Source: Bacteroides sp. | Lineage (GTDB): Bacteria; Bacteroidota; Bacteroidia; Bacteroidales; Bacteroidaceae | Assembly: GCA_015060735.1 (NCBI GenBank) | Contig: SUXX01000002.1 | Span: 62,001-126,000 of the forward strand | DNA: 64,000 nt | Direction: 5' to 3' | Shown here: one piece after another, positions 1-64,000 of the stretch | Position numbering within the stretch: the stretch's first letter is position 1 | How the letters are laid out: each line of letters begins with the position of its first letter | Notes under the pieces: generated by a model | Told to the model about the DNA's origin: nothing | Database searches by the model: none | Seen by the model: only the letters and a program-made list of their open reading frames with translations | Position numbers and translations under genes: made by a program

Positions 1-5
1 ATTTT

Positions 6-560
6 GTGGATGCTTGTAAAGAAATCAACCACATTATAAATTCTGATATTCTTTCTTTTCTCAACAATCCATTACCCATTTTACTTGAATTGTTGAATAA
101 TGGTTGTAAGGATGTAAGTCTTTACAGAAAATTAGGTGAAGTGTACAGAAAGAAATCCCAATTTAAGGATGCCTACCATTATTATTTGATTGCTGCAAAT
201 ATGGACGATATGCTTGCACAATTTGAACTTGCTGAATTATATTCCAATCCAAAATCCAGCTTCTACAACTTGAATGAAGCCGTTAAATGGCACCAAAAAG
301 CGGCAATTTCAGGCTGTCAGGAATCTATGTTTTGGTTGGGAAAGTTCTACTATGAGCCTGAAAATGCTTGTAGGGATGTGTTTAAATCCATTCAATATTT
401 GGAGAGTTTAGATAATGGATATGACTTCTTGGACGGTCCATATATGGCCGAGCATTGTATGATGCAGACTTCCATAATGTTGGAATATCTTTACAGAGAA
501 ATTGGAAATCTTGAAAAGTCAGACTATTATCAGAAAATCAATGAAGCAATATTTGATTGA
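6..560 (+). CDS. Sel1/TPR-like repeat protein (may be partial at 5' end of window)
   Basis: ORF track; 'DAYHYYLIAANMDDMLAQFELAELYSNP..EAVKWHQKAAISGCQESMFWLGKFY' resembles Sel1-like repeats. Confidence 0.7.
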   Translation: MDACKEINHIINSDILSFLNNPLPILLELLNNGCKDVSLYRKLGEVYRKKSQFKDAYHYYLIAANMDDMLAQFELAELYSNPKSSFYNLNEAVKWHQKAAISGCQESMFWLGKFYYEPENACRDVFKSIQYLESLDNGYDFLDGPYMAEHCMMQTSIMLEYLYREIGNLEKSDYYQKINEAIFD

Positions 561-897
561 CAAAATAACCATTCTATACCCTACATGTTATGAAGATATC
601 AAACATTTAGGATTAGGGGATATAGTAAAGGAGTTCATTTTAGATGATGAACAAATAGACTATTTTGAATATGCGAATACCCTGTTTGTATGTAATGGAA
701 ATTTGCCACCCAATAACGAACATTCTATTTTGTGTATCTACAAAGCCTGTTTTGGCGGTATATATTGCTTTACAAAAAATAGAAATTTGATAGGATTGGA
801 ACATGCTTGCAATGAAATCGAATATTACGGACACTTTAACCTTTATCCATATATAGAAGAAATATCTAACCCCTTAAATGCTTGGGTTGATGAATGA
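541..897 (+). CDS. hypothetical small acidic protein, overlaps upstream stop; start placed at internal ATG (MKQYLIDK)
   Basis: ORF 502..897; overlap with the preceding gene suggests translational coupling. Confidence 0.55.
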   Translation: MKQYLIDKITILYPTCYEDIKHLGLGDIVKEFILDDEQIDYFEYANTLFVCNGNLPPNNEHSILCIYKACFGGIYCFTKNRNLIGLEHACNEIEYYGHFNLYPYIEEISNPLNAWVDE

Positions 898-938
898 CGT
901 TCTATGTCCATTTTTATTTACTTATAAAACTATTATAA

Positions 939-1223
939 ATGAAAAATCCTGAAAATGAATTAGATGAGGATATTTTGTTCCCACAACCATTCAAAAAAAA
1001 CTTGCTGTTTGTTCGCGATAATTATGTCAATTTGTGGCAAGACTTATTGGATGGGGAAAACAATCCTAAATCCCAAAAATCTGAATTGATAAAGGTTACT
1101 TATATGGATTTGGAAAGCGGCCAAGAAAAGAAGAAATCTATGAGCCGTCAAGAACTGAAAGAATCAGGCTTTGATTGGGTAGATGATAGACAAGATATTG
1201 ATTCCTGTATTGTATTTGAATAA
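939..1223 (+). CDS. hypothetical protein
   Basis: 94-aa ORF, followed directly by a bidirectional hairpin. Confidence 0.55.
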   Translation: MKNPENELDEDILFPQPFKKNLLFVRDNYVNLWQDLLDGENNPKSQKSELIKVTYMDLESGQEKKKSMSRQELKESGFDWVDDRQDIDSCIVFE

Positions 1224-1252
1224 TGGGAGAGTTTTTGTAGGCTCTCCCATTA
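1221..1252. terminator. bidirectional terminator-like hairpin (taatgggagag/ctctcccatta)
   Basis: perfect 11-bp inverted repeat between convergent ORFs. Confidence 0.7.
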
Positions 1253-1258
1253 TAAATG

Positions 1259-1687
1259 TTAAAATAATTCCGTTGGTAGTGATTCTGCATATTCGTTGTC
1301 AATAATGCTTCTTACCTCACCTTTAATGCGTGCAATTATTCTGTTAATCAAGGTATCAGTCGTGTCGTTTTTATTAAACTTAAATCCAATATTAGCCATT
1401 CTTTTTTCACCATTAACAAACAACAATTCCAACTTTAAATTGCCTCTTTTTAAAAGACCTTTTCCCTTATACCCATTTTTAAATTTATAATGATGTAAAA
1501 TTTCAGGCTTTTGTTCCTGATTTCTCTTCCCTGCTTTTTTAACGTGTTCTTTTTGCTTGTCTTGAATTGTACAACGTTTTTTTTGTATTATACATTCAAT
1601 ATCGGAGTCTGGATGTTTTTGTTTTGCAACATCCATAAAACTGTACAAATCCAAAACATCTTCAAATTCTACTATCGTTTTTTTCAT
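1259..1687 (-). CDS. hypothetical basic protein
   Basis: 142-aa ORF, Lys-rich, no recognised domain. Confidence 0.6.
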   Translation of the reverse strand: MKKTIVEFEDVLDLYSFMDVAKQKHPDSDIECIIQKKRCTIQDKQKEHVKKAGKRNQEQKPEILHHYKFKNGYKGKGLLKRGNLKLELLFVNGEKRMANIGFKFNKNDTTDTLINRIIARIKGEVRSIIDNEYAESLPTELF

Positions 1688-1973
1688 TTTATCAAATACT
1701 TGCCTATACAGTATCAGGTTCTAATTAAAGACATATTTGACCTCTAAGTTATGAAAAATAATCAGTATAATAAATGTTCACTTTTATAATTTGTGAATAT
1801 TTTAGTCTTTCTTAGTACATAACAAATTGATATTGAATCGCTTATACATCCCCTTTAATACTTCCTTATTTTAATGCCAAAAAGAAATATTCATATTTGT
1901 TCTTCTCTGATTATAAATGAATAAATAACGTGGCTCTCTGACAATAAAAAAATCATAAAAAATCTCTGATTTT

Positions 1974-1999
1974 AAGGTGTACAGCAGTACACCTTTTTT
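1974..1999 (+). terminator. intrinsic terminator-like hairpin (aaggtgtac-AGCA-gtacacctt + T-run) ~55 bp upstream of ORF 2054
   Basis: 9-bp perfect stem, tetraloop, T6 tract. Confidence 0.7.
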
Positions 2000-2053
2000 A
2001 GTCATTTCATTTTAGGAAGAATATAATATTAAATAATTTAATCAGAGAAAATT

Positions 2054-3607
2054 ATGAATATTTTATTAAGCCGAGAAAGAATAGGAAATATTTTAGTATG
2101 TCACACTAAAAAAGGGTTTTCATCTAAACCTAAACAGAATGGATTTTACGGGAAAGTTTTAGTCGAAGAAGTTTCCTTTCCCAAATTCATTCAACTTATA
2201 AAGAACGGTCATTCTTTTAAGCAAGTTCCCGACATAGACTCCTTACAAAATAATGTAAGAGAAATAACAGAGAATGGGAAGAATCCAAGAATCAACGCAA
2301 ACAATATCAGAAAAGGAAACATTACCATGAACATTCTTCAAAGAAGATTGGTCATGCAATATTGTCAATTCCAAACCATCTTCTTTGATATTGATGAATG
2401 CAAAATTAACCACGAAGAATTAATCAAGAAACTTTCACTAAAGCCTAACCTCATATATGAGACTTTTTCATATACAGAAACAAATCGTAGATACAGACTT
2501 GTCTATATTTTGGATGCACCAATCAATACAGGTTTCTACAAATCGGTTTATTTGGCATTCAAAGAACAAATAAAAGATATTGTAGAAGATGATAAATGTG
2601 CAGAAAATCCAACACAGACTATTTTCGGAACTAACAACAATGTTTATGAGATTAATGATTTCTATTATCACATCAACACTTCCAACCTCAATTCCATTTA
2701 TTATGGGGATGTTGTTTTGAAGCAATACACGCCAAGTATAGTTGAAGAAAACTTCTACAATTATTGCATGACACATCCAATTCCCGAAATTGTAGAAAAA
2801 TATTCGACCAATAACAGAATTTACCATGAATGTATTGTTGACTGGAATTTCAACCAACACGATGTTATCAAACAAGACTTTGAATATAAGTGTATAGATG
2901 TAGAGTTTGAAACTCCCAACAATATAAACGACAAGTTTTGTATAAGCAATAAAGGTCTTTTAGCCTTACCTCATTTTGTCGGTAACAGAAAAAAACTTGT
3001 CGTCAATGACGGACGTAAAAGATATATTGAAAGGATTGCTCATTTATTGTTGTTGATGAATAAGGATCTTGTCATTGAAGACCTGATATATAATGTCCTT
3101 AAATGGTGCCAACAACATATATCATTCAATAAAAACAGGAATGAACACCTTTTAAACAACAAGATTATTGTAGAGAAATGCATATCCTGTTTCGACAATT
3201 TCAAGAACAATACAAGTAAGGATTATCTGAATTATTTGAAGATGTTAAGTGAGGAATATGTTTCGACAAAAAAGAAAGCAGTAAATCCTTACTATCAAGG
3301 ACTCCATTACAAGGACAACACTTTCTTTTATTGGAGACATTTCCAACATATTGATTTTGAAAAGTCTATTTCTTTATCTGAACTTGAAACAGAACTTTCC
3401 ACTATTAAAGTTCAAAGAAGAAAGTCTGAAAAATATAGAAGAGATAAAGGAAAAAAGAGAAATATATATAGTGGTTCTCGAAAAAATGAAATTATAGAAA
3501 TGGTTTTGAAAGGTCATTCCAACAAAGAAATTTCATTGAAATTTAATGTCAGTTCACAATATGTTTCCAAAATAAAGAATGAACTACATATCACCAAACA
3601 GAATTGA
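2054..3607 (+). CDS. primase-like (archaeo-eukaryotic primase/prim-pol type) protein with C-terminal HTH
   Basis: 'FFDIDE', 'LIYETFSYTETNRRYRLVYIL', 'DDKCAENPTQTIFG' match the pattern of plasmid/phage AEP-like primases; C-terminal 'IIEMVLKGHSNKEISLKFNVSSQYVSKIKNEL' is HTH-like; no Walker A helicase motif seen. Confidence 0.55.
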   Translation: MNILLSRERIGNILVCHTKKGFSSKPKQNGFYGKVLVEEVSFPKFIQLIKNGHSFKQVPDIDSLQNNVREITENGKNPRINANNIRKGNITMNILQRRLVMQYCQFQTIFFDIDECKINHEELIKKLSLKPNLIYETFSYTETNRRYRLVYILDAPINTGFYKSVYLAFKEQIKDIVEDDKCAENPTQTIFGTNNNVYEINDFYYHINTSNLNSIYYGDVVLKQYTPSIVEENFYNYCMTHPIPEIVEKYSTNNRIYHECIVDWNFNQHDVIKQDFEYKCIDVEFETPNNINDKFCISNKGLLALPHFVGNRKKLVVNDGRKRYIERIAHLLLLMNKDLVIEDLIYNVLKWCQQHISFNKNRNEHLLNNKIIVEKCISCFDNFKNNTSKDYLNYLKMLSEEYVSTKKKAVNPYYQGLHYKDNTFFYWRHFQHIDFEKSISLSELETELSTIKVQRRKSEKYRRDKGKKRNIYSGSRKNEIIEMVLKGHSNKEISLKFNVSSQYVSKIKNELHITKQN

Positions 3608-3710
3608 AGTAATAGTTTTAAAAATTTATAATTCAACTAACTACAACAATAATAAGCAACTTAATTCAGTTACATTTTATTGTAATAACACCTCTTTTCT
3701 TGACAATTAA

Positions 3711-3738
3711 AAAAAGGAACTTTTTAAAGTTCCTTTTT
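3711..3738. terminator. bidirectional hairpin aaaaaggaacttt/aaagttccttttt
   Basis: perfect inverted repeat between convergent ORFs. Confidence 0.65.
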
Positions 3739-4098
3739 GTTTAGAGTTAAAGTCAAATCTTGATAAAGATGTAGTTTTTTGTCTTCGTTAAAAAAGGAAT
3801 ACTTTTCGACTTTTTTAATGAATTTGAGGGCCTCGTTTTTAGTGTTTACAGAATAAAGATGTTTGTATTTTATATTGAATGGTTGATTTAATGTGATTGG
3901 ATAATTACGTCTTTTAGTGTTGAGACGAATTTTTTCGACAATAATAATGGTTAAATTATTGTTGATGTAAGTGTGAAAGACTTTATTTGGCTTTTTTTCA
4001 GGCAAGTCTTCAAGTTGTTCGCGAGTTGGGATGAATTTGTAGTAATCTACGATAAATTTTTCGTCAACATGTTGGTAAAGATTTTTCTTGTCTTCCAT
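3724..4098 (-). CDS. hypothetical protein, paralogue 1 of a tandem pair
   Basis: 124-aa ORF with clear similarity to ORF 4248..4628. Confidence 0.65.
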   Translation of the reverse strand: MEDKKNLYQHVDEKFIVDYYKFIPTREQLEDLPEKKPNKVFHTYINNNLTIIIVEKIRLNTKRRNYPITLNQPFNIKYKHLYSVNTKNEALKFIKKVEKYSFFNEDKKLHLYQDLTLTLNKKEL

Positions 4099-4158
4099 AT
4101 TTTTTTTGTATTAAAATTGAATAATTGTGAGTTTGGAAAACCAACCATGTTTTCCCTA

Positions 4159-4187
4159 ACTCTACTCCCTATATTGGGGAGTAGAGT
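4159..4187. promoter_or_regulatory. perfect 11-bp inverted repeat actctactccc-N7-gggagtagagt upstream of paralogue 1
   Basis: sequence inspection. Confidence 0.5.
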
Positions 4188-4247
4188 CTTTGATTATAAA
4201 TCTATACTTAAAGAATGTTAAATGTGGGCTTTGAAATTTAATGGTGT

Positions 4248-4628
4248 TTATTTTAGTTTTATGTTATTGATGTTGTATATGTGAAGTTGTTTTTTTGAGT
4301 CGAAAAAAGAAATTTTGTTTTCTTTTTTAAGATAAATGAGATTATTGTTTTTAGTGTTTTGTGATATGAGTCTTTGGTATTTAAATTTGAATATAGGATT
4401 AGGTGTAGTTGGTAAATGTTTTTTGTTTGGTTTGATTTTAGTAATAATGTAAATAGTAAAATTTTTAGTGAAAATATTAGGTCGTTTTTGGGATTGAAGT
4501 TTAAAGTAAAAGTCGTAGTAAGTATAAGTAAATGTTTTTAATGGAGTTAAAATTGAATAATTGATAATGAAATGGTTGGTTACTTCTTCAACTTTCTGAA
4601 TGTCAAAATACTTTTTCATATAAAACAA
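4248..4628 (-). CDS. hypothetical protein, paralogue 2, coding strand nearly G-free
   Basis: 126-aa ORF aligned by eye with ORF 3724..4098 (NTKN..KKLHLY / NTKN..KQLHIY). Confidence 0.65.
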   Translation of the reverse strand: MFYMKKYFDIQKVEEVTNHFIINYSILTPLKTFTYTYYDFYFKLQSQKRPNIFTKNFTIYIITKIKPNKKHLPTTPNPIFKFKYQRLISQNTKNNNLIYLKKENKISFFDSKKQLHIYNINNIKLK

Positions 4629-4867
4629 TTTTTAAAATTAATGATGTGAGGGATTTTCCCCCACCAAGCAAAGCGTTGTAGCAAAATGGATATGGTTTGA
4701 TTAGATTTTGTATCTTAAAGAATGTTAATTCGCGGTAGTAATGAGAAGTTTTGAGAGAATGAATCATTTTAAGCCTTTCTAAGCAAGGCTAATTCTGCCA
4801 TTGTAATTTATGGATTGAGGTGAAAATAGTTGAATAGAGAGCATAATAATATGCTTAGAAACGATAA

Positions 4868-4899
4868 AAGGTGGTACTTTTTACAGAAAGTACCACCTT
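4868..4899 (-). terminator. hairpin aaggtggtacttt-N6-aaagtaccacctt, probable terminator of the minus-strand gene ending at 5129
   Basis: 13-bp perfect stem; on the minus strand followed by TTTT. Confidence 0.65.
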
Positions 4900-5128
4900 A
4901 TTATTAGGGATGTTAAAACCTGTTTATAGGTTTGGGGTAGGGTTTAAAAATTTATAAGTGAGAGTCTAATTTTTTAAAACGCCTTGATGCGTGAGCTCGA
5001 TTTATTTATTGTTGTGTCGTGGCAGATTTTGATGATGGTAACAAATAAGGCACTATACATAATCTTGTGTAAATGTAGAATACGGGATTCAGAAATGAGT
5101 CTGGTATGGCGAATTCAACATGTTATTG

Positions 5129-6688
5129 CTATATTAAATTTAAAAAATCATCCAAAGTAGTATCTTCTCCAATACCCATTTTTTCTTTCAGACGAAGTTT
5201 CCGACGACTGACAGAGTTCTTGCTAATGCAATAAATATCCGACAAGCTCTGCAAAGAAACATGAATCCGAACCAAACAACAGAAATTGATTTCTTTGTCC
5301 GTTAAATCAGGAAAGGCTTTCTTCAGTTTACGGGTAAAATCAGCATATCCACTATCCAACATCAACCGTATCTCTGCCCAATCCGATTCGGATAAACGAA
5401 TGGGTTGCTCTTTTTCCGAAGTAGAAAGCTTCTCAAACACATGCATCCGCTTGAATAGTTCCTCACGCATCCGGGCATCCTTCTCCCTCATCAATGCTTC
5501 CCTTTCACGAAGTAAGCTCAATTCCTCTTGTTGTTTCAGAACAACATTTTCCTGTATCAAACGTTTACGTTCATTCACCCTTCTCTGGTGAATGTAATAG
5601 AACACAAAGCCACTTATCAGCACCAATACAAATAATGTCAATCCCAAAATAAGAATGATATGATTCTGACGCTCTACCTTCAGTTCATTCAGTTGGTTTC
5701 TAATCTTCAAGGCCTCGAAATCGTGAGTTTTTTTCTCGTTATTCAAAGAGAAAAAGATATCATTCCACACTCGTTGAGCATTGTGATACATACGGAAAGT
5801 CTCCCCATCGGAATGACGAGTCTTGGTTATTCCCCCCATCCGTTCGTAAGCCAGTGATGCGATGTAGTCATTGCCAGTTTCCGTGGCTATCCGATAGGAC
5901 TTCATCGCCGAATCAGGTTCATGCATCGCCGACCAATAATCGCCCTTTACCAAATGGTAATAAGGTACATCCGAACGGTTCATCCGCTGTCTAACTTCCA
6001 TCAAATATTCCGTTGCCTTGCGAACATCCTTTACATCGACAAGCATATTCAAGACCAAGCGATTCAAATAAAAGAGATTCTGAGTCGTATCCAGTTCCAT
6101 TGATTGGAGATAACAAACGATAGCCGAATCTGCCTGCCCATTCATATGATGGAGGATAGCCTGCTGCTCATAAGCATATCGGAGTTCCCATAGGTGAAGT
6201 TGCATCGCCGCCTCAATATAATGGAAAGCAGAATCAATTTCTCCCATCATCTTCTTGGCATGAAGTTTGTAGTTATACCATTTTGAAGAATCGCTCCGAG
6301 TCAACAGATAATGTTTCAAGTCATGAGCCAAAGAATCAACCTTCTGCCATTCGCTCAACTTATTGTAGTAATAATGTAACTCTATTTGCCGGCACCGAAA
6401 AGCCCGTTCATGTCCTATCGGATAACGTCGCTTCATGATACTGACAAAGGAATCTACTTGCTGCTTCCCGAGCGACATCAGATAGTTGTTCGATGCCATC
6501 ATGCGAAAATACTGATAGTCGATGCTTTCATCCGAAGTGAGCGATGCCGAATCTACCGACAACAGATAGTATTGCATACTGTCATAATCCACTCCCCACA
6601 AGGCCTCCACCTTGTCGAGATAGTATCGGTTGCCTCGACATCCCATCAAAAGCATACATACCAAGAATAAATACAACAGTTTTCGCAT
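5129..6688 (-). CDS. TPR lipoprotein-type regulator with TM segment, coiled coil and C-terminal HTH
   Basis: lipobox MLLMGC, TM 'IILILGLTLFVLVLISGFVFYYI', C-terminal 'LTDKEINFCCLVRIHVSLQSLSDIYCISKNSVSRRKLRLKEKMG'. Confidence 0.8.
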   Translation of the reverse strand: MRKLLYLFLVCMLLMGCRGNRYYLDKVEALWGVDYDSMQYYLLSVDSASLTSDESIDYQYFRMMASNNYLMSLGKQQVDSFVSIMKRRYPIGHERAFRCRQIELHYYYNKLSEWQKVDSLAHDLKHYLLTRSDSSKWYNYKLHAKKMMGEIDSAFHYIEAAMQLHLWELRYAYEQQAILHHMNGQADSAIVCYLQSMELDTTQNLFYLNRLVLNMLVDVKDVRKATEYLMEVRQRMNRSDVPYYHLVKGDYWSAMHEPDSAMKSYRIATETGNDYIASLAYERMGGITKTRHSDGETFRMYHNAQRVWNDIFFSLNNEKKTHDFEALKIRNQLNELKVERQNHIILILGLTLFVLVLISGFVFYYIHQRRVNERKRLIQENVVLKQQEELSLLREREALMREKDARMREELFKRMHVFEKLSTSEKEQPIRLSESDWAEIRLMLDSGYADFTRKLKKAFPDLTDKEINFCCLVRIHVSLQSLSDIYCISKNSVSRRKLRLKEKMGIGEDTTLDDFLNLI

Positions 6689-6720
6689 ATGGCTACAAAC
6701 TTACGATGTTTCTGTTGTAT

Positions 6721-8016
6721 TTACAAACCTCTTTTCAACTTTCCTATAAGAATATAATTGTTATCGTTCTCGCCAATGGTCCCTAAAAGAGATTTCATCT
6801 GCTCTTGCCTGTCGGCATCCAATTTATTCAATCCTTTTTCCAATCGTTCCATTAAAATAGCCGGTTCGATGTTAAGCGTATAATACCCGTTACTAAACTG
6901 AAAAGGCATGTATTGTATCGGAGCATTATCCAGATAGTCATTATTCACACGAAAGAAAGTTCCTTTTCGGGTTTCTTTATCCACCATAAAGAATGATTCT
7001 CCTTCCGTTTGATACGTATTGTCACCCACTTGTACAGGATTAGTCAATCCGACGACATAATGCCCAGGGAATTCATGATAATCATGTAGGGTAATATCCC
7101 TTTGTCCGAAATCTAACGTAAACTTCGGAAGAAGCTTACCACTTTCCATATTCAGATGATATAACGTATCTTTCCGCAATTCAAAAAACGTAAAAAGAGA
7201 AGCATCCAACGCATCCGAAGGAGTTTTAGAAGAATAAATTTCATTGCTGAAATCTGGCTTCACTCCCAAGTGGTTCATTGGTACTTCGTGAAGAAAGTTT
7301 CCTTCCATATCCTGTACCCATGCCACCACTGGCAGATAATTGAATGGAAGCAATATCACTGCCATCCGATTCTTTGCGGCATCTACTTTGAACTTTCCTT
7401 TGGGTACAATCAACTTCTCGTACTTCTTGTTCAACGGAATGTCCGAGAGATATTCTCCCCTCAAATTATATACAAGAATAGACTTGGCATTCCAAGGTAG
7501 AAGATAAATACGTTCCGCCTGTTCGTCTATCTGCATGTCATATACCATGGTATATTCACCCGGGCCTTGACCGATGCTTCCCACATTACCCACATACGAA
7601 CCGTCGCGTCGGAAAAGTTTACACGGCACATTCCCCGACCTGCCCACAAGGATATAATTATCGGATACAAGTACCGAACCTTGTCCTACCAAAGCCTCAT
7701 CCCTTGTGTCCAGCTTCACAACCTCGAAATCTTCCACCCAATAGCTCAACGGAAGATCAAGAGTGTCTTTAAGTAATCCCAGTTCGCATACAGTTACTTC
7801 CTGACCGTCCACTTCCACCGAATGTGCTACTACCGGCAATTCATCCACCATTGAATAGGTTATGAACTTGGCTTCTTTCTGCTTACGTTCATCGCCATGT
7901 GATTGCTTTCCTCCCGAACAGGCAGCCAATGCTATCGCCATCACTACCCAACCTGCTTGCTTCATGTTCATTTTTTGTTTCTTTCTATATATATTCTCTT
8001 GTTCTTCAGCATCCAT
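6721..8016 (-). CDS. 6-bladed beta-propeller lipoprotein (true start probably at internal MNMKQAGW/MKQAGW)
   Basis: lipobox ALAACS, 'GSIGQGPGEYTMVYDMQIDEQAERIYLL' typical of the family. Confidence 0.85.
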   Translation of the reverse strand: MDAEEQENIYRKKQKMNMKQAGWVVMAIALAACSGGKQSHGDERKQKEAKFITYSMVDELPVVAHSVEVDGQEVTVCELGLLKDTLDLPLSYWVEDFEVVKLDTRDEALVGQGSVLVSDNYILVGRSGNVPCKLFRRDGSYVGNVGSIGQGPGEYTMVYDMQIDEQAERIYLLPWNAKSILVYNLRGEYLSDIPLNKKYEKLIVPKGKFKVDAAKNRMAVILLPFNYLPVVAWVQDMEGNFLHEVPMNHLGVKPDFSNEIYSSKTPSDALDASLFTFFELRKDTLYHLNMESGKLLPKFTLDFGQRDITLHDYHEFPGHYVVGLTNPVQVGDNTYQTEGESFFMVDKETRKGTFFRVNNDYLDNAPIQYMPFQFSNGYYTLNIEPAILMERLEKGLNKLDADRQEQMKSLLGTIGENDNNYILIGKLKRGL

Positions 8017-8102
8017 AAGTTAATCATAAGTTATAATTAACTTTCCATTGCTTATGTTTACATGTTTTCTTCAGTATTCAACACACTTTTATTCCTGGAT
8101 TC

Positions 8103-9380
8103 TTATTTTTTCGGTTTTACAATCATCAGCATAGAATGCTTCTTTTCATCGAAGTCCCGAAAGAAATCCATCAATCGTTGCCGATGTGAAGAACTCTTAC
8201 AAACACCACTCCGCACCTGATAAGACTTTCCACCGTTCATTCTGCCTTCTTCATACAATGTTTTTGGACGAGTATTGTATTTACCTTGTTGTCCGCTCGC
8301 ATTCACCATGACAAGGTAATCCCCCGATTGGGAGCTAGGTGCAAAAGCAAGACCACCATCATAATCATTAAAGATACCGAAGTGCAATAGGCTTGCCTCT
8401 TTAAGTGCGGAGGTCAATTGGGAGTTTGTCCGATACAATTTCTTGTTGTTCTTATCATAAACCAAATAATTGGACAACATTTGACTATAACCGCCTATCT
8501 TGTACTCAACCAAATGAAAACGGGAAGTCTCGAAATGACGCACTGAATTCCACCCCTTGTCAATCATTTCTTGGACAAATTGATTGAAATCCTGTCCCGA
8601 ATACTCTAACCGATACTTCAAAGGGATTTTAGAAATCTTGTTTTCTACCATAACGGGATGAATGGTAGCATCTTTACGAACCTCATACAAAGTATCACTA
8701 TATGAAGGGTAATATCGACATCCATCTTCATTTCTGAACAAGCGATGATGCCAAATAGTATGGTGTACACGAACATCGATGGGTGGTTGATAAGGTTCCC
8801 GATTCTTCACTCGATGGATTATCTTTCCTTCACCATTAACAAAATAAAGTTCGTAGGGATTATAACCTACATTCATCATACTAATGGCAAACAATGTATC
8901 ACTCAATGCTACAAAATTCCGTCCATAAGTATCTATTTCAGACCCCAATCGGATGGTGGCTCGTTCCTTGCCATCAAAACCATATTTCTTAATAATTCTA
9001 TCCCTGAAATTGTACAAATAGAAACTCGCCCCTTCGGGTAACACATCTAGGCATCCTAGTTTTTCCGGTAACTGATACAATAGTTTACCATCCACATCGA
9101 AAGCCATCACCGCCTGATTATCATACACCAAAATTAAACTATCCAAATAATTCACTTGGCAATCATCTGTCAATCCGGGATGTTCCAAACGGACATAAAA
9201 CAGGGTATCTACCAATTCACTCAGTCTCAGGGTATCTTTTTCTTCAGGATAATCAGTAGGCAAAGTTATGGCTCCATATCCTAAAGTATTTTGCCCCGCT
9301 TCTTCAAATGCCTGTATGGATGAATTAGAGCAAGATAATAGAACGTACATCAAGAAGAAGAATAGGATGGACTTTTTCAT
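8103..9380 (-). CDS. 6-bladed beta-propeller lipoprotein
   Basis: lipobox VLLSCS; propeller-like repeats; adjacent to the similar ORF 6721..8016. Confidence 0.8.
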   Translation of the reverse strand: MKKSILFFFLMYVLLSCSNSSIQAFEEAGQNTLGYGAITLPTDYPEEKDTLRLSELVDTLFYVRLEHPGLTDDCQVNYLDSLILVYDNQAVMAFDVDGKLLYQLPEKLGCLDVLPEGASFYLYNFRDRIIKKYGFDGKERATIRLGSEIDTYGRNFVALSDTLFAISMMNVGYNPYELYFVNGEGKIIHRVKNREPYQPPIDVRVHHTIWHHRLFRNEDGCRYYPSYSDTLYEVRKDATIHPVMVENKISKIPLKYRLEYSGQDFNQFVQEMIDKGWNSVRHFETSRFHLVEYKIGGYSQMLSNYLVYDKNNKKLYRTNSQLTSALKEASLLHFGIFNDYDGGLAFAPSSQSGDYLVMVNASGQQGKYNTRPKTLYEEGRMNGGKSYQVRSGVCKSSSHRQRLMDFFRDFDEKKHSMLMIVKPKK

Positions 9381-9544
9381 TTTGCAAGTTGTTACGAATT
9401 ATATTTGGTGCAAAGTTACGTACTTCCCAATAAAGTGCAAGCGAAAACCAATGGACAAAACAAAGATGCCTAACGGCTTTAAACCGCTAGGCACCAACAT
9501 GTTACTATTTTTATCCGATGGACATTTTAATTTGCCATACTTTA

Positions 9545-10708
9545 TTACAAGGTATAAGTACCTTCAACCAGCTTACCCATTGCCCAAACGCCACGGATAT
9601 TCAAGTTGTCATCGAGAATCATCAAGTCGGCATCCTTGCCACGTTGCAAAGAACCCTTGCGATCGTAAACATTCATAATCTTGGCTGGAGTTTCAGAAGC
9701 CATACGTACGGCATCGTCCAAAGGAATTTCTGCCTTCTGAACCAATGTACGAATCAAGCGGTCCATGGTAGCCACACTACCGGCCAAGGCTGAGCGGTCG
9801 GACAACTTACATACACCGTCCTCGATGATGACACGAGGATCGAATGCCACTTGGCTATCGCTGGCTGCACAAGCCAAAGCATCGGTGATGACACAAGCAC
9901 GTTCCACACCCTTGATCTTATACACCATACGAAGAATGGTTGGAGGCACGTGAATACCATCGGCCACCACTTCGACAGTCATATCATCAATCAAGTAAAC
10001 ACTTTCGACCGTACCTTCGTACTTATACTCACGACGCTTGTGGAAACCCGGCATCGCATTGTAGAAGTGAGTAGCATGGGTATAACCCGATTCGTAAGCC
10101 ACACGGATATCTTCGTATTCGGCCTGTGTATGAGCTACCGAAGCAACGATGCCCTTGCCGGTGATATACTTGGCAAATTGCATAGCTCCAGGCAATTCAG
10201 GAGCAGCATCCCAACGCTTGATGCAATCCCACTTTTCAATGATAGGGATGTATTCCTTGGGATCCGGGTCCTTGATGTTTTCCGGAATCTGACCACCGGC
10301 CATCGCCATGTTCAAATAATGGCCTTCGAGGTGAAGACCCAGAATCGGGCTATTGGGTTCGGCCATCAACTTGGTACAGGTTTCGGCAGCCGCTTCAATC
10401 ATGGGTACGGTTGAAGAAGAAAGCGTTGGGAAAATACTGGTTGTACCGTGCTTCATGTGAGCAGCAATCGCCGTACGGAAAGCTTCTTCCGTACCTTCCA
10501 TAAAGTCGCCACCACCGCCACCGTGAACGTGGATTTCCACACCACCGGGAACAACGAACATTCCCTTGGCGTCAATCAGTTCGGCACCGACTACCGCCAA
10601 GTCACAATTAGTTACTTCAAGAATTTTATTATCTCTAATGATAACAGAGCCATCCTTCAACCATCCCTGAGGGGTGAGAATACGGGCATTAATAATTTGC
10701 GTTAACAT
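9545..10708 (-). CDS. nagA: N-acetylglucosamine-6-phosphate deacetylase
   Basis: HVHGGGGGDF, LGLHLEG, AHTQAEY, THFYNAMPGFHKR, TDAL motifs. Confidence 0.92.
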   Translation of the reverse strand: MLTQIINARILTPQGWLKDGSVIIRDNKILEVTNCDLAVVGAELIDAKGMFVVPGGVEIHVHGGGGGDFMEGTEEAFRTAIAAHMKHGTTSIFPTLSSSTVPMIEAAAETCTKLMAEPNSPILGLHLEGHYLNMAMAGGQIPENIKDPDPKEYIPIIEKWDCIKRWDAAPELPGAMQFAKYITGKGIVASVAHTQAEYEDIRVAYESGYTHATHFYNAMPGFHKRREYKYEGTVESVYLIDDMTVEVVADGIHVPPTILRMVYKIKGVERACVITDALACAASDSQVAFDPRVIIEDGVCKLSDRSALAGSVATMDRLIRTLVQKAEIPLDDAVRMASETPAKIMNVYDRKGSLQRGKDADLMILDDNLNIRGVWAMGKLVEGTYTL

Positions 10709-10732
10709 AGTATAGGTTTTTAGTTTTCTTCA

Positions 10733-12976
10733 TTATCTGTTTCCGGTTACGAAAGTAATCTCACCGGCCTTAATCAAATCTTCGTGAGTAATCAAATATT
10801 TACCATATTTCTTATCACCCAACTTGATTTCCTTGATATAGTCACCATTACCTTCTTTCTTGATGACGAGTTTATCCTTACCCCAGTATTTAGGATCCAA
10901 CTTGATTTCCACTTCATCGAAAGTAGGAGTAGTCAAAGTGTATTCAGGAACACCCGGACAATCTGGATAGAAACCTAACATGCTGAAGATAGCCCAAGTA
11001 GACATGGTACCGGTATCATCATTACCCGGAATACCGTTCGGCTTGGTTGTGAAATGCTTGGCCAGGAGTTCCTTTATCAACTTCTGAGTACGCCATTCTT
11101 CACCCTTGAAACGGCTGAACAGATACGGATATGCAATGTTAGGTTCGTTGGTCGGGTCGTAATTGCCACGGTCGAACACACTCTGCAACTTATCGACAAA
11201 CTTCTTGTTTCCACCCATCAACTTAGTCAAACCCTTGATATCGTGCGGAATGAAGAAGGTATAGTTCCAAGCATTACCTTCGTGGAAGCCCGGACTTGGT
11301 TCAAAGTTTTCACCCTGCTTCGGGTCGAACGGTTCATAGAACTTTCCTTCTTTAGTAATCGGGCGGAGTGTACCGAAATCCTTGCAATAATAGTTCTTAT
11401 ATCCCATCGAACGCTTATAGAACAACTTGGCATCTTCCTTCTTGCCTAAAGCTTCGGCCAAAGTAGACAAGGCATAGTCGGCTACATAATATTCCAAGGC
11501 GTGAGAAACCGAGTTATCGAACTGGCTTTCCATCGGCACATATCCCTTAGCCATGTAATCATCATTGTCCGGACGCATCAAGTTGTCCTTACCCGGAGTA
11601 GTGGCACTCTTGTACATAGCTTTGTATGCCAGATTGATGTCGAAATCCTTCAAGCCCTTCATCCAAGTATCTACGATAACAGGAATGGCAGGGTCACCTT
11701 CCATAGTAAGGGTTTCACGACCAAACAATTCCCACTTCGGGAACCAACCGTGTTCCTTGTACATATTCATCATGGAATGGATCATGTCCATCTGACGTTC
11801 CGGATAAACCAATGTCATCAACTGGTGTACGTTACGATAGGTATCCCACAAAGAGAATACGGTGTAACGGTTGCGGTTGGTAGTCAAAATCTTATCACCT
11901 TCCATTTGCGGATATTGTCCGCTAACATCCTGCAAGATATTCGGGTGAATCAAGGTGTGATACATAGCAGTATAGAATACGCCCTTTTGTTCTTCGGTGC
12001 CACCCTTTACGGTCATGCGAGACAAATCATCGTTCCATCTCTTGCGAGCATCTGCACGGAGCTTGTCAAATGTAGTACCAAATGGTTGTTCCTTTTCCAG
12101 GTTCAGACGAGCATTTTCAACGCTGACGAAAGAAACGCCGACACTTACTTCGATAACTTCATTTTCTGTGGTATTGAAGGTAAACCAAGCACCTACATCA
12201 TCACCACTCATCTCCTTGGTGTACGACTTATACAATTTATACTTACCGGCTGTATTGTCCCAAGCGGCTTCAGCAGTCATCGGACGCATCTTTTTCCAAT
12301 AGCCACGTTCTGCCGGTACCTTATTTATACGCATCACAAAATAGATAGGGAAAACAGCATCGGGAACATAACAGAAAGTACCCAACAATTTAGAACCTTC
12401 TATTTCGCGTTCGTTGACAAAACGAACGGTAGCACCACTTTCGTTAGTCAAGCCTTCGCCTAAGTTCATCAATAAGTTACCTTTACCGGCCGGGAAAGTA
12501 AAACGGGCCAAACTGGTACGCGGAGTAGCAGTCAATTCACATTTAATGCCATACTTGTCCAACTTATTGGAATAGTAACCCGGTGTAGCAGTTTCCTGGC
12601 TATAAACACTACCGTAGTTTTCATAGTTCACATTCAACTCACCAGCCGTAGGCATCAGCAATAAAGAGCCTAATTCCGGACAACCGACACCACTCAAATT
12701 GACATGAGCAAAACCTGTCAGATACTTGTTGTTGAACTCATACGGAGTAGACCACCATTGTTTGTCCTTATTAATTCTGTTTTCAGGAACATTCCCCATC
12801 ACATTGAACGGAGTAACCGACATCATACCTTGCGGACAAACAGCCCCCGGATTAGTCGTACCATAATTCGTGGTTCCCACAAAAGGATTTACATAGTCTA
12901 CCGGTTCTTTCTGAGCCGAAGCCGAAAGCAATGAGAAACATGCAATCCCTGTTAAAAGAAAGATTTTTTTCATCAT
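10733..12976 (-). CDS. GH92 family alpha-mannosidase
   Basis: 'PVDYVNPFVGT', 'SLWDTYRNVHQLMTLVYPER', 'GNDDTGTMSTWAIFSMLGFYPDCPG'. Confidence 0.95.
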   Translation of the reverse strand: MMKKIFLLTGIACFSLLSASAQKEPVDYVNPFVGTTNYGTTNPGAVCPQGMMSVTPFNVMGNVPENRINKDKQWWSTPYEFNNKYLTGFAHVNLSGVGCPELGSLLLMPTAGELNVNYENYGSVYSQETATPGYYSNKLDKYGIKCELTATPRTSLARFTFPAGKGNLLMNLGEGLTNESGATVRFVNEREIEGSKLLGTFCYVPDAVFPIYFVMRINKVPAERGYWKKMRPMTAEAAWDNTAGKYKLYKSYTKEMSGDDVGAWFTFNTTENEVIEVSVGVSFVSVENARLNLEKEQPFGTTFDKLRADARKRWNDDLSRMTVKGGTEEQKGVFYTAMYHTLIHPNILQDVSGQYPQMEGDKILTTNRNRYTVFSLWDTYRNVHQLMTLVYPERQMDMIHSMMNMYKEHGWFPKWELFGRETLTMEGDPAIPVIVDTWMKGLKDFDINLAYKAMYKSATTPGKDNLMRPDNDDYMAKGYVPMESQFDNSVSHALEYYVADYALSTLAEALGKKEDAKLFYKRSMGYKNYYCKDFGTLRPITKEGKFYEPFDPKQGENFEPSPGFHEGNAWNYTFFIPHDIKGLTKLMGGNKKFVDKLQSVFDRGNYDPTNEPNIAYPYLFSRFKGEEWRTQKLIKELLAKHFTTKPNGIPGNDDTGTMSTWAIFSMLGFYPDCPGVPEYTLTTPTFDEVEIKLDPKYWGKDKLVIKKEGNGDYIKEIKLGDKKYGKYLITHEDLIKAGEITFVTGNR

Positions 12977-12987
12977 AGTATTATTAA

Positions 12988-15546
12988 TTATTTAGTTATA
13001 CCTTTCAAATGTCTGATTTTAATTTCAAGTGGTTCCGCCTTTTTGATTTGGTCGGAAGTAATGACAATTTTCTTGGTTTGTCCCGGCAACAAATCGAAGA
13101 AGTTATCCGTATATCTAGCTCCTTGTACCGGAATTTCAATGAAGATATCGCGTGCCAATTGTTTGGCCGACAATGTTATCTCGCATCGGCCATCTAACTG
13201 CTTAATCTTGGTTCGGATTTGAGTTTCCGGCAAATTCTGATCCTTCGGATAATTGAAATAATAAATTTCTTCAGAAAGTATCTGGCCTTGTGAGCTCTTC
13301 AATGTCATCAACAAGAACGTATTGCTTGGGTCAGCAGCCAATGTAGCATAATCTTCCTTACAATAGACTACAGAAGAATTCGCGGGAACTTCGCCCTTCA
13401 CCGTCTTTTGGTTTAAGACCTTTCCCTCAAAATTCATGACCTTTAACTGTAAAGTGGTATTCTTCACTGCATCCAGTTCATCAGAAAGAGTATAGATGCA
13501 AAGCTCGTTACCTTCTTTAAATGCATTCAAGAGAATAGGAGCAAATGCACGCTTCCCCTGATAATGCATAGCTTTCCAGTTGCCATAATAATCGATGCTG
13601 GACCAAGACACTACCGGCCAACTATCGTTTAACTGCCAATACAAGCTACCCATGCAATAAGGACGGTTACGACGATGAGCCTCAATGCCATGGCGAATTC
13701 CGAAGCCTTGTAAAACCAATCCTTTGTAAACCAATTCTTCGAAGTCTTCCGGCACATCATAATACAAAGCCATGGTCTTCTTTATCAATGCATTGCCGAT
13801 AGATGCCTTTTGATGGGCATTCATTACATCCGATTCTAAGGCATAGTCTTTCGGTTCGGCAAAAGTAGCAATAGTCTTCATTTCCGGGAATGCCTGAAAA
13901 CCATATTCACTCATGAAACGAGGCAGTTCTGTGTCGAAACTTTCAAAAGGCTTTTGACCATACCAAGTTCCCCAATTGTGGCTATCCGCAATCTTCCAAC
14001 TATGAGGACGTCCCCAGTTTGCTTCATACGGAGAACCGTGCATATAGAAGCGATCGGCATCATATTCTTTCACCATGGACGGAAGCAACTGATGGAATAG
14101 CTTATTATAACCTTCTTTCATCTCTTCCCAAATGGCCGGATTGGCATATTTCTTATCCCAGCCCCAATAACGCATGCCTTCATAAATTTCGTTATTACCA
14201 CACCACATAGCCAAACAAGCATGATTACGCAAACGCTTGATATTATACTTGGCTTCCTCACTAACCCGACGCAAGAAGTTAGGGTCGGAAGGATAGGTAG
14301 TACAAGCAAAAATAAAGTCTTGCCATACCAAGATACCCATTTCATCGGCAGCATCATAAAAACGGTTGTCTTCATAAATACCACCTCCCCATACACGAAT
14401 CATATTATGATTGGCATCCTTTACGTCCTTCATTAACTGATAATAACGCTCAGTTGTAACATTAGGAAGCAGAGCATCATCTGGAATAAAGTTGGCCCCT
14501 TTCGCAAACATCGGCTGACCGTTCACAACAAAATAGAATGACTTACCATCCTTATCGTCTTCCATCACAACCTTTATCGTACGAAGTCCGACACGTTTTT
14601 TCTCTGTAGCAACAACCTTATCATCTACTTTCACCGCAATTTCAAAATCGTACAAGGCGGCTTCTCCCCAACCATTTGGCATCCACAGATGAGGATTAGT
14701 TATCTCGATAGGCCAATTCAATTTATTCATACCTGGCTGCAAAGTCATGGAGGTACGTTCCGTCACCTTGTTACCTTTATATGAATAGGTCAATTCCACT
14801 TCTGCCTGTCGAGACGTTTCTGCAAGACTATTTACTTCCAAAAGATTGTTTACTTTCGCCAAGTCCTTGCTTATAGCCACCTGCTGAACGAAATAATCTT
14901 GAATACGGGCCTCATCATATAGCGTCAATGTCACCGGACGCCAAATACCACTGGTTGCCAAACGAATTCCCCAGTCCCAACCATAGCTATACGGAGCCTT
15001 TCGGCTATAAATGCTTACTCGTGTCTTGCTATGGTCATTGTCAGCCGGATATTCAAATCCATCGGTTTCCCATTGTGGAAGAGCTTGCTTAATCGGGGAA
15101 TGAAAATAAACTTGCAAACGGTTTTCTCCTTCACGCAACACATCTTGAACGGGTAATTCATAACCAACAAACATATTGTCTGTACGTTCCAATAACGAAC
15201 CATTCAGATAAATATCGGCATAAGTATCCAAACCCTCAAAGTTCAGAACCGCAGCCTGGTGGTTCAACTGTTCTTTCGACAACACAAATGTTGTCCGATA
15301 CTGCCAGTCTTCCTTTTCCACCCATTGAACTTTCTCTTCGTTCATCCCGTAAAACGGATTAATCAACTTATCATTGTCAATCAAATCCTGATGTACGGTG
15401 CCTGGAACTGTGGCCGGCATCCATTCTCCCTTTCCTACTTGCGAGAACTTCCAGCCTTGGTGCAACTTTATTGTTTCCGGAGCAGTCTGTGCTCCTAAAC
15501 AGATGGGGAAACATCCCAACATCATCAACCATTTTAATCCTTTCAT
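12988..15546 (-). CDS. GH2 family beta-mannosidase
   Basis: 'NMIRVWGGGIYEDNRFYDAADEMGILVWQDFIFACTTYP', 'WCGNNE', 'MSEYGFQAFP'. Confidence 0.95.
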   Translation of the reverse strand: MKGLKWLMMLGCFPICLGAQTAPETIKLHQGWKFSQVGKGEWMPATVPGTVHQDLIDNDKLINPFYGMNEEKVQWVEKEDWQYRTTFVLSKEQLNHQAAVLNFEGLDTYADIYLNGSLLERTDNMFVGYELPVQDVLREGENRLQVYFHSPIKQALPQWETDGFEYPADNDHSKTRVSIYSRKAPYSYGWDWGIRLATSGIWRPVTLTLYDEARIQDYFVQQVAISKDLAKVNNLLEVNSLAETSRQAEVELTYSYKGNKVTERTSMTLQPGMNKLNWPIEITNPHLWMPNGWGEAALYDFEIAVKVDDKVVATEKKRVGLRTIKVVMEDDKDGKSFYFVVNGQPMFAKGANFIPDDALLPNVTTERYYQLMKDVKDANHNMIRVWGGGIYEDNRFYDAADEMGILVWQDFIFACTTYPSDPNFLRRVSEEAKYNIKRLRNHACLAMWCGNNEIYEGMRYWGWDKKYANPAIWEEMKEGYNKLFHQLLPSMVKEYDADRFYMHGSPYEANWGRPHSWKIADSHNWGTWYGQKPFESFDTELPRFMSEYGFQAFPEMKTIATFAEPKDYALESDVMNAHQKASIGNALIKKTMALYYDVPEDFEELVYKGLVLQGFGIRHGIEAHRRNRPYCMGSLYWQLNDSWPVVSWSSIDYYGNWKAMHYQGKRAFAPILLNAFKEGNELCIYTLSDELDAVKNTTLQLKVMNFEGKVLNQKTVKGEVPANSSVVYCKEDYATLAADPSNTFLLMTLKSSQGQILSEEIYYFNYPKDQNLPETQIRTKIKQLDGRCEITLSAKQLARDIFIEIPVQGARYTDNFFDLLPGQTKKIVITSDQIKKAEPLEIKIRHLKGITK

Positions 15547-15557
15547 GTATCTTATTT

Positions 15558-17210
15558 TTATTTATCCTTATTATGTAAATTCCGAACAATATCCTTTAAT
15601 GCAATTGCTTGAAACGTCATATGTGCCACACTCCCTTCATACAGAATACCTACCGTTTCCTTATCAATCATCGTCAAACAAGAATATCCCCAACTATATC
15701 CTGAATCAATCAACAATTGATTGTCAGAGAGCCAGGTATATCCTCCATCCAAGCTTGCTTTGATAGTCATACTATGACGACCTTCTGTTGTATTCGGGTT
15801 AGAGAATAATAAAATATCCTTTCCCAACACATTATCTTCAGCCTTCACATGAATCAAACTAGCCATACAGATTGACTCTTGCAAAGCTGTTCGAGAAGAC
15901 TCATGTTCTTTCCAGGTTTCACCCATATCTGTTGTAATGGAGACAGCCCTACTTCCTCCGCGATTGTCACGCATGTTCAACATCAATACTCCGGGAGCTA
16001 TTTCTGCTACTTGCGATTCAGTGGTATTGGTGCGGGCATGCTTACTAACCTTCCAAGTCTTGCCATGATCTTTACTATACATAATGCCTGCATTGGGAAT
16101 TTTATTCTTTCCTATATATTGGCTTGCAAAAACCAATGTCCCATCTTCCATTGAAATTCCCCTTCCCGGTCCTTGAAAAAAGAAATACCAAGAAGGATCC
16201 TTCATTTGCTTGGTTACATTAATGGGAGCTGACCAAGTTCGGCCATCATCCTCACTCTTTACCATCATTAATTGTGCGGTCTGCTCTTTCTCCATTCCCG
16301 GCATCGAGTTCGTCCAAGCTCTGTTCCAACCCATTCCGTGCGTCCACGCAGCCACAATCCAAACCGTTCCCGTTTGCTTATCCACCAAGATAGCAGGGTC
16401 TCCGCATCCATTTTGAGCCTTAGGTAAACCACCATATTCACCAAACGACATCGGAATACGCATTTTCTCCCAGGTTTGACCACCGTCTGTACTTCTGCTC
16501 AGACCTATTTCCACATACTCTTGCAAATCGGCACTATTGTTATAACGGGCATCGTAAACACCCAATAATGTACCTTTATTTGTCGTCACTAAACCAGGAA
16601 TACGATAAGATTCCACTCCATCGTCACCTGAATGTCTGACTCCAATGCCCAGATAGCGAGCTTGTTGTTTGTTCACATTTTGTATCGGAGCATACACTTC
16701 ATCCAGCTTAACACTGACGATGCTGGCAGATACCTTAGAACGGACAGATGCATTGGGACGCATCTGCAAGCTAATCCAAAAATAATTAATCCCTGGGAAT
16801 AAATGCTGATTGGCCTGAAGAATAAATTCACGCTGAGGAGAATCTATTCGGGATTTCAAAACAGAATAAGAAGGATTAGCCACAAGTGTATTCCCAGGCA
16901 AACGATTGGCTATATAATCCACATTCGGAGAATAATAGATACCCGGACGACCGGCTCCTTCTGTTCCGCTATAATAGAGTTTTACTGCCGCAATTTCTTC
17001 TAAATTAACCGATGCATCAAAACAAAGCTTCACTTCCTTCAAGGATTTATTCTGCTTGGCATCCACCCTTACATTGAAAAGCACATTATCTTGCCTTTCA
17101 ATTAAAATGGGGATTTGAGGCTCGTATACAGCAACTGTATCTTGAGCATAAACATGCTGAACAAAAAGCCAGCATAGGACGGAAATCCATATCGAAGATT
17201 GTGTTTTCAT
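15558..17210 (-). CDS. nanH: GH33 sialidase (exo-alpha-sialidase), secreted
   Basis: 'SYRIPGLVTTNKGTLLGVYDARY', Asp-box repeats (SRSTDGGQTW, SEDDGRTW, SKDHGKTW, TTDMGETW, SLDGGYTW). Confidence 0.95.
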   Translation of the reverse strand: MKTQSSIWISVLCWLFVQHVYAQDTVAVYEPQIPILIERQDNVLFNVRVDAKQNKSLKEVKLCFDASVNLEEIAAVKLYYSGTEGAGRPGIYYSPNVDYIANRLPGNTLVANPSYSVLKSRIDSPQREFILQANQHLFPGINYFWISLQMRPNASVRSKVSASIVSVKLDEVYAPIQNVNKQQARYLGIGVRHSGDDGVESYRIPGLVTTNKGTLLGVYDARYNNSADLQEYVEIGLSRSTDGGQTWEKMRIPMSFGEYGGLPKAQNGCGDPAILVDKQTGTVWIVAAWTHGMGWNRAWTNSMPGMEKEQTAQLMMVKSEDDGRTWSAPINVTKQMKDPSWYFFFQGPGRGISMEDGTLVFASQYIGKNKIPNAGIMYSKDHGKTWKVSKHARTNTTESQVAEIAPGVLMLNMRDNRGGSRAVSITTDMGETWKEHESSRTALQESICMASLIHVKAEDNVLGKDILLFSNPNTTEGRHSMTIKASLDGGYTWLSDNQLLIDSGYSWGYSCLTMIDKETVGILYEGSVAHMTFQAIALKDIVRNLHNKDK

Positions 17211-17324
17211 GGCATACTCTTTAACTCGGTAAAATTAAAAAAATGTATAGACATGCCCAAATAAATACACAAAAAAGGACTATAAAAAGAATATTTCCTT
17301 ATTATAGTCCTTAAAACAATGTTG

Positions 17325-17396
17325 TACACCCGATGAGAATCGAACTCATATCGTCGGAACCGGAATCCGGTATTCTATCCATTGAACTACGGGTGC
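17325..17396 (-). tRNA. tRNA-Arg (anticodon CCG)
   Basis: reverse complement GCACCCGTAGTTCAATGGATAGAATACCGGATTCCGGTTCCGACGATATGAGTTCGATTCTCATCGGGTGT folds as cloverleaf; loop TTCCGGT. Confidence 0.9.
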
Positions 17397-17596
17397 CTAT
17401 TTCATAAGCGGTGCAAATGTACAAATAATCTCATTCAATGCCTAACAAAACCGCAAAAAAGTCACAAAATCAAACGAACGTACAGCAAACTAAGCTTTTC
17501 ACAAACATATTGATTATTAATTACCCCTTTCTTCTACCAACAATACAAAAAATCACTATATTTGCGAACGATTAATACTAAAAGAAAAGAACAACC

Positions 17597-18637
17597 ATGA
17601 GCTATCTTATCAAACCCAATAACTATAAGCCATTACTTGATTTAAAGCAAACAGAACTGGGAATCAAACAAATAAAGGATTTCTTCCAACAGAACTTATC
17701 CTCCGAATTACGTTTGCGAAGAGTAACTGCTCCCCTATTCGTCTTAAAAGGGATGGGTATCAACGATGACTTAAGTGGCACAGAGCGAGCCGTATCCTTT
17801 CCCATCAAGGATTTGAACGATTCGCAGGCAGAAGTCGTACATTCATTGGCCAAATGGAAACGATTGACTTTGGCCGAATACAAGATTGGTCCGGGCTACG
17901 GCATCTACACCGATATGAATGCTATCCGTGCTGACGAAGAACTGGGAAATCTTCACTCCCTGTATGTAGACCAATGGGATTGGGAACGCACCATCACCCC
18001 GGAACAACGAACCGTTTCGTTCTTGAAACAAATCGTAACACGAATCTATTCTGCCATGCGAAGAACCGAATACATGATTTGTGAAGCATATCCCCAAATC
18101 CGGCCGTTCCTTCCTCATGACATACACTTTATCCATGCAGAAGAATTGCTACAAAAATTCCCCGACCTGAGTCCCAAAGAAAGAGAACATGCTATCACCC
18201 AAGAATATGGGGCCGTATTCATTATTGGCATCGGAGGGAAATTAAGCGATGGAAAAGAACACGACCTTCGTGCTCCCGACTACGATGATTATAGCACCAT
18301 CGACCCGGCAACCCAACTCCCCGGCTTGAATGGTGACTTACTCATTTGGAATAAGGTACTGAACCGTTCCATCGAACTTTCATCCATGGGTATCCGTGTA
18401 GATAAAGAAGCTTTACTCAGACAATTGCAAATCAGCGGACAAGAACATCGCAAGGAACTTTATTTTCACAAACGATTATTGGAAGGAAGCTTACCACTCT
18501 GTATTGGTGGAGGGATAGGTCAATCACGCCTATGTATGCTTTATCTTCAAAAAGCACACATAGGTGAAATACAAGCCAGTATTTGGCCCGAAGAGATGAG
18601 AAAACAATGCACCGAATGGGGCATGCCATTAATTTAA
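17597..18637 (+). CDS. asnA: aspartate--ammonia ligase
   Basis: '[10 protein letters not shown]', '[10 protein letters not shown]', '[28 protein letters not shown]'. Confidence 0.95.
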
Positions 18638-18656
18638 TTACTCACCAAGCCATCAT

Positions 18657-19319
18657 ATGAACGTACAAATAGAAGAAAGTTGGAAACAACATTTGTCCTC
18701 GGAATTTGAAAAAGATTATTTCATCCGTTTGACTGAATTCGTACGAGCCGAATATCACTCTACGACAATCTACCCCCCGGGAAGATTTATTTTCAACGCA
18801 TTCAATCTTTGTCCTTTCCACAAGACGAAAGTGGTTATCATAGGACAGGACCCATACCATGGCCCCGGACAAGCTCACGGACTTTGCTTTTCGGTTAATG
18901 ACGGTGTACCTTTCCCTCCGTCCTTACAAAATATCTTCAAGGAGATTTTATCTGATTTAGGAACTCCGATTCCTACAAGTGGCAATCTAACTCGTTGGGC
19001 TAACCAAGGAGTATTGCTACTGAACGCAACCTTAACCGTCCGTGCTCACCAAGCCGGTTCACATCAACGAAAAGGTTGGGAAGAGTTTACCGATGCCGCG
19101 ATTCGCATCCTTGCCGAGCAACAAGAAAACCTGGTTTTCATCTTATGGGGAGCCTATGCCCAAAAGAAAGGTGCTTTCATTGACCGAAATAAACATTTAG
19201 TGTTAGCCTCCGCCCATCCATCACCGCTTTCAGCTTATAATGGTTTTTTCGGGAACAGACATTTCAGTCGGGCGAATGAATATTTGATTGCTCATGGTAA
19301 AGAACCTATTGATTGGTAA
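18657..19319 (+). CDS. ung: uracil-DNA glycosylase
   Basis: '[22 protein letters not shown]', '[24 protein letters not shown]'. Confidence 0.97.
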
Positions 19320-19320
19320 A

Positions 19321-19350
19321 AAAGGTCTGCTTGAGAAGCAGACCTTTTTT
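19321..19350. terminator. hairpin aaaggtctgctt-gag-aagcagacctttttt
   Basis: 12-bp perfect stem and T-run between convergent genes. Confidence 0.85.
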
Positions 19351-19351
19351 A

Positions 19352-22099
19352 TTAATACCATGTAACCGCACTACCCGTATTACTACGCTGATCCCATTTC
19401 AAAGCATCAGTAAGCATCGTTGATAATGCACGGATGCTGAAATTATACGATGTAAACGGACCAAACACCAAACCGCAACTCATGGTAAAACAGTGCAAGT
19501 CACGAGTGATATTAACCGTTGTCATAGACATCTTTTTTTGAGTAAAATCATAGCCCGACGAATAGTTCACATTCCAACGACTACCCAATCTGACATTACC
19601 ACTGGCATTCAATGAATGGGTTAATGAATAAGGATAACGCATCGTCTTTTTATTGAATTTTTCCTTATCCCTATTTTCACGAATGCTATAACTATAACTT
19701 AAACTCAAAGACCAAGGCATCTTGAACGCCAAATATCCATCCTCATCAATTCGAGCCTGCTCCTTCTTTCGAGGTTGGGATTGCTTCTTTTTCAATTCGG
19801 CCTGTTCCTCCTCAGTCATGTAATCATCATACACTTCTTCCTCATCTTCTTTCTTGTCCTTTTCATCCTTTTCTCCAAACCATTTCTTCCAGGTATCATT
19901 ATTAAATGTATAGGAGAACGAACCACTATATCCTTGGAAACGCCCGAAACGTCCATACGACCATTCCGTACGGTCGCCCACCACGATATTACCGTTCTTA
20001 TCAAACTGATAAGCATAAGTGGCAAACGATGCATTCATATTAAAGGTATAGCTCTTAGAAAGCTTCAAACGAAGATTCATACTCAAGTCACTCCATGGAC
20101 GTACTTTGGCCGCGGCATTGTAGGACATACTTGCCGAAAGCTGGTCAATCAAGCTGATTTTCTTCACCCCGGTAGAGTCTTTATCCGACTTGACTTTCAT
20201 CTCCACATTATTATCTATGGCAAAGTTGAACGATTTCTGCATGCCTTGTCCCGGTACACCAAATGCCATACCTTGATAAGGAGAATATTCCACCGTACGC
20301 ACTTCACCCTTTTCGTCGGTATAAGTATAGGTATCGTAATAACCATATCGAGCAGCACCAAAGTCCGGAGCATAACTGAAACCAACCGAAGGAGTGAAGA
20401 CATGACGAATCATCTGCACTTTGTCACCAAACATCTTCCAAGGTTTGAAGAAACCATACAATTTGGTATTCATCTGCAAGCTCATGTTGTAATTATACAC
20501 ACGATTGAACCCGCTGATGGTATCTCTCCGCACACTACCAACCGCATTAGGGTCATAACTCTGCATGACTTTGCGGGTGTACCAACGCTCGGTATAGTTA
20601 AAGGTCGGCACAATATTGAAATACTTGAACAGAGTGAATGTAGCGGTTACGGGAATATTATGTTGGAAACCGTTGTTCCATTCACTTAGGCTCTGTTTCA
20701 ATATCAAATTATCTTTCGTATTGATAGAGTTTGTAATACGTCCGGTATATTGAAGTGAAATTTTCTCATACCATCGTTCTTCACCGGCTGCTTTCTTTCG
20801 CTTGAACGGATAAATACGATTCAAAGAGATGTTCATATCCGGCAAGGTTACACTCAATGATGAGTCGCGTGTGTTTTGAGTGACATTGAACGTGCTCGAG
20901 ATATTCAACCCAATGGACGGGAATGTGCGTGAATAGCTGACACTAGACGTCTTGGTATTGTTTGAATATTGTGCAGGGTTATACAAACTACTCAAATTTC
21001 GTTGGTCATAACTACTTGTAGCAAAGTTCACATTGGCCGAGAAGGTACTGTTAGGGTTTGCCTTCGGATCCTGACGATGCGACCAGGCTATACGGAAGTC
21101 CTTGGTTACCATATAGTCGGGCATGTTTTTCTCGCCGGTTTTCGTCACCAAATAGCTGGCATTGAACGAGCCGCTGTACTTGTATCGCTTGTTATAATTA
21201 GATTGTGCCGAAAGCCCCCACGAACCTTTCGTGAAGATTTCGCCCAACACTTTCAAGTCTATATTGTCGCTGATAGCAAAGTAATATCCCCCATCACGCA
21301 AGTAAAAACCACGGTTGGTTTCATCCCCGAAAGTAGGCATGATAAAACCTGAGGAATAGCTGCTATTGAACGGGAAGAACCCGAAAGGAATTGCTATTGG
21401 CAAAGGTACGTCTTCCACCACCAACTGAGCCGGCCCAAAGACGGCATTTTTCTTCGGACGAACTTTAGCCATGGAGAGCTTCAAATAGAAATGCGGATGT
21501 TCGTGATTGTCGCAAGTGGTATAGATACCCGAACGCATGTAGATTTCATCATTCGGTCCTTTTTTGGCTTCTTCACTGACCACATAACCTTCGCCTTGTT
21601 GGGTAACGATGTTGTTGATGAACCCCTTCTTGGTCTTGAAGTTATAACGCATAACTTTCGATTCGTAAGGAGTTTCCCCATCCTTGAATACGGGGCTTCC
21701 GCTTTCTACACCAGTACTATCGACAAGGCCTCGGGCATATACCGTGCTGCTATCCATATTCATGGTAATCACGGCTGAGGTCAGTTCTATCTTTTCATAA
21801 TTCACCTTACCGTCTCCATACAAGTGTGCGAATCCTCCTTCGGTGAAGACAATGGAGTCGTTGGCCTCGTACACAACCGGAGCATCCAAAGCTTGCGAAC
21901 GCTTCTTCTGTCCCAACGTATCAAGAGCCACCGTATCCTTACCCAATGTGTCCACCCTTACGGCATCAACCTGGAGGCTGTCGGCAAGACGACCTTCGCG
22001 TTGTCTGCGTGCCCGTTGGGCACCCGACTCCACGCAAAGCATCAAGCAGGCTACCAATATTATATAAGGTATGAATCTATGTAGTTTGTTTTGCGTCAT
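19352..22099 (-). CDS. lptD: LPS-assembly protein LptD-like outer membrane protein
   Basis: 'GDGKVNYEKIELTSAVITMNMDSSTVYARG', 'FGPAQLVVEDVPLPIAIPFGFFPF'; large beta-barrel-like C-terminus. Confidence 0.85.
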   Translation of the reverse strand: MTQNKLHRFIPYIILVACLMLCVESGAQRARRQREGRLADSLQVDAVRVDTLGKDTVALDTLGQKKRSQALDAPVVYEANDSIVFTEGGFAHLYGDGKVNYEKIELTSAVITMNMDSSTVYARGLVDSTGVESGSPVFKDGETPYESKVMRYNFKTKKGFINNIVTQQGEGYVVSEEAKKGPNDEIYMRSGIYTTCDNHEHPHFYLKLSMAKVRPKKNAVFGPAQLVVEDVPLPIAIPFGFFPFNSSYSSGFIMPTFGDETNRGFYLRDGGYYFAISDNIDLKVLGEIFTKGSWGLSAQSNYNKRYKYSGSFNASYLVTKTGEKNMPDYMVTKDFRIAWSHRQDPKANPNSTFSANVNFATSSYDQRNLSSLYNPAQYSNNTKTSSVSYSRTFPSIGLNISSTFNVTQNTRDSSLSVTLPDMNISLNRIYPFKRKKAAGEERWYEKISLQYTGRITNSINTKDNLILKQSLSEWNNGFQHNIPVTATFTLFKYFNIVPTFNYTERWYTRKVMQSYDPNAVGSVRRDTISGFNRVYNYNMSLQMNTKLYGFFKPWKMFGDKVQMIRHVFTPSVGFSYAPDFGAARYGYYDTYTYTDEKGEVRTVEYSPYQGMAFGVPGQGMQKSFNFAIDNNVEMKVKSDKDSTGVKKISLIDQLSASMSYNAAAKVRPWSDLSMNLRLKLSKSYTFNMNASFATYAYQFDKNGNIVVGDRTEWSYGRFGRFQGYSGSFSYTFNNDTWKKWFGEKDEKDKKEDEEEVYDDYMTEEEQAELKKKQSQPRKKEQARIDEDGYLAFKMPWSLSLSYSYSIRENRDKEKFNKKTMRYPYSLTHSLNASGNVRLGSRWNVNYSSGYDFTQKKMSMTTVNITRDLHCFTMSCGLVFGPFTSYNFSIRALSTMLTDALKWDQRSNTGSAVTWY

Positions 22100-22187
22100 T
22101 ACTCTATTTTAAGCTTTAAGGGAGCAAAAATAAGCATTATCCGCCAAATACGAAGAATTTACCTGAAATTTAATTTATTTTTAAGGC

Positions 22188-22727
22188 TTACAAGAAACTT
22201 TCGCACCAGTGATTAAAGCGTTCGACACCTTCTTCGCCATGCTTGGCGATGCTTTTCAGGGCTTTCTCGATGCTTTTTTCACGATCCAAATGAGTTTTGG
22301 AAAAAAACTTATCCGCAAAACATATGACTTGTTCTTCCAAAGACACCGGAAGCATGTCGCGATGTGGGACGGGCAAGTCGCGTTGAAGAATACTTGCCAA
22401 GGAAAGACCGGCACCGGTATGTCGTTCGCACACCAAAGCATGACGGGGATAACCTTCGTTACGCACCAACTCAGCTCCCAGGTATCCATGACAAATGTAG
22501 GGATGCTTGCCATGGCAATGAATGCCCGGGGCATCCGTGAGAAAGACACCGATGTCGTGCAACAAGGCTGCTTCTTCCAAAAATTGTTTATCAAGGTTCA
22601 ACTCGGGGTGACGGTTGGCTATCCAGAGAGCCTTATCAGCCACCGAACGACTATGTGTCAGCAATATATGCTTCAATTCGTTGTCTTCGGGATAATATTT
22701 ATCAATGATTCCTAATGCATCCATCAA
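22188..22727 (-). CDS. HDIG/HD domain phosphohydrolase
   Basis: 'HILLTHSRSVADKALWIANRHPE..LEEAALLHDIGVFLTDAPGIHCHGKHPYICHG'. Confidence 0.88.
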   Translation of the reverse strand: MMDALGIIDKYYPEDNELKHILLTHSRSVADKALWIANRHPELNLDKQFLEEAALLHDIGVFLTDAPGIHCHGKHPYICHGYLGAELVRNEGYPRHALVCERHTGAGLSLASILQRDLPVPHRDMLPVSLEEQVICFADKFFSKTHLDREKSIEKALKSIAKHGEEGVERFNHWCESFL

Positions 22728-22777
22728 TTATTTCTTTATTTTTGTGCAATATTACAAAATTATCAGCACATAGACGT

Positions 22778-23941
22778 ATGAAAAGCATTTATATTTTACC
22801 GTTATTGTTTACCCTATGGCTCATGCCGATGCAAGCTCAGACACTCCGCATGGGGGCCGAACGAATGGAAAAACTTCTTCCTTTACTGGAAGGCAAGCGG
22901 GTGGCACTGACCGTCAATCAGACTTCCGTCATCGGGCCTCAACGGGTTCACCTACTGGATACGTTGCTTTCCTTGAAGGTCGATGTACGAAAAATCTTCA
23001 CCCCCGAACATGGTTTCCGTGGTAAGGCAGATGCCGGAGAAACCGTGAAAAACGGAAAAGACACCAAGAGCGGGCTACCCATCCTTTCGCTTTATGGCAA
23101 GAACAAAAAGCCCACCACGGCTCAGTTGGCGGACATCGATGTTGTGGTGTTCGACATTCAGGACGTAGGGGCACGCTTTTATACCTACATCAGCACCATG
23201 CATTACCTCATGGAAGCTTGTGCTGAAAACCAGAAGACATTGATTGTCACCGATCGTCCCAACCCTTGCGACTACGTGGACGGCCCCATCCGTGAGGCTT
23301 CGAAAAAAAGCTTTGTAGGGATGCACCCCATCCCCGTGTTGCATGGATGCACCGTAGGCGAGCTGGCTAGAATGATTAATGGCGAAGGATGGTTGGAAAG
23401 CAGACGCAAATGCCCGTTGACCGTAGTCCCGATACAAGGTTGGAAGCATGGGCAAGCATATTCCTTGCCCGTCAAGCCATCCCCCAACTTGCCCAACGAC
23501 CAGGCCATTGCCCTTTACGCCTCCCTATGCCCCTTTGAGGGAACTTCCGTCAGTGTAGGTCGAGGCACTTACATGCCCTTCCAAATCTACGGTTCCCCCC
23601 ACATGAAGGGCGAGACCTTCCATTTCAAGCCACAAGCTTTGGAAGGATTCGACAAGAACCCCATGTATAAGAATCAAGATTGTTATGGGCAAGATCTTAG
23701 AGAAGTTGAAGCCCCACAAGGCATCTCCCTGAAGTATGTTATCGAAAGCTATCAACGCTATCGGCAAGCCGGAAAAGCTGACTTATTCTTTAGCCGTGCC
23801 TCGTGGTTCGACCTGCTGATGGGCACCTCCAGCGTACGCCAACAAATCATTGCCGGAGAGGATGAAGCCACCATCCGTGCCGGGTGGCAAGACAAGCTGG
23901 ACGCATACCGAAAAATGCGTACCCAATACCTATTATATTAA
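22778..23941 (+). CDS. DUF1343 / NamZ-like exo-beta-N-acetylmuramidase
   Basis: 'VALTVNQTSVIG', 'FTPEHGFRGKADAGE', 'PILSLYGKNKKP', 'VFDIQDVGARFYTYISTMHY', 'SVGRGTYMPFQIYGSP'; start at internal ATG before signal peptide. Confidence 0.9.
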   Translation: MKSIYILPLLFTLWLMPMQAQTLRMGAERMEKLLPLLEGKRVALTVNQTSVIGPQRVHLLDTLLSLKVDVRKIFTPEHGFRGKADAGETVKNGKDTKSGLPILSLYGKNKKPTTAQLADIDVVVFDIQDVGARFYTYISTMHYLMEACAENQKTLIVTDRPNPCDYVDGPIREASKKSFVGMHPIPVLHGCTVGELARMINGEGWLESRRKCPLTVVPIQGWKHGQAYSLPVKPSPNLPNDQAIALYASLCPFEGTSVSVGRGTYMPFQIYGSPHMKGETFHFKPQALEGFDKNPMYKNQDCYGQDLREVEAPQGISLKYVIESYQRYRQAGKADLFFSRASWFDLLMGTSSVRQQIIAGEDEATIRAGWQDKLDAYRKMRTQYLLY

Positions 23942-24005
23942 GGTCTCCGTATCTTTTCTTCGATACACGCCTTCGCAAATGAATAAAACGCGAAGGCATA
24001 CCGGC

Positions 24006-24047
24006 TCAAACGTGAAGGCGTATTTCCTCAAACACCTTCACGTTTGA
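24006..24047. repeat. inverted repeat tcaaacgtgaagg-N16-ccttcacgtttga, member of a short GAAGGCGT repeat family
   Basis: 13-bp perfect arms between DUF1343 gene and amidase. Confidence 0.75.
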
Positions 24048-24123
24048 CTAACCCATTTTTCGGGTTTTATAGCCACTTTCGTCCAATAAAAGAGAAAACT
24101 TGACCATATATAGAGGTGTTCTC

Positions 24124-25332
24124 ATGAAAAATCGCTACTTTTGCACCATTATACGTATGATATTCAATAGACTTTACATAATATCCTTTTTGTGTACGCT
24201 ATGGTTGGCCCTCCCCATCTCATACTTACGGGCAGAAAACGGGCATTTTACCGTAGTCATCGACCCCGGACACGGCGGACGTGACCCCGGTGCCATCGGA
24301 CGACGAGGTAAGGAAAAGACCATCAACCTGAACGTAGCCTTGAAGTTGGGCAAACTCATCCAAGACAATTGCAAGGACGTGAAAGTGGTTTACACCCGTC
24401 AGAAGGATGTCTTTGTCCCTCTGGACAGACGTGCCCAAATAGCCAACAACGCTAAAGCCGACCTCTTCATTTCCATCCACACCAATTCGGTAGCCAGAGG
24501 ACGCACCGTTCGGGGTACAGAAACCTATACATTGGGGCTTCACCGTACCGATGATAATCTGGAAGTGGCGAAAAAAGAAAATGGCGTAATCCTCATCGAA
24601 AGCGATTACGAACAACGATATGCAGGCTTCAACCCCAACTCGGCTGAGAGCTACATCATCTTCGAATTCTTACAGGACAAGAATATGGAAAGCAGTGTTC
24701 AACTGGCTACCCTCATCCAAAAGCAATTCAAGACCACGGCCAAACGCATCGACAAAGGGGTACACCAAGCCGGCTTCCTCGTACTCAGAGAAACCAGCAT
24801 GCCCGGAGTATTGGTGGAGTTGGGCTATATCTCCACCCCCGATGAAGAACGCTATCTGCTGACCGAAAGCGGTACTGATGCCCTGGCTCTAAGCATCTAT
24901 CGGGCTTTCCTCGGTTATCGACAACAAAACTCCGCCATCACAGGAAAAGCCACGGCCAAGGCATCATCGGCTCAAGACAAGCCCATAGCCCGCCCTGCAA
25001 AGCCTCAAGCGAAGACTCCGGCCAAAGAGTCCCCAAAGAAAGCTGAAGAAAAAAGCTCGTCAGCCATACCGGTCTTCAAAATACAGATATTGACCTCCGA
25101 CCGTAAATTGGCCTCAGGCAACAAGCTGTTCAAAGGACTTAAGCCTGTTGGCTATTACCAGGAAAACGGCATCTACAAATACACTTACGGCGAAAGTACA
25201 GATTATAATAAGGTGTTACGCACCAAAAAACAAATAGCCTCCAAATTCAAGGGAGCTTTCATCATTGCATTCAAGAACGGAAAGAAAATGAATGTCAATG
25301 AAGCCATCAAAGAATTCAAGAACAATAGATAA
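24124..25332 (+). CDS. N-acetylmuramoyl-L-alanine amidase (Amidase_3), start uncertain
   Basis: 'VVIDPGHGGRDPGAIGRRGKEKTINL', 'FISIHTNS', 'PGVLVELGYIS'; C-terminal SPOR-like region. Confidence 0.92.
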   Translation: MKNRYFCTIIRMIFNRLYIISFLCTLWLALPISYLRAENGHFTVVIDPGHGGRDPGAIGRRGKEKTINLNVALKLGKLIQDNCKDVKVVYTRQKDVFVPLDRRAQIANNAKADLFISIHTNSVARGRTVRGTETYTLGLHRTDDNLEVAKKENGVILIESDYEQRYAGFNPNSAESYIIFEFLQDKNMESSVQLATLIQKQFKTTAKRIDKGVHQAGFLVLRETSMPGVLVELGYISTPDEERYLLTESGTDALALSIYRAFLGYRQQNSAITGKATAKASSAQDKPIARPAKPQAKTPAKESPKKAEEKSSSAIPVFKIQILTSDRKLASGNKLFKGLKPVGYYQENGIYKYTYGESTDYNKVLRTKKQIASKFKGAFIIAFKNGKKMNVNEAIKEFKNNR

Positions 25333-25360
25333 AACGAACTAAAAAGCATCAACAAAAAAA

Positions 25361-26251
25361 ATGAAAAAAGAAGTAAAAATAGGCATTATAGGGATTCTCG
25401 CAATCACCCTGCTTATCTTTGGTATCAACTACCTGAAAGGCGTAAGCATGTTCAAGGCCTCCAGCTATTATTATGTAGAATACACTGACATCAATGGCCT
25501 GGCCACCTCAAGCCCCGTCTTTGCCAGCGGATACAAAGTCGGCCTTGTCCGTAACATCCAGTACAACCACGCCAACCCCGGCCATGTAGTCGTAGCCGTT
25601 GAGTTGGACAAAGGCATGCGTATCCCCAAAGGAAGTACCGGAGAACTGGTCACCGAAATGCTCGGTACCGTAAAGATGAACCTGAAGCTCAACTTAGCCA
25701 ACAAGGAATATTGCCAGCCTGGCGACACATTGCCTGGCCTCGTCAACAACGGCCTTATGGGAGTTGCCGAAGGCGTCATGCCCCAAGTAGAACGTCTGAT
25801 GCCTAAAATGGACTCCATCCTTCACTCTTTGAATCTCTTGTTAGCCAATCCAGCATTAGCCGCAACATTGGAAAACACAGAGAAGCTGACCGGCAATTTG
25901 GAAGTCACTACTCGACAACTGAACAAGATGATGCAAAACGAATTGCCTCAAATCACCAATCGTCTGGTAACCATTGCCGACAATTTCTCCACCATCAGCG
26001 AAAACCTGAAAGGAATTGACTACGCAGAAACATTCCGTAAAATCGATTCTACCTTATATAATGTACAATTGCTAAGCGACAAGCTGACAAGCAAAGACAA
26101 CACCGTAGGCTTGTTGTTCAACGACCCCACATTATATAACAACTTAAGTGCAACAACCGCCAATGCAGCCTCTCTGCTCGAAGACTTGAAGGCCCATCCA
26201 AAGCGTTATGTTCACTTCTCTCTTTTCGGTAGAAAAGAAAAAACAAAATAA
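25361..26251 (+). CDS. MlaD/MCE family protein
   Basis: N-terminal TM plus 'YYYVEYTDINGLATSSPVFASGYKVGLVRNIQY' MCE domain. Confidence 0.9.
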   Translation: MKKEVKIGIIGILAITLLIFGINYLKGVSMFKASSYYYVEYTDINGLATSSPVFASGYKVGLVRNIQYNHANPGHVVVAVELDKGMRIPKGSTGELVTEMLGTVKMNLKLNLANKEYCQPGDTLPGLVNNGLMGVAEGVMPQVERLMPKMDSILHSLNLLLANPALAATLENTEKLTGNLEVTTRQLNKMMQNELPQITNRLVTIADNFSTISENLKGIDYAETFRKIDSTLYNVQLLSDKLTSKDNTVGLLFNDPTLYNNLSATTANAASLLEDLKAHPKRYVHFSLFGRKEKTK

Positions 26252-26575
26252 CCGAAGATTAGAAAAAATCTAAATAACAAGAATAAAGCCTTTTTTCTTT
26301 CCTGAGCATAAAAAACCCGTCCCAGAACAAGAGAAAAGGCTTTTTCCTTACTTCAGCCATTCAAGGCTCAACACCCCTACCGGCAGTATACGTCATTGAT
26401 TATCAAACACTTGCAAATACACAAGCACACCTTTTATACCCCGTTTTCAAGTCATTCATAAAAGGCTGAAATAAAGAACTTTAGCTTTTCATTTAAAAAA
26501 GCAAGAAAAAAACGATTTGTTTTTCTAAAAATAGATTTAGAAATTTGCAATCGTAGAAGTTTCGCTTATTAATAA

Positions 26576-27988
26576 ATGTCTTATATGATTGAGAAAGAAC
26601 ACATCGTTCTGTGGCATCGTTGTCTGGCTGTGATTCGTGACAACGTCCCGGAAACGATTTTTAAAACTTGGTTCGAGCCTATCGTACCCTTGGTATTCCA
26701 AAACAAGGCTCTGACAATTGGTGTCCCCAGCCAATTCTTCTATGAATACTTGGAAGAAAAGTTTGCGGATTTGTTACGTGTAGCCCTCAACAAGGAAATT
26801 GGAGAAGGCACACAATTGATGTATCGTGTTTTAATCGATAAGACTAACGGAAAGACAATCGACTTGGTAGGCACCAACCGTTCAAGTGCCTTGCCCGCTT
26901 CTACCCCCATTCGCGAAGGGAACACAGCTCCCAACCCGATGCAGGCTCCGGCTCCACAAGACTTGGATCCTCACTTGAATCCCAACTACAACTTCGAGAA
27001 CTTCATCAAAGGAAACAGCAACGAATTTTCGCGTACCGTCGGAGAAACAGTGGCTAAGAATCCGGCCAAGACTTTCAATCCGCTATTCCTTTATGGCCCA
27101 TCCGGTGTAGGCAAGACACACCTGACCAATGCCATTGGTACACGTATCAAGGAGCTATATCCGGAAAAACGGGTATTGTATGTCTCTGCCCATCTGTTGC
27201 AAGTGCAATACACTGATTCGGTAAGAACAAATAACTACAATAGTTTCATGAAGTTCTACCAGAACATCGACGTACTGATTGTGGATGACATTCAAGAATT
27301 TGCAGGACTTTCCAAGACTCAAAATACATTTTTCCATATCTTCAACCACCTCCACCAAAACGGAAAGCAACTGATTTTGACTTCCGACCGGGCTCCCATC
27401 ATGCTTCAAGGTATGGAAGACCGCATGCTTACCCGTTTCAAATGGGGATTGGTAGCCGAAATGGAAAAGCCCGATGCCGAATTAAGAAAGAACATCCTTC
27501 GCAACAAAATTTGTCGCGATGGTTTAAACATTCCCGAAAGCGTCATCAATTACATCGCCGAAAATGTGAATGAAAGCGTACGCGAACTTGAAGGTATCAT
27601 CAACTCCCTATTGGCACAATCGATCCTTTTCAAACGGGAAATTGACATGGATTTGGCTGAGCGTATCGTACGAAAGGCTGTTCGCAATGTAAACAAGCCT
27701 ATCAGCATCGACCAAATCATTACCAAAGTATGCGAGCATTACAAGTTCGATGAGTCTGTTCTCCATTCCAAGTCACGCAAACGCGACGTGGTACAAATCC
27801 GACAAATAGCCATGTATTTGGCCAAGAAGCATACAGAGATTTCTACAGCCAAAATAGGCTTGCTAATCGGCAACCGCGACCACGCAACCGTTTTACACGC
27901 TTGCAAAAGCATCAAAGACTTACTCGAGGTGGATAAGTCGTTCAAGGCTGAAATCGAGAAAATAGAATTAAGTTTCCGAAATAGATAA
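26576..27988 (+). CDS. dnaA: chromosomal replication initiator protein DnaA (start could be ATG at 26585)
   Basis: '[21 protein letters not shown]', '[12 protein letters not shown]', '[14 protein letters not shown]'. Confidence 0.98.
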
Positions 27989-27992
27989 ATTT

Positions 27993-28030
27993 AAAAAAGG
28001 TGGACTTGCATTGGCAAGTCCACCTTTTTT
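27993..28030. terminator. bidirectional hairpin aaaaaaggtggacttgc/gcaagtccacctttttt
   Basis: 17-bp perfect stem between convergent genes. Confidence 0.9.
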
Positions 28031-28769
28031 AGTTATCAAAACCTTGCAGGCGAAGCGTCCGCCTCAAGACCTCTGACATATATTCATTATCAGCTTTCTT
28101 GTAACGCACATCCGTAAACACCTGTGCCAGGGTTTCCTTACCATTTTCTTCTATAAATTTCCGGTTCTCCGGCAAGGATTCTTTAGCTGCATATATGCGG
28201 TCAATATCCTGCTCCGTATAATCAACATAAACCTCTTCATGCAAAATACCATCCAACGGAAGACGGTCGGTCTGCATAGGCATTTCATCCGGATAGCCCA
28301 CCGTAATAGTCGCTACTGGCATTACCAATTTAGGCAATCGCAAGATTTCGATGATTTGATCCGGATTGTAAATGGTCGTACCTAAATAGCAAATACCTAA
28401 CCCATGTGCTTCGGCCAAGGTACAGAAGTTTTGAGTAACCAACAAAGCATCTGAAGCTGCATTCAGGAAAGAAATCGGATTATCATACCCCGGCTCTGCC
28501 TGACGGAAACGACACCATTTAGAGAAACGATTAAAATCGGCACAAAAGGTTAAGACAACAGGTGCTCCTTTGACCATCGGCTGATTGAAATGAGCTGGAG
28601 CCAGTTTTGCCTTCATTTCTGAAGAACGTGTTACAACAACACTATACAATTGCATATTACCCATCGTAGAGGCTCGGAAAGCCTCTTCCAACAACTCATT
28701 TAACAACTCGGATGAAACATCCTTTTGCTTATATTTACGGATAGTCCGTCTGTTCTTTATAAAATCCAT
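28029..28769 (-). CDS. nitroreductase family protein
   Basis: 'NRRTIRKYKQKDVSSELLNELLEEAFRASTMGNMQLYSVVV', 'AEAHGLGICYLGT'. Confidence 0.9.
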   Translation of the reverse strand: MDFIKNRRTIRKYKQKDVSSELLNELLEEAFRASTMGNMQLYSVVVTRSSEMKAKLAPAHFNQPMVKGAPVVLTFCADFNRFSKWCRFRQAEPGYDNPISFLNAASDALLVTQNFCTLAEAHGLGICYLGTTIYNPDQIIEILRLPKLVMPVATITVGYPDEMPMQTDRLPLDGILHEEVYVDYTEQDIDRIYAAKESLPENRKFIEENGKETLAQVFTDVRYKKADNEYMSEVLRRTLRLQGFDN

Positions 28770-29105
28770 AATCTTTTTTTTGCAAAGATACTAAAAGAGA
28801 ACACAATAGCAATTACTATGCCTAACAAAAAACATAACCAACTTTACATAAAAATATTTTTTAGTCAAACCATTAACCAACATCAATTCTCCAAAACGGA
28901 AAACTTTCCGACTTACACAAATACATAACTAATTAATAATCAATATATTAAAAAGTTAAAGTGGAAAACTTTTCAAATTGTTGATAACTTTTTTATGATT
29001 TATTTTGTATATTAGAAAAACATCCCTAGATTTGCAGTCGCATTTATTAAGACAGCGAAACACAACTACAATCAAACGGAATATTTACTTTTAAATCTAT
29101 AACAA

Positions 29106-31643
29106 GTGGAAAAACAAACGTACACCTACGACGAAGCCTTTGCCAAATCCTTGGAATATTTCAAAGGCGATGAACTTGCTGCAAGAGTTTGGGTTAACAA
29201 ATATGCAGTAAAGGATTCTTTCGGCAACATCTATGAACAGTCGCCGGAAGATATGCATTGGCGTCTTGCCAACGAAGTGGCCCGCGTGGAAGCTAAGTAT
29301 GCCAACGGGTTGAGTGCACAGGAATTGTTCGAACTGTTCGATCATTTCAAGTACATCGTTCCCCAAGGAAGCCCTATGACCGGTATCGGTAATGATTTTC
29401 AAGTGGCTTCTCTGTCCAATTGTTTCGTCATCGGTATGGAAGGTGCAGCCGACTCCTACGGTGCCATCATCCGCATCGACGAAGAACAAGTGCAATTAAT
29501 GAAGCGTCGTGGTGGCGTAGGTCATGACTTGTCACACATTCGTCCGAAAGGTTCTCCGGTCAAGAATTCCGCATTGACTTCTACCGGTTTGGTTCCTTTT
29601 ATGGAACGCTACTCCAACTCTACTCGCGAAGTGGCTCAAGATGGTCGTCGTGGAGCATTGATGTTGAGTGTGTCCATCAAACATCCGGATTCAGAATCGT
29701 TCATCGACGCCAAGATGACCGAAGGAAAGGTTACAGGTGCCAACGTATCCGTTAAGCTTGACGATGCTTTCATGCAAGCAGCTGTAGATGGAACTCCATA
29801 TGTTCAACAATACCCGATTGATGCCACCAATCCACAAGTAACCAAAGAAATCGATGCAACTGCTTTGTGGAAGAAGATTGTTCACAATGCATGGAAGTCG
29901 GCCGAACCCGGTGTATTGTTCTGGGATACCATCATTCGCGAATCCGTACCCGACTGTTATGCCGACCTGGGATATCGTACCGTTTCTACTAACCCATGTG
30001 GCGAAATTCCACTTTGTCCGTATGACTCTTGCCGTTTGTTGGCCATCAACCTTTACTCGTATGTAGTCAATCCGTTTACCAAGGATGCTTATTTCGACTT
30101 CGAGTTATTCAAGAAGCATGTCGGTCTTGCCCAACGCATCATGGACGACATCATCGACCTTGAACTGGAAAAGATTGAACGCATCATGGAAAAGATTGAA
30201 TCTGACCCTGAAGGCGAAGAAGTAAAAGGTGCTGAAAGACACTTGTGGAAGAAAATCTATAAAAAGAGTGGACAAGGACGCCGTACCGGTGTAGGTATCA
30301 CCGCCGAAGGCGACATGATTGCCGCAATGGGTCTCCGCTATGGAACCGAAGAAGCGACCGCCTTCTCCGAAGAAGTACACAAGACCGTTGCATTGGAAGC
30401 TTACCGCTCATCTGTAAATATGGCCAAGGAACGTGGAGCATTCGCTATCTACGATTGGGAGAGAGAAAAGGACAATCCGTTCGTAAACCGCATCAAGGAA
30501 GCTGACCCAGCTCTTTACGAAGAAATGAAGCAATACGGTCGTCGTAACATCGCTTGTTTGACCATCGCTCCTACCGGCACTACCAGCTTGATGACTCAAA
30601 CCACTTCGGGTATCGAACCGGTCTTCATGCCTGTTTACAAGCGTAGAAGAAAAGTAAACCCCAACGATCCACAAGTACACGTTGACTTCGTAGACGAAAC
30701 CGGTGATGCTTTCGAAGAATACATCGTTTACCACCACAAGTTCCTCACTTGGATGGAAGCAAACGGATTCGACACCCAAAAGCGTTACACTCAGGCCGAA
30801 ATTGATGAACTCGTCGCCAAGTCTCCATACAACAAAGCCACTTCGAACGATGTAGACTGGTTAATGAAGGTGAAGATGCAGGGACGCATTCAAAAATGGG
30901 TAGACCATTCTATCAGTGTTACCATCAACTTGCCGAACGACGTGGATGAAGAATTGGTAAACCGCCTCTATGTAGAAGCATGGCGTTCGGGTTGTAAGGG
31001 ATGTACCGTTTATCGCGATGGTTCCCGTTCGGGTGTATTGCTATCGACCAAGGATAACAAGAAACAAGAAATTCCTATCTGTAAGCAACCGGATGTAGTA
31101 GAAGTACGTCCGAAAGTCTTGGAAGCCGACGTCATCCGTTTCCAGAACAACAAGGAAAAATGGGTAGCATTCGTAGGCTTACTAGACGGACATCCATACG
31201 AAATCTTCACCGGTCTTCAAGATGACGAAGAAGGTATCTTGTTGCCTAAGTCAGTAACTACCGGACGCATCATCAAGAATGTGGACGAAGACGGTTACAA
31301 GCACTACGACTTCCAGTTCGAAAACAAGCGTGGCTACAAGACCACCATCGAAGGTTTGTCCGAAAAGTTCAACAAAGAATATTGGAACTATGCCAAGTTG
31401 ATTTCAGGCGTGCTTCGTTGGCGTATGCCAATCGACCGTGTGATCAAGCTCGTCGACTCGCTCCAGTTAGACAGCGAAAGCATCAACACTTGGAAGAACG
31501 GTGTGGAACGTGCCTTGAAAAAATATGTGATTGACGGAACCAAGGCTGAAGGCCAGAAGTGTCCGAACTGCGGTCAGGAAACATTGGTATACCAGGAAGG
31601 CTGCTTGATTTGTAAGAACTGCGGTACTTCCCGTTGCGGATAA
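29106..31643 (+). CDS. nrdJ: adenosylcobalamin-dependent (class II) ribonucleoside-diphosphate reductase, GTG start
   Basis: 'GIGNDFQVASLSNCFVIG', 'NPCGEIPLCPYDSCRLLAINLYS', 'TIAPTGTTSLM', C-terminal zinc-ribbon-like 'CPNCGQETLVYQEGCLICKNCG'. Confidence 0.95.
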   Translation: MEKQTYTYDEAFAKSLEYFKGDELAARVWVNKYAVKDSFGNIYEQSPEDMHWRLANEVARVEAKYANGLSAQELFELFDHFKYIVPQGSPMTGIGNDFQVASLSNCFVIGMEGAADSYGAIIRIDEEQVQLMKRRGGVGHDLSHIRPKGSPVKNSALTSTGLVPFMERYSNSTREVAQDGRRGALMLSVSIKHPDSESFIDAKMTEGKVTGANVSVKLDDAFMQAAVDGTPYVQQYPIDATNPQVTKEIDATALWKKIVHNAWKSAEPGVLFWDTIIRESVPDCYADLGYRTVSTNPCGEIPLCPYDSCRLLAINLYSYVVNPFTKDAYFDFELFKKHVGLAQRIMDDIIDLELEKIERIMEKIESDPEGEEVKGAERHLWKKIYKKSGQGRRTGVGITAEGDMIAAMGLRYGTEEATAFSEEVHKTVALEAYRSSVNMAKERGAFAIYDWEREKDNPFVNRIKEADPALYEEMKQYGRRNIACLTIAPTGTTSLMTQTTSGIEPVFMPVYKRRRKVNPNDPQVHVDFVDETGDAFEEYIVYHHKFLTWMEANGFDTQKRYTQAEIDELVAKSPYNKATSNDVDWLMKVKMQGRIQKWVDHSISVTINLPNDVDEELVNRLYVEAWRSGCKGCTVYRDGSRSGVLLSTKDNKKQEIPICKQPDVVEVRPKVLEADVIRFQNNKEKWVAFVGLLDGHPYEIFTGLQDDEEGILLPKSVTTGRIIKNVDEDGYKHYDFQFENKRGYKTTIEGLSEKFNKEYWNYAKLISGVLRWRMPIDRVIKLVDSLQLDSESINTWKNGVERALKKYVIDGTKAEGQKCPNCGQETLVYQEGCLICKNCGTSRCG

Positions 31644-31681
31644 TTCCGGAATTACTCAATCATTTATCATATATTTTTCTC

Positions 31682-31760
31682 ATGTCATTCTGAGCATCGC
31701 GAAGAATCTGATTACACCAAGCAGATGCTATCAGGTACTTCACTTTGCCCAGAATGACAT
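31682..31760. repeat. palindromic extragenic repeat (atgtcattctg ... cagaatgacat)
   Basis: 11-bp perfect terminal inverted repeats; contains TGTCATTCTGAGCATCGCGAAGAATCT. Confidence 0.8.
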
Positions 31761-31772
31761 TTTATTTGTATC

Positions 31773-32141
31773 ATGAAAGCAACCGCCATGTATATCCGGA
31801 TGGAAGGAATGAAGTTTTATGCCTTCCATGGTGTTATGCCGCAAGAAAATGTGGTAGGCTCCTATTTCTATATCGACCTAAAATTAAAGACAGACTTCAC
31901 CCGAGCTGCCGAAACCGACGAACTGGACGATACGGTAAGCTATGCCGACATCTACACTACCGTCAAGGAAGAAATGGATATCCCCTCCAAGCTTTTGGAG
32001 CATGTCTGCCAACGCATTGCCCAACGAATCTTCACCGATTTTCCTACCATCGAAGCTATCGACATCCGCCTCAACAAGGGAAACCCACCCATGGGAGCTT
32101 GTGCTGAACATATTGGAGTGGAAGTGCATTATATGAGATGA
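31773..32141 (+). CDS. folB: dihydroneopterin aldolase (start may be at MYIRMEG, 31791)
   Basis: 'MEGMKFYAFHGVMPQENVVGSYFYIDLKL', 'PSKLLEHVCQRIAQRIFTDFP', 'IRLNKGNPP'. Confidence 0.92.
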   Translation: MKATAMYIRMEGMKFYAFHGVMPQENVVGSYFYIDLKLKTDFTRAAETDELDDTVSYADIYTTVKEEMDIPSKLLEHVCQRIAQRIFTDFPTIEAIDIRLNKGNPPMGACAEHIGVEVHYMR

Positions 32142-32154
32142 TGCACCATTATTC

Positions 32155-33204
32155 TTAAAATTCATTGTCAGACAGTGTAGATTCAATATCTTCTATAGTA
32201 GGCAACTGACTCTTCATTTTTTCAGGCATAAGCTTGGATAATTGATATTCTGAAATTCCAATTGGTTGATTTGTTGCTTCAAGTGCATATTGAGCCATAA
32301 CATTATTCTTTGTTTTACAAATCAGCAACCCTATAGTTGGATTATCGGTCGGTTTCTTCTTGATATGGTTTACAGCACTCACATATACACCCAATTGCCC
32401 CAAATGTTCTCCCTTGAATTTACTAACCTTTAGCTCTACCACCACATAGCAACGAAGCTCCAGATGATAGAAAAGCAAATCTGGATATACCGTTTCATCC
32501 CCAACTTCCAATGGAATCTGACGACCTACAAATGCAAATCCAGTACCCAGTTCAAGCAAAAAGCGAGTAATATTCTGCGTCAACGCACTTTCCAGTTCTC
32601 GCTCACGGTATTCGCCATCCAACGTTAAAAAATCAAAGTTATAGGGATCCTTCAATGTTTGAACAGCCAAGTCACTTTGAGGATCTGGCAACAGCTTGTC
32701 AAAATTAGTTACAGCATTACCTTGACGTTCATAGAGGTCTGTATCAAGAAAATTCAGCAATACTGCACGGCTCCAACCGTGCTCTATTGTTTTATTAAGA
32801 TAAAAAATGGCCTTATCAATATCCTTACATTGTGCAATGATGTAAAGATGGTGTCCCCATGGCACAGAAAAGAAGATTTCTTCGCTTATTTGGGCAACAG
32901 GTTGTTGCCCAAATGTAATTCTCTTACTATAGAACCGAAACCACTGTCTGATGTATTTCAAGTTTCTATACGAAAATCCTTTCATTTCAGGAAATTCATT
33001 CATAAGTTCACGGCTCAAATCTTTCAACCAACCATCTCCCCAAGATGCCATTTTTTGCTTTTCACAAATATCAGCCCCCATACGCCAATATAGACGAAGC
33101 ATCTCCGTATTCACCTTTACTGCTGCCTTAATCTGTGCACTACGAATCTTATTCTTCAATTCAGACACCCAGCTTCTAAAATCATGATCATTAGCTAGAA
33201 CCAT
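32155..33204 (-). CDS. DUF1016/YhcG-like PDDEXK nuclease-domain protein
   Basis: 'AAVKVNTEMLRLYWRMGADI', 'VPWGHHLYII', 'PYNFDFLTL', 'GDETVYPDLLFYHLELRCYVVVELKVSKFKGEHLGQLGVYVSAV'; N-terminal extension of ORF rejected. Confidence 0.92.
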   Translation of the reverse strand: MVLANDHDFRSWVSELKNKIRSAQIKAAVKVNTEMLRLYWRMGADICEKQKMASWGDGWLKDLSRELMNEFPEMKGFSYRNLKYIRQWFRFYSKRITFGQQPVAQISEEIFFSVPWGHHLYIIAQCKDIDKAIFYLNKTIEHGWSRAVLLNFLDTDLYERQGNAVTNFDKLLPDPQSDLAVQTLKDPYNFDFLTLDGEYRERELESALTQNITRFLLELGTGFAFVGRQIPLEVGDETVYPDLLFYHLELRCYVVVELKVSKFKGEHLGQLGVYVSAVNHIKKKPTDNPTIGLLICKTKNNVMAQYALEATNQPIGISEYQLSKLMPEKMKSQLPTIEDIESTLSDNEF

Positions 33205-33386
33205 TTTGTTACATATTTTATATTTACAGACAAAAATACAACAAGCTAAATGGATATGCAAGTTTATTTGTGAATATTGAAATGGACATGAATTATATCC
33301 GATAAACATAAAAGAGAGTGCATCAACTATGATAGTTCAGAAAAGTACCATCATAGTTAACACATTAAAGAGGAAAAATGAACGTA

Positions 33387-36337
33387 TCATTCTTCTGTAT
33401 AATTTTTTACCTCCCAACCTTCTGGTATTCCATCAAAACCAATAGGCAATAATTCCATTGTCGCAGCTTTAGAGAATATACCTCTCTTACTAACTCCTTC
33501 TACCCAACCATTTAAACAATCCGTTGCCGATATATTTGTAGCTAGCATAGTAATTGAATTTATTTGAGAGCAACCAAAAAACATACATTTATAGCAAGAG
33601 TCAGTCAAAATCGTTGCAAGTAAATCAGGAGCTTTAATTAAACTTGTACAATTTAAAAACATAGATTGATAACAATGTTCTGCTAATGTAATTGCGGGTA
33701 ATTCAGGAGGCGTTACTAAACTGGTGCATCCCCAAAACATACTTGAATAACAACCATATTCTAAACTTGTAGCAGGTAAATTGGGTGCTTCAGCTAAATT
33801 TATACATCTTTCAAACATTCCTTGATAACAAGTATACCCTAAAGTTGTAGCTGGAAGCTTAGGAGCTTTTGTTAAATTTACACATTCACTAAACATACCT
33901 TGATAACAAGATGCATCCATGATTATAGCTGGCAATTCAGAAGCACTCGTTAGAGAAGTACATTTTTCAAACATTCGAGTATAACATTTATTGGCCAGTT
34001 TAGTAGCCGGAAGTTTCGGAGTTGTAGTTAAACTAATGCATCCACTAAACATTCTTTGATAACAATATTCAAACAGAATCATCGCTGGTAAATCGGGAGC
34101 CTTGATTAATTTGCTACATTCATTAAACATATTCATATAACAAGCTGGAGATAATTGTGTCGCTGGTAAATCTGGAGCTATTGTCAGACTTGAGCACCTA
34201 CTAAACATTGCATTATAACAAAATACGGATAATTTTGTTGCCGGTAGTTCGGGTGCTTTTACCAAATTTGAACATCTACTAAACATTCCTGCATAACAAT
34301 AATCAGATAATACCTTTGCAGGCAACTTGGAAGCGGTGAGTAAAACAGTACAACCAGAGAACATACCAAAATAACAAGAATCAGCCAATTCCGTAGCATT
34401 TAAACTTGGTGTAGTTGTTAAATTTTTACAATCAACAAACATGTTATTATAACAAGATACAGCTAATTGAGTAGCTGGAAGTTCAGGGGCAGCTTTTAAT
34501 GAAGAGCAACCGTCAAACATATTAACATAACAATTATCAGCCAATACTATTGCTGGTAATTCTGGGGGTGTAGTCAAATCTTTACAGCCTTTAAACATAC
34601 TTGCATAACATAATTTGGCCAATTTTGTAGCAGGTAATTTATATACTGTAACTAAAGAGCTACATCCTTCAAACATATGTGCATAACATGATTCTGTCAA
34701 TGTCGTTGCCGGTAATTTAGGAATAGATGTTAAATTAGTACACATTTCAAACATTCTAAAGTAGCATGCTTTAGATAAATCAGTTAGAGGTAATTCTGGA
34801 GCCTGTTTTAATGCTGTACATCCATAAAATAAATATTGAAATTTTGCATTATTTGTATCAACTGTATCATATTTTTTGAAATCCAACAATGTTCTAATAT
34901 CGCCAGAACAATATATAGGTATATCATTACCAATAATAAAAGTACTACCATTAGTACCAATATTACTTTTTCCTCTTAATCTTAAATTTCCCAATTCTCC
35001 TCCAAATTCAATCTTATTCGTGCCAAGCACTTTCCATTCCTCACTTTCACCTACAGAATATTCCAAAGTTTCAACAGCTTTAGTCATTGTTAATGTTTGT
35101 TTGGCATCGGCAGTAAAAGTGATATATGGAATATCTTTTAGTAACATCTCTTGCTTAATAATAACAGCCTCTGTTGTCTGCTCTTCAGTATCTGTAAAAA
35201 TGATTTTAGTTTTTCTTTCTTCTTCTGATTCATTTTTAACTACTTCGAAATAAAGTTTATGAGAAACCAAACCACGAGAATCAGAAGCTTCCACTTGTTT
35301 TACCCAATCGTTTTCAATAGAAAAGTCAAAATCAACATTACTACTTAATTCAACTTCGATGGTTTCGCCCTCAGCCTTAACATTGAATTCCTTCTTTGAA
35401 AGTACAATGGCGTCTTTCTGTAATTGTGTAACTTTCAATGTATTTTTCAATTCACTATTCTTATCGTAGAAAATGATTTCAGTTTCTCGGCTATCGTATG
35501 TATCATTCGCTTTTACAATATACTTCAATGTATGACTAGACATAGCACGGCTGGCTTCTGCTTGAATCCAATCTACATTCGGCATTTGTACGCCGTATTC
35601 CACGTTGCTTTGTAGGTCTACCGAAATGGTTTCACCAGCATCGCTTACGGTGAGTTCATTCTTGGAAAGCAGAATAGCTGGTTCTCCTGCTTGGTAAACC
35701 TTAACGGTTTCAACCATATCGCCACTCTTGAACGTGATTTCACCTTCACGCTTCACGGCTTCTTCACTAGCAGCTATATTCAAAACATGCTTATGAGAGG
35801 TCAAGGCTCGACCAGAAACTTCGGTTATCCATTCTTTTGCTGATTCAGATATTTCCATCTGATAGTCCACATTCGCTTTCACCTCAATTTCTATTTCACC
35901 ACCTTCTTTCGATAACTCATATTTCTTCGTAGTAACCAGCAATGCATCTCTGCCTTTTTGGGTTATAGTAAAAGTCTTCCTGCCTTAATGGTTACGGCCA
36001 CACTTCGGTCTTCAGGTTCAGTATTTTCTGAAGTGGTAAACTTCACATTAGCCGTACCCTTACCACCACTTGTTGGGGAAGCTTTGCACCAGTCAATCCC
36101 GCTCCGGGTTTCAGCTATAGACAAAGACCAATCGGAAGTAGTAGAAAATGTTATTGATTTTTCTCCTTGAACTGTTTCAAACATAACACCACCGGAAAGA
36201 ATTGTCGGGTCAATCGTAATCTCAGAAGAACTTGTTCCAGGTTTCTGATTCGGTGTCACCGGTGATTCATTTTCACCTTCACTACAACTTGCAAAGACAC
36301 CTATCAACATTGCAAGCACAAACCATAGTTTTTCCAT
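33387..36337 (-). pseudogene. BACON-domain / Cys-containing leucine-rich-repeat (BspA-like) lipoprotein split by an apparent 1-nt frameshift near 35971-35982
   Basis: ORF 35963..36337 carries the lipoprotein signal and first BACON-like domain; ORF 33387..35942 continues in another frame; inserting one nt restores '...VTIKAGKTFTITQKGRDALLVTTKKYELSKEGGE'. Confidence 0.8.
33500..34850 (-). repeat. ~16 tandem 78-bp (26-aa) LRR units, consensus CYxxMFxxCxxLxxAPxLPATxLxxx
   Basis: repeat periodicity visible in translated ORF. Confidence 0.9.
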
Positions 36338-36395
36338 CGTTGAATTAAGTTAAACTTCAATGGAGCTTCAGCATCGAAGTGACAATAAACAAGAT

Positions 36396-36695
36396 TCAGG
36401 ACACACATAAATAAAAACGTGAAGCCCACTCATCGCTCGCTTCACTGCCCAAGGCGTCCTGGAAATTGCCCATGTTGTCGAAACGAGCAACTCCGAACTT
36501 CACGCCGATATGTATATATCAATCCTCGATATACCCATCTCACCTATCGTGCAGTACACCATAGGACAACAAGCACACTTCGGACTGTATAGATACAACA
36601 TACCCAACGCCATTCTTCGTTGCTTTGTTCTTGACAACATTAAAGTTTTTCCAGGACTTCGAGCAGTCAAAACCAAAGCGTAAGAATACGCCATT
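36396..36695 (-). pseudogene. decayed ~100-codon reading frame interrupted by two in-frame TGA codons
   Basis: one frame reads NGVFLRFGFDCSKSWKNFNVVKNKATKNGVGYVVSIQSEVCLLSYGVLHDR*DGYIED*YIHIGVKFGVARFDNMGNFQDALGSEASDEWASRFYLCVS*. Confidence 0.4.
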
Positions 36696-36856
36696 ACTTA
36701 TATGTCTGTCCCCACCACCTCTACTTCAAGACGAAGCCTCGGCATGAAGACACTACAAATGTAAACAATAAGAATGAATTTAACAATCTGTTCACCAATA
36801 ATATTCCCAAGCAAAATTGCAGGTTATAAATAAACAACCTACATATATTATAACTC

Positions 36857-36988
36857 AAACATTGCTTGACGTTTTTTCTACAAAGGTGAAGGCGTTTTTT
36901 AAAAACGTGAAGGCGTTTAAAAAAAATGCCTTGGTGTTTGGAGGCAAATGCCAAGGGGTTTTGATGCAAATGCCTTGACGTTTGACCT
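36857..36988. repeat. array of six degenerate 16-20 bp units (AAAyGCCTTsACGTTT / AAACGTGAAGGCGTTT), spacing ~22 bp
   Basis: visual alignment of units starting ~36859, 36881, 36902, 36924, 36945, 36968. Confidence 0.65.
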
Positions 36989-37081
36989 TGTTCTTGAAAT
37001 ACGTTAAAAAATCCGCCAAATCTGCAACGAGCGTATAAGTGTTTGGTTATCACGGCGTTGACGTGGCAGATTTTGTGCAAC

Positions 37082-37100
37082 GTGGCAGATTATCTGCCAC
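37082..37100. repeat. perfect palindrome gtggcagat-t-atctgccac; further half-site at 37063
   Basis: sequence inspection. Confidence 0.7.
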
Positions 37101-37245
37101 CGTATCTTGTTGAGCGTTTGGATGTTACAGGTCGGTTGCAGATGTTGCAGATGTGTTGCAAAATCATGCTAGAAGACGGAGCGTGGTCTTCTATAATGAC
37201 GAAGCCCCGTCATGCTAGATGGCGAGGCTTTATCTTTTAGTGTCT

Positions 37246-38265
37246 TCAAGAAAGTCGTGAGAATGTCTTCTTTCGGACGATATGATACTTCCAAAGGATG
37301 CTATATCCTACTTTTTCAGGGATGAGATTTCCCTTGGACAGACGCATGTTCTCAGCACGCGAAGCGTCAAAGTCGGCACGAATCCGTTTGAACTCTTTCC
37401 GTGCCCGAAGCACCGCACATGCTCCCTCCTTCTGGCCTTTCAACAAGAAGACAAAGGCAGCCAGCCAGTCCAACAATCCGCGTACAAACAACACTTTCTT
37501 CAACTCCCGTTCGGGAAGATTCTTGTAGAGCATCAACAGATTGTTACGGAAATTCAAGAAGGTCTTGCGAGGGTTTTCCTTTTTCAGAGTACCGGCTCCC
37601 ACGTGATACACCACACTCTGAGGCACACACACCAGTTTCCTATCGCGACTACGCAAACGCCAACACAAATCAATTTCTTCCATGTGGGCAAAGAAACGGC
37701 CATCCAAGCCACCGGCCGAACGGTAATCCGTCAGACGAATAAAGAGAGCCGCACCGGTAGCCCAGAAGATGGGCTGAACCGTATCATATTGACCTTTGTC
37801 TTTCTCCACCACATCGAAGATGCGTCCCCGACAAAACGGATAACCGTAGTAATCGAGGTATCCACCGGAAGCACCGGCGTATTCAAAGTAATCTTTATTA
37901 CGTTCGCTCAACAACTTGGGTTGGCAAGCAGCTACCTCGGGATGTGCATCCATATACGTCACCAAGGGTTCCAACCAATGGGGAGTGACCTCTACATCGT
38001 TATTCAGCAACACGACATACTCCGCTTCCACCTGACGGAGAGCCTGATTGTAGCCTTCGGCAAAACCATAATTCTTATCCAACAGAATCAAACGGACTTC
38101 CGGACAGACCTCATGAACCCATTCCAACGAATTGTCCGTCGAAGCATTATCGGCTACACACACCTCTACCCCTTCCCCTTGGGAGTATTCCACCACTTGG
38201 GGAAGGAAATGCTGAAGCATCTCTACTCCGTTCCAATTCAGTATGACAACAGATACTTTTTTCAT
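37246..38265 (-). CDS. glycosyltransferase family 2
   Basis: 'VSVVILNWNGVEMLQHFLPQVVEYS', 'VADNASTDNSLEWV', 'VLLNNDVEVTPHWLEPL'; start at internal MKKVSVV. Confidence 0.93.
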   Translation of the reverse strand: MKKVSVVILNWNGVEMLQHFLPQVVEYSQGEGVEVCVADNASTDNSLEWVHEVCPEVRLILLDKNYGFAEGYNQALRQVEAEYVVLLNNDVEVTPHWLEPLVTYMDAHPEVAACQPKLLSERNKDYFEYAGASGGYLDYYGYPFCRGRIFDVVEKDKGQYDTVQPIFWATGAALFIRLTDYRSAGGLDGRFFAHMEEIDLCWRLRSRDRKLVCVPQSVVYHVGAGTLKKENPRKTFLNFRNNLLMLYKNLPERELKKVLFVRGLLDWLAAFVFLLKGQKEGACAVLRARKEFKRIRADFDASRAENMRLSKGNLIPEKVGYSILWKYHIVRKKTFSRLS

Positions 38266-38324
38266 TGATGTTAATGTTTTCAGATTTTTTGCTTCGCTCT
38301 GAATAACAATGCTGACAAGATTCA

Positions 38325-39644
38325 TCATGGGATAATAACTCCCATCAAAGCGGTTCCGTCTTCATTAAATTCCCCCATGCGAACCCGAAGCAACCGATTA
38401 TCCAACGAATTGTCATGCGGAAGTTCTACCCGAACATAATTGTCCGTAAATCCATGCATCGGTGTGCCTGCCTTGGATTTCTCCATCAACACAACAGCTT
38501 CCTTCCCGATATGAGAAGCATAGAACGCCCGCGTTTTCTCATCAGATAAGGTCAAGAGCAATTGGCTCCGACGATGCTTTTCTTCGGGCGAAACCACATG
38601 GTCAATCTTCAACGCTTGTGTCCCCGGACGTTCCGAGTAGCTGAACACATGAAGTTGAGTCACATCCAAGCCTTTCAAAAACTCATAGGCTTGATTGAAA
38701 TATTCCTCCGTCTCGCCACGAGTACCCACAATCACATCCACGCCAATGAAAGCATGTGGCATCACTTCTTTTATCTTCCTAATTTTATGAGCAAACAGTT
38801 CTGTATCGTAACGACGACGCATCAGTTTCAACACCTCATTGCATCCACTTTGCAAGGGGATATGAAAATGAGGCATGAAAGCACGCGATTGAGCCACATA
38901 GTCAATGATTTCATCCGTCAGCAAGTTAGGTTCGATGGATGAAATGCGATAGCGTTCAATTCCTTCTACCTCGTCAAGTGCCTTCACTAAATCGAAGAAT
39001 GACTCTCCGGTACTTTTACCAAAATCACCGATGTTCACCCCGGTAATGACTATTTCCTTTCCTCCTTCGGCTGCTGCCTGACGTGCCTGAGCAACCAAAT
39101 CTTCAATCTTTCCGTTACGACTCCGACCACGGGCAAAAGGAATGGTGCAATACGAACAGAAATAATCACATCCATCCTGCACTTTCAAGAAATAGCGGGT
39201 ACGGTCTCCCCGTGAACACGAAGGAGCAAAACTGCGAATGTCTTTAAAAGCACTGGTAATAGCCTCTCCCTGAGGATGTTTTTCCAAGTTACCCAGATAT
39301 TTCATCAACTCACCCTTTTGTTCGGCACCCAGCACCACGTCCACACCTTCGATGGCTGCTACTTGTTCGGGCTTCAACTGAGCATAACATCCCGTCACCA
39401 CCACAAAGGCCCCCGGATGCTGCTTCACCAACCGATGAATCGCCTGCCGGCATTTCTTATCCGCCACCTCCGTCACCGAACAAGTGTTCACGACACAAAT
39501 ATCGGCTTTCTCTCCTTTTCGGACGGTACGAACACCTGCTTCTTTTAAAAGCTTGCCAATAGTGGATGTTTCTGAGAAATTCAGTTTACAACCTAATGTA
39601 TAATAAACAGCCGTTTTATTTTGAAATACAGTAGTATCTATCAT
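38325..39644 (-). CDS. mtaB: tRNA (N(6)-L-threonylcarbamoyladenosine(37)-C(2))-methylthiotransferase MtaB
   Basis: 'YYTLGCKLNFSETSTI', 'DGCDYFCSYCTIPFARGRSRN', 'EIVITGVNIGDFGKS'. Confidence 0.93.
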   Translation of the reverse strand: MIDTTVFQNKTAVYYTLGCKLNFSETSTIGKLLKEAGVRTVRKGEKADICVVNTCSVTEVADKKCRQAIHRLVKQHPGAFVVVTGCYAQLKPEQVAAIEGVDVVLGAEQKGELMKYLGNLEKHPQGEAITSAFKDIRSFAPSCSRGDRTRYFLKVQDGCDYFCSYCTIPFARGRSRNGKIEDLVAQARQAAAEGGKEIVITGVNIGDFGKSTGESFFDLVKALDEVEGIERYRISSIEPNLLTDEIIDYVAQSRAFMPHFHIPLQSGCNEVLKLMRRRYDTELFAHKIRKIKEVMPHAFIGVDVIVGTRGETEEYFNQAYEFLKGLDVTQLHVFSYSERPGTQALKIDHVVSPEEKHRRSQLLLTLSDEKTRAFYASHIGKEAVVLMEKSKAGTPMHGFTDNYVRVELPHDNSLDNRLLRVRMGEFNEDGTALMGVIIP

Positions 39645-39762
39645 ATAAATATTCTCTTTACCGCACAAAGTTAATTATAATTCTCCTTGTATAACATGCC
39701 CATCATACAAAAAAGGGATACTTTCATAAGAAAATATCCCTTTCCGTAGTTTTATAAGTTAC

Positions 39763-41433
39763 TTATCGTGCTTCCTGATAGAGGAATCGCTTGATACTCT
39801 TCTTCGGCGTTTTCTCGAACTCTTCGTGATAAATCTTCACACGGGCAATCTGTTCGTAGGCTGGAAGTTCAGCATTGAGTGCCACACGGTTAGCTTCCAT
39901 CTGTTTGGCTACCGCTTCTTCGGTCAAACCATTGGCGAATGCAAGGTCGTAATCCGGATAAATCAAAGCTACCAACTTACCGTCGACCGCCTGAATGATA
40001 ATACTTTCGTTCACATAAAGCATGTTATTGAGCTTGTCTTCGATTTCTTCTGGGTAAATATTTTGTCCGGAAGGGCCGAGGAGCATATTCTTCGAACGTC
40101 CCTTGATTGTGATATTGCCTTCAGCGTCCATCACACCGAGGTCTCCTGTATGCAACCAGCCATCCGCATCGATGACTTCCTTGGTCGCGTCTTCGTTCTT
40201 ATAATAACCCAACATCACATTGTCGCCACGCGTTACAATCTCACCCGGTATATTCTGTGGATCGCGGCTCAAAATCTGCACCTCCATACGCGGAGCAGGC
40301 TTTCCGCAAGAACCCATCTTGAAGTTAGCCCAATCTTCGTAGCTGACGATAGGGGCACATTCCGTCATACCATAACCCACGGTATACGGGAAATGGATGC
40401 TACGCAAGAAGGCTTCAATTTCTTGATTGAATGCAGCACCACCTACAATGATTTGGTAGAATTCGCCACCGAAAGCATTCATCAGTTGTTCGCGTACTTT
40501 TGCCTTGATTTTGTCGTTTACCAAAGGTACACGCATCAGGAATCTCATGGTTGGAGTCTCCAACTTAGGCAAAACATTCTTCTTGATAATCTTTTCGATA
40601 ATCAGAGGAACAGCGATGACAAGCTTCGGCTTCACATCGGCAAACGCCTGAAGGATAATCTTCGGGCTCGGCATGCGAGTAAGGAAGTAGATGTGGCAAC
40701 CATAGCAGAATTCGTAAAGGAATTCGAAAGCCAAGCCATACATGTGTGCCATAGGGAGCATAGATACAATGCAATCGCCGGCCTTCAAGCACTTGCCAAG
40801 CTTTTCATAACCGAACTGGACATTCGACCATAGAGCCTTAGCCGGAAGCATTACACCTTTCGAGAAGCTGGTTGTACCCGATGTATAGTTCAGCACAAGC
40901 AGTTCGTCGGCACCATCCTTATAATAGGAAACATGTTCCTTGCGGAAGTTTTTCGGGAATTTCTTGCCAAACAACGCATTGAGGTTCTCACGGGCATAAG
41001 TGAGCTTTTCACTACGCGACACAAGGAGACTCAAATCGTTCACAAGGATGACCCCATCAAGGTTCGGCATGGCACTTTCGTCCAGGTTTTCCCAAACAAC
41101 ATCGCCCACAAACAAGAGTTTCGCCTCCGAATGATTCACGATGTTATGAACCTGATCGGCCTTAAACTCATGAAGAATAGGCACAATAACTGCCCCGTAT
41201 GTTACGGTTGCAAGGAAAGTTACCCCCCAATTCGACATATTACGACCACACACGGCAATCTTGTCGCCTGGTTTTACACCACTTTCTTCAAAAATGATAT
41301 GCAGTTTCTCTATTTTACGTGCTACATCCTTGTATTGCAAGGTTACTCCTTTGTAGTCGGTCAAAGCATCTAAATCCCAATTCTTCTTGATGCTTTTTTC
41401 AATTAAAGCAATGAAACTCTTTTCGTTGTCCAT
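39763..41433 (-). CDS. AMP-binding protein / long-chain acyl-CoA ligase
   Basis: 'LVLNYTSGTTSFSKGVMLP', 'VGYGMTECAPIVSYED', 'GWLHTGDLGVMDAEGNITIKGRSKNMLLG'. Confidence 0.93.
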   Translation of the reverse strand: MDNEKSFIALIEKSIKKNWDLDALTDYKGVTLQYKDVARKIEKLHIIFEESGVKPGDKIAVCGRNMSNWGVTFLATVTYGAVIVPILHEFKADQVHNIVNHSEAKLLFVGDVVWENLDESAMPNLDGVILVNDLSLLVSRSEKLTYARENLNALFGKKFPKNFRKEHVSYYKDGADELLVLNYTSGTTSFSKGVMLPAKALWSNVQFGYEKLGKCLKAGDCIVSMLPMAHMYGLAFEFLYEFCYGCHIYFLTRMPSPKIILQAFADVKPKLVIAVPLIIEKIIKKNVLPKLETPTMRFLMRVPLVNDKIKAKVREQLMNAFGGEFYQIIVGGAAFNQEIEAFLRSIHFPYTVGYGMTECAPIVSYEDWANFKMGSCGKPAPRMEVQILSRDPQNIPGEIVTRGDNVMLGYYKNEDATKEVIDADGWLHTGDLGVMDAEGNITIKGRSKNMLLGPSGQNIYPEEIEDKLNNMLYVNESIIIQAVDGKLVALIYPDYDLAFANGLTEEAVAKQMEANRVALNAELPAYEQIARVKIYHEEFEKTPKKSIKRFLYQEAR

Positions 41434-41589
41434 AAATTATCTGATACTGACAGTTGCACAATTCTTAAAATTTTGTGCAAAGATAAGGTTTATTTATCAC
41501 ACAACAAAACAAAACGCACACAAACATTGATTTTGTGCATTATTCGTTTCAGCAACTTGACTATTTTCCGTCTGGTAACGACATAAAAA

Positions 41590-41614
41590 AAGTCCGATTC
41601 ATTGAATCGGACTT
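41590..41614. terminator. hairpin aagtccgattc-N3-gaatcggactt
   Basis: perfect 11-bp stem downstream of rplI. Confidence 0.8.
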
Positions 41615-41634
41615 CCATTTATTTTCAGCTAATA

Positions 41635-42081
41635 TTATTCAGCTTCAGCAACTACTTCGAACGGAATTTCTACAGAAACTTCCTTGTGAAGCTTCACTGT
41701 TGCAGTATAGTTACCAACTTCCTTCACGCCCTTAACAACGATAATCTTACGATCGATGTTGTGACCCAACTTAGCCAATTCTTCAGCGATTTGGATGTTG
41801 CTTACTGAACCGAAGATAGTACCAGTAGCACTTACCTTAGTAGCAATAGTCAAAGAAACTTCCTTCAACTGTTCTGCAATAGCTTCAGCATCCTTCTTAA
41901 TCTTTTCCAATTTGTGAGCACGTTGCTTCAATTCTTCAGCCAACATTTTCTTTGCAGCCGGAGAAGCGATAACAGCTTTACCAGTCGGAATAAGATAGTT
42001 ACGGCCGTAACCAGACTTTACAGTTACAATATCATTCTTGTAGCCCAAGTTAACTACGTCTTCTTTCAAAATAATTTCCAT
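41635..42081 (-). CDS. rplI: 50S ribosomal protein L9
   Basis: '[32 protein letters not shown]'. Confidence 0.98.
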
Positions 42082-42088
42082 ACTTATT

Positions 42089-42095
42089 CCTCCTT
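42089..42095 (-). promoter_or_regulatory. Shine-Dalgarno AAGGAGG of rplI
   Basis: AAGGAGG-N7-ATG on minus strand. Confidence 0.85.
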
Positions 42096-42096
42096 A

Positions 42097-42366
42097 TTAT
42101 TTCATCATGTCAGTTACAAATGGAAGCAATGCCAAATGACGAGCTCTCTTTACAGCTTGTGCAATACGGCGTTGGAACTTCAAAGAAGTACCAGTAATAC
42201 GGCGAGGAAGGATCTTACCTTGTTCGTTCAAGAACTTCTTCAAGAATTCAGGATCCTTATAGTCGATATACTTGATACCGCTCTTCTTGAAACGGCAGTA
42301 TTTCTTCTTCTTAACATCTACTGATGGAGGTGTTAAATATCTGATTTCTGATTGTTGCTGTGCCAT
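42097..42366 (-). CDS. rpsR: 30S ribosomal protein S18
   Basis: '[61 protein letters not shown]'. Confidence 0.98.
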
Positions 42367-42368
42367 AA

Positions 42369-42713
42369 TTAGTCCTCCTTCTTTGTTGATTTAACATTTC
42401 TTCTCTTAGCAGCGTATTCTGCAGCATACTTGTCCAACTTAGTTGTCAAATAGCGAAGAATGCGTTCGTCACGACGATAGTTAAGCTCCAATTTCTGGAT
42501 TACTGTCGGTTCTGCCTTAAACTCAATCAGCTGATAAAAACCAGTTGACTTCTTTTCGATAGGGTAAGCCAATTTCTTCAAACCCCAGTTTTCTTCATTG
42601 ATAATCTCAGCACCTTCAGCAGCGAGAATACCTTTGAATTTTTCTACCGCTTCCTTCATCTGAACATCAGACAAAACGGGAGTCAAAATGAAAACGGTTT
42701 CGTATTGATTCAT
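42369..42713 (-). CDS. rpsF: 30S ribosomal protein S6
   Basis: '[30 protein letters not shown]'. Confidence 0.98.
42374..42380 (-). promoter_or_regulatory. Shine-Dalgarno AAGGAGG of rpsR, embedded in last codons of rpsF
   Basis: AAGGAGG-N7-ATG on minus strand. Confidence 0.8.
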
Positions 42714-42923
42714 ACTTTTGTTAATTAAATGATTAAATAATTTTTCAAATGCGACTGCAAAAGTACTACTTTTTCTTTAAACCACAAAGTTTTGGCATCT
42801 TTTATTCATAAAAATACGTTCAAAAACAAGTTTGACGTTTTTTTTAGCTTTTTTTTGATTACTCAATTTGCATTTATTCGAAGAGGAATCGTAACTTTGC
42901 GAAGTTGTTTAAACAATAATTAT

Positions 42924-43370
42924 ATGACAGAACAATTCAAACTTGACATACAGCTAATTTTTGCTATATTAAACGGTAAGGTTTCTACAGCCATCAACCG
43001 AAAATTAACACGTAACTTCCGCCAAAACGGAATTGAAATTTCTCCTGAGCAATGGACAATCCTTCTTTCGCTATGGGAAAAAGATGGCGTAACGCAACAG
43101 GATTTATGCAATGCGACTTTCAAGGACAAACCCAGCATGACCCGTTTAATAGACAATATGGAACGGCAACACCTCGTAGTCCGAATTTCGGACAAACGAG
43201 ATAGACGTATCAACCTTATCCACCTGACCAAGACCGGCCGGGAACTAGAAGACAAAGCTTTCATCATTGCCAATAAAACAATGAAAGAAGCACTGGAAGG
43301 AGTCCCCTTGGAAGATTTAAAAATAGGCCAAGAAGTACTGAGGAAAATATTCACGAACACAAAAGACTAA
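42924..43370 (+). CDS. MarR family transcriptional regulator
   Basis: 'ISPEQWTILLSLWEKDGVTQQDLCNATFKDKPSMTRLIDNMERQHLVVRISDKRDRRINLIHLTKTGREL'. Confidence 0.93.
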   Translation: MTEQFKLDIQLIFAILNGKVSTAINRKLTRNFRQNGIEISPEQWTILLSLWEKDGVTQQDLCNATFKDKPSMTRLIDNMERQHLVVRISDKRDRRINLIHLTKTGRELEDKAFIIANKTMKEALEGVPLEDLKIGQEVLRKIFTNTKD

Positions 43371-43478
43371 AGTTTTTCCAAAATTTCATGTTTTTTTCCT
43401 CAAATAATTTCCTTGATAACAGAATTATGCTTTAATTTGTACACTAGAATATAATAATCAATTAAATAAAACATACAC

Positions 43479-43661
43479 ATGAAAAGCTTATTGAAAAATT
43501 TAGGTCTGCTCCTGATTATTATCGCAGCAGTCATTTTAATTGCTATCTTCTTTACAGGTAGTGCAGCTATCAATGACAACTCTGTTTTGGGTGGAACAAT
43601 TCTCCTCATGGTTGTAGGTCTTATTCTCCACATTGTATTGAATAAGAAGTTCGACGAATAA
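43479..43661 (+). CDS. small two-TM membrane protein
   Basis: 60 aa: MKSLLKNLGLLLIIIAAVILIAIFFTGSAAINDNSVLGGTILLMVVGLILHIVLNKKFDE. Confidence 0.75.
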   Translation: MKSLLKNLGLLLIIIAAVILIAIFFTGSAAINDNSVLGGTILLMVVGLILHIVLNKKFDE

Positions 43662-43679
43662 TCAAAACTTGTTGAATAA

Positions 43680-43720
43680 GCATAAAAAAGCCCGAATTAA
43701 ATATTCGGGCTTTTTTATGC
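43680..43720. terminator. bidirectional hairpin gcataaaaaagcccgaa/ttcgggcttttttatgc
   Basis: 17-bp perfect stem. Confidence 0.9.
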
Positions 43721-44428
43721 TTATTCAACTTCTGGAGTTATCAACTTATATCCCTTTCCATGGATATTGATGATTTCGATAGAATCATCTTCTTTCAAAT
43801 GTTTACGCAGTTTGGTAATATACACATCCATACTACGGGCATTGAAATAGTTATCGTCAATCCAAATTGTCTTCAATGCAAAATCACGCTGAAGAATTTC
43901 ATTGGCATGAGCACACAACAAACCTAACAGCTCCGACTCTTTCGTAGTCAATTTAGTCTGCTTGTCGTCAATAGACAAAATCTGCTTCTGTGTATCAAAT
44001 GTAAAACGACCGATTTTATACAAGCTTGTATCCTTATTACGCTTTCCACGAACACGACGTAAAATCGCTTCGATACGGAAAGTAAGTTCTTCCATACTGA
44101 ATGGCTTGGTAATATAGTCGTCCGCACCAATCTTAAATCCTTCCAAAATATCTTCCTTCAGCGTCTTTGCCGTCAAGAAAATAATCGGAATTTGAGCATT
44201 GGCTTGACGAATTTCCTGTGCCAAAGTGAAACCATCCTTTTTAGGCATCATCACATCCAGCACACATAAATCATATTTGTTCTTCAAGAAAGCCTTATAA
44301 CCAGCTTCCCCGTCCGGGCAAAGTTCAGCAGAATAACCCTTTGCCTGCAAATATTCTCTCAAAAGCATGCCAAGATTCTCATCATCTTCGCACAACAGAA
44401 TACGCAATTTTTCGTCCATATTATTCAT
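43721..44428 (-). CDS. rprY: OmpR-type response regulator (RprY-like)
   Basis: receiver 'LCVLDVMMPKKDGFTLAQEIR', winged-helix C-terminus; overlaps histidine kinase gene. Confidence 0.85.
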   Translation of the reverse strand: MNNMDEKLRILLCEDDENLGMLLREYLQAKGYSAELCPDGEAGYKAFLKNKYDLCVLDVMMPKKDGFTLAQEIRQANAQIPIIFLTAKTLKEDILEGFKIGADDYITKPFSMEELTFRIEAILRRVRGKRNKDTSLYKIGRFTFDTQKQILSIDDKQTKLTTKESELLGLLCAHANEILQRDFALKTIWIDDNYFNARSMDVYITKLRKHLKEDDSIEIINIHGKGYKLITPEVE

Positions 44429-45974
44429 TTTTTAATATTGGTAATACTATTATAAATTTTGTTCCCACATTCAGTTCACTCTCAGCACGAATTACGCCCT
44501 TGTGATCCTGAATGATTTTCTTCACATACGCCAACCCTAAGCCAAAGCCTTTTACATCATGCAGATTGCCTGTATGAACCCGATAGAACTTATCAAAAAT
44601 CTTCTTCAGGTTTTCTTTCTTTATCCCTATCCCATTATCTTGTATAGAGATATGCAACTTACCTGATTCATTCCATGTCCGAACATTCAACCGTAATTCT
44701 CCATCCGGTTTCTTATACTTCACCGCATTGTCCAACAAATTAAATATCACATTGGTAAAATGCATCTCATCGACGAAAATCCACGGACATTCTGCATCCA
44801 ATTCAGATGTTATCAGTCCATTATATTTTTCAACCTTCAACGCAAATGTATTCACTACTCCCGTAATCAGCTCGTTGGCATTAACATCCTTCATCTTAAG
44901 CGTTGCTTTCTGACGTTCAAACATCGACATCTGCAAGACTTTTTCCACTTGGAAACGCAAACGCTTCGTTTCATCATTGATGACTCCCGAAATATGCTGG
45001 AACATAGCCGGGGATTTTCCCACTGCAGGGTCTTGCAACATCTGTGCGGCCAATGAAATCGTGGATATCGGCGTCTTAAACTCATGCGTCATATTATTAA
45101 TGAAGTCATTCTTTATCTCCGTCAGTTTCTTTTGACGGAAAATGATGTAAATCGTAAAGATAAACGTCACCAACAACACAAAAGTGAAGATTACCGACGG
45201 AATCATAAAACGAACCGAGCTGAAGATATAGCTATCCATCGTAGGGAAATGAACATTCACAATCCCCATACGAGAAGGCGGGTCGTTCTTAAACAGAATA
45301 CGTGAATACAGATTCTCGCTACCATCCGGAGTATAATCCGGGCAGTGATATACCTGCACCCCCTCACGGTCGGTCACTGTAAAATGATAAGGTATATCAA
45401 TTCCGTTATTCAACAATTCTGCTTTCAGAAAAGCGTCCAACTGCTTAAAGTTCACACGCTTATTCAACGGCTTATCGCTAGCTGTATACAAAATGTTATA
45501 GATCACTTCATCCAACAATGCACGCTGGTATATATATCTATCTTTTAAGATTTCCTGCAATGCCTTCGATGTCTGCGGAATATTCTTACCCGTCGAAATA
45601 ATCGTTCTTGGGAAATTGCTCCGCACTTCCATCTTCCACTCAAAGCCATTCAATCCATTGGAAGAAGACACATAATAATGTTCCGTATGTTCTACAATCT
45701 CTTCTTCCGTAACATGTGCTACCGAAGACTTTTCTTGCTCTTTTGAAAGACGTGCTGCTTTCTCCGTTGCTGCCGCATCTTCTTCCAGATACTTTCTTGT
45801 TTCAGCAAGTTCGATGTTTCGACATGCCTGTTCAAGACTTCTGCGTGCCGATTCTTCAAACTGCTCCCGACGCATCTTTACCATTTCTTCAATGTAACTT
45901 ACCTGTAAATAGATAAGACTAAGAAATGACAATCCCATTACAACTCCCAATATCCAAATAGTAGACTTTTTCAT
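44421..45974 (-). CDS. rprX: sensor histidine kinase (RprX-like)
   Basis: 'FINNMTHEFKTPISTISLAAQML', 'DNAVKYKKPDGEL', 'GFGLGLAYVKKIIQDHKG'. Confidence 0.85.
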   Translation of the reverse strand: MKKSTIWILGVVMGLSFLSLIYLQVSYIEEMVKMRREQFEESARRSLEQACRNIELAETRKYLEEDAAATEKAARLSKEQEKSSVAHVTEEEIVEHTEHYYVSSSNGLNGFEWKMEVRSNFPRTIISTGKNIPQTSKALQEILKDRYIYQRALLDEVIYNILYTASDKPLNKRVNFKQLDAFLKAELLNNGIDIPYHFTVTDREGVQVYHCPDYTPDGSENLYSRILFKNDPPSRMGIVNVHFPTMDSYIFSSVRFMIPSVIFTFVLLVTFIFTIYIIFRQKKLTEIKNDFINNMTHEFKTPISTISLAAQMLQDPAVGKSPAMFQHISGVINDETKRLRFQVEKVLQMSMFERQKATLKMKDVNANELITGVVNTFALKVEKYNGLITSELDAECPWIFVDEMHFTNVIFNLLDNAVKYKKPDGELRLNVRTWNESGKLHISIQDNGIGIKKENLKKIFDKFYRVHTGNLHDVKGFGLGLAYVKKIIQDHKGVIRAESELNVGTKFIIVLPILKNE

Positions 45975-46235
45975 GCCGACAAATTTAATGGCGATTTACT
46001 TTTCTACATAGTCCATTAACCTTATTTAAAAGGGAATTTCTTATTATTAACCCAAATTTCCTTTTTAAGTATCATTTTCATAACTATAACAAAAGAAAAG
46101 CCTTTTGGTTTTACAAAAATAATAAAAAATTAAAAAGCAATCTCTTTAAAAGAATAAAATAATTAAGATTTAATAAATAAAAAACGCCCGTTTTTAACTA
46201 AACGGACGTTTTTTATTTATTATTTTAAAAAGTTA

Positions 46236-48392
46236 TCAATCTTCAGCTTGAGAAGCTTCGAATTCCTTAATCAACTTATCCTGTACATCACCAGGAACGA
46301 GTTCGTAGCTAGCAAACTTCATAATGAACGAAGCACGGCCACCGGTCAATGAACTGAGGGATGTAGAATAGTTGGACATTTCCTTCAAAGGAACCTTAGC
46401 TACCAACTTTTCGTAACCACTTTCACTACTCATACCCATAATCATACCACGACGACCTTGAAGGTCACTCATCACGTCACCCATCTTGTCGCTCGGCACG
46501 AACACTTCCACGTCATAAATCGGTTCCAGGATCTTCGGACCTGCATTCTTGAACGCTTCGCTGAATGCATTACGACCTGCCAACATGAACGAGATTTCAT
46601 TAGAATCTACGGGGTGCATCTTACCATCGTAAACAATCACACGAACATCACGAGCATACGAACCTGTCAACGGACCTTGTTCCATACGGCTCATAATACC
46701 CTTCAAGATAGCCGGCATGAAACGAGTATCGATAGCACCACCAACCACACTGTTGATGAATACCAACTTACCGCCCCATTCCAATGGAATTTCTTCCTGG
46801 CCCTTTACATTCATCTTGAATTCCTGACCATTGAACTTATAAGTATCCGGCATCGGCATACCTTCATAATATGGTTCCACAATCAAATGAACTTCACCGA
46901 ACTGACCGGCACCACCCGATTGCTTCTTGTGACGATAGTCTGCACGAGCAGCCTTAGTGATTGTTTCGCGATAAGGAATCTTCGGTTCACCGTAAGTAAT
47001 TTGAAGCTTTTCATTGTTTTCCAATCTCCACTTCAATGTACGAAGGTGGAATTCACCCTGACCATAAACGATTGTTTGCTTCAATTCCTTGCTTTGTTCT
47101 ACCACCCATGTCGGATCTTCTTCACGCATACGGTTAAGAATAGCCATCATCTTTTCTACATCGGCTTCGTTCACCGGCTTGATAGCACGTGAATACTTCG
47201 GATTAGGATACTTAATGAAGTTGAAACGGTTTTCAGAATCCTTACCATTCAATGTATTACCCGTCTTAACGTCTTTCAATTTCACGGTACAACCAATATC
47301 ACCTGCACGGAGTTCTTCTACCGGAATACGGTTAGCACCTGCACAAACGAACAACTGAGCCATACGTTCCTTTGAACCACGGTCTGCATTAGTCAAATCA
47401 TCACCTTCGTGTACCTTACCACTCATCACCTTGAAGTACTGGACGCCACCAATATGCGGTTCAACTGCAGTCTTGAAGAAGAACAAAGAAGTAGGACCGT
47501 CTGCATTCGGAACAACCACTTCACCACGAGTATTGTGTACTGGAGGCATTTCATCAACGAAAGGAACTACGTTACCCAAGAATTCCATCAAACGACGAAC
47601 ACCCATATCCTTACCTGCACAAACACAGAATACCGGGAACATACCACGTGCAGCCAAGCCCTTGCGGATACCTTCACGCATTTCGTCTTCAGTCAACGAT
47701 TCTGTTTCGAAGAACTTTTCCATCAAAGTTTCATCGTGTTCAGCAGCAGCTTCCACCAATGCTTTGTGCATTTCCATTGCCTTGTCCATTTCAGAAGCCG
47801 GGATTTCTTCGATAGTCGGAGCACCACCTTCAGGACCCCAAGAATACTTCTTCATCAACAATACGTCAATAATTTCATGGAAATTCGGACCTGTTTCAAG
47901 CGGATATTGCACAGGAACTACTTTTGAGCCATAAATAGTCTGGAGTTGTTCCAATACATTGTCATAGTCACATTTTTCATGGTCAAGTTGGTTTACCAAG
48001 AAGATAACCGGCTTACCCAACTTTTCAGTGTAGCGGAAGTGGTTCTGTGTACCTACTTCGGGACCATACTGACCATTCAACAAGAGGATAGCTGTATCGG
48101 TTACGTTCAAAGCAGTCATGGCTGCACCTACGAAGTCGTCACTACCCGGACAGTCAATGATATTCAACTTCTTGTTATTCCATTCTACATGATAAACGGT
48201 AGAAAAAACAGAATAACCATATTCTTGTTCTACTGGGAAATAGTCACTCACTGTGTTCTTGGCAGTAATTCTACCACGACGTTTTATGATACCACTCTCA
48301 AAGAGCAACGCTTCAGTGAGGGTGGTCTTACCTGATCCATCATTGCCTAAAAGTGCAATGTTCTTGATTTCGTTTGTTTGATATACTTTCAT
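46236..48392 (-). CDS. elongation factor G-like protein (EF-G2 type)
   Basis: EF-G domain order; P-loop GNDGSGKTT, switch II DCPGSDDF, 'NQLDHEKCD'. Confidence 0.93.
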   Translation of the reverse strand: MKVYQTNEIKNIALLGNDGSGKTTLTEALLFESGIIKRRGRITAKNTVSDYFPVEQEYGYSVFSTVYHVEWNNKKLNIIDCPGSDDFVGAAMTALNVTDTAILLLNGQYGPEVGTQNHFRYTEKLGKPVIFLVNQLDHEKCDYDNVLEQLQTIYGSKVVPVQYPLETGPNFHEIIDVLLMKKYSWGPEGGAPTIEEIPASEMDKAMEMHKALVEAAAEHDETLMEKFFETESLTEDEMREGIRKGLAARGMFPVFCVCAGKDMGVRRLMEFLGNVVPFVDEMPPVHNTRGEVVVPNADGPTSLFFFKTAVEPHIGGVQYFKVMSGKVHEGDDLTNADRGSKERMAQLFVCAGANRIPVEELRAGDIGCTVKLKDVKTGNTLNGKDSENRFNFIKYPNPKYSRAIKPVNEADVEKMMAILNRMREEDPTWVVEQSKELKQTIVYGQGEFHLRTLKWRLENNEKLQITYGEPKIPYRETITKAARADYRHKKQSGGAGQFGEVHLIVEPYYEGMPMPDTYKFNGQEFKMNVKGQEEIPLEWGGKLVFINSVVGGAIDTRFMPAILKGIMSRMEQGPLTGSYARDVRVIVYDGKMHPVDSNEISFMLAGRNAFSEAFKNAGPKILEPIYDVEVFVPSDKMGDVMSDLQGRRGMIMGMSSESGYEKLVAKVPLKEMSNYSTSLSSLTGGRASFIMKFASYELVPGDVQDKLIKEFEASQAED

Positions 48393-48623
48393 GATATCTA
48401 AGATTTAAAGATTATACAATAAAAAGGTGTGTTTCTCATACCTTCTAAAAAACAGGCCGCAAAATAGAAAATAAAGACTGAAAAAGCAACTTCATGCGAT
48501 GTGTTACTAAACTATGTTTTGCAACACAAAGCCTAAATTAGGCTACATTAATTGGTAAGGAACTGATAAACATAAGGTATTTTAAAGAAATTCATGTATC
48601 TTCGCAATCTAAACATAACAATT

Positions 48624-49682
48624 ATGGCAGACAATTACTTGGAGAATCAATATGAAAGCTATTTGGCACGCAAGGCGGCTATGGGCAAAAAATCGTTGAA
48701 GAAGAAACCCATCATCAAAATTCAACGATTGCAATCTGAAGCCATTGAAGCCTTGAAGGAAATCATCGCACAACCTTCTTTTCAAATGCCTTTCGACATT
48801 TTCCGTGAACACTTGTATTCGGCAGAGAGCTTATATAAAGGTTATCAACTCGGGAAAGCCGAAACTTTCAAGGATTGCTACGACCAGCAAGTATATAACC
48901 ACTATCTGAAGATGGGTAAGGCTGCTATAGACATCAAAGAGACTTTGGGTCGCACCCTTCACGACCATTCCATGACTAACGCCATGAACGACTTTCTTGC
49001 TCACTTTGACGAACGACAAGTGGTAGGAATTATGGGCGGACACGGCCTACTACGCACCGAAGAAGCTTACCGGCAAGTAGTGGTGGTGAGCAAAACATTG
49101 GCTGAAAACGGATGTCTGATGGTTAGTGGTGGAGGACCGGGAGCTATGGAAGCCACTCACTTAGGAGCTTGGATGGCCGGACGAACAGAGGCTGAAACAA
49201 ACGATGCCCTTGACATCTTAAAAGCTGCTCCTTCGTTCAAGGACAAACATTGGTTGGACACCGCCTTGCAAGTCATGTCCAAGTATCCGCAAGAACATAC
49301 CGTAAGTCTTGGAGTACCGACCTGGTTGTATGGACACGAACCCGCCACTCCATTTGCTACTCATATAGCCAAGTATTTCGACAACAGCATCCGCGAAGAT
49401 AGTATTCTAACTATTGCCAAAGGAGGTATCATCTATTCACCGGGCAGTGCAGGCACTATGCAGGAAATCTTCCAAGAAGCCGTACAGAACCATTATCTCA
49501 GTTTCGGATATGCCAGCCCAATGATATTCATGAACAAAAGATATTGGACGGAAGAAATGCCCGTCTATCGGTTGATGCAACATCTTGTCGACAAAGGTAA
49601 ATACAAGAATCTACTGATGAGTCTTACCGACTCGACGGACGAGATTGTAAAAACGATTTTAGATTTCAGAAACAAGGAATAG
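48624..49682 (+). CDS. LOG family protein (nucleotide-binding Rossmann)
   Basis: 'MVSGGGPGAMEATHLGA', 'YSPGSAGTMQEIFQEAV'. Confidence 0.85.
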   Translation: MADNYLENQYESYLARKAAMGKKSLKKKPIIKIQRLQSEAIEALKEIIAQPSFQMPFDIFREHLYSAESLYKGYQLGKAETFKDCYDQQVYNHYLKMGKAAIDIKETLGRTLHDHSMTNAMNDFLAHFDERQVVGIMGGHGLLRTEEAYRQVVVVSKTLAENGCLMVSGGGPGAMEATHLGAWMAGRTEAETNDALDILKAAPSFKDKHWLDTALQVMSKYPQEHTVSLGVPTWLYGHEPATPFATHIAKYFDNSIREDSILTIAKGGIIYSPGSAGTMQEIFQEAVQNHYLSFGYASPMIFMNKRYWTEEMPVYRLMQHLVDKGKYKNLLMSLTDSTDEIVKTILDFRNKE

Positions 49683-49687
49683 CATAC

Positions 49688-50815
49688 ATGGCAGGCATCT
49701 ACATCCACATCCCCTTCTGCAAACGGAGATGCATCTATTGTGATTTCTTCTCCACAACCCAAAGCGAAAAGAAACCCAACTATATCCATGCACTCTGCCA
49801 AGAGCTGAAGATACGGAAAAACTATTTGGAAGACGAAGAAATAGAAACCATCTACTTGGGAGGAGGCACACCTTCACAACTCAGTGAAAGCGAACTGAAA
49901 GAAATCTTCACCTATATATATAAGGTATATAACGTCAATCCCAATGCCGAAATTACCCTCGAAGCCAATCCCGACGACCTGACTCCGGAATATGTCACCA
50001 TGCTTCGACAATTGCCTATCAACCGAATCAGCATGGGTATCCAAACCTTCCAAGAAGAAACCTTGAAATTACTTCATCGCCGGCATACAGCCCGACAAGC
50101 CATTGAGGCTTTCCAACGATGCCGAGAAGCAGGCATCCGAAACATCAGCATTGATTTGATGTACGGACTTCCCGGCGAAACCTTGCAGACATGGAAAGAA
50201 GACTTGCAACAGGCCATAGCCTTACATCCCGAACATATTTCAGCCTACCATTTGATTTACGAAGAAGGCACTGCCCTCTGGACACTAAAAGAAGAACAGA
50301 AAGTAAAAGAGACAAATGAAGAACTGAGCGTCGAAATGTTCAGCATTTTGATAAATGAGCTCACTCAAGCCGGCTATCAACATTACGAGATATCCAACTT
50401 CTGCCTACCCAACCTACATTCCCGTCATAATTCCAGTTATTGGACAGGCAAGAAATACTTAGGTTGTGGACCTTCTGCCCATTCCTTCAATGGCACTTCC
50501 CGACAATGGAATGTAGCCTCACTCGACAAGTATATAAATGGCATCACTTCAGGAAATCCTGATTTCGAGATCGAAGAATTGGACTTGTACACCCGATACA
50601 ACGATTATGTAATCACTAGCATCCGTACCTGTTGGGGTATGTCTCTCTCCCAACTCCGCTTAACCTTCGGGAAAGAATTATATGATTATTGCCTCCGAAT
50701 GGCAAAACCTTATATAAGCGAAGGCGTATTGGAAATTTGCGAAGGCGTATTGAAACTTACGCGAAGAGGAATCTTCATTTCGGACGGAATCATGAGCGAT
50801 TTGTTATGGGTATAA
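49688..50815 (+). CDS. hemW: radical SAM family heme chaperone HemW
   Basis: 'IYIHIPFCKRRCIYCDFFST', 'YLGGGTPSQLS'. Confidence 0.95.
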   Translation: MAGIYIHIPFCKRRCIYCDFFSTTQSEKKPNYIHALCQELKIRKNYLEDEEIETIYLGGGTPSQLSESELKEIFTYIYKVYNVNPNAEITLEANPDDLTPEYVTMLRQLPINRISMGIQTFQEETLKLLHRRHTARQAIEAFQRCREAGIRNISIDLMYGLPGETLQTWKEDLQQAIALHPEHISAYHLIYEEGTALWTLKEEQKVKETNEELSVEMFSILINELTQAGYQHYEISNFCLPNLHSRHNSSYWTGKKYLGCGPSAHSFNGTSRQWNVASLDKYINGITSGNPDFEIEELDLYTRYNDYVITSIRTCWGMSLSQLRLTFGKELYDYCLRMAKPYISEGVLEICEGVLKLTRRGIFISDGIMSDLLWV

Positions 50816-50819
50816 AAAA

Positions 50820-50839
50820 GGCGATGCTTTCGCATCGCC
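50820..50839. terminator. hairpin ggcgatgc-tttc-gcatcgcc flanked by A/T runs
   Basis: between convergent hemW and glmM. Confidence 0.8.
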
Positions 50840-50848
50840 CTTTCTCGC

Positions 50849-52237
50849 TTATTTCGCCAAACTATAAACTACATCCATAATCTTTTGACCAATTTCATCG
50901 GCTTCCTCCATGGTTGAAGCTTCAGAATATACACGAATAATTGGCTCGGTATTACTCTTGCGAAGGTGAACCCACTTGTCGGGGAAGTCTATCTTCACAC
51001 CATCAATATCATTCACTTCTTCGTCCTTGTACATTTCCTTCACCTTGGCAAGAATGGCATCCACATCTGTTTCCGGAGTCAAGTCTATGCGATTCTTCGC
51101 AATATAATAAGGAGGATAAGTCGCACGAAGCTCGCTGACCTTCTTTCCTTCGTGTGCCAAATGACTTAGAAACAAAGCGATACCTACCAAAGCATCACGA
51201 CCATAATGACTTTCCGGATAAATCACCCCACCATTTCCTTCACCACCAATTACGGCATTCGTTTCTTTCATCTTGGTCGTTACGTTCACCTCGCCTACGG
51301 CCGAAGCGTTGTAATCGCATCCATACTTACGGGTTACGTCACGAAGTGCACGGGTAGAGCTAAGATTAGAAACAGTATTTCCCGGTGTATGCTTCAACAC
51401 ATAATCGGCCACAGTGACCAATGTATATTCTTCACCATACATCTTTCCATCTTCACAAATCATGGCCAATCGATCTACATCTGGGTCTACCACAAAAGCC
51501 ACATCATAATCACCTTTCGCCATCAAGTTCATGATGTCACCGAGGTTCTTTTCAAGTGGCTCGGGGTTATGTTGAAAATCACCTGTCGGTTCGCAATAAA
51601 GACCTTCGACTTTTTCAACTCCCAAGCGTTCCAACAACTTCGGAAGAATCACGCCTCCTACCGAATTCACACAATCAATAGCTACCTTGAACTTGGCATT
51701 GCGAATAGCTTCTACATCCACCAATTTCAAAGCTAACACACTATCAATGTGTTTGTCATCGTATGTATTATCTTCGCGATAACTTCCCAAATGGTCGATG
51801 TCTGCATATTCGAAAGCTTCGGCCTCGGCTATACGAAGCACTTCATTTCCTTCTTCTGCATTCAAGAACTCACCATGTTCGTTCAGCAACTTCAAGGCAT
51901 TCCATTGACGAGGGTTGTGACTCGCGGTCAGAATGATACCCCCACAAGCACCTTCCATGGTCACGGCCAATTCGGTGGTTGGTGTAGAAGCCAAACCGAT
52001 GTTTACCACATCGAACCCCATTCCCATTAGGGTACCGCATACTACATTCTTCACCATCTCACCCGAGAGGCGAGCATCACGGCCCACTACGATTTTATTG
52101 CTCTTAATAGTAGTTGTCTTACGAATCAGCGTTGCATAAGCTGATGTAAACTTCACAATATCCAATGGATTCAGTCCTTCACCGGCACCTCCACCAATTG
52201 TTCCACGGATACCCGAAATAGATTTAATAAGTGTCAT
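50849..52237 (-). CDS. glmM: phosphoglucosamine mutase
   Basis: 'GIRGTIGGGAGEGLNPLDIVKF', 'GGIILTASHNPRQWNALK', 'VDPDVDRLA', 'RKSNTEPIIRVYSEA'. Confidence 0.93.
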   Translation of the reverse strand: MTLIKSISGIRGTIGGGAGEGLNPLDIVKFTSAYATLIRKTTTIKSNKIVVGRDARLSGEMVKNVVCGTLMGMGFDVVNIGLASTPTTELAVTMEGACGGIILTASHNPRQWNALKLLNEHGEFLNAEEGNEVLRIAEAEAFEYADIDHLGSYREDNTYDDKHIDSVLALKLVDVEAIRNAKFKVAIDCVNSVGGVILPKLLERLGVEKVEGLYCEPTGDFQHNPEPLEKNLGDIMNLMAKGDYDVAFVVDPDVDRLAMICEDGKMYGEEYTLVTVADYVLKHTPGNTVSNLSSTRALRDVTRKYGCDYNASAVGEVNVTTKMKETNAVIGGEGNGGVIYPESHYGRDALVGIALFLSHLAHEGKKVSELRATYPPYYIAKNRIDLTPETDVDAILAKVKEMYKDEEVNDIDGVKIDFPDKWVHLRKSNTEPIIRVYSEASTMEEADEIGQKIMDVVYSLAK

Positions 52238-52869
52238 CGCGATAATTGATAAGTTATTTCATAATAACAAGGCATCACCTGAGAAGATGCCGTCGATGTT
52301 CCTTCACTATGAGGAACAATCAATCTGATTTTTGAACGTCCGGAGATTTCGCGTCCCACCTTTATATAATTAAAGGGAATCATCCAACCTGAAGGAACAT
52401 AAGTTGTATTATGTGCCGAATACATAGCTCCACCATAAGTGAATGTGGCAGAAAAATTATTTCCACTCTTTGTCAGAATGAAAGCATCCGGATGTGCATA
52501 CAGATTGGACATTGTATTAAAGGAGAGCGTATCCGTCTTTCCGTCATCCAAAATTTCTTCTTCGATGTAACGAGCCAGGATTTCATGGCGTCCATCAGCC
52601 AGCAATTCTCCATTTCCACGCGACACTACCTGCATATAAACCCCGCTTTCCGAGAACAGGACAAACTCATTGTCGGCCACATTGGTTAAAGAATCCTGTG
52701 CTTCGAATTCCTTTTCACTGATAACCTTGATTCCTTCCAACTCGATAAAACGCTTGATAGCATCACGCTCCTCTTCTTTCATCTCCGCATACGTCTTATC
52801 GTTATTACATGCCTGGAACATCCAGCCCAGTCCCAACACCAACAAAAAGAATATACTTAACTTCTTCAT
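52234..52869 (-). CDS. DUF4827 family lipoprotein
   Basis: lipobox MFQACN; 4-nt overlap with glmM. Confidence 0.75.
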   Translation of the reverse strand: MKKLSIFFLLVLGLGWMFQACNNDKTYAEMKEEERDAIKRFIELEGIKVISEKEFEAQDSLTNVADNEFVLFSESGVYMQVVSRGNGELLADGRHEILARYIEEEILDDGKTDTLSFNTMSNLYAHPDAFILTKSGNNFSATFTYGGAMYSAHNTTYVPSGWMIPFNYIKVGREISGRSKIRLIVPHSEGTSTASSQVMPCYYEITYQLSR

Positions 52870-52952
52870 TTTACTTGCTTTAAATTCGAGGACAAAAGTA
52901 ATAAATCGTCGGCAAACTTTTTCTATCTTTTCAAGCTATTATACTAAAATAA

Positions 52953-54035
52953 CTATTTTTTTGCTAAAAGTAGGCTTTCGTATTTCACCAATGCTTGTTT
53001 AAACAAGTTTATAGCCTCTTCCATCGTGCCATAAAACTCTCCACCCGAAGCATTCAAATGTCCGCCACCATTAAAAAATTCTGCCGCAACCTTGTTACAT
53101 GGGAAATCACCCACCGAACGTAACGAAACCTTTATCATATCCTTTTCAGTATCTTCTCGCAAAAACACCGAAAAACAAATATCCTTAATAGACAAAGGCA
53201 TGTTTACAAAACCTTCCGTATCCCCTTTCGAGTATTGGAAACGACCTTGTTCTTCACGAGATAAAGTAATCAATGCCGAAGCATACTGAGGGCATACCTG
53301 CATCTTATCATAAAGCACATATCCCATCAATCTCAAGCGTCCTTCCGAATGAGTATTGAAAACCTTCCGATAAATTTCATCCTTGTCAATGCCTTTCGAC
53401 AACAATTCACCTATAATCAGGTAAATTTCCCGGTTATTCGAGTTATAAGTAAATCCACCCGTATCGGTCATCATCCCGGTATAAATACATTCTGCCCCTT
53501 CTTGAGTAATATCCTCAAAGCATCCCAAATAACAAATCAGTCGGAAAACCAATTCCGAGGTAGAAGATATTTCCGGGTGCGAAATCGTAATTCCACAAAA
53601 ATCGCCGGGATATAAATGATGGTCTATCATCAACTTCCGTGCCGGAGAATTCTTCACTGCTTCTTCCATTGTATCAATACGCGACAATACGTTAAAGTCC
53701 AGGCAACAGATAACATCCGCTTCCTGAATCAACTTGTCGGCAAACTCCTTGTATTTATTATAAATTATCACATCCTTAGCTCCCGGCATCCAACGAAAAA
53801 AAGCCGGGAACGTATTTGGCACAATAACAGATACATTCTTATCCATCGATACCAGGAAATGATACAATCCCAACGAAGAACCCATTGCATCACCATCGGG
53901 TGATACATGACTTACTATTACTATTTTTTCAGCCTTTTCAAACCACTTTTCCACATGGTCTATATCGGCTTGCGACATGATTCTTGATAACATACGATTA
54001 TTTTTTGATGTGCAAAAATACACAAAATTCTCCAT
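52953..54035 (-). CDS. DHH family phosphoesterase (NrnA-like); start may be downstream (MLSRIM/MSQADI)
   Basis: 'VSHVSPDGDAMGSSLGL', 'CLDFN', 'MIDHHLYPGDF', DHHA1 'GGGHLNASGG'. Confidence 0.92.
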   Translation of the reverse strand: MENFVYFCTSKNNRMLSRIMSQADIDHVEKWFEKAEKIVIVSHVSPDGDAMGSSLGLYHFLVSMDKNVSVIVPNTFPAFFRWMPGAKDVIIYNKYKEFADKLIQEADVICCLDFNVLSRIDTMEEAVKNSPARKLMIDHHLYPGDFCGITISHPEISSTSELVFRLICYLGCFEDITQEGAECIYTGMMTDTGGFTYNSNNREIYLIIGELLSKGIDKDEIYRKVFNTHSEGRLRLMGYVLYDKMQVCPQYASALITLSREEQGRFQYSKGDTEGFVNMPLSIKDICFSVFLREDTEKDMIKVSLRSVGDFPCNKVAAEFFNGGGHLNASGGEFYGTMEEAINLFKQALVKYESLLLAKK

Positions 54036-56075
54036 TTACAGAAATATACGGTGAGAACCTTCCGCTTCCAAATCTACAAAATCAAGACCTAACTCCATAC
54101 ATTCCTTTTTCCTTTGCTCTGCTCTGGTTCTTCCTAACGAAGCATCAAGTACAACTGTTTTCACTTTGAACAATTTCTGCAAACTTTTCAAATCCTGATT
54201 AAATCCATGACACAAATACAGATAATCCATATCCAGCAACAGTTCCGAACTTTTATCTTTCCAACGATTATCCGACAGAATTCCAATCTTCAGTCCATGC
54301 CAAACAACAATTTTATCTTGATAAATTCCATTCGGCATGCTCTGCTCCTTGGATACTATAACCGGATATTCAACTCCTTCTCTTTTCCAAAAAACATCTG
54401 CAACTTTTACCAAAGAAGCGATAGCACTATCGTTCTGCTCCGTTATCAAATAAGAACTTCCGTCAGATTCAATCAAATGAATAGCCGGACAATTCCGAAA
54501 ATTATAAAAAACAATCTCAGCTTGTTTCTGCTCAGGAAAAACAATTATCAAACGAAATGCTAACAGACAAGTAAACAAGGCCAATCCTTTCAAGAATAAA
54601 GCTCGTCTAGGTTTCATGCCATACAATAGAATTATCCCTAAAATCCCATAAAGTAACACAATCTCCACCCCCGACAAATAAGCTACGGAGAATGTAGCTC
54701 CAGGCAATCCACCTATCCATTCTGCAACAACGGTCAATCCTTTTGTCGAAGCATTTACAACCGAGACGAGCACTCCCAGCAACCAAGAACAGGGAGAGAC
54801 AAGTACCATAACCACAGCCCCATATAGGATAAGAGGTATCCATACTGCAGCTAGAAGATTCGTCACCAGAAAATAGACAGAAAAATTAGAGAAATAATAC
54901 ATTACCAAAGGAGCTGTACCTATTTGAGCTGCCACAGATACCGCCATCACCCCTCCGACATATCGTAAAACAGGATTTCGCCACGCAAAAGCTTTAAGAA
55001 TCAAAGGACGGAACAACACGATGGAAGCTACGGCTACAAAAGAAAGTTGAAAACCTACATCATATATATAGAAAGGATGATAAAACAACATCAAGAGAGC
55101 AGCAATCGCTAACGTATTCATGGATAACGCCCGACCACCGGCCAACTTGGCCAGCTCCATCAACATGCACATCCATACCGCTCTTACTACCGAAGCCTCC
55201 AAACCCACTACAAAAGCAGCACTCCATAACAACCCTGTGGAAACAAACCATTTGACATAACTGCCTCCCCTTATCAATCCGAGAGGACTTAACAAGAAAT
55301 TTAGCAAAAGCCAAATAATACCAATGTGCATTCCCGACAAAGCCAACACATGCGAAATCCCCGCATCGGCATAAACCTCTCGAAGTTCATCGTCCAACTC
55401 CCGCTTACAGCCCAAAGTCAAAGCAGAAAGTACCGGGAGTTGTTCTTCTTCCACTCCCCATTCACGATACTTCTGTATAGCCCTTTCCCTAACCAACAAA
55501 GCCTGTTGTTTCAAATACAGCTCGGATATTCTTTCTTTCCGAAACCAGTATCCAGAAGGAACATAAGCTGTACCACTTATCCCTTGATGAAACCAATAGT
55601 GTGCATAATCAAATTCATAAGGATTTCTTCTACCTTGGGGAATCTGTATATCGGTATATGCCCATAACTCATCACCGATTTCCAATGTTGAGGCCAAGCT
55701 GTCTTTCGCCAGATACAACAACACGTTCTTGCCATTCACCTCGACCTTGCATTGAATACTTCTGGTCTTTTCAACGGGTACATCTTGCAAAACTGTCCGA
55801 TATATCTGTTCTTTCACAGGCCAATCAACCCAAACTTCATCTCTTTCATGTTCTGCCAAAATCCAACCAACAAGGAACATAAACACAGAAACTCCCGTCC
55901 CGAATACCCATCTTTTAGCATACGATGCCTTCCTTATACCTAGTCCCAACAGCAGAGCAAGCCCACACAAAACCACATGAAGGTTCTGAGGTGAAACGTA
56001 ATCAGGGAAAATACCTGCAAAAAAAATTCCGGCTACCATGAATATAGTAAGCCGGAGTATGGGATAAGCTTTCAA
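54036..56075 (-). CDS. ComEC/Rec2-family competence protein
   Basis: 'LALSGMHIGIIWLLLNFLL', multiple TM helices. Confidence 0.92.
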   Translation of the reverse strand: MKAYPILRLTIFMVAGIFFAGIFPDYVSPQNLHVVLCGLALLLGLGIRKASYAKRWVFGTGVSVFMFLVGWILAEHERDEVWVDWPVKEQIYRTVLQDVPVEKTRSIQCKVEVNGKNVLLYLAKDSLASTLEIGDELWAYTDIQIPQGRRNPYEFDYAHYWFHQGISGTAYVPSGYWFRKERISELYLKQQALLVRERAIQKYREWGVEEEQLPVLSALTLGCKRELDDELREVYADAGISHVLALSGMHIGIIWLLLNFLLSPLGLIRGGSYVKWFVSTGLLWSAAFVVGLEASVVRAVWMCMLMELAKLAGGRALSMNTLAIAALLMLFYHPFYIYDVGFQLSFVAVASIVLFRPLILKAFAWRNPVLRYVGGVMAVSVAAQIGTAPLVMYYFSNFSVYFLVTNLLAAVWIPLILYGAVVMVLVSPCSWLLGVLVSVVNASTKGLTVVAEWIGGLPGATFSVAYLSGVEIVLLYGILGIILLYGMKPRRALFLKGLALFTCLLAFRLIIVFPEQKQAEIVFYNFRNCPAIHLIESDGSSYLITEQNDSAIASLVKVADVFWKREGVEYPVIVSKEQSMPNGIYQDKIVVWHGLKIGILSDNRWKDKSSELLLDMDYLYLCHGFNQDLKSLQKLFKVKTVVLDASLGRTRAEQRKKECMELGLDFVDLEAEGSHRIFL

Positions 56076-56089
56076 GCGTTCTGTATCTT

Positions 56090-56743
56090 TTAGAGATTCT
56101 TTAATTGATGAATCATGTCCATCATGTCCGGAGCCTTGAATATGGCATTACCAGCCACCAATACATCAGCACCTGCTTCTACGAGTTGTTTTCCTGTTTC
56201 CAAATTTACACCGCCATCAATCTGAATCAACGCCTTCGAGCCTGTATTATCAATCAACTCACGCAATTCCTTCAGCTTATTAACGGTTTGAGGGATAAAC
56301 TTTTGTCCGGCAAAACCCGGATTTACACTCATCAAAAGCACCATATCCAAATCAGCCACAATATCCTTAAGCATAACTACTGGAGTAGAAGGATTCAATG
56401 TTACCCCTGCCTTCATTCCTGCATCCTTTATTTGTTGCACGACTCGATGAAGATGGGTACAAGTTTCGTAATGAATGTTCATCATCATTGTTCCCATATC
56501 CTTAAGCTCCTTGATAAACTTTTCCGGCTGAACAATCATTAAATGCACATCCATTGGCTTTTCCGAGATTTCGGCCACTTGCTTCAGCACCGGAAAACCA
56601 ATAGAAATATTCGGAACAAATACACCGTCCATCACATCGACATGCACCCAATCTGCTTCACTCCGATTCAACGTTTCAATATCGGCTTGAAGATTCAGGA
56701 AATTGGCAGACAATATAGATGGAGAAATGATAGGTTTACTCAT
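56090..56743 (-). CDS. rpe: ribulose-phosphate 3-epimerase
   Basis: 'ISPSILSANFLNLQADIE', 'WVHVDVMDGVFVPNISIG', 'LLMSVNPGFAGQKFIP'. Confidence 0.97.
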   Translation of the reverse strand: MSKPIISPSILSANFLNLQADIETLNRSEADWVHVDVMDGVFVPNISIGFPVLKQVAEISEKPMDVHLMIVQPEKFIKELKDMGTMMMNIHYETCTHLHRVVQQIKDAGMKAGVTLNPSTPVVMLKDIVADLDMVLLMSVNPGFAGQKFIPQTVNKLKELRELIDNTGSKALIQIDGGVNLETGKQLVEAGADVLVAGNAIFKAPDMMDMIHQLKNL

Positions 56744-56819
56744 AATTTATATTTTAACTTCGATTGATGCTGCAAAGATAGCTATAATTTAGATACGAAC
56801 CTTGAAAAGTCGCATATTT

Positions 56820-57794
56820 TTATTCCACGCTGCTTCCTTCAACAAAACGATACCCCCTCAAGAAATCTTGTATAAGCATTCGTTTCTTACCGGCGATTTG
56901 CAAAGACAACAGATTAATATAACCATCTTCTACGGCCACCCGAAGATAAGTCTTACCATCCGTTTCCATCGTTCCAATCGTCTTTTCATGTTCTTCAAAA
57001 GTTTTGGCCGTTTCGAAGATTTTCAATACTTGATGATTACCATCGGGAGTTTTGATCTCTGTCCAAGCTGCCGGATAGGGCGAAAGTCCTCGTACAAAGT
57101 CATATACCTTCTTAACTCCGGTACTCCAATCAATACGGCATGTTTCCTTGAATATCTTCGGAGCCGGACGGAGTTCTGTATCCGGTTGTATGATTTCATC
57201 TTGAGGAATAGATTTCACCGTACCATTCAAGATAGCATCTACAGTTTCAAGCACCAATTCTCCTCCTAGCATCATCAACTTATCATACACCATTTCTACA
57301 TTGTCCGTATCGGCAATGGGGACTTTCACCTGTTGAATGATGTCTCCGGTATCGATTTCGTGCTTCAAAAAAAAGGTAGTGATGCCAGTCTCGGTATCGC
57401 CATTCATTACCGCCCAATTTATTGGAGCCGCCCCCCTATATTGTGGAAGTAAGGAAGCATGCAGGTTGAATGTTCCCCAACGAGGCATATTCCAAACGAC
57501 CTCGGGCAACATACGGAAAGCCACGACTATTTGCAAATCGGCCTGCAACGAACGAAGTTCTTCCACAAAACTTTCTTCCTTCAGGTTCTCCGGCTGAAGT
57601 ACCTTCAACCCTTGCGACACGGCATATTGCTTTACCGGACTTCCTTGCAACACACTCCCATGGCGTCCCATCGGCTTATCCGGCATGGTGATAACCGCCA
57701 CGACATTATATCCACCCTCCACCAACCGTTTCAAACTTTCCACGGCAAATTCGGGAGTACCCATATATACAATTCTCAAATCTTTCTTTTCCAT
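56820..57794 (-). CDS. fmt: methionyl-tRNA formyltransferase
   Basis: 'RIVYMGTPEFAVESLKRL', 'NLHASLLPQYRGAAPINWAVMNGDTETGIT'. Confidence 0.97.
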   Translation of the reverse strand: MEKKDLRIVYMGTPEFAVESLKRLVEGGYNVVAVITMPDKPMGRHGSVLQGSPVKQYAVSQGLKVLQPENLKEESFVEELRSLQADLQIVVAFRMLPEVVWNMPRWGTFNLHASLLPQYRGAAPINWAVMNGDTETGITTFFLKHEIDTGDIIQQVKVPIADTDNVEMVYDKLMMLGGELVLETVDAILNGTVKSIPQDEIIQPDTELRPAPKIFKETCRIDWSTGVKKVYDFVRGLSPYPAAWTEIKTPDGNHQVLKIFETAKTFEEHEKTIGTMETDGKTYLRVAVEDGYINLLSLQIAGKKRMLIQDFLRGYRFVEGSSVE

Positions 57795-57803
57795 TATTCT
57801 TCT

Positions 57804-59603
57804 TTATTCTTCCGAGAAATCGACCAACATCTGCCGGTACGAATTCAAGATTCTTGATTTAGAAAGGAAGCCTACATACTTTCCGTCATGGTCAACCACC
57901 GGCAAGTTCCAGGCCTTCGTTTCATCAAACTTCTTCATTACCACTTCCATTGAGTCTTCCATCTTGATACGTGCTTTGGGAGCCACCATGAAATTGCCTA
58001 CATAAAAACGATGATACAATTCTTGGCGGAAAATGATGTTACGAATGTCGTCCAACACCACAATACCCAACAACGCTCCCAAACCATCTACCACAGGAAA
58101 CATATTTCGTTTGGCCTTTGAAATCACCTTGACCATCTGTCCCAAATCATCATCAGGACGCACCTTTTCGAAGTCGGTTTCCACCACACTTTCAATGTTC
58201 ATCAAAGTCAATACCGCCTTGTCCTTGTGATGGGTCACCAACTCACCCTTCTTGGCTAAACGCATGGAATAAATGCTATGAGGCTCAAAAATCATGATGG
58301 TCAGATAAGCACTGACCGACACCATCATCAAAGGCAAAAACATGTCGTAACCACCCGTCAGTTCGGCTATCAAGAAAACGCCCGTCAGTGGAGCGTGCAT
58401 CACCCCCGACATCAATCCGGCCATACCCAAAAGGGCAAAGTTTTTTTCAGGAATATCGTCCGAGATAATAGGCTCCAATCCGTAACCATTACAGAAATGA
58501 GCAAAGACAAATCCTGTGATACACCCTAGGAACAAACTCGGGGCGAATGTTCCACCACAACCACCACCTCCATTAGTAGCACTCGTGGCAAAGACTTTAA
58601 ACAAAACAACCAAGGCCAAATAAACCAACAACAAATTGCCATAACCATAGAAGACAGAGTTATCCATCACCTTGTCCCAATCCATAGTATTCGTTCCGTT
58701 CAGCAACATGTGGATAACATCGTAACCTTCACCATACAAGGAAGGAAACATAAAGATAAGGATACTCAGCATCGTACCGCCTATCATCAATTTGATGTAA
58801 GGGTTATTATATCGACGAAAAATACCTTCTATCCAATTCATCGTGCGGGTGAAGTACAACGACACTAAACCGCAAAGAATACCCAACAACAACACCGCCG
58901 GAATACGCTCCATCAAGAAAGGTTCGTCCATATGGAATTCGAACATCGCTTCCGTACCATGCAGAATGTAAGCCACCGTAGCAGCGGTAACACTCGATAC
59001 CAACAACGGAAGTAACGATCCCATCGTCAGGTCAATCATCAATACTTCGAGTGTAAAAACCAGCCCGGCAATCGGTGCTTTGAAAATACCTGCCACCGCA
59101 CCGGCAGCTCCACATCCCACCAACAGCATCAGTGTACGATGATCCATCCGAAAGGCACTTCCCAAGTTCGAACCGATAGCAGAACCCGTAAGTACAATAG
59201 GTGCTTCAGCCCCTACCGATCCCCCAAAACCAATGGTAATGGCACTGGCAAAAAGCGATGACCAGGTATTATGACGTTTGATTCGACTCTGCCTACGCGA
59301 GATCGCATACAGAATCTTCGTCACCCCGTGGCTGATGTCATCCCTTACGACATGACGAATGAACAACCCCGTCAGAAAGATACCCACAACCGGATATACC
59401 AAATACAACCAGTTAGCTCCCGTCGAATCGAAGTTTTCCGTCAGGAAATGTTTGATATATTCTATCAAGAACTTCAATAAAGTGGCCGCCAGAGCCGTAA
59501 GAATACCCACCGCAAAACTGAGTACCAGAATGAAATGCTTATCCTTTACATTCTTTTCCCGCCACAACAAAAGGCGTTGGAAAAGATTTTGTTTCTCATC
59601 CAT
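57804..59603 (-). CDS. CLC-type chloride channel/transporter with CBS domains
   Basis: 'GFGGSVGAEAPIVLTGSAIGS', 'NGGGGCGGTFAPSLFLG', C-terminal CBS pair. Confidence 0.93.
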   Translation of the reverse strand: MDEKQNLFQRLLLWREKNVKDKHFILVLSFAVGILTALAATLLKFLIEYIKHFLTENFDSTGANWLYLVYPVVGIFLTGLFIRHVVRDDISHGVTKILYAISRRQSRIKRHNTWSSLFASAITIGFGGSVGAEAPIVLTGSAIGSNLGSAFRMDHRTLMLLVGCGAAGAVAGIFKAPIAGLVFTLEVLMIDLTMGSLLPLLVSSVTAATVAYILHGTEAMFEFHMDEPFLMERIPAVLLLGILCGLVSLYFTRTMNWIEGIFRRYNNPYIKLMIGGTMLSILIFMFPSLYGEGYDVIHMLLNGTNTMDWDKVMDNSVFYGYGNLLLVYLALVVLFKVFATSATNGGGGCGGTFAPSLFLGCITGFVFAHFCNGYGLEPIISDDIPEKNFALLGMAGLMSGVMHAPLTGVFLIAELTGGYDMFLPLMMVSVSAYLTIMIFEPHSIYSMRLAKKGELVTHHKDKAVLTLMNIESVVETDFEKVRPDDDLGQMVKVISKAKRNMFPVVDGLGALLGIVVLDDIRNIIFRQELYHRFYVGNFMVAPKARIKMEDSMEVVMKKFDETKAWNLPVVDHDGKYVGFLSKSRILNSYRQMLVDFSEE

Positions 59604-59609
59604 ATCTTC

Positions 59610-60185
59610 TTATTCTCTTATAACCTTAATCAATCCTCCCTTGCCTAGCTTGATGATGCTCGAAGGTTTCGGGGCGGATGTTTCCTTTTGTCGGCTCACT
59701 ACGATGTAATCCACCGCCTGCTTGATTTCCTCGCTAATATCACTAAAGGTAGCCGGCGAAGGCCCACCGCTCACATTGGCCGAAGTCGATACAATTGCCT
59801 TTCGGAAACGGAAACACAACTGCTTGGAAAACTCTTCGGAGGTTACACGGATGCCCACACTACCATCCTCGGCCAACAGGTTAGAAGCCAAATTGCGTGC
59901 CTCGTCATAGATGATGGTCATCGGCTTCGTTGCACACTCCATCAAGTCGAACGCCACTTCGGGTGGCTCTTTCACATAAAAGTCTACCTTCACGGCATTG
60001 TCCACCAGTACGAGCATTGCTTTGCTATCGGCTCGCTTCTTGATTTCATAGACACGCTTCACAGCCTCCTCATTCGTAGCATCACACCCTATCCCCCAAA
60101 TCGTATCCGTAGGATAGAGGATGACGCCTCCTCGTTGCATCACCTCACAAGCCTTCCGTATGTCTTCCCTCATCAGTTCGTCCAT
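59610..60185 (-). CDS. L-threonylcarbamoyladenylate synthase
   Basis: 'GGVILYPTDTIWGIGCDATNEEAVKRVYEIKKR', 'GSVGIRV', 'TSANVSGGPSP'; 5' extension of ORF to 60332 runs through a repeat and is rejected. Confidence 0.92.
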   Translation of the reverse strand: MDELMREDIRKACEVMQRGGVILYPTDTIWGIGCDATNEEAVKRVYEIKKRADSKAMLVLVDNAVKVDFYVKEPPEVAFDLMECATKPMTIIYDEARNLASNLLAEDGSVGIRVTSEEFSKQLCFRFRKAIVSTSANVSGGPSPATFSDISEEIKQAVDYIVVSRQKETSAPKPSSIIKLGKGGLIKVIRE

Positions 60186-60263
60186 AACCTTTTTTTCAAA
60201 TTTGCAATAAAATGCAAATGTAGCAAATTTCCTTCGGATAAAACGAAGAATAAGCCAAAATAT

Positions 60264-60318
60264 GAAGAATCTCGGAAACATCCACGTAATCTTAATCGTA
60301 ATGTTTCCGAGATTCTTC
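60264..60318. repeat. extragenic inverted repeat gaagaatctcggaaacat-N19-atgtttccgagattcttc
   Basis: 18-bp perfect arms; followed by TTGTCATTCAGCTCGAAGAATCT (minus strand). Confidence 0.85.
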
Positions 60319-60345
60319 GAGCTGAATGACAATACTGAAAACTTA

Positions 60346-61497
60346 TCAAATGCCTTCCACTAATTGTCCCATGTCCCAAGCAGCACGCACATTTAACTTG
60401 GAATCCAAAATCAAAATGTCGGCATCCTTATCTTTTTCCAACGAACCCTTGCGGTCGTACACATTCATTAGACGAGCCGGAGTCTCGGAAGCCATACGGA
60501 GAGCATTCTCTACCTGCACACCTGCTTTCACCATGTTCTGCACCAATACGTCCATGGTGGCGATGCTACCAGCCAAATGTTCATGATCCTTTGTCTTGCA
60601 AACCCCATCTTCGATGATGATATTCGGATCGTTCACTTCCTCTTCGCCTGCAGCAGCATACGCCAAGGCATCTGTCACCAAACATGTTCGCTCCGTACCC
60701 TTCACCTTATAAGCCAGTTGCAAGATAGTAGACGGAAGATGTTTGCCATCGGCTATCAGTTCGATAGTCATGTCGTCCACCAAGTATACACTTTCCACCG
60801 TTCCTTCATACTTATACTCGCGACACTTGTGGAATCCCGGCATGCCATTATAGAAATGCGATGTATGTGTAAACCCTGCTTCGAAAGCTTTCTTTACCAA
60901 CGGATATTCGGCCTCAGTGTAAGTGATAGCCGCCAAAATACCTTTTGACTTCAAATAACGGGCAAAGTCCAAAGCTCCCGGCACTTCGGGCGAAGCATCC
61001 CAACGCTTGATGCAATGGGTAGACTCAACCAACGAAGTATATTCTTCGACATTCGGTTCGCACAACTTTCCACCGAACTGGTCGCTGGCACGCTTCGGAG
61101 TGAGATACGGTCCTTCCAGATGCAAGCCCAATATCGGACTGCCCTCCTCGGCCATCAACTTTTCGCAGATTGCCACACCTTGACGGATTTCATCGAAAGA
61201 AGAAGAAGACAGCGTAGGGAATATACTGGTAGCACCATGCTTCTGATGAGCCTTCACAGCCTTGCGGAATGCTTCTTCCGTAAGTTCCGTAAAGTCATGT
61301 CCACCACCGCCATGAGCATGCATACAAACATAGCCCGGCACAATAAACATGCCACGGGCATCCACCTGTTCGGCACCAATCAAGGCTAAATCACAATTAG
61401 TCACTTCCAGTATTTGATGGTCACGAATCAAGACCGATCCGTCTTCTATCCAGCCTTGAGGGGTAAATATCTTACCATTGATAATTTGTGTCAACAT
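60346..61497 (-). CDS. NagA-like N-acetylglucosamine-6-phosphate deacetylase paralogue with altered metal site
   Basis: strong similarity to ORF 9545..10708; HAHGGGGHDF, HLEGPYL, TDAL; AHTQAEY replaced by TYTEAEY. Confidence 0.9.
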   Translation of the reverse strand: MLTQIINGKIFTPQGWIEDGSVLIRDHQILEVTNCDLALIGAEQVDARGMFIVPGYVCMHAHGGGGHDFTELTEEAFRKAVKAHQKHGATSIFPTLSSSSFDEIRQGVAICEKLMAEEGSPILGLHLEGPYLTPKRASDQFGGKLCEPNVEEYTSLVESTHCIKRWDASPEVPGALDFARYLKSKGILAAITYTEAEYPLVKKAFEAGFTHTSHFYNGMPGFHKCREYKYEGTVESVYLVDDMTIELIADGKHLPSTILQLAYKVKGTERTCLVTDALAYAAAGEEEVNDPNIIIEDGVCKTKDHEHLAGSIATMDVLVQNMVKAGVQVENALRMASETPARLMNVYDRKGSLEKDKDADILILDSKLNVRAAWDMGQLVEGI

Positions 61498-61501
61498 AGC
61501 A

Positions 61502-62317
61502 TTACAGGTGTTTCTTGATATATTCTTTCAGGATATGGAAACCGGGGGCAGCCATCGCTCCGTGGTCATATCCGTCCAATTCATACAAATATACGTTCTT
61601 ATGGCCATTCACTTTCATCATACGCCACAAATAGGCCGTTTCTTCATAACGTCCCAACAATTCCATCTCGCGGTCACCCGAAATAATAATCAAAGGAGGA
61701 GCATCCGGACGCACATAATAGAGCGGTGCAAACTCATCGATGCTTGGTTGGGAAGTCTTCATACCTTTGGCCTCGCGATAGGCAAAATGGCTGATGGCAT
61801 GTCCACTAAAAGGCACTAATGCCGCAATAGAATCGGCATCTATTCCATATTTATTCAACCATTTCTTGTCCAATCCAATCATGTTAGTCAGATAGCCTCC
61901 GGCCGAATGACCTGCTACCACGATTTTACGGGCATCCCCCCCATATTCGGCAATATGTTCGAAAGCCCAAGCTACTGCTGCAGCTGCATCATCAATACAA
62001 TCGGATAAAGTCGCCTTAGGTAACAAACGATAATTAATCGCCAACACTGCCACCTTGCTTTCTTTCAATTCGTTCGGTATGCTTTTGCTTCCTCCGGTCA
62101 ATCCACCGCCATGAAACCAGACAACCGTTACAAAATCTTTCACTCCCTCCGGATAATAAAAATCCAGTTTACAACGCTCTAACGCATATTCATTACCAGC
62201 ATTCCGATAAGGAATGTCCAACTTCTGAACATAATTCTGAGCAAAAGCCGAAGCCGTGCCACATAGAGCAAACAACAGCAAAAACATTCGGATTGCTCCC
62301 ATCCATTTTTTCATCAT
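61502..62317 (-). CDS. alpha/beta hydrolase (carboxylesterase-like), secreted
   Basis: 'VVWFHGGGLTGG', 'VVAGHSAGGYLTNMIG', 'YDHGAM'. Confidence 0.92.
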   Translation of the reverse strand: MMKKWMGAIRMFLLLFALCGTASAFAQNYVQKLDIPYRNAGNEYALERCKLDFYYPEGVKDFVTVVWFHGGGLTGGSKSIPNELKESKVAVLAINYRLLPKATLSDCIDDAAAAVAWAFEHIAEYGGDARKIVVAGHSAGGYLTNMIGLDKKWLNKYGIDADSIAALVPFSGHAISHFAYREAKGMKTSQPSIDEFAPLYYVRPDAPPLIIISGDREMELLGRYEETAYLWRMMKVNGHKNVYLYELDGYDHGAMAAPGFHILKEYIKKHL

Positions 62318-64000
62318 TCTTTCTTTTTAAATTGCGGACCTAATGCCTGTTTTTTTCTCAGCGTAAAGATAGGTAAAAAAATGAAAACTCCAAAAACAGA
62401 CATTATCAATCCACCAATTGTTCCGGCTGCCAACGGAAACCAGAAAGCTTCTTTATTCGTCCCTACCATAAAAGGAACAAAACCAAGTATCGTCGATACA
62501 ACCGTCAAAAAGATTGGAACAATCTTGGCATTCCATGCTTTCACATAAGCACGGTTTACCCACACCCTCGGAAAACGACGACGGATAGCATTATATTCAT
62601 TCATGATATAAATACTGGCATTGACCGTAATACCACACAACAGAACAAAAGAAGCAAACCCTCCCTGGTCAAAGTTCAATTCAAACAAATAGAATGTCAA
62701 GAAGACACCGATATATGATATAGGTATCACAAAAACAATGGCTAAGGGCTGTTTCAACGAATTAAACAGTACACTCGTCGTGAAAAATATAATAGCAATT
62801 ACCACCAACAACAATGCATATTGTTTGTTGTCCTTTTGCCCCCAGTTCCAACTCTGTTGTTCATCTTCAGCCACATACCCCATCGGTAATTGGGCATTAA
62901 AGTTTTCCAACTCTTTTTCCAATAGTTTCCTTCCTTGTTCCGACGAGCCAATATACTCATATTGCAAACACAAGCGGTATTGCTGGTTCTCCTTAGCTAC
63001 TCGTTGGGGCGACTGCCCTTTTCGTACCGTTGCGAAATCGGACAATTTATAGAAATGCCCATTTACATGGAAAGGAACATTCACCAAGCTCCACACATCA
63101 TATTCACGACTTTGTAAAGATGTCAGTTTCAAGGCTTCTGTCTGGTTTTCATACATGATGTTTCCACTCGAAATGTCTCGTCCAAACACCGGACGCAAAG
63201 CAGTAAACAACTGCATGGCTGTAATATTTTCCTTGGCCAACCGTTCTTTATCCAATTCCAGATAGAACTCGCTATAATCATCCTTCCACCAACTGAATTC
63301 CGAATTGACAATCACATCCTTAATTCGTCGGTATGTCAGCAATTTTTCTTTCAACTTTTCCGTCCAATAGGCCAATTCATCGTAATTGTAGCCATACAGT
63401 TTCACCCGGAAACTACCGGCCGACTCACGCACATCGTTGCTGAATCCCTGGTCCTGAAGTCCATAAACACCCCAACTACCACCACCTAAAGTCAAGGCCT
63501 TACTGATGATATTGGCCTTCAGCGTATAAGGGAATCCACTATGTTGGTGTTCCTTCGTGAAATAAATCTGAATCCCCGCTCTACGGGCACTGTATATGGA
63601 TGTCTGGAATTGTTTAATCTCTTTAAACTCCGTCAAATATGTCTCCATTTTCTTCACCAACACATTCATCTGCTCCAATGTGCTTCCGTTGGGAAGCGTT
63701 GCTGTCACCGAAAGCACAGTCTCCCCTTCATCGCGGTTAAAATAACTGCCTTCGTACACCTTTTCCACAAACAGACGCAAACTTCCACCCAAGACTTTAT
63801 CAACGATGGGTTTCACTTTCTCCTTGTAGGTCGAATTATCAAACACTTTGTTGTAATATTCAGCCCATTTGCCTTCCTCTTCCAATTTTTCGGGTAATAA
63901 AAAGACCGGAAGTCCGAAACCCAACATCAACAAGAAACAAGCTGCTACCCGATAACGGCAAAGGATGGAAATCAATCCTCGATAACCTCGGGAAAAATAA
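62314..64000 (-). CDS. RND-family efflux transporter permease, partial (open to window end)
   Basis: frame stays open to base 64000; 'SLKQPLAIVFVIPISYIGVFLTFYLFELNFDQGGFASFVLLCGITVNASIYIMNEYN'. Confidence 0.9.
   Translation of the reverse strand, partial: YFSRGYRGLISILCRYRVAACFLLMLGFGLPVFLLPEKLEEEGKWAEYYNKVFDNSTYKEKVKPIVDKVLGGSLRLFVEKVYEGSYFNRDEGETVLSVTATLPNGSTLEQMNVLVKKMETYLTEFKEIKQFQTSIYSARRAGIQIYFTKEHQHSGFPYTLKANIISKALTLGGGSWGVYGLQDQGFSNDVRESAGSFRVKLYGYNYDELAYWTEKLKEKLLTYRRIKDVIVNSEFSWWKDDYSEFYLELDKERLAKENITAMQLFTALRPVFGRDISSGNIMYENQTEALKLTSLQSREYDVWSLVNVPFHVNGHFYKLSDFATVRKGQSPQRVAKENQQYRLCLQYEYIGSSEQGRKLLEKELENFNAQLPMGYVAEDEQQSWNWGQKDNKQYALLLVVIAIIFFTTSVLFNSLKQPLAIVFVIPISYIGVFLTFYLFELNFDQGGFASFVLLCGITVNASIYIMNEYNAIRRRFPRVWVNRAYVKAWNAKIVPIFLTVVSTILGFVPFMVGTNKEAFWFPLAAGTIGGLIMSVFGVFIFLPIFTLRKKQALGPQFKKKE

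What the first reader, a model, noticed from the sequence alone, without database searches (positions are those of the whole stretch)
4248..4560. Extreme strand asymmetry: a coding gene nearly free of G on its sense strand
In 4261-4560 (plus strand) I count about 5 C and 63 G in 300 nt, so the minus-strand mRNA has almost no G. The encoded 126-aa protein contains no Ala and no Gly, and is dominated by K, N, I, T, F, Y and P. The neighbouring paralogue (3724..4098) shows a milder version (no Gly, one Ala). AT-richness alone does not explain C depletion on one strand only. Possible causes are directional C-to-T mutation of the plus strand, selection for an unstructured G-less mRNA, or avoidance of a G-dependent nuclease or modification.
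Basis: seen in the sequence. Interest (0 to 1): 0.65.

Follow-up and report, generated by a model that had tools for sequence, protein, structure and literature searches.

The report
Nearly G-free orphan gene, mobile element
A small gene of unknown function at the end of a 12.5-kb mobile element in a gut Bacteroidales genome uses as little of the letter G as its protein allows; the oddity is real and unique in that genome, but its cause and function are unproven, so it is a compositional curiosity and not a known or demonstrated new system.

Summary
4261-4560 holds 5 C and 63 G. The C-poor tract runs 4203-4582 (7 C, 80 G). It is the strongest skew in 124 kb of the contig, and it contains the only C-free run of 102 nt or more in the 2.45-Mb MAG. 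The tract covers codons 13-123 of a real minus-strand gene (ATG at 4619, 123 aa, "ORF2") and the start of its 3' UTR. ORF2 is a tandem paralogue (35% identity) of 3724-4098 ("ORF1"). Both lie just inside the right end of a ~12.5-kb serine-recombinase element with inverted-repeat ends. A second copy, from an independent assembly, carries the same tract, so it is not an artefact. Two layers add up. The protein almost lacks residues with G-starting codons (Val, Ala, Asp, Glu, Gly 4%, against 19% in ORF1). In addition every synonymous choice avoids G: 6 G, the minimum possible, where ~18-21 are expected. Sense C is not lowered. ORF1 shows the same bias, weaker. The bias follows the sense strand of the genes, which argues for a transcript-level pressure on loosely constrained orphan genes over regional DNA-strand mutation. 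Mutation versus selection is unresolved. No other homologue was found. Interest is modest.

The parts
4248..4619 (-). ORF2, 123-aa orphan gene (ATG at 4619, TAA stop ending at 4248); nearly G-free on its sense strand from codon 13 on
   Evidence: other sense frames hold 5 and 10 stops, open by chance in 3e-4 of dinucleotide shuffles
4203..4582 (.). C-poor tract on the + strand (7 C, 80 G): codons 13-123 of ORF2 plus ~45 nt of 3' UTR
3724..4098 (-). ORF1, 124-aa tandem paralogue of ORF2 (35% identity over the alignment) with a milder form of the same bias (G z -3.2, C z +5.0)
2054..3607 (+). 517-aa gene of the element, convergent with ORF1; possible replication/primase-like protein with a C-terminal helix-turn-helix (inference; only sub-threshold HTH hits)
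4189..4221 (-). upstream element of ORF1: TTAACATTCTTTAAG-N12-ATCAAA
   Evidence: only two matches in the window, 0 expected
4696..4728 (-). same upstream element before ORF2 (duplicated with the gene; promoter or regulator site inferred)
4160..4188 (-). hairpin in the leader of ORF1 (ACTCTACTCCC/GGGGAGTAGAGT)
   Evidence: Read from sequence
3710..3738 (.). bidirectional terminator-like hairpin at the end of ORF1 (AAAAAGGAACTTT/AAAGTTCCTTTTT)
   Evidence: Read from sequence
4950..4980 (-). right inverted-repeat end of the element (core GACTCTCACTTATAAA at 4951-4966); left end at contig C44:54513-54528, upstream of the window
   Evidence: the second copy L027 stops matching at 4980

Best explanation
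ORF2 is a genuine, tandemly duplicated orphan accessory gene carried at the right end of a ~12.5-kb serine-recombinase integrative element. Its near absence of G is the extreme end of a bias shared by its paralogue and, faintly, by the convergent 517-aa gene: less G and no less (or more) C on the sense strand of each gene, whichever DNA strand that is. The most likely cause is a long-standing pressure on the transcribed sense strand of this gene cassette (inferred), which favours a C-over-G, unstructured mRNA and acts on a loosely constrained small protein that tolerates loss of Val, Ala, Asp, Glu and Gly. Shown here: real coding frame, duplication, synonymous G at its floor, sense-strand specificity, conservation in a second copy, near-zero predicted RNA structure. 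Inferred: that the pressure is on RNA, and whether it is selection or a mutational bias. The protein's function is not known.
For: Codons 13-123 have 6 G = the minimum possible (expected 18-21). A3:G3 is 39:0 while C3:T3 is unchanged. ORF1 G z -3.2 / C z +5.0; ORF2 13+ G z -4.7 / C z +3.0; the 517-aa gene G z -1.7 / C z +3.0; the other eleven genes of the element have G within +-1.7. The 517-aa gene is on the + strand and ORF1/ORF2 on the - strand, so the bias follows the sense strand. Paralogue comparison: G-to-A 22 against A-to-G 4, but C/T 18 against 17, and codon-position identities of 52/66/41% typical of coding genes. The sense RNA is almost unfolded. The second copy L027 has 0 differences in ORF1 and 1 (Y to F) in ORF2, against 11 synonymous and 7 nonsynonymous in the 517-aa gene.
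Against: The bias in the 517-aa gene is weak and rests on one gene, so sense-strand specificity rests mainly on two paralogues that share a strand. Intergenic DNA right of ORF2 (4620-4980) also has G over C on the + strand (75:36), as a DNA-strand process would predict. The first 12 codons of ORF2 escape, which a whole-mRNA pressure does not explain. The lack of synonymous differences between copies could reflect recent exchange. Only two copies of one lineage are known.
Confidence: 0.42

Rival explanations
1. DNA-strand asymmetry of the element: replication (or transfer) of a plasmid-like form starts near the convergent junction 3605-3723, making the + strand to its right an extreme leading strand (rich in G and T).
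For: The cumulative keto (GT minus AC) skew of the element has its minimum at 3720. A ~55-nt sequence at this junction recurs at two other places in the element (L003:14311 and 14549). Non-coding 4620-4980 is also G-rich on +.
Against: Convergent genes with A- and C-rich sense strands give the same minimum without an origin. The depletion has sharp edges at codon 13 and ~45 nt past the stop, unlike a replication gradient, and ORF1, closer to the junction, is much milder. The local GC-skew minimum lies elsewhere (2825).
Confidence: 0.2
2. Ordinary drift: a small, lysine/asparagine/isoleucine-rich orphan protein in AT-rich DNA with A-ending codons; the G deficit is a by-product.
For: Much of the deficit is at first codon positions through amino-acid replacement (Val+Ala+Asp+Glu+Gly 4%). 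The element is ~30% GC. The tract was picked because it is extreme.
Against: Given the protein, G is still 4-5 standard deviations below expectation. AT drift should lower C as well, and it did not. Only one such tract exists in 2.45 Mb.
Confidence: 0.18
3. Hypermutation: a single-strand-specific cytosine deamination event or process on the + strand converted most C to T in a ~380-nt patch of ORF2, and the surviving frame was fixed.
For: One-directional G-to-A excess against ORF1 (22:4). Sharp edges that do not coincide with the start codon. Four of the five C left in 4261-4560 sit in GTC.
Against: Sense C is not just kept but high. Synonymous G is at exactly zero, more complete than a patch of deamination normally gives (general knowledge). 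ORF1 and the 517-aa gene share the trend. The two copies show no ongoing C-to-T in the tract. No deaminase domain was recognised by Pfam in the element proteins tested.
Confidence: 0.12
4. The tract is a Rho-utilisation region: a C-over-G, unstructured mRNA segment that ends transcription when ORF2 is not translated and so controls ORF1 downstream.
For: Rho-binding regions are cytosine-rich, guanine-poor and unstructured (PMC9927376). The 78-nt windows starting at 4430 and 4289 on the - strand have C minus G of +20 and +18, among the top three on that strand.
Against: C is only 21%. The spaced-YC pattern used by rut predictors is not met in the tract. Several places on the + strand of the window score higher. 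What Rho of this host prefers is not known.
Confidence: 0.08

Closest known systems
Strand composition skew of bacterial genes (GC skew, replication- or transcription-associated)
   Same: Unequal G and C between strands at synonymous and nonsynonymous sites
   Different: Far stronger (7 C against 80 G), confined to ~380 nt, sense C over G, the reverse of the G-over-C coding bias seen in most other genes of this element
Rho-utilisation (rut) regions
   Same: C over G, almost no RNA structure
   Different: Inside a coding frame, C only 21%, spaced YC dimers absent by the scan used
Cargo orphan genes of Bacteroidales integrative elements (large serine recombinase / resolvase type)
   Same: Low-GC island with a large serine recombinase (Resolvase, Recombinase and Zn-ribbon domains), a tyrosine recombinase, small orphan genes and inverted-repeat ends
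   Different: The ORF1/ORF2 family has no match in Pfam, PHROGs, NCBIfam, PADLOC or PDB sequences, and no homologue beyond a second copy of the same element

Membership tests
Protein-coding gene (versus chance open frame) | Frame longer than chance, codon-position pattern, paralogue conserved in the same frame | tested here: met
   Open in 3e-4 of shuffles; other sense frames 5 and 10 stops; position identities 52/66/41% with ORF1
Rho-utilisation region | C over G and unstructured RNA over about 80 nt | tested here: met
   C minus G +20 per 78 nt; -0.017 kcal/mol per nt
Rho-utilisation region | Regularly spaced YC dimers | tested here: not met
   No pattern match in 3600-4800 on the - strand
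Rho-utilisation region | Rho-dependent loss of downstream transcript | not testable with these tools
   Needs RNA from the organism
Deaminase hypermutation tract | One-directional C-to-T on one strand relative to an ancestor | tested here: inconclusive
   22:4 excess against ORF1, but polarity unknown and sense C raised
Replication-strand skew | Sign depends on DNA strand, not on gene orientation | tested here: inconclusive
   Sign reverses at the convergent junction between the 517-aa gene and ORF1, but intergenic 4620-4980 keeps the + strand sign
Serine-recombinase integrative element | Large serine recombinase with Resolvase, Recombinase and Zn-ribbon domains, and defined ends | tested here: met
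   PF00239, PF07508, PF13408; inverted 16-nt core at both ends, only two copies in the genome
Known protein family for ORF1/ORF2 | Profile match | tested here: not met
   No match in Pfam, PHROGs, PADLOC, NCBIfam, PDB sequences

The most novel reading that the evidence does not exclude
ORF2 is kept G-free by selection as an RNA-level device (for instance to be translated or to persist while G-targeting nucleases, G modification or low GTP stop other mRNAs), so that its protein alphabet has been reduced to what 26 G-free sense codons allow.
Probability: 0.07. Interest if true: 0.7.

Novelty: new variant of a known kind. Interest (0 to 1): 0.3.

Why it matters
If the G floor is maintained by selection, it is a natural G-less coding sequence and a clean test case for RNA-level selection on codon and amino-acid use. 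If it is mutational, it is a sharply bounded footprint of strand-specific change in bacterial DNA. As it stands it is a well-documented compositional outlier in an unstudied gene pair, without a demonstrated function.

Tried and rejected
Chance or artefact: rejected (unique in the MAG; second copy from an independent assembly). Random open frame: rejected. Homologue searches: viral contigs with ORF1, the 517-aa gene and the two-row profile, plasmids and phages by tblastn, and samples of 199 relatives, 399 and 301 family genomes and 393 and 384 order genomes: none beyond the element itself, apart from a weak 103-residue match of the 517-aa gene in one genome. The weak family-level hits of ORF1 (E 0.002-0.01) were judged chance; the one inspected (L011) lies in a gene cluster unrelated to this element. 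The inverted-repeat core in two IMG/VR contigs was a chance match inside phage genes. Structure prediction with two rows gave pLDDT 37 and no usable fold; a fold search was therefore not run. Rfam: nothing above a gathering score. Literature searches for G-depleted coding sequences, rut composition and strand asymmetry gave background only.

Full report
OBSERVATION. The tract extends to 4203-4582 (7 C, 80 G). It is the largest GC skew in the window at every window size tested, the only 300-nt stretch with 20 or fewer of C or G in 124 kb of the contig, and its 110-nt C-free run (4373-4482) is the only one of 102 nt or more in the 2.45-Mb genome, both strands. In 17 of 23 same-genus genomes no such run exists. 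Of the examples inspected in the same genus, three are tandem repeats (L031-L033), one is a glycine-rich collagen-like repeat (L035) and two have no open frame (L036, L037).

THE GENE. ORF2 (4248-4619, minus strand, 123 aa from the ATG) is coding: its frame is open although shuffles of the same dinucleotide content give on average 6.7 stops (open in 1 of 3000), and the other sense frames hold 5 and 10 stops. It is a tandem paralogue of ORF1 (3724-4098; 35% identity). The upstream element TTAACATTCTTTAAG-N12-ATCAAA was duplicated with it (4189-4221 and 4696-4728). Codon-position identities of 52, 66 and 41% fit two diverged coding genes.

TWO LAYERS OF G DEPLETION. (a) Protein: Val, Ala, Asp, Glu and Gly make up 4% of residues 13-123, against 19% in ORF1 and 22% in the adjacent 517-aa gene. 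(b) Synonymous: given that protein, 6 G is the minimum possible, and 6 are present; 18.3+-2.9 are expected with the codon usage of the 517-aa gene and 21.2+-3.2 with that of the whole element. A3:G3 is 39:0 against 154:50 (p = 6e-5), whereas C3:T3 is unchanged (27:41 against 102:185, p = 0.58). General AT drift is therefore excluded as a full explanation. Between ORF1 and ORF2, G-to-A outnumbers A-to-G 22 to 4, while C and T interchange evenly (18:17); the direction in time cannot be fixed without an outgroup.

WHICH STRAND. Relative to the pooled codon usage of the element, ORF1 has G z -3.2 and C z +5.0, ORF2 (codon 13 on) -4.7 and +3.0, and the 517-aa gene -1.7 and +3.0; eleven other genes have G within +-1.7. 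The 517-aa gene is on the other DNA strand. The bias thus tends to follow the sense strand of this three-gene cassette and not one DNA strand, which argues against regional C-to-T change of the + strand. The counter-evidence is that non-coding 4620-4980 also has more G than C on + (75:36), and that the cumulative keto skew of the element has its minimum at 3720, where an origin would put it. The two cannot be separated with one element.

RNA. The sense RNA of ORF2 is almost unfolded (-0.017 kcal/mol per nt against -0.18+-0.04 in the element and -0.24+-0.04 in the chromosome). It resembles a Rho-binding region in being C over G and unstructured (definition in PMC9927376), but C is only 21% and the spaced-YC test fails.

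SETTING. ORF2 lies just inside the right end of a ~12.5-kb, ~30% GC element (contig C44 ~54,500-66,980; the window starts at 62,001). The element has a large serine recombinase and a tyrosine recombinase, and inverted ends with the core GACTCTCACTTATAAA, present exactly twice in the genome and in none of 148 other genomes. A second copy (L027, JAUNXN010000103.1, a contig labelled Methanobrevibacter but evidently mis-binned) matches 1768-4980 at 98.5% and then carries different cargo. It has the same G-free tract: ORF1 has no difference and ORF2 one (nonsynonymous), while the 517-aa gene has 11 synonymous and 7 nonsynonymous. Zero of 139 synonymous sites against 11 of 291 hints at constraint, or at recent exchange. 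No further homologue was found.

VERDICT. A real, unique and well-bounded compositional outlier in an orphan gene pair. The favoured reading is a long-standing sense-strand (transcript-level) pressure on a weakly constrained accessory gene, with confidence 0.42; replication-strand skew, drift, hypermutation and a Rho site remain open. Function of the protein: not determined; no profile, structure or neighbour assigns one.

Noticed in passing
L003:16245-17126 (contig C44:58245-59126, left of the window): The element encodes a uracil-DNA-glycosylase superfamily protein (PF03167, E 8e-7); worth noting next to a C-poor tract, but no link was shown.
   Followed up: partly
L027:3226-3678: The second copy of the element carries, in place of the window's cargo, a protein with an SRA domain (PF18491, E 6e-23), a fold that can read modified cytosine.
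   Followed up: partly
window 3630-3690 and L003:14311-14365, 14549-14603: A ~55-nt sequence (AAAATGTAACTGAATTAA..TGCTTATTATTGTTGTA) occurs three times in the element's intergenic regions: candidate origin, regulator or recombinase sites.
   Followed up: partly
L027 (JAUNXN010000103.1): Contig deposited in a Methanobrevibacter MAG is a copy of this Bacteroidales element: probable mis-binning.
   Followed up: yes
L037:1450-1640; also G015:C154:90-206 and L036: C-free, non-tandem, apparently non-coding stretches rich in AAGGTATTAG-like words in three same-genus genomes; in L037 it follows a Bacteroides-type promoter (TACCTTTGCA) on the minus strand, suggesting a C-free 5' leader.
   Followed up: no
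window 1259-1687 (-), L027:3896-4312 and 4341-4793 (+): A family of 138-150-aa orphan proteins shared between the two copies of the element (about 51% identity in the aligned part), apparently exchanged cargo.
   Followed up: no
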